From Thermus amyloliquefaciens (GTDB lineage: Bacteria > Deinococcota > Deinococci > Deinococcales > Thermaceae): 64,000 bases of DNA. Where the stretch lies: the NCBI RefSeq assembly GCF_000744885.1, contig NZ_JQMV01000003.1, positions 1,612,001 to 1,676,000 of the forward strand. The letters run 5' to 3'. Each line of letters starts with the position of its first letter. The stretch's first letter is position 1. The translations under genes and the position numbers were made by a program. Below, piece after piece: positions 1 through 64,000 of this stretch. Below the pieces are notes generated by a model, which did no database searches, was not told where the DNA came from, and saw only the letters and a program-made list of their open reading frames with translations.

Positions 1-2
1 GG

Positions 3-191
3 AGAGAGTGGATGGGGAGGGTCAGGAACTGGATAGAGACCCGCTTCAGCGTGATGGTCCGGTCTTTGGGGCTTCATCGGATAGAAGCGCGGTCCTACTG
101 GGGTCTGGTGGCCCGGGTGAACCTCATCCTGCTCGTTCACAACCTCATCCGTAGCCGGGTGCTCCTGAAGATGGCCGGGGTGGAGCTATGA
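3..191 (+). CDS. IS982-family transposase, C-terminal fragment (cut by window edge)
   Basis: The open frame enters from the left edge and ends in TGA, giving the last 62 residues of a DDE transposase. The segment has the pattern of IS982-type C-termini: an RNWIETRFS stretch, then RSYWGLVARVN and a closing basic-hydrophobic tail ending MAGVEL. The rest of the element lies outside the window. The first 30 or so bases after the stop are probably the IS right end. A diverged copy of this 3' end lies on the opposite strand at 2371-2433. Family assignment is by recalled sequence pattern only. Confidence 0.7.
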   Translation, partial: REWMGRVRNWIETRFSVMVRSLGLHRIEARSYWGLVARVNLILLVHNLIRSRVLLKMAGVEL

Positions 192-223
192 GGTAGCACA
201 CGAAGGAATGTTAAGCTCATACC

Positions 224-967
224 ATGAAACGATCCCTTGCCCTGATTCTGGCCTTGTTCAGCCCGTTGGCCCTCACCCAGTCCCCCAAGGAAGCGGTGGA
301 ATCCGCCCTCAAGGCCGCCTTCGGCGACTGGAGGGGCAAGACCTACCAGGGCCTGGACCGGGTAGTCTACTTCACCCCCGAGGGCCAGGAAACGCAGGTC
401 TTGCGGATCCGGACCTACCTTGACCTCGGCGGTTGCCGCCTTCGCCTGGAGATCGCCCCCGAGGGCGAGAAGGCGCCCGCCACCCTGGTCTACACCCGGG
501 AGCGCCAGTTCCTCCGCCTCCCGGACGGCAGGGAAACCCCCCTGGACGACCGCCTCTTCCTGGAGCTCATCTTCGCCTGGCAGACAGGCTTCACCGGGGC
601 CGCCTTCGGTTATGACGAGGTGGCTTCCCTGGGGAAAGTGACCCTCCCCGATGGCAGCGAGGCGGAGGCCTACCGGGTGGCGCGCCGGTCCCACGCCTGT
701 CTCCCCAAGGGAGTGCTGGAGGCTAAACCCTACGAGGGAGAGGTCTACGTACAGGAAGGGAAGGTGGTGGGGGAGGGGCACTTCTCCCCCGTGCTCGGGA
801 TGGAGACCCTGACCCTCTACCGGGACCTTCGGAAGGAGGGGAGCGCGGGCTATCCCGTGAGGTCGGAGGGCTACCTCCGGACGGGGGACCGGTGGGTCCT
901 CTTCTCCCGGGGAGAAACCCTGGAAGCCCAGGTGAGCCTCCCCCTGGAGGAAGCCCTATTCCGCTGA
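224..967 (+). CDS. Exported protein of unknown function, possibly LolA/RseB-like
   Basis: A 247-residue protein with a clear signal peptide (residues 1-19; basic MKRS start, hydrophobic core, likely cleavage after ALT). The mature part is rich in alternating strands and short turns and looks like a half-barrel lipid-carrier fold, with phrases such as YFTPEGQE and VRSEGYLRTGDRW. That reading (LolA/RseB-like, envelope lipid or lipoprotein handling) is inference and weak. It starts 32 bp after the IS982 transposase stop, so the IS may supply or remove its promoter. It converges on the barrel gene at 970 with a 2-bp gap. Codon use matches the chromosome. Confidence 0.75.
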   Translation: MKRSLALILALFSPLALTQSPKEAVESALKAAFGDWRGKTYQGLDRVVYFTPEGQETQVLRIRTYLDLGGCRLRLEIAPEGEKAPATLVYTRERQFLRLPDGRETPLDDRLFLELIFAWQTGFTGAAFGYDEVASLGKVTLPDGSEAEAYRVARRSHACLPKGVLEAKPYEGEVYVQEGKVVGEGHFSPVLGMETLTLYRDLRKEGSAGYPVRSEGYLRTGDRWVLFSRGETLEAQVSLPLEEALFR

Positions 968-969
968 GG

Positions 970-1695
970 CTAGAGGGGGCCCGTGAGTTCCAGGCCTAGG
1001 GCAAAGCCCCCGTCGCCGTACCTTACCCGCACCCCCACCTCTCCCTTCCCTTCGGGGTCCAGGGCGTACCCCGCCCGCAGGAGGAGGGCTCCCCCGGGGG
1101 GCTCCAGCCCCAGAGGCAGGGAGAGGGAGGTCCCAAGCCCTAGGCTCCACACCTCGTTGGCCACCAGGGATAAGCCCAAGCCCAGCCCCAGGAGAGGCAC
1201 ACCGCCCCGGGGGTAGGAGACCCCCAGGGCCCAGGTGGCCACCACCGGATCCCTGAGGAGGCTCCCACTGGCCTCCCCTTCCAGGGCCCAGGGGTACCCC
1301 AGCCCCAGGCGCACCCGGGGGCGGCCCCAGAGGTCGGGAAACCGGTAGGCCAGCCCCACCCCAAGGGAAGGCCTGCCCTCCCCTCGCCAGAGGACTTCCC
1401 CTGCCTCCCCGTAGTCCCGCCTCTCCCCAAAGAGGGTGTAGCCGCCCCCCAGCCTGCCCTCCAGGAAGAGGTCTGGAGCCACCCGGTAGCTGAGACCCAA
1501 GGACAGGCTCAATCCGTGCCCCACCCGCAGGAAAGCGTAGGGACCCCGTTCGTCCGCCCCCACCCCTTGGAGGGCAGAGGGGGCGTAGGAGAGGGTGAGG
1601 CGGTAGCCCAGGGGGGGCTCCTCCGCCGGGCGCAAGGGGTCCACCTGGGCCAGGGCCCAGGCGGCGAAGGCCAGGAAGAGGGGCAGAAGCCTCAA
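970..1695 (-). CDS. Exported beta-rich protein, probable outer-membrane barrel
   Basis: I chose the TTG start at 1695. It overlaps the stop of the peptidase gene as TTGA, has a GGGGGAGG ribosome site 5 nt upstream, and begins directly with a signal peptide (residues 1-16, ending FAAWALAQ). A longer frame exists upstream but lies inside the peptidase gene. The 241-residue product consists of repeated short amphipathic strands rich in Gly, Leu, Tyr and Arg, ending LGLELTGPL, as in small bacterial outer-membrane barrels. Translational coupling to the C39-like gene suggests they act together in the envelope. No family recognised. Confidence 0.72.
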   Translation of the reverse strand: MRLLPLFLAFAAWALAQVDPLRPAEEPPLGYRLTLSYAPSALQGVGADERGPYAFLRVGHGLSLSLGLSYRVAPDLFLEGRLGGGYTLFGERRDYGEAGEVLWRGEGRPSLGVGLAYRFPDLWGRPRVRLGLGYPWALEGEASGSLLRDPVVATWALGVSYPRGGVPLLGLGLGLSLVANEVWSLGLGTSLSLPLGLEPPGGALLLRAGYALDPEGKGEVGVRVRYGDGGFALGLELTGPL

Positions 1696-2357
1696 GGCCA
1701 CCTCCCCCCGAGGGCCTCCAGCCGGCGAAGCCGGGAAAGCGCCCAGGAGAGCTCCGCCTCCTGGTTGGCCCTTACCCGCCCCATCTGGGCCGCCGACCGG
1801 GGAAGGGCCAGCAGGATGACCCCGGAGAAGCCCTTCTCCGTCACTAGGGCCTCTATGGGTACGATGCGCCGGCCCCACGAGGAGTCGGCGAGGAGCACCT
1901 GGGCAGGGCCGCCCCCGGGCGGGTCCACGAGACCCGCGATCACCAGGAAGTGGAGCTGGGGCTTGGTGACGTGACCGATGACCGGAAGCCCGCCCCAGCG
2001 GAAGTAGTCAGCGAGCTGCTCCAGGTTCACCCTGTAGGCCCTCACCTCGTACCCCCGCCCCTCCAGGTACCGCTTCAGGGAAAGGGCGGTAAGCCCCTCC
2101 CGCGGGTCCTTCCCCGAGGCCTCCGTCTCACGCACGGCCACCTTTAGGACCTCGCCTTCCGTGGCCGGGTCGTCATAGTAGTGGGTGAGCAGCGTGGCCA
2201 CCGCCGCCGCGCCGCAGGTGTACCAGTCCGTCTGGCCGACGACGTGGGTGTAGCGAAGGGTGCGATAAGAAGACAGGGCACTTGCTTCGGCAAAAAACAC
2301 CCAGAAGAGAAGTGGGAGGATGAGATGCAATATAGGAGCCGCGGGGACACAAGCCAT
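1692..2357 (-). CDS. Exported C39-like (double-glycine type) cysteine peptidase
   Basis: A 221-residue protein with an N-terminal hydrophobic export segment (residues about 9-27). A papain-like C39 core follows: catalytic Cys in QTDWYTCGAAAVATLL (about residue 48), His in QLHFLVIAGLVD (about 135) and Asp in LLADSSWG (about 153). Unlike bacteriocin exporters it has no ABC-transporter domain, so it belongs with stand-alone predicted double-glycine peptidases (COG3271-like) and would act outside the cytoplasm. It is translationally coupled to the barrel gene downstream. A decayed IS982 end separates it from the low-GC peptide genes. Substrate unknown. Confidence 0.78.
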   Translation of the reverse strand: MACVPAAPILHLILPLLFWVFFAEASALSSYRTLRYTHVVGQTDWYTCGAAAVATLLTHYYDDPATEGEVLKVAVRETEASGKDPREGLTALSLKRYLEGRGYEVRAYRVNLEQLADYFRWGGLPVIGHVTKPQLHFLVIAGLVDPPGGGPAQVLLADSSWGRRIVPIEALVTEKGFSGVILLALPRSAAQMGRVRANQEAELSWALSRLRRLEALGGRWP

Positions 2358-2370
2358 CTTTTGACTTACG

Positions 2371-2433
2371 CCTTCCTGTGTTACCTCTTAGCTCCACCCT
2401 AGCCATCCTGAGTAGAACCAGCCTGGTGTTCGA
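2371..2433 (-). pseudogene. Relic of an IS982-type transposase 3' end
   Basis: Read on the minus strand, this piece translates as NTRLVLLRMARVEL, matching the last residues (SRVLLKMAGVEL) of the transposase at 3-191. The nucleotide similarity continues past the position of the old stop, which here reads AGA instead of TGA (GAGGTA, CACA, GAAGG are shared). It is a decayed second IS end in inverted orientation to the first. Confidence 0.7.
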
Positions 2434-2463
2434 TCTGACAAGAAAATCATCAAAGGCTAAGGC

Positions 2464-2745
2464 TCAGTATCCGCGGGAGTAGAAAAGAACAACAAGAAAT
2501 GATAAACCCACAACAATTAAGGCGACCAAGGAAAGAACGCCCAAAGCACGCCATTCGCCAACCTTTTTCACCCAAGAGAGTGTGGCATGATACAGGAAAC
2601 TGAAGAAAAAGGCCTGCAACAGTAGCCCAGGAGCTTCTCTAGCCTCTACTCTTTTGTCGAGCACCAACGTAAACAGGTTAATGAGTCCAAAGAAAGCTAA
2701 AGCCACAAGAAGAAAGGATTGCCAAGGCCTAAGTTTCCACATCAT
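2464..2745 (-). CDS. Small three-helix membrane protein, AT-rich, unknown
   Basis: A 93-residue hydrophobic protein with about three membrane segments: one after WKLRPWQ, one around GLLLQAFFFSFLYHA, one near the C-terminus (LSLVALIVVGLSFLVVLF). Frames also open at 2751, but ATG 2745 has the better spacing from the GGTGAGG ribosome site. It starts a few bases after the exported peptide gene, so the two form one operon. The DNA is about 45% G+C against about 68% around it, a sign of recent transfer. Size and topology would suit an immunity protein for the neighbouring peptide, but that is inference only. Confidence 0.65.
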   Translation of the reverse strand: MMWKLRPWQSFLLVALAFFGLINLFTLVLDKRVEAREAPGLLLQAFFFSFLYHATLSWVKKVGEWRALGVLSLVALIVVGLSFLVVLFYSRGY

Positions 2746-2754
2746 CGCCATACC

Positions 2755-3129
2755 TCACCAAGGCGAAGTTAAGAGTCCAAACACAAATCCATAAACAAAA
2801 CCTTTACCAACGTTCGCCGCAAAGTCACGAGCATTCGCATCGCAACGCCCGGTATTGCAACCTATGGCTGCATCTACCGTATACGCTAAAGCAGCACTAA
2901 TCGCCCCTGAAAGACCACCAATAACCCCCGCGATAACTCCCTCTCCCTCGTAAAGAGCTAGCTCCTCATCCGAAAAAAGCGAAGGAGATTCAAGCAAGGA
3001 AGTAGCCCACTCAACTGTTTGAACTTCACCCCGTACTCCCAGGGCCAGGATGTGCCCCTGCGCCCTAGCGCCCAACGGGGCATAGGCCAAAAGCCCAAAG
3101 GCCATCAGCACCAAGAGGAATTTGCGCAT
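2755..3129 (-). CDS. Exported Gly/Ala-rich peptide precursor with double-glycine-like leader motif
   Basis: A 124-residue protein with a Sec signal peptide (residues 1-23, ending GARA). After a spacer comes FSDEELALYEGEG (about residues 52-64), which lines up with the double-glycine leader consensus LSxxELxxIxGG except for the last Gly. Then follows a glycine-zipper region (GVIAGVIGGLSGAISAALA), a CNTGRC pair able to form a disulfide, and a second GxxxG-rich hydrophobic tail ending FGLLTSPW. The DNA is AT-rich for this genome. RBS GAGGGGG precedes the ATG. Composition suggests a membrane-active class II bacteriocin-like peptide; no homologue is recognised. Confidence 0.68.
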   Translation of the reverse strand: MRKFLLVLMAFGLLAYAPLGARAQGHILALGVRGEVQTVEWATSLLESPSLFSDEELALYEGEGVIAGVIGGLSGAISAALAYTVDAAIGCNTGRCDANARDFAANVGKGFVYGFVFGLLTSPW

Positions 3130-3150
3130 GGCTCAACCCCCTCAAGGGTG

Positions 3151-3183
3151 AGGTTACCACGCCCCCCCCTTCCTGTCAGGAAG
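3151..3183 (-). promoter_or_regulatory. Predicted promoter with overlapping 7-1-7 palindrome
   Basis: Minus-strand -35 CTGACA (3179-3174), 17-nt spacer and -10 TAACCT (3156-3151) stand about 21 nt before the exported peptide ATG at 3129. The perfect palindrome CTTCCTGACAGGAAG (3183-3169) covers the -35, as expected for a repressor site. Confidence 0.45.
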
Positions 3184-3253
3184 CTTTCAAGAAGGCGCAA
3201 TCCCCCACCCCGCCCGTCCGGGACTGGCGAGAGGGGAGAAGGCGCCGAGAAGC

Positions 3254-4696
<1,443 letters not shown>

Positions 4697-4702
4697 TCAT
4701 AC

Positions 4703-4730
4703 TTGCAGGAAGGGCCTTCGGGGGTAAAAT
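4703..4730 (+). promoter_or_regulatory. Predicted promoter for the 26-residue peptide
   Basis: TTGCAG (4703-4708), 16-nt spacer, TAAAAT (4725-4730). The next start with a ribosome site (GGAGG, 4748-4752) is the ATG at 4757. It is divergent from and nearly overlaps the proS -10 (4696-4701). Confidence 0.5.
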
Positions 4731-4756
4731 CGGAAGGCATCAACCCGGAGGTGGTT

Positions 4757-4837
4757 ATGCGGAAGATTGGGTACGCCCTATTGGCTGCGCTGGCCCTGGG
4801 ACTTTTCGCAGAGGAACCGGGGGCCTTTTGCCCATAA
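4757..4837 (+). CDS. 26-residue peptide, mostly a signal-like hydrophobic helix
   Basis: A tiny ORF with its own predicted promoter and a GGAGG site 4 nt before ATG. The product has a basic start (MRKIGYALL), a hydrophobic stretch of about 14 residues and a short tail EEPGAFCP with one Cys. It looks like a signal peptide with almost no mature part, or a single-pass membrane peptide. Its TAA stop falls within the -10 of apgM, so it could also be a leader ORF affecting apgM. Compare the 29-residue peptide at 50591. Function unknown. Confidence 0.5.
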   Translation: MRKIGYALLAALALGLFAEEPGAFCP

Positions 4838-4840
4838 AAT
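4835..4840 (+). promoter_or_regulatory. -10 element of a probable leaderless apgM transcript
   Basis: TAAAAT ends 6 nt before the apgM ATG. No Shine-Dalgarno sequence fits this start, and TANNNT at this distance is the known arrangement for leaderless genes in Deinococcus-Thermus. Confidence 0.5.
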
Positions 4841-4846
4841 GGCGGC

Positions 4847-6067
4847 ATGGACCTTTTTGCCGTCATCAAAGAGCTTCAGCAAAAGGCCGAAAGCAAAATC
4901 CTCCTGGTGGTCCTGGATGGCGTAGGGGGCCTCCCCCTGGAGCCCGGGGGGCCCACGGAGCTGGAGGCCGCCAGGACCCCCAACCTAGACCGGCTGGCGG
5001 CGGAGAGCGCCCTGGGCCTCCTCACCCCCGTCTACCCCGGCCTCGCCCCCGGAAGCGGCCCCGGCCACCTGGCCCTCTTCGGCTACGACCCCTTCCGCTA
5101 CCTGGTGGGCCGGGGGGCCCTGAGCGCCCTGGGCCTGGGCGTGGACTTCCGGGATGGGGACGTGGCCCTTAGGGGAAACTTCGCCACCTTGAGCCCGGAA
5201 GGCCTGGTCTTGGACCGCCGGGCGGGCCGGCCCAGCACCGAGGAAAACCGGCGGGTGGTGGCCCGGCTCCAGGAGGCCATCCCCCGCATAGAGGACGTGG
5301 AGGTGCGTTTCCATACGGAAAGCGAGCACCGCTTCCTGGTGGTCCTCCGGGGTGAGGGGCTGGGGGACGGGGTGACGGACACCGACCCCCAGAAGCCGGG
5401 CCTGCCCCCCCTGAAGGCCCAGGCCCTAGACCCGGCCTCGGCCAAGACCGCCCGGGTGGTGAACGAGCTCTCGGAGCGCATCCGCGAAGCCCTGCGGGAT
5501 GAGCCCAAGCTGAACGGGGCCCTCTTCCGCGGGGCCTCCCGCAAGCCCGCCTTCCCCAAGATGGAAGGGGTCTACGGGTTAAAGGCGGCGGCCATCGCCA
5601 GCTACCCCATGTACAAGGGCCTGGCCAGCCTGGTGGGGATGGAGGTCCTGCCGGTGGAGGGGGAAGGGGACGCCCACGAGGGAAAACTAAAGGCCCTGCG
5701 GGAACACTGGGAGCGGTACGACTTCTTCTACCTCCACTTCAAGAAGACCGACGCCAAGGGGGAGGACGGGGACTTCCTTGGCAAGGTGGGGGAGATTGAG
5801 CGCTTTGACGCCCTTCTTCCGGAGATCCTGGCCCTGGGCCCCGACGTCCTGGCCATCACCGGGGACCATTCCACCCCCGCCCTCCTCAAGGCCCACTCCT
5901 GGCACCCCGTGCCCCTCCTCCTCAAGGCCCCCTACCTGCGAGGGGATGCCGCCCAACGCTTCACGGAAAGCGAGGCCGCCAAGGGAAGCCTGGGGCACCT
6001 GAGGGGGGTGGAGCTCATGCCCCTCCTCCTGGCCCACGCGGGGAGGCTCTTGAAGTACGGGGCTTGA
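4847..6067 (+). CDS. apgM: Cofactor-independent phosphoglycerate mutase, archaeal type
   Basis: Interconverts 3- and 2-phosphoglycerate in glycolysis and gluconeogenesis. The 406-residue protein belongs to the alkaline phosphatase superfamily. The metal-binding start [10 protein letters not shown] (about 21-30), the phosphoserine-region phrase [14 protein letters not shown] (about 69-82) and the C-terminal metal motif [20 protein letters not shown] (about 338-357) are all visible. Length and motifs fit the archaeal-type aPGAM rather than the longer bacterial iPGM. It probably starts from a leaderless transcript and is followed by a strong terminator at 6109-6131. Confidence 0.95.
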
Positions 6068-6108
6068 AAAGACGGCACCGCCTCCGGGTGGAGGCGTCCG
6101 GAACCCCT

Positions 6109-6131
6109 GGGGGGCAATGCCCCCCGTTTTT
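6109..6131 (+). terminator. Intrinsic terminator of apgM
   Basis: A perfect 7-bp GC stem (GGGGGGC/GCCCCCC) with loop AAT is followed by TTTTT. It lies 41 nt after the apgM stop and just before the convergent nrnA end. Confidence 0.85.
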
Positions 6132-6141
6132 CGGCAACCCC

Positions 6142-7119
6142 CTAGAGGTAGCCCGCCCGCTTGAGCTCCTCCGCCACCGCCTCGAGGACCAGCTCGTAGG
6201 CCCGGTCCAGGTCCACCCCCTTCAGGGTGGCCCCCGCGGCGGGCACATGCCCCCCTCCCCCAAGCCTTAAGGCGATGTTTTGGGCGGAAACCCCGCCCCG
6301 GGAGCGGATGGAGACCTTCACCCCCTCCTCCCGCCTGCGCAGGAACACGGAAACCACGCTTCCCTCCACGTAGCGGATGAGGCCCACGAAGTCGTCGGAG
6401 TCCTCCTCTTCCCGCTTAGCCTCCTCGGGGAGGTGGGCGGTGACGAGAAGCCCGCCGAAGTGGAAGGCCACGGTGGAAAGCACCTGCCCCATGAGGCGGA
6501 AGTAGGAGGGGGGGCGGAACTGGAGGCGGTCGGTGAGCTCGGCGAGCTTCACCCCGTAGCCCAAAAGCTCCGCCGCCACCCTAAGCACCTCGGGGCTGGT
6601 GTTGGCGAAGCGGAAGTTGCCGGTGTCCGTGACGATGCCCGTGAGCACGGGGGTGGCGATCTCCGCCGTCCAGGCCACCCCCAGGAGGTCGATGAGGTCC
6701 TTCACCATCTGGGCGGTGGCCGCCTTGGAGGGGTCCACCACGGCGATGTGGCCAAAGCGGGGGTTGGTGCCGTGGTGGTCAATGTTGATGACAAACCCCT
6801 CCACCGGCACCCCCACCACCCGGGAAGGCTCGGCGCTGTCCAGGGCCACCAGGGTAGCCCCCACGGGAAGCTTTTCCACGGGGTCCGAGTACTCCTCCTC
6901 CTTGGGCAAAAAGCGCAGGAAGCGGGGAGGCTCGGCCACCCAGTAGGCCTCCTTGCCCAGGGCCTTCAGGGCCCGGTACAGGCCCAGGGAGCTACCGATG
7001 GCGTCCCCATCGGGGTCCACGTGGGTGGCGATGTAGATGGGGCCCTCCACCGTCTTCAGCACCTCGGCCACCAGGCGCATCTTCTCCCAGTACTTGGGGT
7101 CGGGGGCGTTTGCGTCCAT
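6142..7119 (-). CDS. nrnA: DHH/DHHA1 phosphoesterase, NrnA-type nanoRNase/pAp phosphatase
   Basis: Degrades 2-5-mer RNAs and dephosphorylates 3'-phosphoadenosine 5'-phosphate, the usual roles of this family. The 325 residues carry the metal motifs of the DHH domain: THVDPDGDAIGSS (about 33-45), ALDSAEP (about 92), the DHH signature in INIDHHGTNP (about 111-120) and a later IVTDTGNF (about 161). The DHHA1 substrate domain ends with the glycine-rich LGGGGHVPAAGA (about 285-297). It faces apgM convergently. The start has TAGGTT 7 nt upstream and no clear SD. Confidence 0.9.
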   Translation of the reverse strand: MDANAPDPKYWEKMRLVAEVLKTVEGPIYIATHVDPDGDAIGSSLGLYRALKALGKEAYWVAEPPRFLRFLPKEEEYSDPVEKLPVGATLVALDSAEPSRVVGVPVEGFVINIDHHGTNPRFGHIAVVDPSKAATAQMVKDLIDLLGVAWTAEIATPVLTGIVTDTGNFRFANTSPEVLRVAAELLGYGVKLAELTDRLQFRPPSYFRLMGQVLSTVAFHFGGLLVTAHLPEEAKREEEDSDDFVGLIRYVEGSVVSVFLRRREEGVKVSIRSRGGVSAQNIALRLGGGGHVPAAGATLKGVDLDRAYELVLEAVAEELKRAGYL

Positions 7120-7132
7120 AGGCTATAACCTA

Positions 7133-7544
7133 TCACGCAAAGGGGTTTCTCACCTCGAGGCCCCCATAGGCCCCAGGGTGGAGGTCCTCGCTCCACACCA
7201 CCCGGGCCTTCAGGGCCCGGGCGCTTTGCAGGATGAGGGCATCCCAGAAGGAGATCCGGTGGCGCTCTGCCAAGTGGGTGGCCTTAAGGATGTCCCCCAC
7301 GTGCACCCAAGCCTTACCGAGGTCGGTCAAGACCTGGCGGGCCACCTCCGGGGAAAGGGGGGGCTTGGAGCTTCCGGGTGGTGACCACGTAAAACTCCTG
7401 AAGCACTTGAAGGGATAACGCCAAGCGCCTTTCCACCATAAGGCGCTCCAGAAGCGCCACGGCTCGCTCCCGTTTGGCCGGGGAGGAACGGTCGTAGGCG
7501 TAGACCAAAACGTGGGTATCCACAAACTCAGGGGGCTCTATCAT
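7133..7544 (-). pseudogene. VapC-like PIN-domain toxin, frameshifted
   Basis: The N-terminal half reads MIEPPEFVDTHVLVYAYDRS (start 7544), with the first PIN aspartate. The C-terminal half lies in another frame and reads HRISFWDALILQSARAL and VVWSEDLHPG, holding the remaining acidic residues. The frames join at a run of seven G (7357-7363); one more base there would restore a protein of about 136 residues. The start overlaps the antitoxin stop by 17 bp, the usual TA layout. A PIN RNase would cleave tRNA, rRNA or mRNA, but this one is inactive as read, unless the run is a sequencing error or slips. Confidence 0.8.
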
Positions 7545-7770
7545 GGACCTCCTCCCGGGAGGGCAAGGGCACACCCCCGGTATCCAGGATCCCCTGACGC
7601 ATCCAGGAGAGTTGCCGGCTAAAGGCCTCTTCCAGGCCCTCCTCCCGCTCCACCTCCTTCTCCAAAAGCTCCGCTACCCAGGCGTTTAGGCTCAAGCCCC
7701 GCTTGAGGGCCAAGGCCCGGGCCCGGCGCACCAGCTCTGGGGAAAGCCTTAGGGTGAGGTTCCGGCCCAT
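7528..7770 (-). CDS. VapB-like ribbon-helix-helix antitoxin
   Basis: An 80-residue protein beginning MGRNLTLRLSPELVRRARAL, the strand-then-helix pattern of Arc/CopG-type repressors, followed by an acidic, helical tail (LLEKEVEREEGLEEAF) suited to wrapping the PIN toxin. It lies upstream of and overlaps the toxin gene. Such antitoxins bind their own promoter and neutralise the toxin. Because the toxin frame is broken, it may now be an orphan antitoxin. Confidence 0.8.
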   Translation of the reverse strand: MGRNLTLRLSPELVRRARALALKRGLSLNAWVAELLEKEVEREEGLEEAFSRQLSWMRQGILDTGGVPLPSREEVHDRAP

Positions 7771-7871
7771 GGCCTCATGGTTAGCACAACATGATGTGCA
7801 AAAGGCAGGTTAGGCCGGAAGAGGGGTTCTTCAGGGTTCCCTTCCCCGGCCTTTGCTGGGTTGGGGTAGCC

Positions 7872-8576
7872 CTAGAGGTTCCACCCCCCCGCCACCTCCA
7901 GGACCTGCCCGGTGAGGTAGGGCTCCCGCACGAAAAAGAGCACCGCCCGGGCGATCTCCTCCAGGAGGGCCAGCCGGGCCATGGGGATCTCCTGGAGGGG
8001 CTTGGATATGGAGTTCTCCGCCACCCCCGGGGCCACCACGTTGGCGGTGATCCCTGCCCCCGCGAAGCGCTTGGCGATGGCCTTGGTGTAGAGGATCACC
8101 CCCGTCTTGGCGATGGCGTAGGGGGTGATGTGGGGCCGGGCCAGGAGGTTCCCCGCCCCGGCATAGCCCAGGTTCACGATGCGCCCGTACCCTTGGGCCA
8201 CCATGAGGGGAAGCACCTTCTGGGTGAGGAGGAAGGTGCTGGTGAGGTTGGAGTCCAGGATCCAGCGCCACTCCTCCAAGGAGACCTCCTCTATGGGCTT
8301 GTAGAGGTAGTCCCCCACGTTGTTCACCAAAACGCCAACCCCCCCCAGGTGGTAGCCCACCTCCTCCACCAAGGAGGCCACCTCCTCCTCCCGGGTGAGG
8401 TCGGCCCGCACCTTGATGGCCTTCACCCCAAGGGCCTCGGCCTCCTGGCGGGTGGCCTCCGCCAGCCCTTCGGAGGTGCGGTAGTGCACCGCCACATGGA
8501 AGCCCTCCCTGGCCAGGGCCAGGAGGATGGCCCGGCCGATGCCCTTGGCGCTCCCCGTAACCAAGGCGGTCCTCAT
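7872..8576 (-). CDS. Short-chain dehydrogenase/reductase with altered catalytic serine
   Basis: A 234-residue Rossmann-fold oxidoreductase. The NAD(P) motif TGSAKGIG (about 7-14), the NNVG motif (about 85-88) and the YxxxK motif in TPYAIAKTG (about 157-165) are present. The usual catalytic Ser 13 residues before the Tyr is replaced by Gly in a YAGAGN stretch. The Thermus annotation tradition calls such proteins FabG-like, but the substrate is unknown; a pteridine reductase-type role is another possibility. Last gene of the aroA operon; its ATG overlaps the NUDIX stop as ATGA. Confidence 0.85.
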   Translation of the reverse strand: MRTALVTGSAKGIGRAILLALAREGFHVAVHYRTSEGLAEATRQEAEALGVKAIKVRADLTREEEVASLVEEVGYHLGGVGVLVNNVGDYLYKPIEEVSLEEWRWILDSNLTSTFLLTQKVLPLMVAQGYGRIVNLGYAGAGNLLARPHITPYAIAKTGVILYTKAIAKRFAGAGITANVVAPGVAENSISKPLQEIPMARLALLEEIARAVLFFVREPYLTGQVLEVAGGWNL

Positions 8577-8992
8577 CCCTCCCCCTTTATCCCCAGGTAG
8601 GCCCTAAGCAGGGCCCGGGTGAAGCTGTTCACCGGATAGGCCAAGGCCTCCTCCGGAGGCAACCAGGCCCACTCCAGAATCTCCTCACCGGGCCGCACCT
8701 CCCCTTCCCCTAGGGCGAAGTAGTTAAAGAGGAGCATGTGGGTGGGCTTGTGAAACTCCGGGCTAAAGATGGCCTCCTGCACCAGGGCGAAGCGCACCTC
8801 CTTGAGGGCAAGCCCCACCTCCTCCCAGAACTCCCGCCTTAAGGCCCCCTCGAGGCTCTCCCCCCATTCCACCTTTCCCCCGGGAACCCCCCATGCGCCC
8901 CGCCACTTATCGGTGCGCACCAGGAGCACCCGGCCCTCTTGCTCCACCAGGGCCCCTACCGTGGGGATGGGATAGCGCGGATGATCCTCCAT
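8573..8992 (-). CDS. NUDIX hydrolase
   Basis: A 139-residue hydrolase of nucleoside diphosphate-linked compounds. The Nudix box GGKVEWGESLEGALRREFWEEVGL runs from about residue 36 to 59 with the catalytic REFWEE core intact. I took the ATG at 8992 because the protein then starts at [16 protein letters not shown], typical for the fold; the longer frame lies inside the phosphatidyltransferase gene. It overlaps that gene by 37 bp. The substrate cannot be read from sequence (oxidised nucleotides or CDP/ADP-linked compounds are usual). Confidence 0.88.
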   Translation of the reverse strand: MEDHPRYPIPTVGALVEQEGRVLLVRTDKWRGAWGVPGGKVEWGESLEGALRREFWEEVGLALKEVRFALVQEAIFSPEFHKPTHMLLFNYFALGEGEVRPGEEILEWAWLPPEEALAYPVNSFTRALLRAYLGIKGEG

Positions 8993-9735
8993 ACGTACCA
9001 AAGGCCAAGATACAGGCCATGGAGGAGGACGAAGGTGAGGTAGGCCCCAGGCTGATGGAAGAGGAGGAAGACCCCCAGGAAGAAGAGCTGGGTGGAAAGC
9101 CCCAGGTTCACCACCCCGGCCACGGCGGCCTCGTCCCAGAAGCGCTGGGGGTCCAGGCGCAGGCGGGCCTGGAGGCGGCGCTCCCAGGCGGTGATCCCCC
9201 AATCCTGAGGCCAGAAGAAGAGGCGGTAGACCCCCCGTAAGAGGCGGAGCAGCGGCCCCTCGGGGTCGCGCCGCTCCGCCCCCAGGGGTAGCCCCCGGGC
9301 CTCCTTATAAAGCCTTTCCAGGTTGAAGTCGTAGGACTGGACCAGGGTAAAGACCAAAAAGGCCAAAAGGGCCAAGCCCCAGGTCCCCGTGCGCGCCCCC
9401 AGGGCCAGGAAAAGGGCAAGGTTCCCCAAGAGGTCCAGCTCCGTGTCCAGGTAGCGGCCCATCTCGGAAACCTCCCCCCGCAGGCGGGCCAGCTGCCCGT
9501 CGGCGTTGTCCAAAACGGTCTTGAGCTGGAGGAGAAGGGCGGCGAAAAGGTCTTGGCCCAGGAGGAGAAGCCCGGCGGCGAGGAGGACCAAACCGGTGTG
9601 GAAGAGGACCAGGTGGTGGGGGCGGATGGGGGTGCGGAAAAGGAGGAGAACCACCAGATGGGCCAAGGGGCGGTAGAGGAGCAGGTTCAGGAACTCCTGG
9701 ACAGGCCGCTCCTTGGCTCCCGGCACCATGGTCAA
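8956..9735 (-). CDS. CDP-alcohol phosphatidyltransferase family membrane protein
   Basis: An integral membrane enzyme of 259 residues that joins a CDP-activated group to an alcohol in phospholipid or phosphodiester synthesis. The family signature D-x2-DG-x2-AR-x8-G-x3-D-x3-D is complete in [12 protein letters not shown] through GRYLDTELD (about 87-110), with several membrane helices around it. The start is TTG (9735), overlapping the cmk stop as TTGA; ATG at 9729 is the alternative. The substrate (inositol, glycerol or serine type) cannot be told. It is the third gene of the aroA-cmk operon. Confidence 0.88.
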
Positions 9736-10370
9736 TCCTGAAGGTGGGAGAGCACCCGGGCCACCACCTCCTCGAGGGCCATCCCGCTGGTATCGATCAC
9801 GATGGCCTCGGGAGCGGGGGCGCTTTGGGCCCGGTCCAGCTCGTCCCGCCGGATCAGCTCCCGGAGCACCTCCCCGTAATCCTGGGGGCGCTCCAGGGTA
9901 CGCCTTCTGGCCCGCACCTCCGGGCTGGCGGTGAGGTAGAACTTGTGGGGCGCCTCCGGAAAGACCGCCGTCCCCATGTCCCGCCCCTCGGCCACGAAGG
10001 GCGGGGGCACCTCCTTAAGCCGAGCGTTCACCCAAGCGCGCACCCCGGGATGGCGGGCCACCAGGGAAACCACCCGGTCCACCTCCGGCGTGTGGAGGTG
10101 AGGGGTCAGGTCCTCCTGCCCCGAAGCCCCCTCCGCCACCACCCGGTTCCCCTCCGGCTTGGGCAGGAGGCGCACGCGAAAGGTTTCCAAAAGGGCCAAA
10201 AGCCCCTTTTCGTCCCCCGGGTCCACCCCCGCCCGGAGGGCCAAAAGGGCCGCCGCCCGGTAGAGGAGGCCGCTACTGAGGTAGGGCACCCCCAGGGCCA
10301 GGGCCACCCGCCGGGCCACGGAGCTCTTCCCCGAGGCCGAGGGCCCGTCGATGGTCACGATGCCGCGCAT
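9732..10370 (-). CDS. cmk: Cytidylate kinase
   Basis: Phosphorylates CMP and dCMP with ATP. The 212-residue protein starts [20 protein letters not shown] with the P-loop GPSASGKS (about 8-15). The [13 protein letters not shown] segment (about 29-41) is the CMP-contact region, and [13 protein letters not shown] (about 126-138) corresponds to the conserved GRDIGT motif. The ATG at 10370 overlaps the aroA end by 16 bp; a longer upstream frame is discarded. The aroA-cmk pairing is common in bacteria. Confidence 0.95.
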
Positions 10371-11644
10371 AGCCCCTTCAGGTCTTGGAAGAAGCCGGGG
10401 TAGGAGATCTCCGCCCACTCCGGCTCCCACACCCTGACCCCCACGGGAAGGCCCGCCACGGCAAAGGCCATGGCGATGCGGTGGTCGTGGAAGGGCTCCA
10501 CCTCCCCTGGGCGCACCCCACCGCCTTCAATGCGGAGCCAGTCCGGCCCCTCCTCCACCGCCACCCCCAGGGCCCGGAGGTTGTGGGCAATGGCCCTCAC
10601 CCGGTCCGACTCCTTCACCCGGAGCTCGGCGAGGCCCGGGATATAGGTCTCCCCTTCCGCCCAAGCGGCCGCGGCGGCCAAGGCGGGCACCTCGTCCACC
10701 ATGAGGGGGATGAGGCCGGGGTCCACGGAAACCCCCTTGAGGGGGCTGTACCGCGCCCGTATCCAGCCCACGGGCTCCCCCTCTTCTCCCTCCAGCACCC
10801 GCCATTCCAAATCCGCCCCCATCCCCTGAAGCACCGTGAGGAGGCCGGTGCGGGTGGGGTTTAGGCCCACGCCCTCCACCACCACCTCGGAGCCCGGGGT
10901 GACCAAAGCCGCCACCAGGAAGAAGGCCGCGGAGGAGAAGTCCCCGGGCACGGTGAGGTCGCGGGCGGGGAAGGGCCCGGTCTTCCAGGTGCGGATGCGG
11001 CCTTCCTCCACGGCCAAGGGCAGGCCGAAGTGGCGGAAAAGCCTTTCCGTGTGGTCCCGGGTGGGCACGGGCTCCACCACCTCCGTGACCCCTTCGGCGA
11101 AAAGCCCGGCCAGGAGAAGGGCGCTTTTCACCTGGGCGCTGGGCACGGGAAGGGTGTAGGCAATCCCCTGCAACCTCCCACCCCGCACCGCCAAGGGAGC
11201 CCTCCTCCCCCCATCCCTTCCGTCTATGACGGCCCCCATGGCCCGGAGGGGCTCCGCCACCCGGCCCATGGGGCGGCGCCTCAGGGAAGCGTCCCCGGTG
11301 AGCACGGCAAAAAGCCCCTCCTGCCCCGCCAGGATGCCCAGGAGGAGGCGCATGAGGGTTCCCGCGTTGCCGCAGTCCAGCACGTCCTCGGGTTCCCTCA
11401 GGCGTAGCCCCTGGCCCCGCACCCGGAAGTGGGGGCCCTCCTCGAGGATCTCCGCCCCCAAGGCCCTCAGAACCCGGGCGGTGGAAAGGGTGTCCCCGGC
11501 CTTGAGGGGATGGTAAAGCCTGCCCTCCCCCTGGCTCAGGGCCAGGAGCATGAGCCCCCGGTGGGTCACGGACTTGTCCCCCGGCACCCGCAAGGCGCCC
11601 CGCAGGGGGCCGCAGGGGGATAGGTCCAGGAAGGTGCGGTCCAT
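10355..11644 (-). CDS. aroA: 3-phosphoshikimate 1-carboxyvinyltransferase (EPSP synthase)
   Basis: Adds enolpyruvyl from PEP to shikimate 3-phosphate, step six of the shikimate pathway. At 429 residues it has [16 protein letters not shown] (about 20-35), [15 protein letters not shown] (about 88-102), [15 protein letters not shown] (about 166-180) and [16 protein letters not shown] (about 343-358), all typical. AAGGAG stands about 10 nt before ATG. It heads an operon of five overlapping genes down to 7872; aroC, aroK and aroB are in a separate cluster at 60.9-63.6 kb. Confidence 0.96.
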
Positions 11645-11740
11645 GGTCCCTAGTCTCCTTGGCCCTAAAGGCTTTGGTCAAGGGCAATGCCCATATCTTG
11701 CCACGCCCCCATGCCCCGGCCCTTAAAATGGGAGCGAAGC

Positions 11741-14362
11741 ATGGCCCTGGCCTGGCAAAGCCCGGTTTACCTGGAGAGGCGGCGGCTTTTGGACCTCTTG
11801 CCCGAGGCACCGGGCTTCGCGGTGTACCTCGAGGCCCCCGCGGGCTTCGGCAAAAGCGTCCTGGCGGGGCAGCTGGCCAGCCGGCTCCACCTTCGCACCC
11901 TCTGGGCCAGCGCCCTCCTGGGCGAGCCCAAAGAGCTTCTGGCCAAGGCCCTAGGCCTCCCCGAGGGGGTGCCCTGGGGAGCGGTGGTGGAGGCCCTCAA
12001 GGAGGAGCCCAGCCTGGTGGTCCTGGAAGACCTCTCGGGCCAGGAGGATCTTTCCCCCCTCCTGAGAACCCTTCCCGCCCTGGTGGTCCTGGCAAGCCGC
12101 AACCCCCTGCCCTATGTGGAGATCCCCAAGCTCCTGGCCGAGGGCCGGCTGGTGCACCTGAAGGCGGTGGATCTGGCCTTTACCCTCGAGGAGGCCAGGC
12201 TCCTCTTCGCCGGCAGGGAGGGGTATGAGGAGGCCCACCGGGCCACGGGGGGCTGGCCCTTGCCCCTTTTCCTCTCCGCCTTCACGGGAAGCCCCCCCGA
12301 GCCCTGGGCCCTTATCCAGGGGCTTAGGGAGAGCCTCTCCCCGGAGGAGTTCCAAGAGGGTCTCCTGCTGGCCGCCCTGCCCCACCTGCCCCCCTCCCAC
12401 GCCCGCCCGGAAACGGCAAGCCTCTTCCACAAGGGCCTCCTAAGGCTCCTGCCCGAGGGCTACGCCCTTCACCCCCTCCTCAAGGAGATGGCCAAGCGTA
12501 GCCTGCGGCCAGAGGTGCAGGAGGCGGTTCGCCAAAACGCCTCACGCCTCCCCCCCGCCCTCCTGGCGGAGGCCTACTGGGAAGCGGGCCTGGAGGGGGA
12601 ACTCCTGGACCTCCTGGAACGCCCCAGCGACCTCCCCATTCCCGCGGAAAGGCTCTTGGCGTGGCAGGACCTCCTGCGCCGCGGAGGGCCCAGGGCCCAT
12701 CTGCGCCTGGGGGAGGCCCTGGCCCAGTGCGGGAGGAGGGAAGGGATACCCCTTCTGGAAGCGCTGGCGGAATCCCCGGATGAGGACCCCTCCCTGGCCC
12801 TCATCGCCTTAGGGCACCTGGCCTACTACCTCTCCGATGTCCTTTGGGAAAAAGACCTGGCCCGGGCCCGCGTTTACCTGGAAAGGGGTCTGGAACTGGT
12901 CCCAAGGGTGAGGCCGGAGCTGGCCGGCCGCTTCCTGAACGACGCGGCCCGGGTTCCCTTCGCCGAGGGCAAGCCGGAGGAGGCCGCCCATCTCCTGGAG
13001 GAAGCCCTCCGGCACCTACCCCCCGAAAGCCCTTACCGCCTCGCCCCCCTCTTCAACCTCTCCCTGCTGCGCTTCGAGCTTAGGGGAAGCCTCAGGGAAA
13101 GGATCCAGGCCCTAGAGGAGGCCGTAAGGTCCCTGGCGGAGCACATGTCCCAAAACCTCCCTGGCCACCTCAGGGACCTGGGCCGGTACCACCTGCTCCT
13201 GGGGCAAAGGGAAAAGGCCCGCGCCTACCTGGAAAGGGCCATCCAGACCCCCGGCCACCCCCTGGCCTCCCTGGAGGCCAGGATGCTCCTCGCCCACCTG
13301 GAAGGGGATGCCGAAACCCTCGCCCGCCTGGTGGCCCAGGCGGAGCTTTGGGAAGCCCCCTACCTGGTGGAAAGGGGGCGGGCCCTTCTGGCGGAGCTGA
13401 GGCGGGACCCGGGGCTGCTGGAGGGGCTCTTTGGCTTTTTCCCAAGCCTCACCCGGGCCCTCCTGCAAGGGGATCCCGGCCTCCTCCCTCCCTATCCGGA
13501 AGGCCGGGAGGAAAGGCTTCTCTGGCACGCCGCCCGCTACCGCCTCCTGCGGGAAGAGGAGGATCTAGAGGCCCTCCTCGGCCTAACGGACCTCGAGGAG
13601 GGCATCCTCCCCGGCCTCCTTCCCCTGGAAAGCCTCCCCCGCAAGCGGCCCGAGCTTTCCCAAGCCTACCCCCTCCTGGAGGTGCTGCGTCTCGGCTGGA
13701 AGGAGGCCATCGCCCTACGGCACGCCGAGATCCCCCCCTTAAGGGTTTGGGTCCTGGGTCGCTTCCAAGTGGAAACCCCCCTGGGCCCTGTGGAGCTAAG
13801 GGGCAAAGCCCAGGAGGTCTTTGCCCTCCTGCTCCTTGGCCTTCCCCGGGAGGAAGTGGCCTTCGCCCTTTGGCCGGACCTTCCCGAGGGGGCCGCCCTG
13901 AACAACCTCCACGTGTGGCTCGCCCGCCTGCGCAAGCTCCTGGAGCCTTGGGGCGTGCCCACCTACCTAGGAGAGGAGGGCCTGCAACGGGTGGAGGCGG
14001 ACCTCTTGGCCCTGGAGGAAGCCCTTAGGCAGGAGGAGGCGGAGCGGGTCTTGGCCCTTTACCAGGAACCCCTCTTCCCCGGCCTGGACCACCCCCTCCT
14101 GGACCGCAAGCGGGAAGAGGTCTTCCACCGGGTGCGGGCCCTTTTCCTGAAGCGGCAGGAGCCCCACCTCCTGGAACGCCTCCTGGAGCTAGACCCCCTG
14201 GACGAGGAGGCCCTCCTGCCCCTGGTGGAGCGTTGCCTGGCCCGGGGCCAACGGGCGCGGGCGGAAAGGTTTCTGGAAGCCTACCGGAAGCGGCTTAGGG
14301 AGGAGCTGGGGGAAAGCCCTTCCCCAGAGGTGGAAGCCCTCCTCAGGCGCCTTCGGGGCTAG
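11741..14362 (+). CDS. Large SARP/MalT-like regulator: P-loop ATPase with C-terminal BTAD domain
   Basis: An 873-residue protein. The start at 11741 has GGAGCGAAG before ATG; a longer in-frame start at 11687 lacks support. The N-terminus resembles MalT-type STAND ATPases, with P-loop LEAPAGFGKSVLAG (about 31-44) and Walker B-like VVLEDLSG (about 100). A long TPR-like helical middle follows (about 280-650). The C-terminal 220 residues look like a SARP DNA-binding winged helix plus BTAD: LRVWVLGRFQVETPLG, LWPDLPEGAALNNLHVWLARLRKLL and EELGESPSPEVEALL. Presumably an ATP- and ligand-gated transcription activator; target unknown. Divergent from aroA. Confidence 0.82.
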   Translation: MALAWQSPVYLERRRLLDLLPEAPGFAVYLEAPAGFGKSVLAGQLASRLHLRTLWASALLGEPKELLAKALGLPEGVPWGAVVEALKEEPSLVVLEDLSGQEDLSPLLRTLPALVVLASRNPLPYVEIPKLLAEGRLVHLKAVDLAFTLEEARLLFAGREGYEEAHRATGGWPLPLFLSAFTGSPPEPWALIQGLRESLSPEEFQEGLLLAALPHLPPSHARPETASLFHKGLLRLLPEGYALHPLLKEMAKRSLRPEVQEAVRQNASRLPPALLAEAYWEAGLEGELLDLLERPSDLPIPAERLLAWQDLLRRGGPRAHLRLGEALAQCGRREGIPLLEALAESPDEDPSLALIALGHLAYYLSDVLWEKDLARARVYLERGLELVPRVRPELAGRFLNDAARVPFAEGKPEEAAHLLEEALRHLPPESPYRLAPLFNLSLLRFELRGSLRERIQALEEAVRSLAEHMSQNLPGHLRDLGRYHLLLGQREKARAYLERAIQTPGHPLASLEARMLLAHLEGDAETLARLVAQAELWEAPYLVERGRALLAELRRDPGLLEGLFGFFPSLTRALLQGDPGLLPPYPEGREERLLWHAARYRLLREEEDLEALLGLTDLEEGILPGLLPLESLPRKRPELSQAYPLLEVLRLGWKEAIALRHAEIPPLRVWVLGRFQVETPLGPVELRGKAQEVFALLLLGLPREEVAFALWPDLPEGAALNNLHVWLARLRKLLEPWGVPTYLGEEGLQRVEADLLALEEALRQEEAERVLALYQEPLFPGLDHPLLDRKREEVFHRVRALFLKRQEPHLLERLLELDPLDEEALLPLVERCLARGQRARAERFLEAYRKRLREELGESPSPEVEALLRRLRG

Positions 14363-15104
14363 CCCCTAGAAGAAGCCCTTCCCCTTCCAACCGGACCTCC
14401 TCCCCCGGCTCCAGGAGGAAGGTGGCAGGGGGGGTAAGCCCTTCCCCCGAAAGCCGGGCCTCCCCCTCCAGGAGGGTGAGAAGGAGGGGAGCCGGGGCCC
14501 GAAGCCTTAGCCGCCCCTGGAGGGGGAAGCGGTAAAGGGCGAAGTAGGGGGTGCGGAGGAGGCGCTCCCCTCCCATCACGGGCTCAGGGGTCCAGGCGGG
14601 CAGGGGGGTGGGTTCGAAAAGGGCCACCGCCAGCGCCTTCTCCAGGTGGAGCTCCCGGGGGCGTCCGTAGTCGTAGAGGCGGTAGGTGAGGTCCGAGGGG
14701 GTCTGCACCTCATAGACCCGGGTCCCCGGCCCCAGGGCGTGCACCACCCCCGCAGGGAGGTAGACCACCTGGCCCGGGACCACCCGCATGCGGTTGAGGA
14801 CCGCATCCAGGGTGCCCTCCTCCGCCCTCCTTCGCACCTCCTCCCGGCTCACCCGCCGGGCGAAGCCGTAAACGATCTCCCCCGGGGAAAGGACGTACCA
14901 AGCCTCGTACTTCCCGGGCTTCCCCTCCACCCTTTGGGCGTAGGGGTGGGGAGGGTGGACCTGCACGGAAAGCCAATCGGCCGGGTCCAGGAGCTTCACC
15001 AAAAGGGGGGCCTCGGCCAGCCACACCTCCCCCACCCCGGGACCGAAGCCCAGGGCGCTCCCCCCCCAGACCCTGGCCACCGGCTTAGGCTCTAGCCGCC
15101 GCAT
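14343..15104 (-). CDS. Class I mannose-6-phosphate isomerase-like protein
   Basis: A cupin metalloenzyme of 253 residues expected to interconvert fructose 6-phosphate and mannose 6-phosphate. Zinc ligands appear in SVQVHPPHPYAQ, GKYEAWYVL and VVHALGPGTRVYEVQ, and the closing segment PSDLTYRLYDYGR is typical of the small ManA type. I chose ATG 15104 (MRRLEPKPVARVWGG); 15116 is possible. It is divergent from the SIS-domain isomerase gene, an apt partner, and its 3' end overlaps the convergent regulator gene by 20 bp. Confidence 0.88.
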   Translation of the reverse strand: MRRLEPKPVARVWGGSALGFGPGVGEVWLAEAPLLVKLLDPADWLSVQVHPPHPYAQRVEGKPGKYEAWYVLSPGEIVYGFARRVSREEVRRRAEEGTLDAVLNRMRVVPGQVVYLPAGVVHALGPGTRVYEVQTPSDLTYRLYDYGRPRELHLEKALAVALFEPTPLPAWTPEPVMGGERLLRTPYFALYRFPLQGRLRLRAPAPLLLTLLEGEARLSGEGLTPPATFLLEPGEEVRLEGEGLLLGASPEGA

Positions 15105-15123
15105 GGGGGTTAGCATAAGGGGT

Positions 15124-15993
15124 ATGCGCGACCTGGACCGCGAGGAAACCTACCTGGCCGACCGCCGGGGCCTGGCCCTGGAACTAAGGGACCTGGTGGG
15201 CTCAGGGCCGGTGCCCACGGAGGCCTACCCCGGGCCCTACGCCGCCTTGGGTTACGGGGAGGGCTGGTTCGCAGCCCAGCTCTCGGGCCTCCCCGACTGG
15301 ACGGAGGAGGGCACCCTCTTCGTGCTGGAGGGGGGCTACGACCTGGGGGAGGCGGCCGCCTTGGCCCTGGTGGCGGAGACGGAGCGGGTGCGGGTGGTGC
15401 GGCTGGGCTTCCGTGAAGGCGCCGCCTACCTGCCCCCAAGCCCCCTTGCCCCCTACCGCTACCTGCGCTTCCTCCTCCTGGCCACGGGGCAGGAGGAGGC
15501 CCTGAAGGAGGTGGACGAGGCCCTTCTCCAGGAAAGGCGGCGCCTCACGCCGGAGGTGCCCCTCGAGGAAAACCTGGCCAAGCTCCTGGCCTACACCCTC
15601 CTGGAAAGGCTTCCCCTCCTCTACGCCCCCTTCTTCCGCCCCTTGGAGGAGGCGGGGCAGAACCTCTTCGCCCGCATCGGGAAAAGCCTCTCCCTCACCC
15701 CGCCCCATAGCGCCCTGGAGTTCTTCCTCACCGGCATGGAGGCCCGGCACGAGCAGGGCGACCCCCTGGCCGCCCTCCTCCTGGGGGAAGGGGAGGCGGT
15801 AAGGCTGGCCAAGGAGATCCTGGAGTCCCGGGTGGACGCGGTGGCCGAGGTGCCCGCCCCTCCTGGAAGCCGCCTGGCCCAGGCGGTGGCCCTCTGGTAC
15901 CGCCTGGCCTGGACCGCCTACTACCTGGCCCTCCTCTACGGGGTGGACCCCTCCGACCCCGAGGTGCTGGAGCGCCTCAGGGAGGCCACCTAA
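15124..15993 (+). CDS. SIS-domain phosphoglucose/phosphomannose isomerase-like protein
   Basis: A 289-residue protein matching in size and character the T. thermophilus glucose-6-phosphate isomerase-like structural genomics protein of about 290 residues. The first half contains a degenerate SIS fold (GYGEGWFAAQLSGL, TLFVLEGGYDL). The second half has the PGI/PMI-type helix (LLYAPFFRPLEEAGQNLFARIGK) and helical bundle. Some usual catalytic positions cannot be confirmed by eye. Divergence from the ManA-like gene suggests a shared role in mannose/glucose phosphate interconversion. Start taken at ATG 15124; 15103 is the alternative. Confidence 0.75.
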   Translation: MRDLDREETYLADRRGLALELRDLVGSGPVPTEAYPGPYAALGYGEGWFAAQLSGLPDWTEEGTLFVLEGGYDLGEAAALALVAETERVRVVRLGFREGAAYLPPSPLAPYRYLRFLLLATGQEEALKEVDEALLQERRRLTPEVPLEENLAKLLAYTLLERLPLLYAPFFRPLEEAGQNLFARIGKSLSLTPPHSALEFFLTGMEARHEQGDPLAALLLGEGEAVRLAKEILESRVDAVAEVPAPPGSRLAQAVALWYRLAWTAYYLALLYGVDPSDPEVLERLREAT

Positions 15994-16084
15994 ATACCCC
16001 GTTGTGGCTTGCGCCAAAACGGATGGTTGCCCTGCCTTTTCCCCTTGCGGTGAGGCGCGCTGGCCCCTAGGGAGGTAAGACCCG

Positions 16085-16765
16085 ATGGAGTTTCCCCCCT
16101 TTCCCAAACCGGAAAACCTCGAGGCGGCCCTCGCCCTGCAACGGGCCTTGGCCCAGAAGGTGGTCCTCGAGGGAAGCCTGGAAGGGGTAAGGCGCATCGC
16201 TGCCCTGGACGCCTCCCATAAAAAGGGAAAGCCCCTGGTGGCGGTGGCCCTCCTTTACCACCTAAAGAAGGGCCCCCTGGCCGTGGGGCTAGGGGTGGTG
16301 CCCGAGGAGGCCCTCTTCCCTTACATCCCCGGCTTCCTCTCCTTCCGGGAGGCCCCTGCGTATCTCCAGGCCTTAAGCGCCCTTCCCGAGCCCCCCGAGG
16401 CCCTTCTGGTGGACGGCCAAGGCATCGCCCATCCCCGGGGCCTGGGCATCGCCAGCCACCTGGGGGTGCACCTGGACCTCCCCAGCATCGGCGTGGCCAA
16501 GCACCTCCTCTATGGCCGCCTCGAGGCCCCCTTGCCCCAGGAACAGGGGAGTGCGGTAAGGATCCTCTCCCCGGAAGGCCGCCCCCTGGGCTACGCCTAC
16601 CGTAGCCGCCAGGGGGTAAAGCCCCTTTACATCTCCCCCGGGCACCGGGTAGGCCTGGAGGAAGCCTTGGCCTTCGTGAAGGGCCTTCCCACCCGCTTCC
16701 GCCTGCCGGAGCCCCTGCGCCTGGCCCACCTCGAGGCGGGCCGGGCCCTCCTCAGGACCCCCTGA
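16085..16765 (+). CDS. nfi: Endonuclease V
   Basis: Cuts DNA one phosphodiester 3' of deoxyinosine and other deaminated bases, a repair need that grows with temperature. The 226 residues contain the catalytic aspartate in AALDASHKKGKP (about 41-52), the PYIPGFLSFREAP motif with its Glu (about 80-92) and DGQGIAHPRGLGIASHLG (about 111-128). All three acidic positions are present. GGAGGTAAG precedes ATG. It stands alone between the isomerase gene and plsC. Confidence 0.95.
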   Translation: MEFPPFPKPENLEAALALQRALAQKVVLEGSLEGVRRIAALDASHKKGKPLVAVALLYHLKKGPLAVGLGVVPEEALFPYIPGFLSFREAPAYLQALSALPEPPEALLVDGQGIAHPRGLGIASHLGVHLDLPSIGVAKHLLYGRLEAPLPQEQGSAVRILSPEGRPLGYAYRSRQGVKPLYISPGHRVGLEEALAFVKGLPTRFRLPEPLRLAHLEAGRALLRTP

Positions 16766-16792
16766 ACCGCCTAGACCCGTAAACTGGACCCC

Positions 16793-17428
16793 GTGGAGGC
16801 ACACCGGCCAAACCCCGTCTACCGGGCCGCCTGGTACCTGGCCCGGTTTCTCCTGCACCTCCTCTTCGGCTACCGGGTGGAAGGGGCGGAGAACGTACCC
16901 CGGGAGGGCCCCGTGATCCTGGCCAGCAACCACCTCTCCATCCTGGACCCCATCGCCATCGGGGCCGGGGTAAAACGCCCCGTGAGCTTCCTGGCCCGGG
17001 CGGACGTATTCCGCCTACCCCTCCTCTCCTGGCTCCTGCCCCGGCTCTACGCCATCCCCGTGGAGCGGGGCCAAAGCGACCTTTCCGCCATCAAAGGGGC
17101 CATACGCGCCCTGGAGCGGGGCATGGCCTTCGGCATCTTCCCGGAAGGAACCCGAAGCCGCACGGGTAAACTCCAGCCCTTCAAGACCGGGGTGGCGGCC
17201 ATCGCCCTGCGCACCGGAAGCCCCGTGGTGCCCGTGGCGGTGGTGGGCACCGACCAGGCCTGGCCCGTGGGGCGAAAGTTCTTCCGGTGGCGCAGGCCCA
17301 TCCGGGTGATCTACGGCAAACCCATACTGGTTCCGAGGCCGCCCCGCTTTACCCACCAGGAGCTGGAAACCCTGACCCGGGAAATAGAGGCCCGGGTACG
17401 GGAACTCCTGCCACCCCAGTACCGCTAG
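16793..17428 (+). CDS. plsC: 1-acyl-sn-glycerol-3-phosphate acyltransferase
   Basis: Acylates lysophosphatidate to phosphatidate at the membrane. The 211-residue protein has motif I SNHLSILDP (HX4D, about 44-52), motif III FPEGTRSRTGKL (about 117-128) and motif IV-like PVVPVAVVGT (about 143-152). An N-terminal hydrophobic stretch (AWYLARFLLHLLFGY) anchors it. The start is GTG; TAAACT ends 7 nt upstream and no SD fits, so the mRNA is probably leaderless. Confidence 0.93.
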   Translation: MEAHRPNPVYRAAWYLARFLLHLLFGYRVEGAENVPREGPVILASNHLSILDPIAIGAGVKRPVSFLARADVFRLPLLSWLLPRLYAIPVERGQSDLSAIKGAIRALERGMAFGIFPEGTRSRTGKLQPFKTGVAAIALRTGSPVVPVAVVGTDQAWPVGRKFFRWRRPIRVIYGKPILVPRPPRFTHQELETLTREIEARVRELLPPQYR

Positions 17429-17456
17429 AGCCAATGCTTCCGTTATCACACATTGC

Positions 17457-17470
17457 TATACACAAGTATA
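17457..17470. promoter_or_regulatory. Perfect short palindrome upstream of the HU promoter
   Basis: TATAC-ACAA-GTATA forms a perfect 5-bp inverted repeat in an AT-rich stretch about 20 bp upstream of the HU -35. It could bind a dimeric regulator or HU itself. Confidence 0.35.
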
Positions 17471-17486
17471 CAAATGGCTCAGAGTA

Positions 17487-17516
17487 TTGCGTGGCCCCAT
17501 TCGCGGGTGCTATAGT
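17487..17516 (+). promoter_or_regulatory. Predicted HU gene promoter
   Basis: TTGCGT (17487-17492), 18-nt spacer, TATAGT (17511-17516), placed 34 nt before the HU start with an AGGAGG site in between. Confidence 0.6.
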
Positions 17517-17550
17517 CCTTGCGGAAGGGAAAAGAGGAAGGAGGTGAAGA

Positions 17551-17844
17551 ATGGCAGCAAAGAAAACGGTTACCAAAGCGGATCTGGTGGATCAGGTGGC
17601 TGCCGCCACGGGCCTCAAGAAAAAAGACGTAAAGGCGGCGGTGGATGCGTTCCTCTCCAAGGTGGAAGAGGCCCTGGCGGGAGCGAACAAGGTCCAGCTC
17701 ACCGGCTTCGGCACCTTTGAGGTGCGCAAGCGCAAGGCCCGCACCGGCGTGAAGCCCGGCACCAAGGAGAAGATCAAGATCCCCGCCACCCAGTATCCCG
17801 CCTTCAAGCCGGGCAAGGCCCTCAAGGAAAAGGTCAAGAAGTAA
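17551..17844 (+). CDS. hup: DNA-binding protein HU
   Basis: The 97-residue nucleoid protein bends and compacts DNA as a dimer. The fold is complete: helical start (KADLVDQVAAATGL), VQLTGFGTFEVRKRKAR with the turn into the beta arm, GTKEKIKIPATQYPAFKPGKALKEKV. A short lysine-rich N-terminal extension (AAKKTVTKAD) is typical of Thermus HU. An AGGAGG ribosome site precedes ATG. It ends in a 10-bp hairpin shared with convergent ftsH. Confidence 0.97.
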   Translation: MAAKKTVTKADLVDQVAAATGLKKKDVKAAVDAFLSKVEEALAGANKVQLTGFGTFEVRKRKARTGVKPGTKEKIKIPATQYPAFKPGKALKEKVKK

Positions 17845-17857
17845 GGTATTCCCTTCC

Positions 17858-17881
17858 CCCGGGGGGCTTTTGCCCCCCGGG
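17858..17881. terminator. Hairpin between convergent hup and ftsH
   Basis: CCCGGGGGGC and GCCCCCCGGG form a perfect 10-bp stem with a TTTT loop. There is little T-tract on either side; by position it should stop transcription from both directions. Confidence 0.65.
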
Positions 17882-17900
17882 TCTATTCCTCCTGGGGCCC

Positions 17901-19781
<1,881 letters not shown>

Positions 19782-19848
19782 GTCTTCCCTTAGGGTACAC
19801 GCCCGAGGGGAAGTCCGGGTAGCGTGGAGCACCATGATACAAACCTGC

Positions 19849-19887
19849 TCAAGTCTCTTGACTTACCCATGTGGGATGGTCTATGCT
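19849..19887 (+). promoter_or_regulatory. dnaK promoter with adjoining CAAG/CTTG palindrome
   Basis: TTGACT (19858-19863), 18-nt spacer, TATGCT (19882-19887), 20 nt before the dnaK ATG. The palindrome TCAAGTCTCTTGA (19849-19861) overlaps the -35 and is built from the half-sites found in HAIR-type heat-shock operators, in reversed arrangement. Confidence 0.5.
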
Positions 19888-19906
19888 TCAGGTGAGAGGT
19901 GTAGCC

Positions 19907-21766
<1,860 letters not shown>

Positions 21767-21780
21767 AGCCCACCCGCCCT

Positions 21781-21802
21781 GGCCCCTGCCCCGGCAGGGG
21801 CC
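21781..21802 (+). promoter_or_regulatory. Hairpin between dnaK and grpE
   Basis: GGCCCCTGCC and GGCAGGGGCC form a perfect 10-bp stem with a two-base loop, without a following T-tract. It may protect dnaK mRNA or reduce expression of the downstream genes. Confidence 0.5.
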
Positions 21803-21828
21803 TCCCCTTACCCCCTTTCGGAGGCAAC

Positions 21829-22362
21829 ATGGAGAAGGAACGCGAGGAAACCCAACAAGCCGAGGCCGCCCAGGCGGGAGGCGAGGAGGCCTTGGCCCAA
21901 GAACGCCTCCTGGCCGTGGAGGAGGAGCTCCGAACCCTGAAGGACCGGTACGTGCGCCTCCTTGCGGACTTTGACAACTACCGCAAGCGCATGGAGGAGG
22001 AGCTTAGGCTCCGGGAACGGGAGGGGACCCTCCGGGCGGTCCGGGCCCTTCTTCCCGTTCTGGACGACCTGGAACGGGCCCTGGAGTTCGCCGAGGCCAA
22101 CCCGGAGAGCATCCTCAAGGGGGTGAAGGCGGTGCGGGAGGGCTTCTTCCGCATCCTGGCGGGGCTTGGCATCGAGGAGGTGCCCGGGGAGGGCGAGGCC
22201 TTTGACCCCCGCTACCACGAGGCCATCGGGCTTCTCCCCGGGGAGCCCGGCAAGGTGGCCAGGGTCTTCCAGCGGGGCTTCCGCCTGGGGGAGGCCTTGG
22301 TGCGCCCGGCCCGGGTGGCGGTGGGCATGGAAAAAAGCCCGGAAGAAGAGGGCGTGGAGTAG
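21829..22362 (+). CDS. grpE: GrpE nucleotide exchange factor
   Basis: Releases ADP from DnaK. The 177-residue protein has the long helical N-terminus (EEELRTLKDRYVRLLADFDNYRKRMEEE, split here over residues about 28-58) and the beta domain (EVPGEGEAFDPRYHEAIG then RVFQRGFRLGEALVRPARV). Length and order are standard. A GGAGGC ribosome site precedes ATG. It lies 62 bp after dnaK and 3 bp before dnaJ. Confidence 0.96.
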   Translation: MEKEREETQQAEAAQAGGEEALAQERLLAVEEELRTLKDRYVRLLADFDNYRKRMEEELRLREREGTLRAVRALLPVLDDLERALEFAEANPESILKGVKAVREGFFRILAGLGIEEVPGEGEAFDPRYHEAIGLLPGEPGKVARVFQRGFRLGEALVRPARVAVGMEKSPEEEGVE

Positions 22363-22365
22363 GCC

Positions 22366-23202
22366 ATGAAGGACTACTACGCCATCCTAGGGGTACCGAG
22401 AAACGCCACGCAGGAGGAGATCAAAAGGGCCTACAAGCGCCTGGCCCGCCAGTACCATCCCGACGTGAACAAAAGCCCGGAGGCGGAAGAGCGCTTCAAG
22501 GAGATCAACGAGGCCTACGCCGTCCTCTCCGACCCGGAAAAGCGCAAGGTCTACGACGCCTACGGCACCGCCACGCCTCCCCCGCCCCCACCCCCGGGCG
22601 GCTACGACTTCTCCGGGTTTGACGTGGAGGACTTCTCCGACTTCTTCCAGGAGCTCTTCGGCGGGGGCCTCTTCGGGGGCATGGGGCGGAGGAGGCCAAG
22701 GAAGGGCCGCGACCTCAGGGCCGAGCTTCCCCTTAGCCTCGAGGAGGCGTTCCACGGGGGGGAAAAGGTGGTGGAGGTGGGGAACAGGCGGGTCTCCGTG
22801 AGGATCCCCCCCGGGGTCCGGGAGGGAAGCACCATCCGCTTGGCAGGCTTAGGCGGCCCGGGGGAGCCTCCGGGGGACCTCCTCCTCACGGTGCGGCTTC
22901 TGCCCCATCCGGTCTTCCGCCTGGAGGGCCAGGACCTCCACGCCACCCTGGACGTTCCCGCCCCCATCGCCGTGGTGGGGGGCAAGGTGCGGGCCCCCAC
23001 CCTGGAGGGCCCGGTGGAGGTCACCATCCCCCCCAAAACCCAGGCGGGCAGAAAGCTCCGGCTGAAGGGCAAGGGCTTCCCCGGACCCCATGGCCGCGGG
23101 GACCTGTACCTGGAGGTGCGGGTGGTGATCCCCGAGCACCTCTCCCCCGAGGAGGAGGCGCTTTGGCGGAAGCTCAAGGAGGTGCGGTATGCTGGCGCGT
23201 AG
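22366..23202 (+). CDS. dnaJ: DnaJ co-chaperone without zinc-finger domain
   Basis: Stimulates DnaK ATPase and delivers substrates. The 278-residue protein has the J domain ([18 protein letters not shown], with HPD in QYHPDVNK at about 31-33), a Gly/Pro/Phe-rich linker ([18 protein letters not shown]) and the C-terminal substrate domains with [20 protein letters not shown]. The CxxCxGxG zinc repeats are absent; known Thermus DnaJ is the same, so this is not damage. It overlaps dafA by 14 bp. Confidence 0.96.
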
Positions 23203-23425
23203 CGCCTACCTATCCATGGAGGCCCTGGCGGAGCACGGCCTTTCCTTGGGAGCGGTGCGGGCCTACGTGGAGATTGGCTTTGTGGAGCCCTTGGAAGTGG
23301 GGGGCGCCTGGTACTTCCGGGAAGAGGACCTTTTCCGCATGCTCAAGGCGGAACGCATCCGCCGCGACCTTGGAGCCAACCTGGTGGGGGCAGCCTTGGT
23401 GGTGGAGATCCTGGAGCACCGCTAA
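23189..23425 (+). CDS. dafA: DafA, DnaK-DnaJ assembly factor
   Basis: A 78-residue protein that, in T. thermophilus, holds DnaK and DnaJ in a trigonal complex; this length and position are identical to the known dafA. The sequence reads like a small MerR-type winged helix: [20 protein letters not shown], then REEDLFRML, then [18 protein letters not shown]. That resembles CbpM and the actinobacterial repressor HspR, which occupies the same place after dnaJ there. Whether it also binds DNA is open. Confidence 0.94.
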
Positions 23426-23563
23426 AGCCCTGGCCCCCCTCGAGGCGGGACATCCCTCCCCTCCCTCCCCCCTATAATCAAGGCAAAGAGCGCTGGCATC
23501 CCTCCGTTGGGTGAACCTCTCCGCAACATGGGGTTTCGTTGGGTGTTTACTCTGTGCACATTA

Positions 23564-23593
23564 CTTGACACTAGCCTTATCAAGTGATATGAT
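23564..23593 (+). promoter_or_regulatory. clpB promoter with HAIR-like operator
   Basis: Near-consensus sigma-A promoter: TTGACA (23565-23570), exactly 17 nt, TATGAT (23588-23593). Over the -35 and spacer lies CTTGACA-N7-TATCAAG (23564-23584), the layout of the HspR operator HAIR (CTTGAGT-N7-ACTCAAG) with two mismatches in each half-site. Confidence 0.75.
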
Positions 23594-23617
23594 TGGGTTA
23601 GTAGGAGGCAAAGGGGC

Positions 23618-26212
23618 ATGAACCTGGAACGCTGGACCCAAGCCGCCCGCGAGGCCCTGGCCCAGGCCCAAGTCCTGGCCCGGGAGATGAAGCACCAGGC
23701 CATCGACCTGCCCCACCTGTGGGCCGTGCTGCTCAAGAACCCCACGGGCCTGGCCTGGAAGCTCTTGGAAAAGGCAGGGGGAAACCCCAAGGCCCTTAAG
23801 GAAAGCGCCGAGCGGGAACTGGGGCGGCTACCCAGGGTGGAGGGGGCCGAGGTGGGCCAGTACCTTTCCCAAAGGCTCGCCCGGGCCCTGGACCGGGCCG
23901 AGGCCCTCATGGGGGAGCTTAAGGACCGGTTCGTGGCCCTGGACACCCTGGTCCTGGCCTTGGCGGAGGCCTGGGTCAAGAGCGCAGGCGAGCCCTCCCT
24001 CCAGGCCCACCTTCCCGAGGAAGGTTCTTTGAGGAAAGCCCTGCTTGAACTCAGAGGAGGTAAGACCGTGCAAACGGAACACGCGGAAAGCACCTACAAC
24101 GCCCTGGAGCAATACGGCATTGACCTCACCAAGCTGGCCGCCGAGGGCAAGCTGGACCCGGTGATCGGGCGGGACGAGGAGATCCGGCGCACCATCCAGA
24201 TCCTCCTCCGGCGCACCAAGAACAACCCCGTGCTCATCGGCGAGCCCGGGGTGGGCAAGACCGCCATCGTGGAGGGCCTGGCCCAGCGCATCGTCAAGGG
24301 GGACGTGCCCGAGGGCCTAAAAGGCAAGCGCATCGTCTCCTTGCAGATGGGCTCCCTCCTGGCCGGGGCCAAGTACCGGGGGGAGTTTGAGGAGCGCCTG
24401 AAGGCGGTGATCCAGGAGGTGGTGGGAAGCCAAGGGGAAATCATCCTCTTCATCGACGAGCTGCACACCGTGGTGGGGGCGGGCAAGGCGGAAGGGGCCG
24501 TGGACGCCGGCAACATGCTGAAGCCCGCCCTGGCCCGGGGAGAGCTTCGGCTCATCGGGGCCACCACCCTGGACGAGTACCGGGAGATCGAGAAGGACCC
24601 CGCCCTGGAAAGGCGCTTCCAGCCGGTTTACGTGGACGAGCCCAGCGTGGAGGAGACCATCTCCATCCTGCGGGGCATCAAGGAGAAGTACGAGGTGCAC
24701 CACGGGGTGCGCATCTCCGACCCCGCCATCGTGGCGGCCGCGGTCCTTTCCCACCGCTACATCACGGAAAGGCGCCTCCCCGACAAGGCCATTGACCTCA
24801 TTGACGAGGCGGCTGCCCGCCTGCGCATGGCCCTGGAAAGCGCCCCCGAGGAAATCGACACCCTGGAGCGCAAGAAGCTTCAGCTGGAGATTGAGCGGGA
24901 AGCCCTTAAGAAGGAAAAGGACCCCGACTCCCTGGAGCGCCTAAAGGCCATTGAGGAGGAGATCGCCGCCCTCACCCAGGAGATCGCCAAGCTCAAGGCG
25001 GAGTGGGAGGCGGAGCGGGAGGTCTTGAAGCGGCTCCGCGAGGCCCAGCACCGCCTGGACGAGGTGAGGCGGCAGATTGAGCTGGCCGAGCGCCAGTACG
25101 ACCTGAACCGGGCCGCGGAGCTCCGCTACGGGGAGCTTCCCCGCCTCGAGGCCGAGGTGGAGGCCCTCTCCGAGAGGCTCAAAAACGCCCGCTTCGTGCG
25201 CCTGGAGGTGACCGAGGAGGACATCGCCGAGATCGTCTCCCGCTGGACGGGGATCCCGGTTTCCAAGCTCCTGGAAGGGGAAAGGGAGAAGCTTTTGCGG
25301 CTTGAAGAGGAGCTCCACAAGCGGGTGGTGGGCCAGGAGGAGGCCATCCGCGCCGTGGCCGACGCCATACGGCGGGCCCGGGCCGGCCTTAAGGACCCGA
25401 ACCGCCCCATCGGGAGCTTCCTCTTCCTGGGCCCCACGGGGGTGGGCAAGACGGAGCTGGCCAAAACCCTGGCCGCCACCCTTTTCGACACCGAGGAGGC
25501 CATGGTGCGCATTGACATGACGGAGTACATGGAGAAGCACGCGGTGAGCCGCCTCATCGGGGCCCCTCCCGGCTACGTGGGCTACGAGGAGGGGGGCCAG
25601 CTCACCGAGGCGGTGCGGCGGCGGCCCTACACGGTCATCCTCTTTGACGAGATCGAGAAGGCCCACCCCGACGTCTTCAATATCCTCCTGCAGATCCTGG
25701 ACGACGGCCGCCTCACCGACTCCCACGGGCGCACCGTGGACTTCCGCAACACCGTCATCATCCTCACCTCCAACCTGGGAAGCCCCTTGATCCTGGAAGG
25801 CATCCAAAAGGGTCTGCCCTACGAGCGCATCCGGGAGGAGGTCTTCGCCGTGTTGCAACGGCACTTCCGCCCCGAGTTCCTGAACCGCCTGGACGAGATC
25901 GTGGTCTTTAGGCCCCTCACCAAGGAGCAAATCCGCGAGATCGTGGAGATCCAGCTCCAAGGGCTCCGGGCGCGCCTTGGGGAAAAGCGCATCGCCCTCA
26001 CCCTAACGGAGGCGGCCAAGGACCACCTGGCCGAACGGGGCTACGACCCGGTCTTCGGGGCCAGGCCCCTCAAGCGGGTGATCGGCCGGGAGCTGGAAAC
26101 CCCCCTGGCGGTGAAGATCCTGGCCGGGGAGATCAAGGAGGGGGACACGGTGGTGGTGGACAAAGGTCCTGCGGGCCTGGTCTTCCGCGTGGAGGAGCGC
26201 GTCCAGGCGTAG
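23618..26212 (+). CDS. clpB: ClpB disaggregase
   Basis: Hsp100 AAA+ machine that pulls proteins out of aggregates with DnaK/DnaJ/GrpE. The 864 residues comprise the Clp-N domain (1-150), AAA1 with [10 protein letters not shown] (about 208) and [14 protein letters not shown] (about 273), the M-domain coiled coil (about 405-530), AAA2 with [12 protein letters not shown] (about 607) and [14 protein letters not shown] (about 675), and the C-domain. Slightly longer than the recalled T. thermophilus protein (about 854). It has its own strong promoter and heads an operon to 28925. Confidence 0.97.
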
Positions 26213-26225
26213 GAAAGGAGGCGGC

Positions 26226-26615
26226 ATGAAGGTGGTGGAAGTCCTGCAACGGGCCTACCGGGATGAACTCCTGGATGCCCTCCGGGCCGAGCGGGCGGCG
26301 GAGAGGGTCCCCTACCCCCACATCCGGGCCCTCCTGGAGGAGGTGGCCCACCGGGAGCGGGCCCATGCCGAGGCCATCGCGGAAGCCTTGCGCCGCCTCG
26401 GCGCCCCTCCTCCCCCCACGCCCAAGGTGGAAGAGGAGGGGTGGGAGGCCCTTCTCCGCCTCCTTTCCGAGGAAGGGTTTGACCGGGCCTACTACCTGGA
26501 AAGCACCTTCCCCGAGCCGGACCTCGAGGCCCTCTTCACCCGGCTTGGCCAGGAGGAAAAGCTCAACCAAGAGGCCGTGCGCAAAGCCGTGACCCTTTTA
26601 GGAGGTGGTCTATGA
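26226..26615 (+). CDS. Ferritin-like helical protein of unknown function
   Basis: A 129-residue, almost all-helical protein. It contains ERAAERVPYPHIRALLEEVAHRERAHAEAIAEAL (about residues 20-53 in pieces), where Glu and His spacing (E..R..H...E) recalls ferritin/rubrerythrin helices, but a full di-iron set is not evident. It begins 14 nt after clpB with GGAGGC and overlaps the next gene by 4 bp (ATGA). Operon membership suggests a stress role. No family firmly recognised. Confidence 0.7.
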   Translation: MKVVEVLQRAYRDELLDALRAERAAERVPYPHIRALLEEVAHRERAHAEAIAEALRRLGAPPPPTPKVEEEGWEALLRLLSEEGFDRAYYLESTFPEPDLEALFTRLGQEEKLNQEAVRKAVTLLGGGL

Positions 26616-27796
26616 TCAGCAGGGAAGACGTTCGGCGCATCAAGGAAAGCCTGGCCCTCCAGGAAGGGCCGATCCTCTCCCTCTACCTGGACATCAACCC
26701 CGCCAAGCCGGAAAACCGCAACCGGGCCTACGCCCTGAGGGCCAAGGACGCCATGAAGGCCCTGGGGGTGCCGGAGGTCCTGGAGGAGCGGGTGCTGGAG
26801 GTCCTGAAGAACCAGGTGCTGGAGGCCAAGACCGCGGTCTTCTTCGTGGGGGAGGACCGCTGGGAAACCTTCCTCTTGCAGGTGGAACTCCCCCTGGTGA
26901 GTAGCCTCAAAACCACCTTCTTAGGGGAGAAGGAGCGCCGCCTCCTCACGGACGGGGCCCTGGCCCACTACGGCGAGCCCTTCCTCCTGCCCCTCCTCTA
27001 CGCCCTGGACGAGTACGAGCGCTATGGGGTGGTGTACCTGGACCAGGAACGCTGGCGGGTGTTTGAGGTCTTCCTGGGCGAGGTGCAGGAGGTGGGGGAT
27101 GCCTTCTTGGCCCTGGACACAGAGGCCTGGCGGAGGCTATCCCTGGACGCCCCGGGGCGCCGCTTCAACCTAGGGGGCGTCTCCCGGGGCGGGGCGGGGC
27201 AGGACCTCTTCGCCAAGCGTCTGGCCGCCTGGGAGGAACGCTTCTACAAGAGCCTAAGCCATGAGCTGGAAAAGCTTGTGGAGGAACGGGGGTTCACCCG
27301 CCTCATCCTCATGGGGCCGGAAGAGCACACCAAGCTCTTCCTGGGTTACCTTCCCAAGCGCCTGAAGGAGCGGGTGGTGGCCCTCCATCCTTCCCTTCCC
27401 CACCCTGGGGCCACGCCGGGTGAGGTGCTCAAGCGGTTGGAGCCCACCTTGGAGGAGGTGGAGCGCAAAGCCGAGGTGGAGCTCCTCAAGAGGTTGGAGG
27501 AGGCCTACCCCAAAGCGGCCTTCGGCCCCGAGGTTCTGGAAAGGGTGCAGGAGGGCCGGGTGGAGCTTTGGGTGCTTCCCTGGCACCTGGACCAGGTGGT
27601 GTACGCCTGCGAGGGCGTGTTCTTCCCCGAGGAGGCCAGGGCCCTGGCCTCCTGCCAAAACCCCGAGGCCAAGCCCCTGGCCGTGGTCCTGCCCGAGCTG
27701 GCCACGGGCTATGCGGCCAAACTGGAGTTTGTACGGGGAGATGCGGAAAAAGCCCTTTTGGAGCGCGGAGGCATGGCCGCGCTCTTGAGGTGGTGA
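26612..27796 (+). CDS. baeRF family protein, possible Balon-type ribosome hibernation factor
   Basis: A 394-residue protein. The N-terminal domain starts with an ILSLYLDINPAKPENRNRAY motif (about 21-40) typical of bacterial archaeo-eukaryotic release factor (baeRF) relatives. The middle domain has YGVVYLDQERWRVFEVFLGE, and the C-terminal eRF1/L7Ae-like domain ends with ELWVLPWHLDQVVYACEGVFF and a Cys-containing ASCQNPEAKP. Relatives of eRF1/Pelota in this group include Balon, which occupies the ribosomal A site with EF-Tu during stress. Location between clpB and hsp20 fits a heat-stress hibernation or rescue factor. The subfamily needs a profile search. Confidence 0.65.
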   Translation: MISREDVRRIKESLALQEGPILSLYLDINPAKPENRNRAYALRAKDAMKALGVPEVLEERVLEVLKNQVLEAKTAVFFVGEDRWETFLLQVELPLVSSLKTTFLGEKERRLLTDGALAHYGEPFLLPLLYALDEYERYGVVYLDQERWRVFEVFLGEVQEVGDAFLALDTEAWRRLSLDAPGRRFNLGGVSRGGAGQDLFAKRLAAWEERFYKSLSHELEKLVEERGFTRLILMGPEEHTKLFLGYLPKRLKERVVALHPSLPHPGATPGEVLKRLEPTLEEVERKAEVELLKRLEEAYPKAAFGPEVLERVQEGRVELWVLPWHLDQVVYACEGVFFPEEARALASCQNPEAKPLAVVLPELATGYAAKLEFVRGDAEKALLERGGMAALLRW

Positions 27797-27811
27797 AAGG
27801 AGGTGAGGAGG

Positions 27812-28228
27812 ATGGTGCGGTTTGATCCTTTTAGGGAGCTGGAGGAGTTGCAGGAGCGTCTGGCAAGGGCCTTTGGCACCGCCCCCCAGCAGGGGCCCAG
27901 GGTGTACGCCCCGCCGGTGGACGTGATGGAGGACGAGGCGGGCCTTCACCTTTACATCTACCTGCCCGGGGTGGAACCGGAGAAGGTGGAGGTGGTGGCG
28001 GAGGAGGGCGTCTTGTCGGTGAAGGCGGAGCGGCCCTTTGAGAAGAAGGAGGGGGTGGCCTACCATCGCCTGGAAGGCCCCTACGGCAGCTTTGCCCGGA
28101 GCTTCAACGTGCCCAGCACCTACGACCTCTCCCGGGTGCAGGCCCGTTTCCGCCACGGGGTCTTGCACCTCCTCGTGCCCAAGGCCGAGGAAACCAAGCC
28201 CAAGAAGATCCAGGTGCAGGTGGAATAG
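27812..28228 (+). CDS. Small heat shock protein, Hsp20/alpha-crystallin family
   Basis: ATP-independent holdase of 138 residues. The alpha-crystallin domain runs from VYAPPVDVMEDEAGLHLYIYLPGV to the GVLHLLVPKAEE strand with the conserved A-x-x-x-n-G-V-L pattern (ARFRHGVLHL, about 111-120). The N-terminus MVRFDPFRELEELQERL is typical. I chose ATG 27812 after the AGGAGGTGAGGAGG site. It is fourth in the clpB operon. A second, less similar hsp20 follows at 28977. Confidence 0.94.
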   Translation: MVRFDPFRELEELQERLARAFGTAPQQGPRVYAPPVDVMEDEAGLHLYIYLPGVEPEKVEVVAEEGVLSVKAERPFEKKEGVAYHRLEGPYGSFARSFNVPSTYDLSRVQARFRHGVLHLLVPKAEETKPKKIQVQVE

Positions 28229-28238
28229 GAGGTGAGGT

Positions 28239-28925
28239 ATGCGGCGGACCACGCGGTACATCCTGGCCACTTCCAACCCCATGGGCGACCTCGAGGCCCT
28301 GGAAAAGCTGGTGCGGCTTGCCCCGGACACGGGGGCCGATGCCCTGGCCATCGTGGGCAACCTCATGCCCAAGACGGCCAAAAGCCGGGACTACGCCGCC
28401 TTCTTCCGCATCCTTGCCGAGGCCCATCTCCCCACCGCCTATATCCCCGGTCCCCAGGACGCCCCCATCTGGGAATACCTGAGGGAAGCCGCCAACATTG
28501 AGCTGGTGCGGCCCGAGATGCGCAACGTCCACGAGACCTTCACCTTCTGGAAGGGGCCTTACCTGGTGGCCGGGATGGGCGGGGAGATCACCGACGACGG
28601 GGAGCCCGAGGAGGAAGAGGCCCTGCGCTACCCCGCCTGGGTGGCGGAGTACCACCTGAAGGCCCTTTGGGACCTCAAGGACTACCCCAAGATCTTCCTC
28701 CTCCACACCCTGCCCTACCATAAGGGGCTTGGGGAGGTGGGCTCCCACGAGGTGGCCCACCTCATCAAGACCCATAACCCCCTCCTGGTCATCGCCGCCG
28801 GCAAGGGCCAAAAACACGAGATGCTGGGCGCCAGCTGGGTGGTGGTACCGGGGGACCTCTCCGAGGGTGAGTACAGCCTCCTGGACCTGAGGGCCAGGAA
28901 GCTGGAAACGGGAAACGTCCGCTAA
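28239..28925 (+). CDS. Calcineurin-like metallophosphoesterase superfamily protein
   Basis: A 228-residue protein equal in length to a T. thermophilus calcineurin-fold protein of known structure. The opening ATSNPMGDLEALEKL (about 10-24) is the place of the first metal motif, normally DxH, here SNPMGD. AIVGNLMPK (about 37-45) matches the GNH-type loop with Leu instead of Asp/His, and LLHTLPYHKG (about 166-175) has His residues. Several metal ligands therefore differ, and activity is uncertain. Last gene of the clpB operon, with a strong hairpin after it. Confidence 0.8.
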   Translation: MRRTTRYILATSNPMGDLEALEKLVRLAPDTGADALAIVGNLMPKTAKSRDYAAFFRILAEAHLPTAYIPGPQDAPIWEYLREAANIELVRPEMRNVHETFTFWKGPYLVAGMGGEITDDGEPEEEEALRYPAWVAEYHLKALWDLKDYPKIFLLHTLPYHKGLGEVGSHEVAHLIKTHNPLLVIAAGKGQKHEMLGASWVVVPGDLSEGEYSLLDLRARKLETGNVR

Positions 28926-28929
28926 AAAG

Positions 28930-28957
28930 AAGGGCCCCGCCTTCGGGTGGGGCCCTT
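28930..28957 (+). terminator. Hairpin terminator of the clpB operon
   Basis: A 12-bp stem starting AAGGGCCCC with one G-T pair and an ultra-stable TTCG loop, beginning 5 nt after the stop. No T-tract follows. It sits between the operon and the second hsp20. Confidence 0.75.
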
Positions 28958-28976
28958 CCCACCAAAGGAGGGGAGT

Positions 28977-29390
28977 ATGTTGGAAAAACTTTGGCCCTTT
29001 GGGCGTAACCGGGTGCGCAAAGCCTTTGAGGAAGCCTTGGAAAAGGTCTTCAAGGAAGAGGGTGAAACCCTAGAACCCCTCTCCGAGCTTTCCGAGCACG
29101 AGGACCATTACCTCTTGCGGGTGGAGGTCCCGGGCCTGGGTCCGGAGAACCTGGAGGTGCGCCTCGAGGGGGACCAATTGGTGGTGGAGGGGGAGAAAAG
29201 GGAGGAAAAGCGCACCAAGCACCTTTCGGAGATCGTCTACGGGCGCATCTACCGCTCCTACCTCCTCCCCAAAGACGCCAAGAGGGAAGGCCTCGAGGCC
29301 AGGCTCCACAAGGGGGTGCTGGAGGTAAAAATCCCCCGGGAGAAGCGCCCGCCCGAGCCTCCGGTGAAGATCCCGGTACAGGAGGGGTAA
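28977..29390 (+). CDS. Second small heat shock protein, Hsp20 family
   Basis: A 137-residue alpha-crystallin-domain protein: HYLLRVEVPGLGPENLEVRLEGD (about 42-64), a Tyr-Gly-Arg-containing dimer loop (IVYGRIYRSYLLP) and LEARLHKGVLEVKIPRE (about 106-122). It has a basic N-terminus MLEKLWPFGRNRVRK unlike the first Hsp20. ATG 28977 follows GGAGGGG. It lies after the hairpin at 28930-28957, so it may be read at a lower level from the clpB promoter or from its own. Confidence 0.93.
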   Translation: MLEKLWPFGRNRVRKAFEEALEKVFKEEGETLEPLSELSEHEDHYLLRVEVPGLGPENLEVRLEGDQLVVEGEKREEKRTKHLSEIVYGRIYRSYLLPKDAKREGLEARLHKGVLEVKIPREKRPPEPPVKIPVQEG

Positions 29391-29422
29391 GGACGGCCTT
29401 CCGCCTAGCCGCGGGCCTGGAT

Positions 29423-29617
29423 GTGGACAAGAACGACCTCAAGCGCCTCTCCGACTTCCTCAGGAGCGAGATCCACGACCATTTGACGGTGGTGGCACTC
29501 ATGGTGCTGGTCTCCATCCCCTTGGGGGCACTCCTCATCCGCTTTGCTCCGGAGCTGGGACGCTGGCTCTACCCCAAGGGCCCAAGGGCAAAACCCGCCC
29601 AAGCGAAAACCCCCTAA
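29423..29617 (+). CDS. Small single-helix membrane protein, unknown
   Basis: A 64-residue protein with one membrane helix (LTVVALMVLVSIPLGALLI, about 22-40) after an acidic amphipathic start (MDKNDLKRLSDFLRSEIHDH) and with a basic proline-rich tail (YPKGPRAKPAQAKTP). The start is GTG 29423; ATG 29421 is out of frame. It lies between hsp20 and a membrane ClpP-class protease and could be an accessory to either. No family recognised. Confidence 0.6.
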   Translation: MDKNDLKRLSDFLRSEIHDHLTVVALMVLVSIPLGALLIRFAPELGRWLYPKGPRAKPAQAKTP

Positions 29618-29674
29618 ACCACTCCCTGTTCCACAAGGCACCCCGGGTATTATCTGGATTAAGGAGGCGCACCT

Positions 29675-30508
29675 ATGGAGATCTTTTTCCAGCTCTTCTG
29701 GCTCTTTTTCATCCTCTCGGCCCTATCCCCTTACCTACAGCAGCAAATGCTCCTTGGGGCCAGGGCCCGGAAGATCGCTGAGCTGGAAAGAAAGCGCAAG
29801 AGCCGGGTCATCACCATGATCCACCGGCAAGAAGCGGTGAGCTTTTTGGGCATCCCCATAAGCCGCTTCATCAACATTGACGACTCCGAGCAGGTCCTAA
29901 GGGCCATCCGCCTCACGGACAAGAACGTGCCCATTGACCTCATCCTCCACACCCCCGGGGGCCTGGTCCTGGCGGCGGAGCAGATCGCCGAGGCCCTCCT
30001 GCGCCACCCGGCCAAGGTCACGGTCTTCGTGCCCCACTACGCCATGTCCGGGGGGACCCTCATCGCCCTGGCCGCGGACGAGATCGTCATGGACGAAAAC
30101 GCCGTCTTGGGGCCCGTGGACCCCCAGCTCGGCCAGTACCCAGCGGCCAGCATCCTAAAGGTGCTGGAGAAGAAGCCCATCCAGGAAATAGACGACCAGA
30201 CCCTGATCCTGGCGGACGTGGCGGAGAAGGCCCTCAAGCAGGTGAAGGCCACGGTGAAAAACCTGCTCATGAAGCGCATGCCCGAGGAAAAGGCGGAGGA
30301 GGTGGCCACCCTCCTCTCCCAAGGCACCTGGACCCACGACTACCCCATTGACGTGGCCCAGGCCCGGGCGATGGGCCTGCCCGTGAGCACGGAGATGCCC
30401 CTCGAGGTCTACGAGCTCATGGACCTCTACCCCCAGGCCCAGGGGGGCAAGCCCAGCGTGCAGTACGTGCCCATGCCCTACCGCCACCAGGAACCCGGGA
30501 GGCCTTAG
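29675..30508 (+). CDS. Membrane-anchored ClpP-class serine protease (SDH proteinase family)
   Basis: A 277-residue protein with an N-terminal membrane helix (FFQLFWLFFILSALSPYL) followed by a crotonase-fold protease domain. ILHTPGGLVLAAEQIA (about 90-105) gives the oxyanion glycines, and HYAMSGGTLIALAADEIVMD (about 124-143) gives the nucleophile Ser in SGGT, as in the SDH_sah family (Pfam PF01972). GGAGGC precedes ATG. Its stop is directly followed by the rhomboid start, so two membrane proteases are co-expressed. Confidence 0.87.
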   Translation: MEIFFQLFWLFFILSALSPYLQQQMLLGARARKIAELERKRKSRVITMIHRQEAVSFLGIPISRFINIDDSEQVLRAIRLTDKNVPIDLILHTPGGLVLAAEQIAEALLRHPAKVTVFVPHYAMSGGTLIALAADEIVMDENAVLGPVDPQLGQYPAASILKVLEKKPIQEIDDQTLILADVAEKALKQVKATVKNLLMKRMPEEKAEEVATLLSQGTWTHDYPIDVAQARAMGLPVSTEMPLEVYELMDLYPQAQGGKPSVQYVPMPYRHQEPGRP

Positions 30509-31603
30509 GTGTTTCCCCTCTACGACATCAACCACGCCCGCCGACCGGCCTTCGTGGTCAAGGGCCTGGTGCTCCTCAACGCCTTGGCCTTTCTCTGGCA
30601 GCTTTCCGTGGGCGTGGAAGGGTCCGCCCAGGCCTATGGCTTTATCCCGGCCCTATTCTTTCAGGACCCGGTGGGCCAGGCCTACCGCCTCCTCACCAGC
30701 ATGTTCCTCCACGGGGGTTTCCTCCACATCCTCTCCAACATGTGGTTCCTCTGGGTCTTCGGGGACAACGTGGAGGACCGCATGGGAAGTGGGCGCTTCC
30801 TCCTCTTCTACCTCCTGGGGGGTCTGGCCGCCGCCTTAGCCCAAGGCCTCTTCAGCCCCTATAGCACCGTTCCCATGATCGGGGCCAGCGGGGCGGTGTC
30901 CGCGGTCTTAGGCGCCTACTACGTCCTCTTCCCCCGGGCCTACGTGGTCTCCGTGGTCTTCTTCCTCTTCCCCCTTTTCGTCACCTTCCCCGCCGGGTTC
31001 TACCTGGGCTACTGGGCCTTCCTTCAGCTCCTCCAGGGCCTTTTGGGCCTCCCCGGGGTGGCCTGGTGGGCCCACCTGGGGGGGTTCCTCTACGGGGTGC
31101 TCCTGGCCCCCGCTTGGCCCGCAGGTGGCGTCGCTGGTAGACTTGGGCCCATGAAGGTAGCCGAGCTGATGACCAAAAACCCCGACACCATCAGCCCCGA
31201 GGCCACTTTAGAGGAAGCGGCCCGGCGCATCCTGGAAAAACGCTACGGCAGCCTCCCCGTGGTGGACCAAGAGGGGCACCTCCTGGGGATCCTCCAGGTG
31301 GAGGAACTCCTGCCCCACCCGGAGAACATCCCTTTCTCCGACGTGGAGGCCCTGCAACTCTTCGGGGAGTGGGTGGACGGGGACTTTCTGGCGGAGATCT
31401 ATCGCCGCTACCAAAAAACACCGGTAAAGGCGGTCATGCGCACGGACATCCCCCGCCTGCACCCCGAGGACCCCGTGGGCCGGGCCTTGGAGCTCCTCCT
31501 CACCTCCGAGGTGCGCCACCTCCCGGTGGTGGACCAGGATGGACGCCTGGTGGGCATCCTCACCCGTAGCGACTTTCTCAAGCTCATCCTGAGGAGGACC
31601 TAA
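30509..31603 (+). CDS. Rhomboid intramembrane protease fused to a tandem CBS domain
   Basis: A 364-residue fusion. Residues 1-205 form a six-helix rhomboid: HGGFLHILSNMWFLWVFGDNVED (about 70-92), nucleophile Ser in IGASGAVSAVLGAYY (about 129-143) and His in WWAHLGGFLYG (about 190-200). Residues 215-364 are two CBS repeats (MKVAELMTKNPDTISPEATL; VKAVMRTDIPRLHPEDPVG), which usually bind adenine nucleotides. GTG start, GGAGG upstream. The linker region encodes an internal promoter and ATG (31151), so a free CBS protein is likely too. Its stop overlaps the napA start (TAATG). Confidence 0.87.
   Translation: MFPLYDINHARRPAFVVKGLVLLNALAFLWQLSVGVEGSAQAYGFIPALFFQDPVGQAYRLLTSMFLHGGFLHILSNMWFLWVFGDNVEDRMGSGRFLLFYLLGGLAAALAQGLFSPYSTVPMIGASGAVSAVLGAYYVLFPRAYVVSVVFFLFPLFVTFPAGFYLGYWAFLQLLQGLLGLPGVAWWAHLGGFLYGVLLAPAWPAGGVAGRLGPMKVAELMTKNPDTISPEATLEEAARRILEKRYGSLPVVDQEGHLLGILQVEELLPHPENIPFSDVEALQLFGEWVDGDFLAEIYRRYQKTPVKAVMRTDIPRLHPEDPVGRALELLLTSEVRHLPVVDQDGRLVGILTRSDFLKLILRRT
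31114..31143 (+). promoter_or_regulatory. Predicted internal promoter for the CBS part alone
   Basis: TTGGCC (31114-31119), 18-nt spacer, TAGACT (31138-31143); the in-frame ATG of the CBS domain lies 7 nt later at 31151 without an SD. This is the leaderless layout. Confidence 0.45.
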
Positions 31604-32766
31604 TGCACGGGGCCGGACACATCCTGGAAGTCTTTTACCTCATTCTGGCCGCCCAGGCGATGGCCTTTCTCTTCAAGCGGCTGAACCAGCCCGTGGTCAT
31701 CGGGGAGGTCCTGGCGGGGATCCTGGTGGGGCCGGCCCTGTTGGGCCTGGTGCACGAGGGGGAGATCCTGGAGTTTCTGGCGGAGCTCGGGGCCATCTTC
31801 CTCCTCCTCATGGTGGGCCTGGAAACCCGGCTCAAGGACATCCTGGCCGTGGGCAAGGAGGCCTTCCTGGTGGCCGTCTTGGGGGTGGCCTTCCCCTTCG
31901 TGGGGGGCTACCTCTTCGGCCTGCAAATCGGTTTCGCCACCCTGCCCTCCCTCTTCCTGGGCACCGCCTTGGTGGCCACCAGCGTGGGCATCACCGCCCG
32001 GGTGTTGCAGGAGCTTGGGGTGCTTTCCCGCCCCTACGCCCGGGTCATCCTGGGGGCAGCGGTCATTGACGACGTGCTGGGCCTTATCGTCCTGGCGGTG
32101 GTGAACGGGGTGGCCAAAACCGGGCAGGTGGAAACCGGGGCCATCCTCCAGCTCATCCTGCTCTCCGTGGTCTTCGTGGGTCTGGCCGTGGCCCTTTCGC
32201 CCCTCTTCGCCCGCTTGCCCTTGGAAAAGCTCCCCGTGGGTAGCCCCACGGGCTTCGCCCTGGCCCTGGGGGTGGGCATGGCCGCCCTGGCCGCCGCCAT
32301 CGGCCTAGCCCCCATCGTGGGGGCCTTCCTGGGGGGCATGCTCCTCTCCGAGGTGCGGGAAAAGTACAGGCTGGAGGAGCCCATCTTCGCCATTGAAAGC
32401 TTCCTGGCCCCCATCTTCTTCGCCATGGTGGGGGTGCGGTTGGAGCTGGCCGCCCTGATCTCCCCCGCCACCCTGGCGGCGGGAAGCGTGGTCACGGTCA
32501 TCGCCATCCTGGGGAAGGTGCTGGGAGGGTTCTTGGGCTCCCTCACCCAGGGGGTGCGTTCGGCCCTCACCGTGGGGGTGGGCATGGCTCCCCGGGGAGA
32601 GGTGGGGCTGATCGTGGCCGCCTTGGGCCTGGCCGCGGGGGCGGTCAACGAGGAGGAGTACGCCATCGTCCTCTTCATGGTGGTCTTCACCACCCTTTTC
32701 GCCCCCTTCGCCCTAAAACCCCTCATCGCCTGGACGGAAAAGGGCTTGCGCCAGGCTAAGGAATAG
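31603..32766 (+). CDS. napA: Na+/H+ antiporter NapA (CPA2 family)
   Basis: Exchanges protons for sodium across the membrane. At 387 residues with about 13 helices it matches T. thermophilus NapA, whose structure is known. The ion-binding aspartate pair is present in ILGAAVIDDVLGLIV (about 148-162), and the late helix has the conserved Lys in FGLE/IGK-like context (AILGKVLGGFLG, about 302-313). Start by TAATG overlap with the rhomboid-CBS gene, so CBS sensing and ion transport may be linked. It converges on the transglycosylase with 11 bp overlap. Confidence 0.94.
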   Translation: MHGAGHILEVFYLILAAQAMAFLFKRLNQPVVIGEVLAGILVGPALLGLVHEGEILEFLAELGAIFLLLMVGLETRLKDILAVGKEAFLVAVLGVAFPFVGGYLFGLQIGFATLPSLFLGTALVATSVGITARVLQELGVLSRPYARVILGAAVIDDVLGLIVLAVVNGVAKTGQVETGAILQLILLSVVFVGLAVALSPLFARLPLEKLPVGSPTGFALALGVGMAALAAAIGLAPIVGAFLGGMLLSEVREKYRLEEPIFAIESFLAPIFFAMVGVRLELAALISPATLAAGSVVTVIAILGKVLGGFLGSLTQGVRSALTVGVGMAPRGEVGLIVAALGLAAGAVNEEEYAIVLFMVVFTTLFAPFALKPLIAWTEKGLRQAKE

Positions 32767-34369
32767 CCCGGTAAGCGGCGTAGGCGGCGAGGACCTGGGC
32801 CAGGTACTCCCTAGGCTCGTCCCGCTCCTGGAAACGGAGGAAGGCATAGAGGCCCCCTTCCCGGGCGATGCCCCTTAGGGTGTAGCCGATGCCCCCGTTG
32901 TAGGCGGTGAGGGCGCAGGCTACTTGCTCCAGGCCCGAGAAGGCGGCGCACCGCTCCAGGAGCCAGCGCAGGTAGCGGGCGGCGTAGCGGATGCTGGCCT
33001 CGGGGTCAAAGGGGTCGGCGGGGGGCTCCCCCAGCATCCGGGCCACGTCGGCCCAGGTGCTCCGCAGGAATTGGGCCAGCCCCAAGGCCCCCGTGGGGCT
33101 CACCGCCAGGGGATCAAAGCGGCTTTCCACGTGGAGGAGGGCGTAGAGGAGGTCGGGGTCCAGGCCTTCCCTCCGGGCGTACCCTTCCACCCAATCCCGG
33201 TAGGGGCGGGGGTAGGCCAAGGCGGTGGGCCAGGCGGCCCTAATGCCTTCCCGGTAGGCCCCCAGGCGGTAGAGGAGGGGCACCAGGGCGGGCCAGTCCT
33301 GGGGGCGCTGCCACAGGGCGTAGCGCACCACACCCCGGGCCCAGGCCTCCTTACCGGAGGCCACCAGGGCCTCCACCAGGGGCGCCTCCGGCGGGGGCGA
33401 GGAGGGAGGGGCAGGGGGCGGGGGCACGGGCTCCTTCCCCAGGAGGAGGCCTAACCCCCCCGGCGCAAGGCTCAGGGCCTCCTCCCCAAGCCCCCCTAGC
33501 CCCAGCTCCCCCGCCAGGAAATAGGCCCGAAGGGCGGCATCATCCGCATACCGGCTCGAGCCCCGGGCCAGGTCCAAATAGAGCTCCAGGGCCTCCCTCC
33601 TGAGGCCCAGCCGCTCCAGAAGCCCCGTGGCCCGCCAAACCCCTTCCGGGGTGCTCCTCCGGTAGGCCTCCACCGCCTCGAGGAGCCTCCCCATCTCCTC
33701 CAGGATCCGCCCTTGAGCGTAGCGGCTTTCCGGGTGGGGGTAGCGGGCCAGGGCCTCCAGGGCCTCCTCCCTCCGCCCAAGCCGCCACAGGGCATAGCCC
33801 AGGCCCAGGTACCCCCGATCTTCCCGCCTGGACCATTCCTGGTAGACGGGCAAGGCCTCCCGGTAGCGGCCCAGGCGGAAGAGGGCCTGGGCGCGGAGGT
33901 CAAGGCGGCTTCCCTGGGGGAGGACCCGCAGGAGGGCCTCGTAGGCCCTCCCCCGGAAAAGGGCCAGCCAAAGCCCCTCCCCCTCTCCCAGGGAAAGGAG
34001 GGCCTCCACGGCTTCCTTTTCGGGAAGGAGCCTTTCCCAGGCGGAAAAGGCGCGGGGGTCCTTGGCCTCTTGGAGGAGGGAGGCCGCCTTGCGCCAAGCG
34101 GGCCGCGCTTCCCAGCCCGGTTCAAAGGCCTCCACCCCCTCCAAGAAGAGGGCGTAGCGCCAGGCATACTCCGCCCGTTCCGCCAAGGGAACCTCCTCCC
34201 GGTCCACCAGCAGCCAGCCCGCCAGCATGCGGGCATATCCCTCCCCTCCCAGGGCCACCTGGCGCACCTCCTCCACCCTTCCCCCCTCCAGGGCGGCGAA
34301 GGGTTCGGGAAGGCGTTGGGCCTGGCAGGAGGTAAGGGCCAGGAGGAAGGAAAGCAGCAACCCACGCAC
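32756..34369 (-). CDS. Lytic transglycosylase lipoprotein (Slt70-like)
   Basis: Cleaves peptidoglycan glycan strands, forming 1,6-anhydro ends. The 537-residue protein starts (GTG) with a signal sequence carrying a lipobox-like ALTSC (about 12-16). A long superhelical TPR-like middle follows (about 40-370). The SLT domain has the catalytic Glu in LLHVESRFDPLAVSPTGALGL (about 423-443), then YNGGIGYTLRGI (about 498-509). Domain order is that of soluble lytic transglycosylase. Confidence 0.9.
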   Translation of the reverse strand: MRGLLLSFLLALTSCQAQRLPEPFAALEGGRVEEVRQVALGGEGYARMLAGWLLVDREEVPLAERAEYAWRYALFLEGVEAFEPGWEARPAWRKAASLLQEAKDPRAFSAWERLLPEKEAVEALLSLGEGEGLWLALFRGRAYEALLRVLPQGSRLDLRAQALFRLGRYREALPVYQEWSRREDRGYLGLGYALWRLGRREEALEALARYPHPESRYAQGRILEEMGRLLEAVEAYRRSTPEGVWRATGLLERLGLRREALELYLDLARGSSRYADDAALRAYFLAGELGLGGLGEEALSLAPGGLGLLLGKEPVPPPPAPPSSPPPEAPLVEALVASGKEAWARGVVRYALWQRPQDWPALVPLLYRLGAYREGIRAAWPTALAYPRPYRDWVEGYARREGLDPDLLYALLHVESRFDPLAVSPTGALGLAQFLRSTWADVARMLGEPPADPFDPEASIRYAARYLRWLLERCAAFSGLEQVACALTAYNGGIGYTLRGIAREGGLYAFLRFQERDEPREYLAQVLAAYAAYRAIP

Positions 34370-34502
34370 ACCCCTACCCTAGCAAAAGCCCCATGGCAAG
34401 CCCAAAGGCCAGGCTTCCCCTCCGCCTTGGGAAAGGCATTCCTTTCCTTAACGGAAGCCCCCTGGCAAAACCCCGGGGCCTGAGCGTAGCCTAGTAGGGC
34501 TT

Positions 34503-35837
34503 ATGGAGGGCCGTATTCCCCCCCACAGCCTCGAGGCGGAACAGAGCGTCCTGGGGGCCATTCTCTTGGATTCGGAGGTGCTGGACGAGCTGGAGGGCCT
34601 CCTCCCCTCCCCGGAGGCCTTTTATGCGGAGGCCCACCGCAAGATCTATGCGGCCATGCAGGCCCTAAGGTCCCAGGGCAAGCCCGTGGACCTGGTTACC
34701 CTGGCGGAGGAGCTTTCCCGCCGGGGGGAGCTGGAAGGGGTGGGAGGGGTAAGCTACCTGGTCCAGCTTTCCGAGGCCACCCCCACCGCCGCCTATGCGG
34801 AGCATTACGCCCGCATCGTGGCGGAGAAGTGGACCCTAAGAAAGCTGATCCAGGCGGCGGGCGAGGCCATGCGCCTGGCCTACGAGGAGGCGGGAAGCCT
34901 GGATGAGATCCTGGACACCGCGGGCAAAAGGATCCTCGAGGTGGCCCTCATCCAGACGGAAACCGAGGCCCGCCCCATGCGGGAGCTGGTGCACGAAACC
35001 TTTGAGCACATCGAATCCCTCTTCCAGAACAAGGGGGAGGTGGCCGGGGTACGCACCGGTTTCAAGGAACTGGACCAGCTTATCGGCACCCTGGCCCCGG
35101 GCTCCTTGAACATCATCGCCGCCCGCCCCGCCATGGGCAAGACCGCCTTCGCCCTCACCATCGCCCAGCACGCCGCCCTAAAGGAGGGGATAGGGGTGGG
35201 GATCTACTCCCTGGAGATGCCCGCCTCCCAGCTCACCCTGCGCCTCATGTGCTCGGAAGCCCGCATCGACATGAACCGGGTGCGCCTGGGGCAGCTCACG
35301 GACCGCGACTTCTCCCGCTTGGTGGACGTGGCGAGCAGGCTTTCCGAGGCCCCCATCTACATCGACGACACCCCAGACCTCACCCTGATGGAGCTCAGGG
35401 CCCGGGCCCGGCGGCTTAGAAGCCAGCACGCGGTGGGCCTTCTCATCATCGACTACCTGCAGCTCATGTCCGGACCCGGGGCGGGCAAGCAAGGGGAAAA
35501 CCGGCAACAGGAAATCGCCGCCATATCCCGGGGGCTTAAGGCCTTGGCCCGGGAGCTCCACGTGCCCGTGATCGCCTTAAGCCAGCTTTCCCGGGCCGTG
35601 GAAGCCAGGCCCAACAAGCGCCCCATGCTCTCCGACCTCCGGGAGTCCGGCTCCATTGAACAGGACGCCGATCTGGTGATGTTCATCTACCGGGACGAGT
35701 ACTATAACCCCCACTCCGAAAAGGCGGGGATTGCGGAGATCATCGTGGGCAAGCAGCGCAACGGCCCCACCGGCACGGTGGAGCTCCAGTTCCACGCCGC
35801 CCACGTGCGCTTCAACGACCTGGCCCGGGGGCCTTGA
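34503..35837 (+). CDS. dnaB: Replicative DNA helicase DnaB
   Basis: Hexameric 5'-3' helicase at the replication fork, 444 residues as usual for Thermus. The N-terminal domain begins PPHSLEAEQSVLGAILLD. The RecA-like motor has Walker A ARPAMGKTAFALTIA (about 203-217), Walker B LLIIDYLQLM (about 310-319), and the arginine-finger/H4 region with LRESGSIEQDADLVMFIYRDEYY (about 376-398). The 3' end overlaps the convergent protoglobin gene by 26 bp. Confidence 0.97.
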   Translation: MEGRIPPHSLEAEQSVLGAILLDSEVLDELEGLLPSPEAFYAEAHRKIYAAMQALRSQGKPVDLVTLAEELSRRGELEGVGGVSYLVQLSEATPTAAYAEHYARIVAEKWTLRKLIQAAGEAMRLAYEEAGSLDEILDTAGKRILEVALIQTETEARPMRELVHETFEHIESLFQNKGEVAGVRTGFKELDQLIGTLAPGSLNIIAARPAMGKTAFALTIAQHAALKEGIGVGIYSLEMPASQLTLRLMCSEARIDMNRVRLGQLTDRDFSRLVDVASRLSEAPIYIDDTPDLTLMELRARARRLRSQHAVGLLIIDYLQLMSGPGAGKQGENRQQEIAAISRGLKALARELHVPVIALSQLSRAVEARPNKRPMLSDLRESGSIEQDADLVMFIYRDEYYNPHSEKAGIAEIIVGKQRNGPTGTVELQFHAAHVRFNDLARGP

Positions 35838-36375
35838 GAAGGGTGGCCGCCCCTTGGGCCAGGGCCTCCCTGAGGTCCAGGTGGCCCTGGGCGAGGCCCA
35901 GGGAAAGGGCCTCGAGGTAGCTCTCCTCAATGAGGGCCACCTCTATGGCGATGATCTTCTCAAAGGCCTCCACCGCCCCATAGATCTCCGGGCCCCGCAG
36001 CGCCGAGCGCATGTGCTCCAAGGAGAGCTCCTGCACAACGCCCATGGCGGGGATCATGGCCCGGGGGCCTATCCCCAACCGGGCATGCACCAGGCCAACC
36101 CGCCTGCGCCCTTCCGCATAGGCCCGGTCATAGGTGCCCGAAAAAAGCTCGGCGTACCAGCGGGCAAAGGTGCCGTAAAGCCGCTCCACCCTGCCAGGCA
36201 CCGCATGGAGGATGGCCCCAAGCTCCTCGTCCCGCCCCAGGTAGTCGTAGAAGGCCAAGGCCACCTCGGGCGCCATGGGCGCCATAAGGGAACCCAGGTC
36301 CCGCAGAAGGGCCGCATGGGCCTCGGTAAAACCGGTGCGGCGCTTGAGAAGTTCCAGAAGGGCCCCGGGGTCCAC
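35812..36375 (-). CDS. Single-domain protoglobin / globin-sensor-like protein
   Basis: A 187-residue all-helical protein. ALLRDLGSLMAPMAPEVALAFYDYL (about 23-47) and YAEGRRRVGLVHARLGIGPRAMIPAM (about 84-109) are the hallmarks of protoglobin/globin-coupled sensor domains; the His in GLVHARLG is the probable proximal heme ligand. No output domain follows. Such proteins bind O2, CO or NO; role here unknown. GTG start. It lies between dnaB and gltB. Confidence 0.8.
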   Translation of the reverse strand: MDPGALLELLKRRTGFTEAHAALLRDLGSLMAPMAPEVALAFYDYLGRDEELGAILHAVPGRVERLYGTFARWYAELFSGTYDRAYAEGRRRVGLVHARLGIGPRAMIPAMGVVQELSLEHMRSALRGPEIYGAVEAFEKIIAIEVALIEESYLEALSLGLAQGHLDLREALAQGAATLLKAPGPGR

Positions 36376-36417
36376 GGGACAAATGTACCTCCCCTGCTCC
36401 GCCGTGTCCAGGCCAAA

Positions 36418-36444
36418 GGCCCCAGGGCCGGGCTCCCTGGGGCC
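36418..36444 (-). terminator. Hairpin downstream of gltB
   Basis: GGCCCCAGGG and CCCTGGGGCC form a perfect 10-bp stem with a 7-nt loop. On the minus strand it is followed only by TTT. It separates gltB from the protoglobin gene. Confidence 0.6.
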
Positions 36445-36476
36445 TCCCCTCCGTCCCCCATGGCCATGGGGTGTCC

Positions 36477-39400
36477 TTATTCCGTGCTCACCCCCTGCTC
36501 CACCTGCTGGCTGACGGGCTCCACCATGCGGAAGTGCTGGGCGGGGTCCAGGAGGAGCTTCTCCAGGCGGGCCGCCTTCTCCTCCCGCTTGGCCTCCCTC
36601 AGGATCCGGATGTAGGCGGAAAGGAGCTCCTGCACATCCTCCACCCCCCTTAGGTCCAGGGGCTTCACCGCCACCTTGGCCCCCTTGGCCAGGCGGCGCT
36701 TCATGGCCTCCTCGGTGAGGCCCATCTCCGGCCAGTGGCGCAGGTAGACCCGCCCCCCGGTCATGCCCGAGCAGATCCAGGGCCCCGGGTCCCCCAGGAC
36801 CAAGGCCCGCCCCCGGGTCATGTACTCAAAGGCGAAGCCCTTGGCCTGGGCGCGGGCGGCCAGGTTGCCGAGGTCATCCCTGAGGGGACGCTCAGGCTCC
36901 CCGCCCAGGACCACGTCCGCCCCGGAAAGCCGGATGCAGAAGCGGCTGTCCGCCACCCCCTCCACGATGAGGAGGCCCCCGATGGCCCCGTAGGCGAAGC
37001 TCTTGCCCACGGAGCCGTCCACATAGGCCCCGTAGGGGTTCCGGCCCTTGAGCACCGCCACCGTGCCCCCGAAGGCGCTCTTGGCCACCCCGTCCTGGGC
37101 CCCGCCCTCCACCACCACCTTCATGCCCTCCAGGTTAAAGGCCGCAAGGCCATTCCCGGCCACGCTTCCCGCATCAAAGCGGAGCTCCACCTCGGCGTCA
37201 AAACCTTTGCCGTAGAGGCGCCTTCTGGCGATCTCCCCCGCCAGGTGGGCCCCCAGGGCGCGGTCGGTGGAGTTCACCGGACCCTCCTGGAAAACCAGCC
37301 TGCGGCTTCCCTCCCCATAGGCCGCCATCACCACCTCGGTGATGGTGCGGGTGAGCTGGTTCAAGGGCTTTCTCAGCACGTGGGCCGAGGTGTCCTTAAG
37401 CCACTCGGGCTCCTCCACGGGCAGGAGGAAGTAGGAGAGGTCCAGTTCCTCCAGGTGGTCCCGCTGGAAAAGGAGGTCCACCCGCCCCCTGAGTTCCCTT
37501 AGGGAACGGGCCCCCAAGGCGGCCACCAGCTCCCTCAGGGCCTCCCCCTTGGCCTCAAAGAAGCGGGTAAGCGCCTCCACCGCCCGGTCCACGTCCTGGG
37601 GCACGAAGCGCTTGAGGCCATGGGCCAGGGCCTCCTCCACCGTCTCGATCTGGGTGGTGATGCCCACGTGGCAGGTGTCCAGCTGGCACCCCCGGCAGAT
37701 GGTGCAGCCGATGGCCACCATGGCCATGGTGGCCATGCCCACCCGGTCCGCCCCCAAAAGGACCATGCGCAAGACGTCGTAGGCGGTCTTGAGGCCGCCA
37801 TCCGCCCAGATCTCCACCCGGTCCCGCAGGCCCGCCCGGACCAAAGCCCGGTGAGCCCGGCGCACCCCAAGCTCCACGGGAAGCCCCGCGTACTTGAGGG
37901 CATGGAGCCGGGCCGCCCCCGTACCCCCCTCAAACCCCGAGAGGGTGATCACGTCCGCCCCCGCCTTGGCGATGCCCACGGCGATGGTGCCGATGCCTGG
38001 GATCACGGGCACCTTCACCGAGACCAGGGCCTTGGGGTTCACCGTCTTGAGCTCCTCAATGAGCTGGGCCAGGTCCTCGATGGAGTAGAGGTCGTGGTTG
38101 TTGGAGGGGCTGATGAGGTCCACCCCGGGCACGGCGTTCCGGGCGGCGGCCACCTTGGGGGAGACCTTCTTCCCCGGCAGGTGCCCCCCCTCCCCCGGCT
38201 TGGCCCCCTGGCCGATCTTGATCTCGATGACGCTGGCCGAGTTCAGCATGTAGGCATGGACGCCGAAGCGGCCCGAGGCCACCTGCTGCCCGCGCCAGTG
38301 GGTGTACCGGCCCAGCATGTCGGGGATCTCCCCGCCTTCCCCGTTGATGCAGAGCATGTTGAGCCGCTTGGCCGCCTCCACGTAGGCCCGGAAGGAGGCC
38401 TCCCCCTGGGAGCCGAAGCTCATGGCGCTGATGATGAAGGGCAGGGAGTGGCCCCCCACGGAGAGGTCCACCTCCTCCGGGGAAACCTCGCTCCGCTCGG
38501 GGAAGCGCACCTCCAAAAGCTGCCTGGCGGCCACCGGGCTTTCCCGCTCCAGGGAGCGGACCTTCTCCTGGAAGTGGCTGTAGGGGGCCTGGCCCGAGGC
38601 CACCTCCTGGGCCGCCTTGTAGATCCTGGGGTTGAAGCGGAAGTCCTTGGCGGGAAGGACCTTTTCCGCCCGGAAGAAGCCCTCCCGCTCCAGGAGGGTC
38701 CGTTCCAGCTCCAAAAAGCCATACCCCCCGGTCTCCGAGCCCAGGAAGTTGCGGGTGCCAAAGTACTCGGCCAGCTCCGGCTTGAGGCCGATGGCGCTGA
38801 AGATCTTCCCGTAGCCCCTAAGCTCGTGGATGCCCATGGTGGAGATGACCTTCTCCAGGCCCTTGCGCAGGGCCTCGAGGGCGTTGGCCACCCCCTTCCG
38901 CCCCTCCAGGGCCCGGGCCTTCGCCTCAAGAAGCCAAGGGGCCACCGCCTCCGCCCCCAGGCCCAACAGGAAGGCCACGTCGTGCAGGTTCCTGACCCCG
39001 CCCGAATGGACCAGGAGGGAGGTGCGCCGCCTCAAGGCCACCCCCTCGGCGTCCCGCTTCAGGAGGGCCCGGTTCACCGCGGCCACCGCCAGGCCGATGT
39101 CAATCCAGACCCCTCCTTGGAAGGCCTCCCGGTCGGAGAGGATGAGGACCTCCGCCCCCTCCTCCACCGCCCGCACCGCCTCCTCCTCCAGCCGCCTAAG
39201 CCCCAGGAGAAGCCCCTCCTCCACGGTGAACTGGGGCACCAGGGTGGCGGTCTTGAACCGGGCCTTCACCTCCCCTAGGGTGAGGGTGCCGAAGCTTTCC
39301 GCCAGGCCTTCGTCCTCCTCCAAGACGAGGGGGAGGAGAAGCTCCTCCACCCTGCCCCCACCCCGGCCGTCGGGCAAGGGGCGGCGGCCCAAGAGGGTGC

Positions 39401-40955
39401 GGGTGGAGAAGTGCTCGATCTCCCTTTCGCGGTCGATGGCCGGGTTGGTCACCACCGCCACGGTCTCCTTGAAGAACTCGGAGAGGTTGGGCTTCTCCGG
39501 GTTCAAGGCGGCCAGGGGGCCGTCGTAGCCCAGGGAGCCGATGGGCTCGTTGCCGGTTTTGGCCAGGGCCTCGAGGTAGGCCGCATCCCAGCGGTCCCAG
39601 CCGTAGGCCCGCTCCAGGCCCAGGGGGGGCGGGGCGGGCTTCTCCTCCACCTCCACCCCGCTTCCCCCGGCCACGGGGGGCGGGGCCTGGCGGATGGGGC
39701 CCGCGAGGTGCACCCGGTACCCCGCCACCGGGGTGCGGGCGGCCATGCGCTCCAACACCAGGCGCTGGTACCGGTCGAAGGGATAGACCTTGGGCCCCTC
39801 CGGGGTGAGGCGCAGGTAAACCTTCTCCCCCGGGGCCAGGGGTTTGGGCTCGGTGACAAACTCCTCCGCGCTGAAGACCCCCCGCTCGGAGGAAAAGACC
39901 ACCTCATAGGGGGTCTCCAACTGCCAAAGGGGCCTCAAGCCCATGGCGTCCGTGGCGAAGACCGCCTCGTCCCGGTGGCGGCTCACGATGGCCGCGGGGC
40001 CCTGGGCCAAGGGCCCAAAGCGCTGCCTTAGGGCCAGGTAGAGGTCCTGAAGCTCGGGGGCCAGGCCCTTCACCTCCCCCAGCACCGGGGGGAAGACCAG
40101 GTCCATGGCCTCGGGCAAGGAGAGGCCGTAGCGGTAGATGAGCCCCTCCAGCATGCGGTTCAGGTCCTGGGAGTCCGAGCCCCCGGTGCGGGGGATGCCC
40201 AGGAAGTCCAGCTCCCGCCTCAGGCGCTCTATGGTGTTGATCTCCCCGTTGTGGCCGATCAGCCCGAAGGGTTGAACCTGTTCAAAGGTGGAGAGGGTGT
40301 TGGTGGAGTAGCGGTTGTGGCCGAGGGCGATGGTGCTCTTGAACTCGGGGCGGGAAAGCTCGGGGTAGTAGCGCTTCAGGAGCTCCGCCGCCCCCCGCAC
40401 CTTGTAGACCACGCTGTAGGTGGAAAGGGAGACCACGTGCACGGGGAACTGGGCCTCGAGCCTCAGGCCCAGCTCCCACAAGGGACCGTCCCCATCGGGG
40501 CTAAGCCCCGCCACCTGCAGGAAGATGGGCTCGGTGCGCCGGCCCACCGGGCCCAGCACCTCGCTCACCACCTCCCCGCGGCGGAAGTGGACGGGCCGCA
40601 CCCCCAAGCCCTGGCCCTCCTTCTTCAGCAGGGCGTAGAACTCCTCCAGGCGTCCCTCCTCCCCCTTGGGCAGGAAGAAATGCCCCACAAAAAAGCGGGG
40701 GTTGAAGGCCAGCTCCGGGTCCAGCCCCGCCTCCTCCAGGAAGCGGGCCCATAGCTCCCGGGGGATGTCCGTCTGGATGCCCGTCCCATCCCCTTCGCCC
40801 CGGATGGCCCCCGCCCGGTGGGCCATGCGGTATAGGCTCTCCAGGGTCCTCCGCACGATCCGATGGGAGGGCTTGCCGCTTTTTTCCGCCATGGCGATGA
40901 TGCCGCAGGCGTCCTGGCCTAGGGGGATATCCGGGTAGGCTTCCTTCCAGGTCAT
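36477..40955 (-). CDS. gltB: Glutamate synthase large subunit
   Basis: Makes two glutamates from glutamine and 2-oxoglutarate. The 1492 residues contain the class II glutaminase domain (nucleophile Cys in QDACGIIAMAEKS, about residue 17, exposed after propeptide removal), the central and FMN-binding synthase domains (FEGGTGAARLHALKYAGLPVE; WADGGLKTAYDVLRMVLLGAD; iron-sulfur cysteines in IGCTICRGCQLDTCHVG) and the GXGXG domain at the end. The small subunit gltD is not adjacent. The sulfur cluster cysteines are complete (CTICRGCQLDTC). Confidence 0.97.
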   Translation of the reverse strand: MTWKEAYPDIPLGQDACGIIAMAEKSGKPSHRIVRRTLESLYRMAHRAGAIRGEGDGTGIQTDIPRELWARFLEEAGLDPELAFNPRFFVGHFFLPKGEEGRLEEFYALLKKEGQGLGVRPVHFRRGEVVSEVLGPVGRRTEPIFLQVAGLSPDGDGPLWELGLRLEAQFPVHVVSLSTYSVVYKVRGAAELLKRYYPELSRPEFKSTIALGHNRYSTNTLSTFEQVQPFGLIGHNGEINTIERLRRELDFLGIPRTGGSDSQDLNRMLEGLIYRYGLSLPEAMDLVFPPVLGEVKGLAPELQDLYLALRQRFGPLAQGPAAIVSRHRDEAVFATDAMGLRPLWQLETPYEVVFSSERGVFSAEEFVTEPKPLAPGEKVYLRLTPEGPKVYPFDRYQRLVLERMAARTPVAGYRVHLAGPIRQAPPPVAGGSGVEVEEKPAPPPLGLERAYGWDRWDAAYLEALAKTGNEPIGSLGYDGPLAALNPEKPNLSEFFKETVAVVTNPAIDREREIEHFSTRTLLGRRPLPDGRGGGRVEELLLPLVLEEDEGLAESFGTLTLGEVKARFKTATLVPQFTVEEGLLLGLRRLEEEAVRAVEEGAEVLILSDREAFQGGVWIDIGLAVAAVNRALLKRDAEGVALRRRTSLLVHSGGVRNLHDVAFLLGLGAEAVAPWLLEAKARALEGRKGVANALEALRKGLEKVISTMGIHELRGYGKIFSAIGLKPELAEYFGTRNFLGSETGGYGFLELERTLLEREGFFRAEKVLPAKDFRFNPRIYKAAQEVASGQAPYSHFQEKVRSLERESPVAARQLLEVRFPERSEVSPEEVDLSVGGHSLPFIISAMSFGSQGEASFRAYVEAAKRLNMLCINGEGGEIPDMLGRYTHWRGQQVASGRFGVHAYMLNSASVIEIKIGQGAKPGEGGHLPGKKVSPKVAAARNAVPGVDLISPSNNHDLYSIEDLAQLIEELKTVNPKALVSVKVPVIPGIGTIAVGIAKAGADVITLSGFEGGTGAARLHALKYAGLPVELGVRRAHRALVRAGLRDRVEIWADGGLKTAYDVLRMVLLGADRVGMATMAMVAIGCTICRGCQLDTCHVGITTQIETVEEALAHGLKRFVPQDVDRAVEALTRFFEAKGEALRELVAALGARSLRELRGRVDLLFQRDHLEELDLSYFLLPVEEPEWLKDTSAHVLRKPLNQLTRTITEVVMAAYGEGSRRLVFQEGPVNSTDRALGAHLAGEIARRRLYGKGFDAEVELRFDAGSVAGNGLAAFNLEGMKVVVEGGAQDGVAKSAFGGTVAVLKGRNPYGAYVDGSVGKSFAYGAIGGLLIVEGVADSRFCIRLSGADVVLGGEPERPLRDDLGNLAARAQAKGFAFEYMTRGRALVLGDPGPWICSGMTGGRVYLRHWPEMGLTEEAMKRRLAKGAKVAVKPLDLRGVEDVQELLSAYIRILREAKREEKAARLEKLLLDPAQHFRMVEPVSQQVEQGVSTE

Positions 40956-41102
40956 CTTAGGGCTCCTTCTTTCGCTTGGGGTTTGGTGTAGGCAAAGGTA
41001 TGCGCGTCGTTCTTGGGATTATACACCCCCCGGGGGATAGGGTCAAGGCGGCCTTTCCCGACCCCCGCCGAGGGACCATCCCCCTCGGGCTGGCCAAAGC
41101 GT

Positions 41103-41108
41103 TAGTAT
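41103..41108 (+). promoter_or_regulatory. -10 element for the lutABC-type operon
   Basis: TAGTAT ends 8 nt before ATG 41117; no matching SD. The gltB start lies divergently 160 bp away, and the intervening stretch otherwise shows only a GC-rich hairpin-prone segment. Confidence 0.35.
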
Positions 41109-41116
41109 GGGGGCAA

Positions 41117-41827
41117 ATGCGGGTAGCCCTTTTCATCACCTGCCTGGCCGACCAGTTCTATGCGGAAGCGGGGGTGGCCACGGTACGCCTCCTGAGGGCC
41201 CTGGGGGTGGAGGTGGACTTTCCCCAGGAGCAGACCTGCTGCGGCCAGCCCGCCTTCAACGCCGGCCACTGGAACGAGGCCCGGTCCCTGGCCCTGCGGA
41301 CCCTAGGCGTCTTCCAGGAGGCCGAGTACGTGGTCCTGCCCTCGGGAAGCTGCGCCAGCATGGTGAAAAACCACTATCTGGAGCTCCTTCCCGGGAACAA
41401 AGAGGCCCTGGAGCTTGCGGAAAGGACCTACGAGCTCTCCCAGTTCCTGGTGCGGGTGTTGGGGGTGTCCGAGTTGGGAAAGGGGCTTTCGGGGAAAAAA
41501 ATCGCGTATCACCACGGCTGCCACGCCTTAAGGGAGCTTGGGGTCCGGGAGGAGCCCCTTTTGCTCCTGAAAAACAGCGGGGCGGAGGTCCTTCCCTGGG
41601 AGGCGGCGGAGGAGTGTTGCGGTTTCGGGGGTCTTTTCTCGGTGAAGCTTCCCGAGGTTTCCCTGGCCATGGCCGACCGCAAGCTGGCCACCCTGCCCCA
41701 GGCGGAGGTCCTCACCTCCACCGACGCCGGCTGCCTCCTCCACCTTTCCGGGCGCATGGGCAAACAGGGAAAGGGCATGCGGGTGGTCCCCCTGGCCACC
41801 CTCTTATGGGAGGCGTATGCGGGTTAA
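41117..41827 (+). CDS. lutA: LutA/LldE-type (Fe-S)-binding protein of L-lactate oxidation
   Basis: First subunit of the three-part L-lactate dehydrogenase complex LutABC/LldEFG. The 236-residue protein has two CCG-type cysteine motifs: EQTCCGQPAFNAGH (about 35-48) and AAEECCGFGGLFSV (about 163-176), plus SGSCASMVKNHY (about 75-86) and HHGCHALRELG. I took ATG 41117 (MRVALFITCLADQFY). It overlaps lutB by 11 bp. Confidence 0.9.
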   Translation: MRVALFITCLADQFYAEAGVATVRLLRALGVEVDFPQEQTCCGQPAFNAGHWNEARSLALRTLGVFQEAEYVVLPSGSCASMVKNHYLELLPGNKEALELAERTYELSQFLVRVLGVSELGKGLSGKKIAYHHGCHALRELGVREEPLLLLKNSGAEVLPWEAAEECCGFGGLFSVKLPEVSLAMADRKLATLPQAEVLTSTDAGCLLHLSGRMGKQGKGMRVVPLATLLWEAYAG

Positions 41828-43199
41828 GGCCAAGCTCTACCCCAAGGAGGCTGCCAGGCTCTTAAGGGAAAAACCCGGGGTGCGGGATGCGGTCACCGGG
41901 GCCACCCTGCACTTCGAGGCGGGCCGCAAGAAGGCCTACCAGGAGGTGGACGCCGAGGCCTGGCGGGAAAGGGCCAAGCGGGTGAAGGACCACCTCCTCA
42001 CCCACCTGGACCAGTACCTGGAGCTGGCGGAAAAGCGGCTCCAGGAAAAGGGCGTCCAGGTGCACTGGGCGGAAGACCCCGAGGAGGCCCACCGCATCTT
42101 GAGGGAGATCGTGGCTCGCCGCGGGGTGAGGCGGGCGGTGAAGGCCAAGAGCATGCTCACCGAGGAGCTCGGGGTGAACCCCCTCCTGGAGGCCCTGGGG
42201 GTGGAGGTGTACGAAACCGACCTGGGGGAGTACCTGATCCAGCTCCTGGGGGAACCCCCAAGCCACATCGTGGGCCCGGCCATCCACCTGGCCCTTTCCG
42301 ATATCCAAAGGCTCTTCCACAGCCGCTTCGGCACCCCCCTGGACGCCTCCCCCGAGGCCCTGGCCGCCGTGGCCAGAAGGGTCTTGCGGGAGGCCTTCCT
42401 CACCGCCGAGCTGGGCATCAGCGGGGCCAACTTCCTGGTGGCGGAGACCGGCACCCTGGTCCTCATGGAAAACGAGGGGAACATCCGCCTGGCCACCAGC
42501 CTCCCCAAGGTCCACGTGGCCTTCGTGGGGATTGAGAAGCTCCTCCCCCGCCTTCACGACCTCGCCCTCTTCCTCCCCCTCACCGCCCGGGCGGCCACGG
42601 GGCAGCGGCTTTCCACCTACGTCTCCCTCATCCAAGGGCCGGCGAAGGAGGGAGAGGAGGGCCCAGAGGAGGTGCACGTGGTCCTGGTGGACCACGGCCG
42701 CACCGCCCTTCTCCACGACCCCGAGGCCTGGGAGGTGTTGCGGTGCCTTCGCTGCGGGGCCTGCCTCAACGCCTGCCCCGTCTACCGCCAGACCGGGGGC
42801 CACCCTTACGGCTACGTCTACTCGGGGCCTATTGGGGCGGTCCTGGACCCCGGGCTTCTGGGCCTCGAGGACACCCACCCCCTTCCCTACGCCTCCACCC
42901 TCTGCGGGGCCTGCTATGAGGCCTGCCCGGTGAAAATCCCCATCCCCAAGCTCCTCCTCACCTGGCGGAGGCGGGCGGTGGAACAGGGCCTCGCCCAGGG
43001 CTGGGAAAGGGCCGCCATCCAGGCCTTCTCCAAGGTGATGCAAAGCCCAAGCCTCTACCGGCTCTTCTCCAAGGGCCTAAGGGGCCTTCCCCTGCCCCAG
43101 GATTGGCTTCCCCTCCTCCGGGCCTGGACCGAGGGGCGCGGCCCCTTGAAGCCAAGCCCCAAGCCCTTCCACCAGCTTTGGCAGGAACTCAAGGAGTAA
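41817..43199 (+). CDS. lutB: LutB/LldF-type iron-sulfur LUD protein
   Basis: Second subunit of the lactate oxidation complex, 460 residues. The N-terminal LUD domain contains VKAKSMLTEELGVNPLLEALG (about 108-128) and ISGANFLVAETGTLVLMENEGN (about 200-221). The C-terminal ferredoxin part has two cluster motifs, CLRCGACLNACPVY (about 310-323) and LCGACYEACPVKIPIP (about 361-376). Neighbours lutA and lutC confirm the operon. Confidence 0.93.
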   Translation: MRVKAKLYPKEAARLLREKPGVRDAVTGATLHFEAGRKKAYQEVDAEAWRERAKRVKDHLLTHLDQYLELAEKRLQEKGVQVHWAEDPEEAHRILREIVARRGVRRAVKAKSMLTEELGVNPLLEALGVEVYETDLGEYLIQLLGEPPSHIVGPAIHLALSDIQRLFHSRFGTPLDASPEALAAVARRVLREAFLTAELGISGANFLVAETGTLVLMENEGNIRLATSLPKVHVAFVGIEKLLPRLHDLALFLPLTARAATGQRLSTYVSLIQGPAKEGEEGPEEVHVVLVDHGRTALLHDPEAWEVLRCLRCGACLNACPVYRQTGGHPYGYVYSGPIGAVLDPGLLGLEDTHPLPYASTLCGACYEACPVKIPIPKLLLTWRRRAVEQGLAQGWERAAIQAFSKVMQSPSLYRLFSKGLRGLPLPQDWLPLLRAWTEGRGPLKPSPKPFHQLWQELKE

Positions 43200-43203
43200 G
43201 GCC

Positions 43204-43773
43204 ATGGAAGCAGAATCCCGCATCCTAAGCCGCATCAAGCATGCCCTCAAGGAAAGGCCCAAGGCCCTTCTCCCTGAGCATCCCCACCCTGCCCTTTCCC
43301 AGGATCCGCGGGAGCTTCTCCTCAAGCGCCTTGCGGAAAACGGGGCCGAGGGCCACCTCCTGGACGAGGAAGGGGTGAAGAGGCTTTTGGCAAACCTGGC
43401 CCAAGGGCTTCCCGGGGCCGCCTACGGCAAGGGGGTTCCCGCTGCCCTCCGCCTCCTTCCGGAGCTCCCTCCCGAAGAGGCCCCCTTGGGGGTGTCCCGG
43501 GCCCTCTTCGCCGTGGCGGAAACGGGGACGGTGGCCCTCTCCTCGGAGGACGGGAGGCGGGCCCAGCTCTTACCCCCCGTTCACCTGGTCCTGGTGGAGG
43601 AAAAAAGGGTCTACCCCAGTCTCCTCGAGGCCTTCTTGGACCTGAAATCCCTTCCCAGCGCCCTGGGCCTCCACTCCGGCCCCTCCAAAAGCGCCGACAT
43701 CGGCCAGGTGATGGTGAAGGGCGTGCACGGCCCGGGGAGGCTGGTGGTGGCGGTGCTTCAGGGCACCTGGTAG
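43204..43773 (+). CDS. lutC: LutC/LldG-type LUD-domain protein
   Basis: Third subunit of the lactate oxidation complex, 189 residues. It keeps the LUD core: LFAVAETGTVALSSEDGRRAQLLPP (about 100-124) and the ending HSGPSKSADIGQVMVKGVHGP (about 158-178). It begins 4 bp after lutB and converges on lepB with a 16-bp overlap. No lactate permease or regulator gene is next to the operon. Confidence 0.9.
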   Translation: MEAESRILSRIKHALKERPKALLPEHPHPALSQDPRELLLKRLAENGAEGHLLDEEGVKRLLANLAQGLPGAAYGKGVPAALRLLPELPPEEAPLGVSRALFAVAETGTVALSSEDGRRAQLLPPVHLVLVEEKRVYPSLLEAFLDLKSLPSALGLHSGPSKSADIGQVMVKGVHGPGRLVVAVLQGTW

Positions 43774-44564
43774 GCGGGGGGTGGGGCAAGCCTCCTCACG
43801 TTGAGACGAAGCCCACCCTCATCCCGCACGAAGATGGGCCACCACACGAAGCTGGCCCGGCCAGCGATGGCCTGCACGGGCACCGGCCCAAAGGTGCGGG
43901 AGTCCTCCGACCCCCCCAAGGTCCGGTTATCCCCCATGACGAAGTAGTACCCCTCCTTGAGGCGGATCCTCCCCACCTCGCAGGCCTCGGTCAGGCGGCT
44001 TCGGGCCAAGACCTCCTCCGAGGGGGGTAGGAGCATCTCCCTAAGGGGCCTCAGGTAGGCGGGCAGAAGCTCCACGGGGAAATCCCCCTGCTGGGTGAGG
44101 ATCCGGGTCATGCGCCCGTCCTTGTAGCACACCCCGGGAAAGGAGTCGGGCCAAGGGGCGATGCGGTCGGTGATGTGCCTTTCCTCCAGGGGCTTGCCGT
44201 TCACGTACACCACCCCCCGCTCCACATAGACCTCGTCCCCCGGCACCGCCACGATGCGCTTGATGAAGAAAGCCCGGAAGCTAAAGCCCAGGAGGGGGAA
44301 GCGGGCGGTGGCGTTGGGGGTGCCCTCGGGGGGTTTCAGGATGGCGATCTCTCCCCGCCTCCAGTCCATCAGGCCAAAGCGCACCAGCCAGGTCTCCCAC
44401 TTGGGCACCAATACCCGCTCCCCGTTTTGCAGGGTGGGGAACATGCTCTGCCCCACCACCCCCACGGTGGTGAAGACAAAGGTGGTGACCAAAAAAGCCA
44501 CCAGAAGGGCTTCCCCCACCTGGCGGAACCACTCCTTGAAAAGATAGTCCCAAAACGCCTTCAT
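43758..44564 (-). CDS. lepB: Signal peptidase I
   Basis: Removes signal peptides from exported proteins at the outer face of the membrane. The 268-residue enzyme has an N-terminal membrane helix (VGEALLVAFLVTTFVFTTVGV), catalytic Ser in GQSMFPTL (about 39-45), catalytic Lys in FIKRIVAVPGD (about 99-109) and the box E signature VMGDNRTLGGSEDSRTFG (about 209-226). It is translationally coupled (ATGA) to the patatin gene upstream. Confidence 0.95.
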   Translation of the reverse strand: MKAFWDYLFKEWFRQVGEALLVAFLVTTFVFTTVGVVGQSMFPTLQNGERVLVPKWETWLVRFGLMDWRRGEIAILKPPEGTPNATARFPLLGFSFRAFFIKRIVAVPGDEVYVERGVVYVNGKPLEERHITDRIAPWPDSFPGVCYKDGRMTRILTQQGDFPVELLPAYLRPLREMLLPPSEEVLARSRLTEACEVGRIRLKEGYYFVMGDNRTLGGSEDSRTFGPVPVQAIAGRASFVWWPIFVRDEGGLRLNVRRLAPPPAYQVP

Positions 44565-45316
44565 ACCCCTCCTACTCTACCCGCGATCGCCTGCCTTGCC
44601 GCCTTGCGCCCCGCCTCCACGATCTCCTCCAGACGGCGGAAGTCCTCTATGCCCACGCCGGTAAGAGGGGGCCTCACGTACACCTCCGGGGCATACAGGC
44701 TGAGGCGGAGGGAGGTGAGGTGGAGCTGCATGAGGTCCACCGCCCGCCGGGCCAGGGCCAAGAGGCCCTTGGGGGCCTCCGCCGCCTCCCGCTCCGGGGT
44801 CACGTCCAAGGCCCAGACCTCCGTGGCCCCTAGGAACCGGGCGGCATCCACGGGAAGGTTGTCCAGGACCCCGCCGTCAAAAAGGAGCCGGCCCTCCCGC
44901 TCCACCGGGGCAAGAAGCCCAGGATAGGCGGCGGAGGCCAGGATGGCGCTGGGCAGGTCCCCTTGGGTAAGAAAGAGAAGCCGCCCCGAGACCACGTCCA
45001 CGGCGGTGACCGCCAAGGGCTTTTTCAGGCGGTCAAAGCTTGGGGGAAGGTGCTCCGCCAGGAAATCCCGCAGCTTCCTGCGGGAAAAAATCCCCTCCCT
45101 GGCGGAGAGGCCCAAAAGGCCAAGCCAAGGGGTCCGGCGGGCCAGGGCCAGCATCTCCTCCGGGGTCTTTCCGGCGGCGAAAAGCGCCCCCACGATGGCC
45201 CCCATGCTGGTCCCGGCCACCACCTGGAAGTCCAGGCCCGCCTCCAGGAAGACCTCGAGGGCCCCGAGGTGGGCAAGCCCCCTGGCCCCCCCACCGGAAA
45301 GCGCCAAGCCGCGCAC
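44561..45316 (-). CDS. Patatin-like phospholipase (RssA/NTE type)
   Basis: Predicted acyl hydrolase of 251 residues. The oxyanion motif LSGGGARGLAHLG (about 6-18), the nucleophile GTSMGAIVGALFAAG (about 36-50, Ser in GxSxG) and the catalytic Asp in FDGGVLDNLPVDA (about 147-159) are all present. GTG start. Its stop overlaps the lepB start. Substrates are likely lipids; cytoplasmic, no signal peptide. Confidence 0.92.
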   Translation of the reverse strand: MRGLALSGGGARGLAHLGALEVFLEAGLDFQVVAGTSMGAIVGALFAAGKTPEEMLALARRTPWLGLLGLSAREGIFSRRKLRDFLAEHLPPSFDRLKKPLAVTAVDVVSGRLLFLTQGDLPSAILASAAYPGLLAPVEREGRLLFDGGVLDNLPVDAARFLGATEVWALDVTPEREAAEAPKGLLALARRAVDLMQLHLTSLRLSLYAPEVYVRPPLTGVGIEDFRRLEEIVEAGRKAARQAIAGRVGGV

Positions 45317-45355
45317 GCCAAAATCCTAACGGCTTCTGGGTGAAAGAGGTGAGGG

Positions 45356-46138
45356 GTGGATATAGTGGAGGCGGTGAGCCTGGCGGGGAAGGTCCTTTTG
45401 AACCGTTACCGGGTGGTGCGCCCCTTGGGCCAAGGCGCCTTGGCCACCGTCTACCTGGCCTTTGACCGCTTCGGCGCCCCTTACGCCCTCAAGGTCTTCC
45501 CCAAGGGGGCCGAAGCCAGGCGCAACCGGGAGTTCTGGGTGGGAAAGCAGCTTTCCCACCCTAACCTGAACCCGGTTCTGGAAAGCCTGGACCTGGAGGA
45601 GGGCCCCGCCCTCCTCCTGGCCTACGCCCCCGGGGAGGAGATGGGGCGCTGGATGGTCCGCCGCCCCGGGCGGGCTCGGGCCTTAGCCGTCTTCCGCCAG
45701 CTCCTCATGGCCTTGGCCCACATGCACGGCAAGGGCCTGGTGCACCGGGACGTGAAGCCGGAGAACATCATCGTGGCGGGCACCGACGAGGCCAAGCTGG
45801 TGGACTACGACCTCTCGGGGCCGGCCCTGGAGGCCTTCAAAAAACCCTTAAGGCTGGGCACCCTCCCCTACCTGGCCCCCGAACAGGTCCTGGGGCAAAG
45901 CCCGGGCCCCGAAGCGGACGTGTATGCGGCAGGGATCATCCTGTACTGGATCCTCTCCGGGGAACACCCCTTCGTGGGGGGGCCCGATGAGGTCCTCCTT
46001 GGCCACCTTCAGGAACCCGTTCCCCCCGTCCCCGGCCTAGCCCCCCCACAACAGGCCTACCTGGAACGCCTCCTGGCCAAATCCCCTAGGGAACGGTTCC
46101 CCTCGGCCAAAGAGGCCCTCGAGGGGTTCCCTTTTTAA
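45356..46138 (+). CDS. Hanks-type Ser/Thr protein kinase, kinase domain only
   Basis: A 260-residue kinase. Glycine loop LGQGALATVYLAFD (about 24-37), ATP lysine in YALKVF (about 43-48), catalytic loop GLVHRDVKPENIIV (about 125-138) and APE motif PYLAPEQVLG (about 171-180) are intact. The Mg-binding DFG is replaced by DYD in AKLVDYDLSG (about 144-153). There is no membrane helix or PASTA/sensor domain. GTG start with AGAGGTGAGG upstream. Substrates unknown. Confidence 0.9.
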   Translation: MDIVEAVSLAGKVLLNRYRVVRPLGQGALATVYLAFDRFGAPYALKVFPKGAEARRNREFWVGKQLSHPNLNPVLESLDLEEGPALLLAYAPGEEMGRWMVRRPGRARALAVFRQLLMALAHMHGKGLVHRDVKPENIIVAGTDEAKLVDYDLSGPALEAFKKPLRLGTLPYLAPEQVLGQSPGPEADVYAAGIILYWILSGEHPFVGGPDEVLLGHLQEPVPPVPGLAPPQQAYLERLLAKSPRERFPSAKEALEGFPF

Positions 46139-46216
46139 GGGGCCCCTTGCCTTATTCCTGGAAGCCCCTCTCCTGGCAGGCGATGGCGGGGCTCGAGGCC
46201 CAGCTCTAACCCTTGC

Positions 46217-47323
46217 TCACCTGGCATAGGCCCCGTTGGCCAAGAAGGTGAGGATGCCCGCAAGGAGCCCCTGGGCCACCTTCTCCCGGTGGGCGGGGTC
46301 GGCGAGCCGCCGACCCTCCACGGGATGGTCCCCGAAGCCGATCTCCACCAACACCGCAGGCACCTTGGCGTAGCGAAGCACGAATAAATCGCCGGGAAAG
46401 GTCCCCCGGAAGGGGCTTCCCGTGGTTTGGGAAAGCTTCCGGCCTAGGGTTTCCGCCAGGCGCTGGCTGTAGCGCTGGTTGGCCTGGGCCACGATGTCCG
46501 ATAGGATGCGCTCCGCCACGGTGCGGGCCTCCTGGGTGAGGCGCCTTCCCAGCTCCCCCCCGCCGTTTTCCCGGATCACCTGGGCCAGGACCCTGGCGTC
46601 TTGGGCCTGGCCGAAGTAGAAGACCTCCACCCCCTGGGCGGTACGGGTAGGGGTAGCGTTGACGTGGATGGAGATGAAGAGGTTCACCTGGGAGCTGTCG
46701 GCCAGGGAGGCCCGGCGGGAAAGGTCCTCCCGCTTTTCCGGGGAAAGGTGCATATCCCGGTCCCGGGTGAGCCGCACCTCAATCCCCTCCCTTTCCAGAA
46801 GCCGCCTCAGGCGCAGGGCCACGTCCAGGACCACCTCCTTCTCCACCACATACCCCACCATCCCTGGGTCCACCCCCCCATGGCCGGGGTCCAGGAGGAC
46901 CACGGGCTTGGGTGGCCTCGGCGGCCGGTTGCGGGGCGGGTCGGAGTTTGCCTGGGCGGGCTTGGCCGGGGCGGAGGCCTCCTTCTTCAGGCTCAGGTCC
47001 ACCACCAACCGCTCCGGGTCCGAATAGCGGCGCACCGTGGCCTCCACCCTCCCCTTCAGGCGCACCACCACCCGCACCTGCCCTTCCTCCGGTAGGGTCT
47101 GGACGGAAGCCACCTCGGAAGAGTTCACCACCTGGTCCAGGGGAGCCGCCTTCACCCCCTTCAGGACCAGGACCAGAAGGCCATCCTCCTGGGAAAGGGT
47201 GTGCTGCACCTCTTTGGAGGGAAGATCAAACACCAGCCGGGTAAAGCCCTCGTGCACCCCTATCCGGGGGAAAGCCCAAGCCAGGCTCCATAGCCAGATA
47301 CAAACCAGGAGGCATACCCGCAT
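46217..47323 (-). CDS. N-acetylmuramoyl-L-alanine amidase (AmiC-like) with AMIN domain
   Basis: Splits the amide bond between glycan and stem peptide during division. The 368 residues comprise a signal peptide (1-17, ending SLAWA), an AMIN domain (RLVFDLPSKEVQHTL ... LVVDLSLKK), a short Ala/Pro linker and an Amidase_3 domain. Zinc ligands lie in VLLDPGHGGVDPGMVG (about 141-156), in the Glu near VVEKEVVLDVAL and in FISIHVNATPTRTAQG (about 215-230); the catalytic Glu is in AVLVEIGFGDHP (about 328-339). Confidence 0.93.
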   Translation of the reverse strand: MRVCLLVCIWLWSLAWAFPRIGVHEGFTRLVFDLPSKEVQHTLSQEDGLLVLVLKGVKAAPLDQVVNSSEVASVQTLPEEGQVRVVVRLKGRVEATVRRYSDPERLVVDLSLKKEASAPAKPAQANSDPPRNRPPRPPKPVVLLDPGHGGVDPGMVGYVVEKEVVLDVALRLRRLLEREGIEVRLTRDRDMHLSPEKREDLSRRASLADSSQVNLFISIHVNATPTRTAQGVEVFYFGQAQDARVLAQVIRENGGGELGRRLTQEARTVAERILSDIVAQANQRYSQRLAETLGRKLSQTTGSPFRGTFPGDLFVLRYAKVPAVLVEIGFGDHPVEGRRLADPAHREKVAQGLLAGILTFLANGAYAR

Positions 47324-47358
47324 CTACGCCCATTCTAGCGGGAAAGGTTAAAGCTTGA

Positions 47359-47364
47359 TAAAAT
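47359..47364 (+). promoter_or_regulatory. -10 element for the OsmC-like gene
   Basis: TAAAAT ends 7 nt before ATG 47372 and no SD fits; this suggests a leaderless transcript that may continue into coaX. Confidence 0.45.
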
Positions 47365-47371
47365 CCGGCTC

Positions 47372-47791
47372 ATGACGAAGAAGGTCGTGATCCATCACCT
47401 GGTGGGGCACCGCTTCCTGGGGGTGAACGAGCAAGGCGATAAGGTGATGATCGACGGGGATCAGCCCGCCGCCGGCCCCCGTCCCATGGAGCTCCTCCTC
47501 ATGGCCCTGGGGGCCTGCACCGCCTACGACGTGGTGGACATCATGAAGAAGAAAAAGCAGCCCCTGGCCCGCTACCGGGTGGAGGTGGAGGGCATCCGGG
47601 CGGAAACCCATCCCAAACGCTACACCCACATCACCGTCACCCACATCGCCTCGGGGCCGGGGGTGACCCTGGAGGCCCTCGAGCGCGCCGCCCACCTCTC
47701 CCACACCAAGTACTGCTCCGTCTCCGCCAGCCTCAACGCAGAGATCACCGTCAAGGTGGTGCTGGAACCCTGGGAAGAGGCCCAAGGCTAA
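47372..47791 (+). CDS. OsmC/Ohr family protein
   Basis: A 139-residue protein of the peroxide-reducing OsmC fold. The active-site cysteines are in LMALGACTAYDVVDIM (about 44-59) and SHTKYCSVSASLN (about 111-123), spaced as in OsmC/YhfA relatives. The opening GPRPMELLLMAL is typical. It is probably a thiol peroxidase for organic hydroperoxides. It lies 5 bp upstream of coaX, with which it may be co-transcribed. Confidence 0.92.
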   Translation: MTKKVVIHHLVGHRFLGVNEQGDKVMIDGDQPAAGPRPMELLLMALGACTAYDVVDIMKKKKQPLARYRVEVEGIRAETHPKRYTHITVTHIASGPGVTLEALERAAHLSHTKYCSVSASLNAEITVKVVLEPWEEAQG

Positions 47792-47796
47792 GCGCC

Positions 47797-48555
47797 ATGC
47801 TCCTGGCCATAGACATCGGCAACACCTCCACGGTCTTGGGGGTTTTTTCCGGGGACGACCTCATCGCCCACTTCCGCATCCACACCGACCGGATGCGCAT
47901 GGAAAGCGAGTACCGGGTGATGCTACGAAACCTCTTCGCCCTAGAAAACCTTCCCCCTCCCAAGGCCGCCCTCCTCTCCAGCGTGGTACCCCCGGTGGAG
48001 CGGGAGATGAAGCAGGCCATAGAAAAGCTCTTCGGCATAGAGGCCCGGGTGGTGGACCCCGGGGCCACGGGGCTAGAGATCGCCATAGACAACCCCCGGG
48101 AGGCCGGCACGGACCGCCTGGTGAACGCCGTGGGCGCCTTGGGCTACCCTAGCCCCACGGGGCGCTACATCGTGGTGGACTTCGGTACCGCCACCACCTT
48201 TGACCTGGTGGAGGCCCCGGGCCGCTACCTGGGCGGGGCCATCACCATCGGCCCCCAGACCGCCGCCGACGCCCTGGCCGCCCGGACCGCCAAGCTTCCC
48301 CGCATTGACCTGGTCCCCCCCGCCCAGGTGGTGGGCAAGAACACCCTGGACGCCCTGCGCTCGGGCCTGGTCCTGGGCTACGCCGCCTTGGTGGAGGGCA
48401 TGGTGCGCCGCTTCAAGGAGGAAGCCGGGGAGGCCCTGGTGATCGCCACCGGGGGGTTTGCGGAAACCCTACGGGATCTTTGCCCCTCCTTTGACGTGGT
48501 GGACGAGGACCTAACCCTTAAGGGCCTCCTTCGCATCCACAAGGGGCTAGGGTAA
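47797..48555 (+). CDS. coaX: Type III pantothenate kinase
   Basis: First step of coenzyme A synthesis. The 252-residue ASKHA-fold enzyme has LLAIDIGNTSTVLGVF (about 2-17), the pantothenate site DRLVNAVGALGYP (about 107-119) and the metal/phosphate motif IVVDFGTATTFDLV (about 126-139). GALVEGM-like ALVEGMVRR is also present (about 197-205). The 3' end overlaps the convergent unknown gene by 38 bp. Confidence 0.95.
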   Translation: MLLAIDIGNTSTVLGVFSGDDLIAHFRIHTDRMRMESEYRVMLRNLFALENLPPPKAALLSSVVPPVEREMKQAIEKLFGIEARVVDPGATGLEIAIDNPREAGTDRLVNAVGALGYPSPTGRYIVVDFGTATTFDLVEAPGRYLGGAITIGPQTAADALAARTAKLPRIDLVPPAQVVGKNTLDALRSGLVLGYAALVEGMVRRFKEEAGEALVIATGGFAETLRDLCPSFDVVDEDLTLKGLLRIHKGLG

Positions 48556-48883
48556 ACCAGTACACCCACCGCCCCTCCTCGGGCAAAAGCCCATACCGGT
48601 GCCCCTCCACTCGGTAGCACCCCAGGTCCCGCCAAAGGCCGGGACGCTCCCGCAGGAAGACCCGAAGGGGGGTGCCCTTCTCCTGGGCCCAAAGGAGGCG
48701 CAGGTTCCCCCCTAGGGGTTCCTGGTTTCCCCGCTTCCCCTCCCCCTGGTAGAGGATGCGCCCATCCGGCAAGAAAACGTTCCGGTACCCCGACTCCCCC
48801 CGGTCCACCAAGAGGCTCTGCCGCCCAATCCCCTTCCGGGTCCGGTGGTAGGCGAAAACCTCGCTCCAGCTTAAGCTTGACAC
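48518..48883 (-). CDS. Unknown 121-residue protein with possible SRA-like features
   Basis: Starts with GTG 48883 after a GGGGGAAGGGG site. The sequence VFLPDGRILYQGEGKRGNQ (about 37-55), then NLRLLWAQEKGTPLRVF and WRDLGCYRVEGHRYG, recalls the SRA/YDG-like domain found in modified-base restriction proteins (a YQGEG...GNQ core followed by PVRVF and LGxYRV). No nuclease domain is attached. This fold guess is by eye. It converges on and overlaps coaX and stands beside two tRNA genes. Confidence 0.6.
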   Translation of the reverse strand: MSSLSWSEVFAYHRTRKGIGRQSLLVDRGESGYRNVFLPDGRILYQGEGKRGNQEPLGGNLRLLWAQEKGTPLRVFLRERPGLWRDLGCYRVEGHRYGLLPEEGRWVYWFTLAPCGCEGGP

Positions 48884-48948
48884 CGCCCCTTCCCCCGGCT
48901 ATCATCCTAAGTGCCCGGTCGGACGCCCCCGACCCGGCAACAACCCAA

Positions 48949-49025
48949 GGCCCCGTGGTGTAGTTGGTTAACACACCCGCCTGTCACGTGGGAGATCGCG
49001 GGTTCGAGTCCCGTCGGGGCCGCCA
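48949..49025 (+). tRNA. tRNA-Asp (anticodon GTC)
   Basis: A complete cloverleaf: acceptor GGCCCCG/CGGGGCC, anticodon loop CTGTCAC on a CCCGC/GTGGG stem, T loop TTCGAGT, encoded CCA. It is separated from the next tRNA by one base, so both come from one transcript. Confidence 0.97.
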
Positions 49026-49026
49026 G

Positions 49027-49102
49027 GCCGAGGTAGCTCAGTTGGTAGAGCATGCGACTGAAAATCGCAGTGTCGGCGGTTCGATTCCGCCCCTCGGCAC
49101 CA
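49027..49102 (+). tRNA. tRNA-Phe (anticodon GAA)
   Basis: A complete 76-nt cloverleaf: acceptor GCCGAGG/CCTCGGC with discriminator A, D arm GCTCAGTTGGTAGAGC, anticodon loop CTGAAAA, T loop TTCGATT, encoded CCA. Confidence 0.97.
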
Positions 49103-49114
49103 GGGGAAAGCCAA

Positions 49115-49143
49115 ACTGCCCTCCCTTGGAGGGCAGTTTTTCT
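49115..49143 (+). terminator. Terminator of the tRNA operon
   Basis: ACTGCCCTCC and GGAGGGCAGT form a perfect 10-bp stem with a 3-nt loop, followed by TTTTTCTTT. Confidence 0.92.
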
Positions 49144-49533
49144 TTACCCCCATCCCGGGTCGCCATCTTTGCTAGACTACCCCTGAAGGGGGTGGGAACC
49201 TGAAACAAAGGATTGGGATTCCGGGTGGGTATTCAGGTTAACGCATTTTCGGCGCTCAAGGCATTTATAGGGTATTGCCGGTGGAATTCTGGGGGTGTGT
49301 TCAAGTAGGTGCATTGGGTGGACTGTGAGGGCCTAGGCCCCGCAGTCGCCCTGTTTTTTTAGGGTTGCCAATTCCCCCAAACCCGGAAGGTTCCCCCTCG
49401 CCCAACAGGGTACTACCCAGCTGGCCAGGGATGTGCTAGGCTGGGTAGTATAAATCTGATTGGCTCCCAAAAATTGTCAGGGTAATGGCTATTTCTACCG
49501 TTCCAATACCTATTTTTCCCCTCTTGACAGTAT
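49144..49533. other. Gene-free stretch before the IS, with imperfect direct repeats
   Basis: No convincing gene in 390 bp. It holds two 33-nt imperfect direct repeats (49215-49247 and 49283-49315, 24 of 33 matching, both ending GCATT), a T-run after GTCGCCCTG (about 49350) and an AT-rich piece just before the IS. The G+C is lower than in the surrounding genes. Confidence 0.5.
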
Positions 49534-50505
49534 GAGCTTGCCTTGCAAGCCCTCTTGAGTTATGCATTTCCCGAGATGGGCAAGCGCGGCTTCGTCCGAA
49601 GGGAACCGAGGCCCAAGGAAGTCCTGGAGCTCTGCCTGTACCTGGCCCAAGAGGTGGCCCCACCCACCCCCAAAGGCCACCGCGGCAGACCCTGGCGCTA
49701 CACCCATGCCCTGTACCTGGCCCTCCTCCTCTTCCGCGCCTTCTACGGCCTCACCTACCGAGCCACAGAGGCCCATCTCCAGGACCTCCTAGAGGGCCCC
49801 TTCCCCTCCCACCAGGCCCTGGCCGCCTATGCACAGAAACACCTGAACGAAGAGGTGCTGCAGGCGCTGCTGGAACGGCTGGTACAGGAAGTGGAAGCCC
49901 GGCTTCCCCAAGAGGAAGGGGAACCCCCCTTTTCTTGATGGACAGCACGGGGCTGGCCTACCGTAGCAAAGACACGGTGCTGCGCTGGCGCAGGGGGCAG
50001 GAGGAGCGGCGGATGCGGGGGCACAGCCGGCTTTTGGCCCTGGTGCGGTGGAGGAGGGGGCAGAAGCTTTTGGCCCCTTGGGGGGCGGGGTGGGGCGGGC
50101 GTATGCCCCTGACCCGAGGCTTGGGGCGGGGGTGCTCCTGCGGTTTGGGCTGGGGGGCGGGGTGCTTTTGGGGGACGCGGGCTTTGACGGGAGGGAGGTG
50201 TGGGAGGTGGTGCGAGGGCTTGGGGTGTGGCCCCTGATCCGGCTGCGGGGAGGGGGAGAGGTGCGGGATGAGGTGCGGCGGGAGGTAGCGGCGAGGTGGG
50301 ACGGGGAGGTGTATCGGAGGCGAGGGGTGGTGGAGGGGGTGTTTGGGGGGATGAAGACGCGTTTGCGGAGGGGTTATTTGCAGGAGCGGAAACCGCATAC
50401 GGCCATGTGGCGGGCCTTTATGGAGTTCCTTGCCTACGGCCTGCGCATCCTGCTCACCCTGCTTCCCCCTCAGGGGGGGTACAAGGCGATTTACTAGGCA
50501 AGCCC
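49534..50505 (+). mobile_element. IS5-type insertion sequence (IS903-like), 972 bp, decayed
   Basis: The ends are GAGCTTGCCT on the left and, read inward, GGGCTTGCCT on the right (9 of 10 matching inverted repeat). The element is flanked by a perfect 9-bp direct repeat TGACAGTAT (49525-49533 and 50506-50514), taken as target duplication; 9 bp is typical of the IS903 group. Inside is a DDE transposase in broken frames. Confidence 0.85.
49543..50497 (+). pseudogene. IS5/IS903-like DDE transposase, frameshifted
   Basis: Three frames cover one transposase. Frame A (49543-49938, 131 aa) has the N-terminal helical domain, including HRGRPWRYTHALYLALLLFRAFYGL. Frame B (from 49935) has the first catalytic Asp in MDSTGLAYRSKD. 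Frame C (up to 50497) has the second Asp in LLGDAGFDGREVW and the Glu in RRGVVEGVFGGMKTRLRRG. The A-B junction, CCCCCCTTTTC followed by a TGATG stop/start overlap, could be natural -1 slippage or coupling. The B-C shift near 50095, in a G-rich run, is a genuine one-base loss. Confidence 0.85.
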
Positions 50506-50534
50506 TGACAGTATTGACAAACCCCCCCTAAAGT
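50505..50534 (+). promoter_or_regulatory. Promoter of the 29-residue peptide, -35 rewritten by IS insertion
   Basis: CTGACA (50505-50510), 18-nt spacer, TAAAGT (50529-50534). The C is the last base of the IS and TGACA comes from the target duplication. Deleting the IS and one repeat restores TTGACA-N18-TAAAGT. Confidence 0.55.
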
Positions 50535-50590
50535 GAAAGACAAGCAAACGGGGCCGACTCCCCGGAAGCGGAAGCAAAGGAGGGATGAAG

Positions 50591-50680
50591 ATGAAGAAGC
50601 TGATCGCTAAGGTTCTGGCGCTTCTCGGCTCTCTGGTGGCTCTGGGCCTGGCGGCTGGGGCAAGCATGCACTGGAAGTAA
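50591..50680 (+). CDS. 29-residue peptide, signal-like hydrophobic helix
   Basis: ATG 50591 lies 6 nt after GGAGGG; ATG 50585 is too close. The product starts KKLIAKVLALLGSLVALGL and ends AAGASMHWK, so it is one basic-hydrophobic helix with a short polar tail, like a signal peptide without a mature domain or a membrane-active peptide. It has a predicted promoter, ribosome site and its own terminator, which argues for a real gene. It resembles the 26-residue peptide at 4757 in design. Confidence 0.55.
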   Translation: MKKLIAKVLALLGSLVALGLAAGASMHWK

Positions 50681-50710
50681 AAACGGCCACAAGCTGGTCG
50701 TTTTTTCTTT
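50681..50710 (+). terminator. Terminator of the 29-residue peptide gene
   Basis: AAACGGCC pairs with GGTCGTTT (one G-T) around a 7-nt loop, directly after the stop codon, followed by TTTTTTCTTTT. Confidence 0.82.
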
Positions 50711-50752
50711 TAGCCCCCCAAGGCTGGGGCCTTGTGCTATCCTTAGGCCAGG

Positions 50753-52155
50753 ATGCTCCCAAAACGCCGCCTGGAACTCCCTCCCCCCCGGGTCCTGGCC
50801 TTCATCCTGGCCGTCTTCGGGATCTTTTTGGTCTTAGAAGGTTACCTCCTCCTGGGCCACGGCTTCCGCCTTCCTCCCCCTGGCCTCTCCTGGTTTGACC
50901 TCCTCTTCTGGGCGGCCCTCCTCTTCTGGAGTGTACGGGTGCGAATCTGCCTCCCCTTAAGCGCCAGCATGAGCCACCTCTTCCTCTTCGCCCTAGCCCT
51001 GGCGGTCCTCGCCCCCCCCTGGCTCGCCCCCCTATGGGTGTTCCTCTTTCAATACAGCGGGAACACCTGGTACAAGCAACTTTTCAACCGATCCCAGGAT
51101 GCCCTGGCCACCCTGGCCGCCGTGCTGGTGTGGCGGTTTTTCCAGAGCAACCCCCTTTACCTGGGAAGCCTGGACCTGAGCGCTGGGGCGGGCATCGGCC
51201 TGGCCGCGGTGGCCTTTTTTATCGTTAACACCGGCTTGGTCACCCTTATCATTCACCTGGCGAGCGGCACTCCTTTGCGGAAAATCTGGCAGAAGAACTT
51301 CGGCTGGCTTGCCGTCAGCTACCTCCTCCTCTCCCCTATAGCCCTCCTCCTGGCCCGGGCTTACGAAACGCCCCTCATCGGCGGTTGGGGAGGGTGGACG
51401 GTGCTCCTTTTCCTGATTCCCCTTTACTACAGCCGCTTCTACTGGGACGAGAAGGTGCGCCTGGAACAGGCCTTTGACGCCACCCTGGAAGTCCTCATGC
51501 ACGCCCTGGAGGCCAAGGAAAAGGAAACCCGCTTGCACTCCGAGCGCGTGGCGGACATCGCCGCCGACCTGGCCCGGGCCCACTACAAGGACGAGGCCAA
51601 AGCCCAGGAGATCTACCGGGCCGCCCGTCTGCACGACATCGGCAAGATCGGCATCCCCGAAGGCCTTCTTCTCAAACCCGACAAGCTTACGCCTGAGGAG
51701 TACGAACTGGTACAAAGCCACACCACCAAGGGGGTTGAACTCCTAAAACCCGCGGAGAAGGTGGCCTTCGGCCCCCTGGTCTACAACGTGATCCGCCACC
51801 ACCACGAACGCTGGGACGGCCGGGGTACCCGGACGGCCTCGCCGGGCAGGATATCCCGGAGGAGGCCCGCATCGTGGGCCTGGCGGACGCCTACGAGGCC
51901 ATGACCGCAGGCCGGCCCTACCGCCCGGCCAAATCCCCGGAGGAGGCCTTGAGGGAGATCCAGGACCTCTCCGGCCTACAGTTTGACCCCCGGCTGGTGC
52001 GCCTCTTCACCGAGCTCTGGCAGCAGGATCCCCTGTGGCGCGACCGCCAGGCCTACCTGGAAGCAAAGGAGGGATCGGTATCACGCTCTACCTTGCCGCA
52101 GCCCTTTTCGGCCTCGGACTCGCCCTCGCCCTCGGAGCCCGGCCGAAGGACCTAG
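50753..52155 (+). pseudogene. Membrane HD-GYP phosphodiesterase, frameshifted
   Basis: The N-terminal half has about six membrane helices (residues about 15-235). The HD domain follows with AARLHDIGKIGIPEGLLLKPD (about 291-311) and the catalytic His set through VIRHHHERWDGRG (about 351-363). There the frame breaks within GGGG (51822-51825); one more G gives GYPDGLAGQDIPEEARIVGLADAYEAMT in the next frame, the rest of HD-GYP. The domain normally hydrolyses cyclic di-GMP. As read the protein loses its GYP loop. The frame then runs on into the next gene, so the true stop may also be altered. Confidence 0.82.
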
Positions 52156-52709
52156 GGAGCATAGAGCTCCGGGCCCCTTGGACCTTCCTCCTGGCCGCCT
52201 TGGCGGAGGGGGGCCTGGCCTACGGCACCCACCGGGGCCTTTTCCAGCCCGAGTGGGCCGGCCCCCTGGCCAAGGCCTTGGTCCTCCTCCTGGTGGGCTA
52301 TGGCCTTTACCAAAACCGTCACCTGAAAAGCCTTTACCTGGTCCTGGTGGGCCTCGCCTTGAACGCCCTGGTCATCTTCGCCAACGGGGGGCATATGCCC
52401 GTGAGCCTGGAGGCCTTGCAAAGGGCGGGTATTGAGGGCTGGGAGGAGCTTTTAAAAACCCGGGGGGATGCGGTGCATAGCCTTCTAGACGAGAACACCC
52501 GCCTCCCCTTCCTGGGGGACGTGATCGCCCTGCCCCCCCTGCGCAAGGCGGTGAGCCCGGGGGACCTCTTCATCCTGGCAGGGATCGCCGGGGTGGTGGT
52601 GGAAGGAGCCCTCAGGGTAGGCGGAAGGCGGCTTCCCCTGCGCCAAGGGGCCCTGAGGGTGCTGGCCTTCCTCGTGTTGGTCCTCCTCCTACTTGCCCTT
52701 CGCCCTTGA
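52035..52709 (+). CDS. DUF5317-like integral membrane protein
   Basis: A hydrophobic protein with about six helices: TLYLAAALFGLGLALALGA near the start, ALVLLLVGYGLYQNRHLKSLYLVLVGLALNALVIFANGGHMPV in the middle (split over about 80-125) and a hydrophobic end VLAFLVLVLLLLALRP. The NGGHMPVS phrase fits the DUF5317 family. The start is unclear: GTG 52035 lies inside the HD-GYP frame, while a GGAGGG site at about 52068 points to a start near ATCGGTATCACG with no standard codon. Role unknown. Confidence 0.72.
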   Translation: MARPPGLPGSKGGIGITLYLAAALFGLGLALALGARPKDLGSIELRAPWTFLLAALAEGGLAYGTHRGLFQPEWAGPLAKALVLLLVGYGLYQNRHLKSLYLVLVGLALNALVIFANGGHMPVSLEALQRAGIEGWEELLKTRGDAVHSLLDENTRLPFLGDVIALPPLRKAVSPGDLFILAGIAGVVVEGALRVGGRRLPLRQGALRVLAFLVLVLLLLALRP

Positions 52710-52774
52710 GCCCAGCGCTCCCGGTGTAGTGTATATTCCCAAGAAGGGGGCTTACCCCTATGTCCGGAGGCAAC

Positions 52775-53779
52775 ATGGCGTATCGCATCTGCTTGATTGA
52801 GGGCGACGGGATCGGCCACGAGGTCATCCCAGCGGCAAGGCAAGTTCTGGAGGCCACCGGTCTTCCCCTGGAGTTCGTGGAGGCCGAGGCGGGCTGGGAA
52901 ACCTTTGAGCGAAGAGGGACCTCCGTCCCAGAGGAAACCGTGGAGAAAATCCTTTCTTGCCAGGCCACCCTCTTCGGGGCCGCCACCAGTCCCACCAGGA
53001 AGGTACCGGGCTTTTTCGGAGCCATCCGCTACTTGAGGCGCAGGCTGGACCTTTACGCCAACGTGCGCCCCGCCAAAAGCCGCCCCGTGCCGGGAAGCCG
53101 GAGTGGGGTGGACCTCGTCATCGTACGGGAGAACACCGAGGGGCTTTACGTGGAGCAGGAGCGGCGCTACCTGGACGTGGCCATCGCCGATGCGGTGATT
53201 TCCAAGAAGGCCAGCGAGCGCATTGGGCGCGTGGCGTTAAGGATCGCGGAAAGCCGCCCCCGTAAAACCCTGCACATCGCCCACAAGGCCAACGTGCTTC
53301 CCGTGACCCAGGGGCTTTTCCTGGACACCGTACGGGAGGTTGCCAAGGACTACCCGTTGGTGAACGTGCAGGACATCATCGTGGATAACTGCGCCATGCA
53401 GCTCGTCATGCGCCCCGAGCGCTTTGACGTGATCGTGACCACCAACCTTCTGGGGGATATCCTTTCCGACCTGACCGCGGGGCTTGTGGGGGGCCTGGGC
53501 CTGGCCCCCTCCGCCAACATCGGGGACACCACCGCGGTCTTTGAACCTGTGCACGGCTCCGCCCCCGACATCGCCGGAAAGGGGATCGCCAACCCCACGG
53601 CGGCCATCCTCTCCGCCGCCATGATGCTGGAGTACCTGGGGGAGAAGGAAGCCGCCAAGAAGGTGGAGAAGGCGGTGGACCTGGTGCTGGAAAGGGGCCC
53701 CCGTACCCCGGATCTGGGCGGCACTGCCACCACGGAAACCTTCACCAAGGCGGTGGTGGAAACGCTTAAGGCCCTTTAA
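52775..53779 (+). CDS. hicdh: Homoisocitrate dehydrogenase
   Basis: Oxidises and decarboxylates homoisocitrate to 2-oxoadipate in the alpha-aminoadipate route of lysine synthesis used by Thermus. From ATG 52775 (GGAGGC upstream) it is 334 residues, the same as the T. thermophilus enzyme. [18 protein letters not shown] (about 5-22), the substrate loop [20 protein letters not shown] (about 82-101), [16 protein letters not shown] (about 118-133) and [20 protein letters not shown] (about 226-245) are characteristic. Confidence 0.95.
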
Positions 53780-53849
53780 GGCTTGGGCCCCAGGCGCCCC
53801 TCGAGGGGAGGCCCTCGAGGGGCATAAAGCTTTTTGGGACCGGGGCGAA

Positions 53850-53950
53850 TAAGTGCCGATGCCTGGGGGTTGCCGCAATGGGCAGGGAAGGGCGATGCCT
53901 AAAGCCTTTCTAGGGCCCCCGTCGTGGCCCAAGCCACGACGGGGCACTTA
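53850..53950. repeat. Dispersed structured repeat, copy A
   Basis: 101 bp starting TAAGTGCC and ending GGCACTTA (8-bp terminal inverted repeat). The inside contains GGTTGCCGCAATGGGCAGG, an AAAGCCTTTCT piece and a 12-bp perfect hairpin CCCCGTCGTGGC/GCCACGACGGGG with CCAA loop (53917-53944). It matches copy B (inverted) at 59703-59806 and, in part, copy C at 63617. It lies between hicdh and the pilM promoter. Confidence 0.85.
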
Positions 53951-53989
53951 GAACGAAAGCCGAGGGACTCCCCTCCCCATTCCGGGTAA

Positions 53990-54060
53990 AATCGTGTATG
54001 CTGCAGATAGGTTCGCCTATGGCTTATAGGAGCTACATCACCCAGGGTTAAGGAGGTAGC
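53990..54060 (+). promoter_or_regulatory. pil operon leader with possible promoter and hairpin
   Basis: A TATGCT (53997-54002) could serve as -10, though no clear -35 is seen. The leader then forms a small hairpin ATAGG-TTCG-CCTAT and carries AAGGAGG 5 nt before the pilM GTG start. Confidence 0.4.
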
Positions 54061-55194
54061 GTGTTTTCGGGTTTGAGCAAGCTATTTAAACCCCGCGTGG
54101 AGGCGCTGGGCCTGGAGATCGGCGCCGCCAACCTAAAGCTGGTGGAGCTTTCCGGAAACCCTCCTGCCCTCAGAGCCCTGGCCACCCGGCCCACCCCTAC
54201 GGGCATTCTGGCGGAAGGGGTCATCACCGAGCCCCAGGCCCTGGCCCAGGAACTGAAGGAGCTCCTGGCCGAAGCCAAGGTGCGCAAGCGCTATGTGGTG
54301 ACCGCCGTCCCCAACCCCAGCGTGATTCTCCGCACCCTTCAGGTACCCAAGATGCCCCTTAAGGAAATGGAGGAGGCGGTGCGCTGGGAGGCGGAACGCT
54401 ACATCCCCTTTCCCATAGACGAGGTGGTCCTGGACTTCGCCCCCTTGGATCCCCTGGCCGAGGTGGCCGAGGGGGAGCAGGTGGAGGTGATGGTGGGCGC
54501 CGCCCGGCAGGAAGCGGTGGCCTCCCTCCTGGAGGCCCTCCGGGGAGCAGGCCTGACCCCCATCGTCCTGGACGTCAAACCCTTCGCCGGCCTCTACCCT
54601 CTGGAGGCCCAGCTCACCAGCGACCCCGAGGGGGTTTCCGTGGCCGTGGAGATCGGGGCGGAAAGCACCAGCCTGGTCCTCCTTAAGGGAAACCGCCCCT
54701 TGGCGGTGCGCATCCTCACCCTTTCCGGCAAGGACTTCACCGAAGCCATCGGGAAAAACTTCGGCCTGGACTTCCTCACCGCCGAGGAGGTGAAGCGCAC
54801 CTACGGCCTCGCCACCATCCCCACCGAGGACGAGGAGCTTCTTCTGGACTTTGACGCCGAGAGGGAACGCTACAGCCCCGCCAAAATCTACGACGCCATC
54901 CGCCCCGTTCTGGTGGAGCTCACCCAGGAGATCCGGAGGAGCTTGGAGTTCTTCCGGGTGCAACTGGGGGACGTGCAACCGGAGGTGGGGTACCTCTATG
55001 GCGGGGGGAGCCGGCTTCGGGGCCTGGCCACCTTGCTGACCGATACCCTGGGGGTTAACTTTACCGTCCCCGATCCTTGGCAAGGCATCCAAGTGGATCC
55101 CCGGCGCTTCGACCTAGAAGGGATAAAGCAGATGGGGCCGGAGTTCATGGTGCCCATGGGCCTGGCCTTGCGGGGGGTGATGCCCCTTGATTAG
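54061..55194 (+). CDS. pilM: PilM, actin-like type IV pilus/DNA uptake protein
   Basis: Cytoplasmic scaffold that binds the PilN N-terminus. The 377-residue actin-fold protein has LGLEIGAANLKLVELSG (about 16-32), VAVEIGAESTSLVLLKGNRPL (about 196-216), and the phosphate-type motif GYLYGGGSRLRGLATLL (about 305-321). GTG start with AAGGAGG. It begins the pilMNOWQ operon, which in T. thermophilus is needed for natural transformation, piliation and twitching. It overlaps pilN by 8 bp. Confidence 0.95.
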   Translation: MFSGLSKLFKPRVEALGLEIGAANLKLVELSGNPPALRALATRPTPTGILAEGVITEPQALAQELKELLAEAKVRKRYVVTAVPNPSVILRTLQVPKMPLKEMEEAVRWEAERYIPFPIDEVVLDFAPLDPLAEVAEGEQVEVMVGAARQEAVASLLEALRGAGLTPIVLDVKPFAGLYPLEAQLTSDPEGVSVAVEIGAESTSLVLLKGNRPLAVRILTLSGKDFTEAIGKNFGLDFLTAEEVKRTYGLATIPTEDEELLLDFDAERERYSPAKIYDAIRPVLVELTQEIRRSLEFFRVQLGDVQPEVGYLYGGGSRLRGLATLLTDTLGVNFTVPDPWQGIQVDPRRFDLEGIKQMGPEFMVPMGLALRGVMPLD

Positions 55195-55810
55195 GCTCAA
55201 CCTTCTCCCCAAGAATCTACGCCGCCGCATTGAACCGGGCTGGTGGCGTCTGGCGGCGGGGGTCTTCGCCCTGCTGACCCTTTCCCTTTTGGGCGTTCTC
55301 CACTACACGGCCTACACCGAACTTACCCTGGCCCAGCAGGAAAGGGATGCCCTACAGGCGGAGGTGGAGGCCTTAAAACCCTTTATCGCGGAGCAGAACC
55401 GCCTGCAGCAGGAGAGGCGGACCCTCGAGGCCCTCCTCGCCATCCGGGAAGGCCTCAAGCAGAACTTCGTCCCCTGGTCGGAGTATCTGGCCGCCTTCAT
55501 CCGCCAGATCCCCCAGGAGGGGGGCCGGCTTCCCGTGGCCCTGCGTTCCGTGGGCACCCGGGCGGTTCCCGCGGAAGAGGCCACCCAGATGGCCCAGGCA
55601 GGCACCTTTGACGGCAAGCGGGTGCGGGTGGAGTTCACCGTACAGGGGGAGGCGCTGAACCAAAACGCCCTGGTGAACTTCGTGCGGGCCTTTGAAACCT
55701 CGCCCCGCTTCGGCATAGAGTTCCAAGGGGCTTCCTTGGACCAGAACCGGGGGCTTTACACCTTCAGCGCCCGGGTGGGCTTGGTGGGAGGTGAGGAAGG
55801 TGCTCGCTAG
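55187..55810 (+). CDS. pilN: PilN, inner-membrane pilus assembly protein
   Basis: A 207-residue bitopic protein. The cytoplasmic start MIRLNLLPKNLRRR is the conserved PilM-binding motif (INLLP type). One membrane helix follows (about 23-43), then a coiled coil (LAQQERDALQAEVEALKPFIAEQNR in pieces, about 46-70) and a small alpha/beta domain. It overlaps pilO by 20 bp. Confidence 0.94.
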   Translation: MIRLNLLPKNLRRRIEPGWWRLAAGVFALLTLSLLGVLHYTAYTELTLAQQERDALQAEVEALKPFIAEQNRLQQERRTLEALLAIREGLKQNFVPWSEYLAAFIRQIPQEGGRLPVALRSVGTRAVPAEEATQMAQAGTFDGKRVRVEFTVQGEALNQNALVNFVRAFETSPRFGIEFQGASLDQNRGLYTFSARVGLVGGEEGAR

Positions 55811-56420
55811 GCTGGGACAGCGGGAATGGGCCCTGATCGCCATCGCCCTCACCCTGGTGGTGGCCCTCCTTTGGTACTTCCTCCTCATCGTCCCCCTGCG
55901 CCAAAAAACGGAAACCGTTCGCCAGGAGATAGCGCGGCTGATCCCCGAGCGGGATAGGGGCCGTCAGGCCCAGCGGGCCCTACCGGAACTCCGGGCAGCC
56001 ATCGCCGAGCTCCAGGCCGAGCGCCAGGCCTTCCTCAGGGCCCTTCCCCGGGAAGAACGCCTGGCCCAGGTCTTGAACGAGATCCTGACCGAGGCCTTGC
56101 GCAGCGGGGTCACGGTGCGCTCCTTCACCCGCTCCCCCACCTCGGCCCCGGTGCCCGAGGTGCGGGCGGTGAACCTGGCCCTCTCCCTCGAGGCGCCCTT
56201 CCCCGAAACCTATGCCTACCTGAGGCGCCTGGAGGGGCTTTCCCGCTTTAGCTCCCTTTCCGGGCTCAACCTCAGCGTCCAGGGCCAGGAGGCAAACCCC
56301 CTCCTCTCCACCAGCCTGACCCTGACCCTCTACATGCTGGCCAAGGAGCTGGGCGAGCCCGAAGGCTCCACCCAGACGCAAGCCGCACCCCCGCCAACAG
56401 CCCAAGGAGGTGGCCAGTGA
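55791..56420 (+). CDS. pilO: PilO, inner-membrane pilus assembly protein
   Basis: A 209-residue bitopic protein that pairs with PilN. A short basic N-terminus (MRKVLARLGQREW) is followed by a membrane helix (ALIAIALTLVVALLWYFLLIV, about 14-34), a coiled coil and a ferredoxin-like domain with LRRLEGLSRFSSLSGLNLSVQG (about 141-162 in pieces). GTG-type start inside pilN and 4-bp overlap with pilW. Confidence 0.93.
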   Translation: MRKVLARLGQREWALIAIALTLVVALLWYFLLIVPLRQKTETVRQEIARLIPERDRGRQAQRALPELRAAIAELQAERQAFLRALPREERLAQVLNEILTEALRSGVTVRSFTRSPTSAPVPEVRAVNLALSLEAPFPETYAYLRRLEGLSRFSSLSGLNLSVQGQEANPLLSTSLTLTLYMLAKELGEPEGSTQTQAAPPPTAQGGGQ

Positions 56421-57355
56421 AACCCCTTCTTTCACGCCTGGCCGAGGCTTGGCGCAACCTACCCCAGTCCACGAAGCTCCTCTTGGCGGGCCTCCTCTTG
56501 GTGAGCGCCGTGGCCATCTGGTACGTGGGCTTCTACTTGCCCGCCCAAGTGCCCGCCGTGGCCGAGCCCACCCCTGCCCCCACGCCCCAGGCCACCCCCA
56601 AGGCCATAGAGGCTCCTCCCATCCCTCCCCTCGAGGCGCAAGGCCAAGCCACGGCAACCCCGCCTTCCCCTAAGGCCCAGGCGGAAAAACCCCAGGCCAC
56701 GGAGGTCCCAAAGGCCCAAGCCCCCACGCCGGTACCGCAACCCCGCAAGGAGGCTCCCCTCCCCAATCCCTTTGTTCCCCTTGTGGTGGAGGCGCCACCC
56801 CCTGCTCCCCTGTCCGCCCCCACCCCTGCCCCCAGGCCCACACCCGTACCCACGGGTACTCCCGTCCGGGTGAGCCCGGGAACCCCCTTGCCCACCCCCC
56901 CAGTGGCCCAGACGCCCTCCCAACCCCTCCCCGGAAGCCAAGGGGCCCTGCCCGCTCCCAAGGTGCTGGCCCCGGCCTTCCGGGCGGAAACGCCCAAGGC
57001 TGAGGTGGAAGCCCCTCCCACCCTCACCCCACCAGCAGGGCTTGTGGAAGCCCCCTTGCCCACCCAGGCACCCCAAGGGGAAGGGAAGGCCGAACCGGCC
57101 CCTACCCCACCCAAAACCCCCTTGGAAACCCTGGTGGAGGAAAAGGGCCTCAAGCTTGCCGGCACGCTTCTAGGCCCGGTGAGCGTGGCCATCTTGGAAA
57201 GCAAGGAAGGGTACCTGGTGCTACCCGTGGGCAGCCTCCTTCCGGGTAGCGAGGCGGTGCTCCGGCGCATCGAAAGCGACCGGGTGGTTTTGGCACTAAA
57301 GGACGAGAGCCTTGAACTTTCTCTGGAAAGCATGCAAGCAGGAGGTGGCCAGTGA
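56417..57355 (+). CDS. pilW: PilW, Thermus-specific secretin-complex protein
   Basis: 312 residues: a membrane helix (LLLAGLLLVSAVAIWYVGF, about 20-38), a very long Pro/Ala/Thr-rich linker (about 45-235) able to span the wide periplasm, and a C-terminal PilP-like domain (LKLAGTLLGPVSVAILESKEGYLVL and VLPVGSLLPG, about 248-280). It takes the place of PilP in the operon. In T. thermophilus PilW is needed for the PilQ complex and DNA uptake. It overlaps pilQ by 4 bp (GTGA). The linker explains the low-complexity reading. Confidence 0.9.
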   Translation: MKPLLSRLAEAWRNLPQSTKLLLAGLLLVSAVAIWYVGFYLPAQVPAVAEPTPAPTPQATPKAIEAPPIPPLEAQGQATATPPSPKAQAEKPQATEVPKAQAPTPVPQPRKEAPLPNPFVPLVVEAPPPAPLSAPTPAPRPTPVPTGTPVRVSPGTPLPTPPVAQTPSQPLPGSQGALPAPKVLAPAFRAETPKAEVEAPPTLTPPAGLVEAPLPTQAPQGEGKAEPAPTPPKTPLETLVEEKGLKLAGTLLGPVSVAILESKEGYLVLPVGSLLPGSEAVLRRIESDRVVLALKDESLELSLESMQAGGGQ

Positions 57356-59628
57356 GAAAAGCCCTTATCAAACTTCTGATCCCCCTTTCTTTGGCCCTGG
57401 GCGTGGGATGGGCGGGAAGCCTTCCCCAGGAGCCCCGTTTTGACGCCAAGGTGGACCTGAAGGTTTCCGAAAGCCAGGTCCGGGCTGGGCTCACCCTGCC
57501 CCTAGACGTGGTCCTGGAAGCCCTGGCCCGGAGCGTGGGGCTCCAGCCCCTCATCTACCGGGCCTACGACCCCACCGGGGACCCGGCCAAGGCCCAGCCC
57601 CCCTTGCCCAACATCAAGTTGGACTTTCAGGGCAAGCCCTTCCGGGAGGTCTGGGAGCTCCTCTTCGCCACCTATGGCACCCAGTTCAACCTGGACTACC
57701 TCTTCCTGCCCCCGGACGTGGTGGTGGTGGCCCCCACCCAGGTGATCACCGCCTTGGTGGACGCCCCAAGCCGCACCGGGGCCATGGAGCGGAAACCCTA
57801 CCTGGTGGCCATCCCCGAGATCGCCTACCGGCGCACGGAAACCGACGCCCAAGGCCAAACCCGCACCGTGGTGAACATCGATGGGGCCAAGGGCTGGGTG
57901 CAAAACGATCTTCTCCCCTTCCTCTCCCGCGAGGCGGCAGGCCTCAGCGTGAACTGGATCGTGGTGGAGGAAAGCGGCAAGCTCAGGGCCCTTCTTTCCG
58001 TCCTGGCCACCCCGGAACAGCACGCCCGCTTCTCCGACATCCTCCAGCGGGCGGGGATTGACTTCCGCCCCCTGCCCGCCCTGACCCTGCCTAAGCCCCG
58101 GGTGGAACGCACCTACGCCCTCAGCCACGCCAGCTTCCCCGAGCTCCTCCCCTTCTTGCAAAACCAGGTGCCGGGCGCCCAGATCACCCCCGTCCCCACG
58201 GACCCCAAACGGGCCCTCGTCACCGCCACCGAGGAGGACCACACCCGCCTTAGCGAACTCCTCAAGACCGCGGACGTGCCCAGACCCACCCCTGTGGTAC
58301 GCCGGGTCTACGCCCTGCAAAACCTCACCTTCCAGGAGGCCCAGGAAAGGCTTCGCCCCATCCTGGACAAGGAGCTGAAGGGAGCCCGTCTAGAAGCCAT
58401 TCCCGGAAATCCCAAAGCCCTCCTCCTGGAGGCCACCGAAGCCGATCAGGCCCTCTTCACGGAAATCCTTAAGGCCGCGGATGTGCCTCCCCAGGTGGCC
58501 CCGCCCGCCCAGGAGGCCACGGTGCGCAGGCTCTACCCCTTGCGCTTCGCCGACGCGGAAAAGGTGGCCCCCTTCCTGGCCCGGGAGGTGCCGGGGATCG
58601 TGGTGCAGACCGTGCCTGGGCAATCGGTCCTTTCGGTGCGGGGCACGGAGAAGCAACTGGCGGAGGTGGAGAACCTGCTGGCCCAAATCGACCGGGCCCC
58701 CGAACAGGGGCCACCCGTCTTCCAGCGCTCCTACCAGCTTTCCAACGCCAAGGCCTCGGAGCTGGCCAAGGTGCTCCAGGAGGCCTTGCAGGCCCGGCAG
58801 GCGCAAACGCCCCAGGGCCAGGCCCCGTCGCCAACCCCCCTGCGCCAAGCCACGGTGGTGGCGGACGAGCGCACCAACACCTTGATCGTCACGGGCACCC
58901 AGGAGGACTTGAGCCTGGTGGAAGGCCTTATCCCCAGGCTGGACCAGGCGGTGCCTCAGGTGAACCTTAGGGTGCGCATCCAGGAGGTGCAGTCCAACTT
59001 CACCCGCAACCTAGGCCTCAAGTGGAACACCATCGCCGGCGGGAACGTGGCCGCCAGCATTCTGGATTCGGGGCTTTCCCTCATCTTTGACAGCACCCGG
59101 AGCCTGGCGGCCTTGAACATCCTGGCCACCCTCGAGGCCCTCCAGCGCCAAGGCCTCTCCCGGGCCCTAAGGGACGTGAACCAGACCGTGCTCAACAACC
59201 AGACCGCCCGACTCCAGTCCGGGGAGACCTTCCTCATCCGCCGGGTGGTGGGGGACCGGGTGGAAAGGGTGCCCTTTGACATCGGCATCATCGTGGAGGT
59301 TACCCCCCAGATCACCGCCGATGGGCAGATCCTCCTCAACATCAAGGCGGAGGTCTCCGGCAACGTGCAACGCAACCCCGTGGACGGGGACGTGGACCGC
59401 TTCACCAAGCAGGTGGTGACCACCACCCTCAGGGTGCGGGACGGGCAGACGGTGGTCCTGGGGGGCCTCACCTCTCAGGAGAACAACCAGGTGCAGCAGG
59501 GAGTCCCCCTCCTCATGGATATCCCCCTCATCGGGGAACTCTTCAAACAGCGCACCCAGGAAACCACCGACCGGGAACTTCTGGTGGTCATCACCGCCGA
59601 CATCCTGAAGGAAACCGCAAGCCGCTAG
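57352..59628 (+). CDS. pilQ: PilQ secretin
   Basis: Outer-membrane ring through which pili and DNA pass; 758 residues, as in T. thermophilus. Signal peptide (1-20, ending GVGWAGS), then a series of N-domains, each with a VxRxYxL repeat (VERTYALSHASFPELLPFL; VVRRVYALQNLTFQEA; TVRRLYPLRFADAEKVAPFL; FQRSYQLSNAKASELAKVL). The secretin domain ends with VPLLMDIPLIGELF (about 717-730). It is last in the operon and is followed by an 18-bp hairpin. Confidence 0.96.
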   Translation: MRKALIKLLIPLSLALGVGWAGSLPQEPRFDAKVDLKVSESQVRAGLTLPLDVVLEALARSVGLQPLIYRAYDPTGDPAKAQPPLPNIKLDFQGKPFREVWELLFATYGTQFNLDYLFLPPDVVVVAPTQVITALVDAPSRTGAMERKPYLVAIPEIAYRRTETDAQGQTRTVVNIDGAKGWVQNDLLPFLSREAAGLSVNWIVVEESGKLRALLSVLATPEQHARFSDILQRAGIDFRPLPALTLPKPRVERTYALSHASFPELLPFLQNQVPGAQITPVPTDPKRALVTATEEDHTRLSELLKTADVPRPTPVVRRVYALQNLTFQEAQERLRPILDKELKGARLEAIPGNPKALLLEATEADQALFTEILKAADVPPQVAPPAQEATVRRLYPLRFADAEKVAPFLAREVPGIVVQTVPGQSVLSVRGTEKQLAEVENLLAQIDRAPEQGPPVFQRSYQLSNAKASELAKVLQEALQARQAQTPQGQAPSPTPLRQATVVADERTNTLIVTGTQEDLSLVEGLIPRLDQAVPQVNLRVRIQEVQSNFTRNLGLKWNTIAGGNVAASILDSGLSLIFDSTRSLAALNILATLEALQRQGLSRALRDVNQTVLNNQTARLQSGETFLIRRVVGDRVERVPFDIGIIVEVTPQITADGQILLNIKAEVSGNVQRNPVDGDVDRFTKQVVTTTLRVRDGQTVVLGGLTSQENNQVQQGVPLLMDIPLIGELFKQRTQETTDRELLVVITADILKETASR

Positions 59629-59632
59629 CCTC

Positions 59633-59685
59633 CCATAAGCCCGGGAAGCTAAAGCCTCAGAGGCCTAAGCTTCCTGGGCTTATGG
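59633..59685 (+). terminator. Long hairpin after pilQ
   Basis: The 18-nt arms 59633-59650 and 59668-59685 pair fully with one G-T (start CCATAAGCCC, end GGGCTTATGG), loop 17 nt. There is no strong T-tract. Located 5 nt after the pilQ stop. Confidence 0.75.
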
Positions 59686-59702
59686 CTTTCTTCCCATGGC
59701 CT

Positions 59703-59806
59703 GGGGTCCTTCGTCATGGCACAAGCCACGACGAAGGACTCCAGAAAGACTTTGGGCATTGCCCCTCTTTCCTGCCCATTGCGGCAACCTCCATGCATCG
59801 GCACTT
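59703..59806. repeat. Dispersed structured repeat, copy B (inverted to A)
   Basis: On the minus strand it begins AAGTGCCGATGC at 59806, includes GGTTGCCGCAATGGGCAGG and TTTCTGGAGTCC, and ends in an 18-nt-arm hairpin with ACAA loop (59703-59742). Relative to A the outer stem reads GTCCTT/AAGGAC instead of CCCC/GGGG while the core CGTC-TGGC is shared, so pairing is kept. Confidence 0.83.
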
Positions 59807-59888
59807 GACCTTTCCTTTCTGTGTTAACTGTGGACAGGAAAGGGTTGACAAAGTCTTTTCTTTCTAAAATGAGAGAGGGGTGATGAAA

Positions 59889-60764
59889 ATGCGGTCCTTT
59901 ATCTGGTCGGCCTTCCTTTTAGTCCTTCTTTCCGGATACAGCACGTCCAGGTCAGAACCCCAAACCAGCCCATTACCGAATGCGGATGGCTGGGTGGAGC
60001 TGGCCCCTGGGATCCACTACAAGATGATGGGGGAAGGACGGGTCTCGTTGGACTACAACCCTCCCCTCTTCACCGAGGAAGGGGTGGCGAAGTTTGAAAA
60101 GTTTGCCCAAGAACAAATGGGTAAGGCCGTCAAGGACGAGGAGAAAAAGTATTGGGAGGAAGAAGTCGCCTGGGTCAAAAGACAACTCGCTCTCTGGGCG
60201 AGTGAGGAAATGGCAGTGATGGTCTTGGAGTTCGCCACCCTAAGCCGCTTTCCCCTGCCCTTGAGCGACGCAGACCGCCAGGCTCTTCGGGCCAAGCTCC
60301 GGGAGATCGTCCGCCTGATGAAACAGGGCATGGACCCTAAAGACCTACCCAAGCCAGACCTACCCCCCCAGCTCAGGACCCCCGACGGGGGAATGGTAAT
60401 AGGCCCAGACACCTTCCCCATCCTCGTCCAAAGCCTTACGCCCCAGTCCCTCTTCCCCTCCTGCAGCCTGGCGGCCTCCGCCATGCCCACCACGGGCTCA
60501 GCAGGAGCCAAGGCCTATGCCACGGCCACCTGTAGCACAGGATCCGTCATCTGGGGAAGCGTGGAAACGCGAACTTCGGCAAGGGCTGGCAACGATTGGC
60601 CAGCCCCCTGCTACTACTCGGGATGGCCCTCTTCCCAGTGCATGAGCGTAGCCTACAGCAATACAAACTGCTCTAGCAGCGCCTGGGCAGGGTATTACCA
60701 CCGGTGGCAGGACTTTAGACTATATTCTGTTCGCCGTTCTGCCTCCAATAGCCGCTGCTGGTAA
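59889..60764 (+). CDS. Exported protein with Cys-rich C-terminal domain, unknown
   Basis: 291 residues from ATG 59889 (GAGGGG about 8 nt upstream); GTG 59880 and ATG 59883 are alternatives. The export segment FIWSAFLLVLLSGYSTS looks like a lipobox whose Cys has become Tyr. A Lys/Glu-rich helical middle follows (EKFAQEQMGKAVKDEEKKYW). The last 110 residues hold all six cysteines of the mature protein (SCSL, ATCST, PCYYS, QCMSV, NCSSS, RCW) in a Ser/Ala/Tyr/Trp-rich context, probably disulfide-bonded and extracellular. G+C is lower than its neighbours. Placement after the pil operon hints at a surface role. No family recognised. Confidence 0.7.
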   Translation: MRSFIWSAFLLVLLSGYSTSRSEPQTSPLPNADGWVELAPGIHYKMMGEGRVSLDYNPPLFTEEGVAKFEKFAQEQMGKAVKDEEKKYWEEEVAWVKRQLALWASEEMAVMVLEFATLSRFPLPLSDADRQALRAKLREIVRLMKQGMDPKDLPKPDLPPQLRTPDGGMVIGPDTFPILVQSLTPQSLFPSCSLAASAMPTTGSAGAKAYATATCSTGSVIWGSVETRTSARAGNDWPAPCYYSGWPSSQCMSVAYSNTNCSSSAWAGYYHRWQDFRLYSVRRSASNSRCW

Positions 60765-60778
60765 ATAAGAGCCCGAAC

Positions 60779-60816
60779 AAGGCTCCCCCTGGCTTCGCCC
60801 AGGGGGGCCTTTTTGA
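60779..60816 (+). terminator. Terminator of the Cys-rich protein gene
   Basis: AAGGCTCCCCCTGG pairs with CCAGGGGGGCCTT across a CTTCGC loop (one G-T), then TTTTT. Confidence 0.9.
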
Positions 60817-60852
60817 TTTTTTCTTCCTGCGTAACCGTGTTCCGGTAACCCT

Positions 60853-60858
60853 TACAAT
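60853..60858 (+). promoter_or_regulatory. -10 element of aroC (leaderless)
   Basis: TACAAT ends 6 nt before the aroC ATG; no SD present. Confidence 0.55.
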
Positions 60859-60864
60859 AGCCCC

Positions 60865-62016
60865 ATGAGGTTTCTCACCGCAGGCGAGTCCCACGGGCCC
60901 GAGCTCTTGGCCATCATTGAAGGCCTGCCCGCCGGCCTCCCCCTCACCGAGGAGGACATCAACCCCTGGCTGGAAAAAAGGCAAAAGGGCTACGGGCGGG
61001 GCCGGCGCATGGTCATAGAAACCGACCGGGTGGAGTTCCGCGCCGGGGTCAGGGCCGGCCGCACCACGGGGGCCCCCGTGGCCTTGGCCATCCGAAATGC
61101 CGACCACCGGAACTGGGTGGAGATCATGGACCCCGCCCCGGGGAACGAGCCCCGCAAGAAGGCGCTCACCGCTGCCCGCCCTGGCCATGCGGACCTCTCG
61201 GGGGGCATCAAGTACGGGCACAAGGACCTTAGGGACGTGCTGGAGAGGGCCAGCGCCCGGGAGACCGCCATGCGGGTGGCGGTGGGGGCGGTGGCCCTGA
61301 AGCTCCTTTCCCTCCTGGGGGTGGAAGGCGTAGGGTACGTGCCGGGGATGGCCGGGGTTTGGGCCCGGGTGCCCTTCTCCTGGGACCTGGTGCCCCGCAT
61401 AGAGGAAAGCCCCCTGCGCATGACCGACCCCGAGGCGGAGGCGGAAGCCATCCGCCGCATAGACCAGGCCAAGGCGGAAGGGGACACCCTGGGCGGGGTG
61501 ATTGAGGCCCGCTTCCGCGGCCTGGTTCCGGGCCTGGGCAGCCACGTGCACTGGGACCGGAAGCTGGACGGGCGCCTGGCCCAGATGGCCCTTTCCATCC
61601 CCGCGGTGAAGGGGGTGGAGATCGGCCCGGCCTTTGAGAACGCCATGCGGCGGGGCTCGGAGGTGCACGACCCCATCTACTGGGACCCGGAACGGGGCTT
61701 TTACCGCAAGACCAACCGGGCGGGGGGCCTCGAGGGGGGCATGACCACGGGGGAGGAACTCATCCTGAGGGCCGCCCTAAAGCCCATCGCCACCCTGATG
61801 AAACCCCTTCCCACCGTGGACGTGGTGACCCACGAGCCCGCGGACGCCGCCAGGGAGCGCTCCGACGTCACCGCCGTACCCGCAGCCAGCGTGATCCTTT
61901 GCGCCCTCTCCGCCATCGTGCTGGCCCAGGCCTACCTGGAGAAGTTTGGCGGGGACACTATGGAAGAGATACAAGAACGAGTGGAGCGGTACAAAACCCG
62001 GGTCCGGAGCTACTAA
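60865..62016 (+). CDS. aroC: Chorismate synthase
   Basis: Final common step to chorismate, using reduced FMN. The 383 residues show the family signatures GESHGPELLAIIEGLPAGL (about 7-25), RPGHADLSGGIKYGHKDLRDVLERASARETA (split, about 111-140) and TNRAGGLEGGMTTGEELILR (about 284-303). It begins the aroC-aroK-aroB cluster, 17 bp before aroK. Confidence 0.97.
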   Translation: MRFLTAGESHGPELLAIIEGLPAGLPLTEEDINPWLEKRQKGYGRGRRMVIETDRVEFRAGVRAGRTTGAPVALAIRNADHRNWVEIMDPAPGNEPRKKALTAARPGHADLSGGIKYGHKDLRDVLERASARETAMRVAVGAVALKLLSLLGVEGVGYVPGMAGVWARVPFSWDLVPRIEESPLRMTDPEAEAEAIRRIDQAKAEGDTLGGVIEARFRGLVPGLGSHVHWDRKLDGRLAQMALSIPAVKGVEIGPAFENAMRRGSEVHDPIYWDPERGFYRKTNRAGGLEGGMTTGEELILRAALKPIATLMKPLPTVDVVTHEPADAARERSDVTAVPAASVILCALSAIVLAQAYLEKFGGDTMEEIQERVERYKTRVRSY

Positions 62017-62021
62017 AGGCG

Positions 62022-62027
62022 TAGGAT
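62022..62027 (+). promoter_or_regulatory. -10 element of aroK (leaderless)
   Basis: TAGGAT ends 6 nt before the aroK ATG and no SD fits, so aroK may have a leaderless transcript besides read-through from aroC. Confidence 0.4.
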
Positions 62028-62033
62028 GGCCCC

Positions 62034-62588
62034 ATGACCCGCCTCGAGGTGCCCCGTCCCGCCACCTTCGTAAGTCTCACCGGCTTCATGGGGGTGGGGA
62101 AAAGCCGCATCGGCTGGGAGCTCGCCCGCGCCCTCATGCTCCACTTCATCGACCTGGACCGCTACATCGAAAGGCGCACCGGCCTCTCCATCCCCGACAT
62201 CTTCCGCCACCTGGGGGAGGAGGCCTTCCGGCGCATGGAGAAGGAGGCGGTGCGGGAACTGGTGGCCAAGGACTTTCTGGTCCTCTCCTTGGGCGGGGGC
62301 ACCTTCGTGGACCCGGAAAACCGGGCCATGCTCCTCGGGCGGGGCCCCGTGGTGGCCCTTTGGGCGAGCCCCGAGACCATCCTGGAGCGGGCCACCCGCA
62401 AACCAGGGCAAAGGCCCCTCCTACAGGTGGAAAACCCCCTGGAGCGCATAAGGACCCTCCTCGAGGCCCGCAGGCCCATCTACCAGGAGGCCCACATCCA
62501 CGTCTCCACGGACGGCCGGAAGGTGGAGGAGGTGGTGGAGGAGATCGTGGAGAAGCTTTGGAGCCATGCAAAGGCTAAGCGTCCGTAA
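62034..62588 (+). CDS. aroK: Shikimate kinase
   Basis: Phosphorylates shikimate at the 3-OH. 184 residues: Walker A GFMGVGKSRIGWELA (about 17-31), shikimate site with IDLDRYIERRTGLSIPDIF (about 39-57), LSLGGGTFVDPENR (about 83-96, GGG motif) and the adenine loop. It overlaps aroB by 23 bp, indicating coupling. Confidence 0.96.
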   Translation: MTRLEVPRPATFVSLTGFMGVGKSRIGWELARALMLHFIDLDRYIERRTGLSIPDIFRHLGEEAFRRMEKEAVRELVAKDFLVLSLGGGTFVDPENRAMLLGRGPVVALWASPETILERATRKPGQRPLLQVENPLERIRTLLEARRPIYQEAHIHVSTDGRKVEEVVEEIVEKLWSHAKAKRP

Positions 62589-63618
62589 ACCCTTTCCCTA
62601 CCCCATCCGAATCGGAAAAGGGGTGCTGGCCGAGGTGAACCTGCCCGAGGGCCCCAAGGCCCTCCTCTACGACCGCAAGGTGGAGGGCTTCGCCCAGGAA
62701 GTGGCCGAGGCCCTAGGGGTACCCCACCGCCTGGGGCTGGAGGGGGGGGAGGGGGCCAAGACCCTGGAGGTCTACGGCCGGGTCCTTTCCTGGCTGGCAC
62801 AACGGGGCCTCCCCCGGAACACCACCCTGCTGGTGGCAGGCGGGGGCACCCTCACCGACCTGGGGGGCTTCGTGGCCGCCACCTACCTCCGGGGCATCCC
62901 CTACCTTGCCTTCCCCACCACCACCCTGAGCGTGGTGGACGCCAGCGTGGGGGGCAAAACCGGCCTCAACCTCCCCGAGGGGAAGAACCTGGTGGGGGCT
63001 TTCCACTTCCCCCAAGGGGTGTATGCGGAGCTCAAGACCCTTGGCACCCTCCCGCCCTTCACCTTCAGGGAGGGCCTGGTGGAGGCCTTCAAGCACGGGC
63101 TGATCTCCGGGGACGAGGGGCTTTTGGAGGTGGAAGGCCTCACCCCGGAAAGCCCCAGGCTGGAGGCCTACCTGGCCCAGGCGGTGGGGGTGAAGATCGC
63201 CATCACCGAGCAAGACCCCTTGGAAAAGGGGGAAAGGCGCCTCCTCAACCTGGGCCACACCCTGGGGCACGCCCTGGAGGCCTACACCCGCCACGCCTTG
63301 CCCCACGGGGCGGCGGTGGCCTATGGCCTCCTCTACGCCGCCCTGTTGGGTCGGGCCCTGGGAGGGGAGGACCTGGTTCCCCTCACCCTCCGCCTCCTCC
63401 GCTGGCTGACCCCACCCCCCCTGCCCCGGCTGGCCTGGGAGGACCTCCTCCCCTACCTGGCCCGGGACAAGAAGAAGGTCTCGGAAAGCCTCCACTGGGT
63501 GGTGCCCCTGGGCCTGGGCCGGCTCGTCGTCCAGCCCCTTCCCGAAAAAACCCTAAAGGAGGCCTTCGCCTCGTGGCGGGAGGCCCTCGAGGGGCTTGGC
63601 CTTTTTGGCGAAGGTTAG
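62566..63618 (+). CDS. aroB: 3-dehydroquinate synthase
   Basis: Second step of the shikimate pathway, NAD- and zinc-dependent. 350 residues: GGGTLTDLGGFVAATYLRGI (about 86-105), the catalytic stretch LSVVDASVGGKTGLNLPEGKNLVGAF (split, about 121-146) and zinc ligands in LNLGHTLGHALE (about 223-234) and HALPHGAAVAYG. The stop is followed immediately by repeat copy C. Confidence 0.96.
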   Translation: MQRLSVRKPFPYPIRIGKGVLAEVNLPEGPKALLYDRKVEGFAQEVAEALGVPHRLGLEGGEGAKTLEVYGRVLSWLAQRGLPRNTTLLVAGGGTLTDLGGFVAATYLRGIPYLAFPTTTLSVVDASVGGKTGLNLPEGKNLVGAFHFPQGVYAELKTLGTLPPFTFREGLVEAFKHGLISGDEGLLEVEGLTPESPRLEAYLAQAVGVKIAITEQDPLEKGERRLLNLGHTLGHALEAYTRHALPHGAAVAYGLLYAALLGRALGGEDLVPLTLRLLRWLTPPPLPRLAWEDLLPYLARDKKKVSESLHWVVPLGLGRLVVQPLPEKTLKEAFASWREALEGLGLFGEG

Positions 63619-63690
63619 GTGCCAAGGGGTTGCCGCCGTAGCCGGGGAATAAAGGGCATGCCCAAGGCTTTTCTCGGCTGAAAGCCTAAG
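63617..63690. repeat. Dispersed structured repeat, diverged copy C
   Basis: Same orientation as copy A: AGGTGCC, GGGGTTGCCGC, GGGCATGCCC and AAGGCTTTTCT follow in the order and approximate spacing seen in A and B. A different hairpin (AGGCTTT/AAAGCCT) replaces the conserved one. The first two bases overlap the aroB stop. Confidence 0.6.
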
Positions 63691-63802
63691 GGCTTCCCAT
63701 CCATGGCCCCCAGGCCCTCCCCGCCCCAGGCTTCCCGGAAGTCAGCGGGGCCCTTTTGACCACGAGGAAGCCCTGAAAACCCTAGGGCGTGCGGTGCGAA
63801 GC

Positions 63803-64000
<198 letters not shown>

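Follow-up and report, generated by a model that had tools for sequence, protein, structure and literature searches.

Repeat copies in the vicinity of the pil operon

The window, that is, the whole stretch of 64,000 nucleotides of Thermus amyloliquefaciens DNA analysed here, contains two copies of a dispersed element, A and B. The pil genes that separate them are confirmed, the ORF at 54061-55194 being PilM and that at 57352-59628 a secretin. Copy A lies 70 bp after the end of an Iso_dh gene and 110 bp before the start of pilM. A profile of the family also matches two decayed copies, C and D. The features of the window are the following:

53850-53950, plus strand: copy A of the probable MITE, 101 bp including the terminal TA dinucleotides
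53850-53857, plus strand: left terminal inverted repeat of copy A, TAAGTGCC, its 8 bp identical to Thermus IS630 ends
53850-53851: TA of copy A, the presumed target copy
53917-53944, plus strand: terminal hairpin of copy A, 12 bp, CCCCGTCGTGGC-CCAA-GCCACGACGGGG
53943-53950, plus strand: right terminal inverted repeat of copy A, GGCACTTA
53949-53950: TA of copy A, the second target copy
59701-59808 (approximate), minus strand: copy B, flanked by pilQ and a gene of unknown function
59706-59739, minus strand: hairpin of copy B, GTCCTTCGTCGTGGC-TTGT-GCCATGACGAAGGAC (element strand), stem of 15 bp
63616-63688, plus strand: copy C, decayed, hairpin lost, profile match with E 1.3e-5
15991-16069, minus strand: copy D, decayed, profile match with E 0.007

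The original prediction had described A (53850) and B (inverted, 59703) as copies of one repeat, with hairpins whose outer pairs differ but are paired in both, and with 8-bp terminal inverted repeats on A, and all of this is borne out. A 36-bp core, AAGTGCCGATGCNTGGNGGTTGCCGCAATGGGCAGG, is present in two places of the window, copies A and B only, where shuffled sequences lead one to expect none, and the two copies share 80% identity across 95 bp. The stems do differ in their outer pairs while both remain paired, and the terminal inverted repeats of A, TAAGTGCC and GGCACTTA, match exactly over 8 bp. Both copies also fold better than their shuffles, with z of -3.5 and -5.4. The ends of copy B are worn (TCAAGTGCC...GGACCCCAG), and its TTGT loop is of the inverted type, the usual one being GCAA. 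Regarding the decayed copies, the first TAG of copy C terminates the gene at 62566-63618, and the TAA of copy D (15991-15993) terminates the gene at 15103-15993. Copy D is weakly supported by the profile model; its position and both of its ends speak for it. An Rfam search of the window returned only two tRNAs, with no RNA family above the gathering score for the element.

Family size and distribution

A search of the genome with copy A as query found some forty places, and a profile made with 26 of these copies gave about 50 at a cut-off of E <= 1e-5, all of them on the chromosome-sized contig. At the same cut-off, 17 out of 25 Thermus genomes contain profile matches, with up to 82 per genome; the carriers include T. 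tenuipuniceus and T. caliditerrae, and three of the 17 have one weak match each. None of 16 genomes from other genera of the order has a profile match, plasmid and phage records searched at the DNA level gave no match to the element, and among viral contigs the hairpin together with the right end has no exact match. The original prediction had overlooked the other copies in the genome and the two decayed ones in the window.

The element measures about 106 bp and consists of 8-bp terminal repeats (TAAGTRCC), a middle that varies between subfamilies, and a 12-bp hairpin at one end. Across species, the length from the C of CTAAG to the G of CTTAG is almost always exactly 106 bp. Some of the own copies carry an extra inner hairpin; in a longer subfamily (L021, L024, L031, L034, L038) an inner hairpin of the type GGGCTTCGCCC is inserted in the middle of the element. 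At the other extreme, a minimal copy of T. caliditerrae (L115, CTAAGTACCCCGTCGTGGCGCAAGCCACGACGGGGTACTTAA) comprises the two ends and the hairpin within 40-odd bp. The family is thus short, devoid of a transposase gene and dispersed in many copies, with terminal inverted repeats and a target-site duplication, which are the hallmarks of a MITE.

Empty sites and target duplication

The flanks of ten own copies and of copy A were joined without the element and searched in 13 relatives. The joined query presupposed a TA, but any different duplication would give a gap or extra bases in the alignment. In relatives, the sites without an insert are CTAG, TTAG or CTAA, and several of them align across the junction free of gaps. 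At site L009 (C3:1714483) the junction GGGCTCTAGAGCAGG, a CTAG, is found in G022 with 94% identity and without gaps. The site of the copy at 422786 (L029) is CTAG in nine relatives, that of the copy at 928602 (L003) is TTAG in three, and those of the copies at 1364106 and 1722752 (L010, L002) are CTAA. Since exactly one TA is lost together with the insert at the empty sites, insertion is accompanied by a 2-bp TA duplication. Junction alignments are less clear at L008, L014, L018 and A; the copy A site in G023 is compatible with an uninserted ATAG in a gapped alignment, and the flanks of copy B are not conserved in relatives. The evidence of duplication consequently comes from sister copies and not from A or B.

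The likely transposase

A group of 1,060-bp IS630 elements, whose copies were compared across the genus, has TAAGTGCC and TAAGTRCC as ends with variable flanks beyond them. It is present in G026 (several copies), G025 and G002, and members or fragments with a TAAGTGCC end also occur in G004, G005, G008, G010, G015, G017, G021, G022 and G023. These elements harbor two overlapping ORFs, one with an HTH domain (HTH_32/33) and the other with a DDE_3 domain. A protein search retrieved members or fragments of the group in many Thermus genomes, mostly with TAAGTGCC at an end. The T. amyloliquefaciens genome itself retains a 523-bp relic (C3:944897-945419) with ends TAAGTGCTCC and TAAGTGCCCA, located in a CTAG site. 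The genome's own DDE_3 genes L071 and L072 were considered as partners and discarded, as they have other or no recognisable ends. The TAAGTGCC ends, being only 8 bp long, escaped a blind search of the surroundings of IS630 genes for long inverted repeats flanked by TA, and came to light in the comparison of copies.

The matching transposase that the original prediction had proposed to look for is thereby found genus-wide in IS630 elements, and its suggestion of a MITE-type element is sustained by the TA duplication at empty sites together with the matching ends. On these sequence comparisons, A and B are very probably copies of a non-autonomous MITE of the genus Thermus mobilised by IS630. We infer that the mover would be the transposase of the TAAGTGCC-ended elements, because both ends, target and duplication agree, while the remaining Thermus IS630 groups have different ends. 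The sequence common to MITE and IS is limited to 8-9 terminal bases. Two genomes (G002, G021) have the IS and no MITE above threshold, and in another (G009) MITEs are present and no IS of the TAAGTGCC group was found. The proposed model is that the transposase, made up of the HTH protein and the DDE_3 protein, would excise the MITE and insert it into TA, mostly within CTAG/YTAR, and that this insertion would duplicate the TA.

Two observations concern the insertion sites of these elements. In G026 a MITE (L074) and a full IS630 (L218) with the same ends abut, with one TA in common (G026:C1:952770-953930). The sequence TTTACGACAGCCTC, directly followed by TAAG, recurs in several genomes immediately to the left of MITE or IS copies (L075, L100, L206, L227, L245); this terminal part of some other repeated gene, which may encode a transposase, seems to be a recurrent target.

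Pairing and probable inversion of the hairpin

The 12-bp stem is 94% paired in the 26 own copies, with five double changes. Among 43 copies from ten genomes 99% of the stem cells are paired and 33 are double-change cells, above all of 500 shuffles. About six versions of the stem exist (GTCGT, GCCGT, GCTCT, GCCGC, GTGGG and GTCTT). The RNAalifold covariation term is 0.03 for the own copies alone, that is, none, and -1.45 across subfamilies. In the own copies the stem diverges from the consensus at 5.7% of its positions, and the terminal repeats and the remaining sequence each at 17%, so that the stem is kept three times better than either the terminal repeats or the middle.

The loops are of two kinds. 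In several genomes GCAA was counted 52 times, TTGC eight times, TTAC twice, and TTGG, TTGT and TTAG once each, and loops also occur as reverse-complement pairs (GCAA/TTGC, CCAA/TTGG, ACAA/TTGT, GTAA/TTAC and CTAA/TTAG). Among the 15 loops with at least three differences from GCAA, 12 lie within one base of TTGC, an excess with a binomial probability of 4e-12 if the loops are independent and of 3e-4 when only distinct loop types are counted. Inversion of the hairpin in DNA is the best explanation for this exact replacement of four bases by their reverse complement, which recurs in several genomes.

The original prediction took the compensating changes as a sign of selection on an RNA or cruciform structure. 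Pairing is indeed kept through base changes; the part about selection is not settled, as loops are found in both orientations, and inversion can also restore pairing after mutation, so that pairing by itself implies neither RNA function nor selection. An alternative is that the compensating changes are made, without any selection, by palindrome-templated correction, in which strands switch at hairpins during replication. This explanation has about an even chance of being right: the coexistence of GCAA and TTGC-type loops in several genomes fits an inversion in DNA, but some 6% of stem cells in the own copies retain mismatches, the copies are related, so that the inversions may not all be independent, and selection could act as well. 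The hairpin would form in DNA, and its maintenance could be due to template-switch correction, to transposition or to a use at mRNA 3' ends.

Placement at stop codons

With genes defined as simple codon-score ORFs and one 64-kb window as the control, which makes the p-values approximate, 21 of the 30 best own copies have an end that falls on the stop codon of a predicted gene, as compared with 7 of 32 non-interior CTAG sites in the window that are gene stops (p = 3e-4); both ends fall at stops of convergent genes in 5 of the 30 versus none of the 32 control sites (p = 0.02); and convergent genes flank 13 of the 26 copies that could be scored, whereas 8 of 52 gene pairs of the window are convergent (p = 0.002). 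None of the 26 lies between divergent genes. The empty sites illustrate how this arises, since the CTAG of L009 and the TTAG of L003 serve both genes as an overlapping stop, and in the filled sites each gene terminates on the TAA of CTAAG/CTTAG. CTAG is a natural stop-codon sequence that, read on both strands, can be a common stop of convergent genes; insertion into it turns TAG into TAA and leaves both reading frames intact, so that copies can survive at gene ends. The position at stop codons probably stems from target preference combined with the removal of harmful insertions.

It can also be argued that the element has been domesticated as a 3'-end module, its copies being retained for their hairpin, which would terminate or protect mRNAs and, where the genes are convergent, do so in both directions. 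The compensating changes would then reflect selection on an RNA hairpin, and such a role would be added to the MITE origin. The stem outlasts the terminal repeats that are needed for moving, and the excess of copies between convergent genes, with no divergent placement, points the same way. However, the position is also explained by target choice and loss of harmful insertions, template switching can restore stem pairing, and the hairpins are absent from terminator scans, with no T run after the stem on either strand, so that the definition of an intrinsic terminator (a hairpin and then a T run) does not apply to them. A host function of this kind is possible, at perhaps one chance in a few. 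Slightly less probable still is its genus-wide form, in which an element inserted into the common stop of convergent genes would provide both stop codons and a bidirectional hairpin terminating or protecting both transcripts, with selection keeping this hairpin while the transposon ends decay.

The pil operon and the REP reading

That A and B frame the pil operon in opposite orientations, as had been pointed out, could suggest paired regulatory sites delimiting pilMNOPQ, but this is hardly credible: about 50 copies lie elsewhere in the genome, and the operon also exists in relatives that lack these insertions. Copy A is absent before pilM in G007, G022 and G023; in G007 and G023 aroC comes immediately after pilQ, with no element between them, and G022 has a different copy behind pilQ, independently inserted in the centre of the palindrome GGGGAGGGCCTAGGCCCTCCCC. 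The framing is a coincidence. Even less credible is a REP/BIME element moved by a Y1 (TnpA-REP, RAYT) transposase, a type that the original prediction had also named. The copies are indeed short, intergenic, dispersed and hairpin-forming, but a Y1_Tnp (PF01797) search that was positive in E. coli found none in this genome, and terminal inverted repeats and TA duplication are not features of REP.

The G022 copy (L203/L271, G022:C5:15767-15872) sits precisely in the middle of a perfect palindrome of 22 bp with a T run after it, and its target looks like the pilQ terminator. In the window, a long imperfect hairpin (AAGCCCGGGAAGCT...AGCTTCCTGGGCTT, 59635-59682) directly behind pilQ adjoins copy B without being part of it. 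Between copy B and the aroC-like ORF at 60865-62016 lies an ORF of 294 aa (59880-60764) with no Pfam match, which is missing between pilQ and the aroC-like gene in G007, G022 and G023.

Relation to known elements and significance

The closest parallel is RUP of pneumococcus, which the account in PMC2229807, citing Oggioni and Claverys 1999, gives as 107 bp with a TA target and a 9-bp TIR, and attributes to IS630-Spn1. As far as that account goes, RUP resembles the Thermus MITE in length, TIR length, TA target, copy number (about 100) and ends common with an IS630-family element, whereas the Thermus MITE stands apart by its strong subterminal hairpin, its G+C-rich sequence, its exact placement at stop codons and its several subfamilies across the genus. 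The Thermus MITE is the counterpart of RUP, an element of the same kind, matched by description. The Correia/NEMIS elements of Neisseria (PMC2229807) are likewise MITEs of about 107-155 bp with terminal TA, a structured transcript and a long and a short form, but differ in their 24-bp TIR and known RNase III processing. IS630 and ISY100 share with the Thermus MITE the TA duplication and the IS630/Tc1-mariner transposase (PMC2170065), and IS630 also shares the preference for CTAG, according to the title of Tenzen and Ohtsubo 1991 cited there; both are autonomous, whereas the MITE has no gene. ISTth6, an IS630-family element of 1000-1400 bp with 2-bp direct repeats (PMC6352166), is like the TAAGTGCC-ended IS in being a Thermus member of the family with 2-bp duplications, a comparison by description in which ISTth6 may be that IS itself or belong to another group. 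The open-access literature searched yielded no earlier account of MITEs in Thermus and, as far as that literature shows, an IS630-mobilised MITE is new to the genus.

The MITE is tied to its probable transposase through common ends, a relic and empty sites. Its points of interest are the exact placement at stop codons and a strongly kept hairpin that seems to undergo inversion in DNA. Given such inversion, the compensating changes of a transposon hairpin are, on their own, no evidence for a functional RNA. The CTAG target, in turn, lets the element occupy overlapping stop codons with neither gene being broken.
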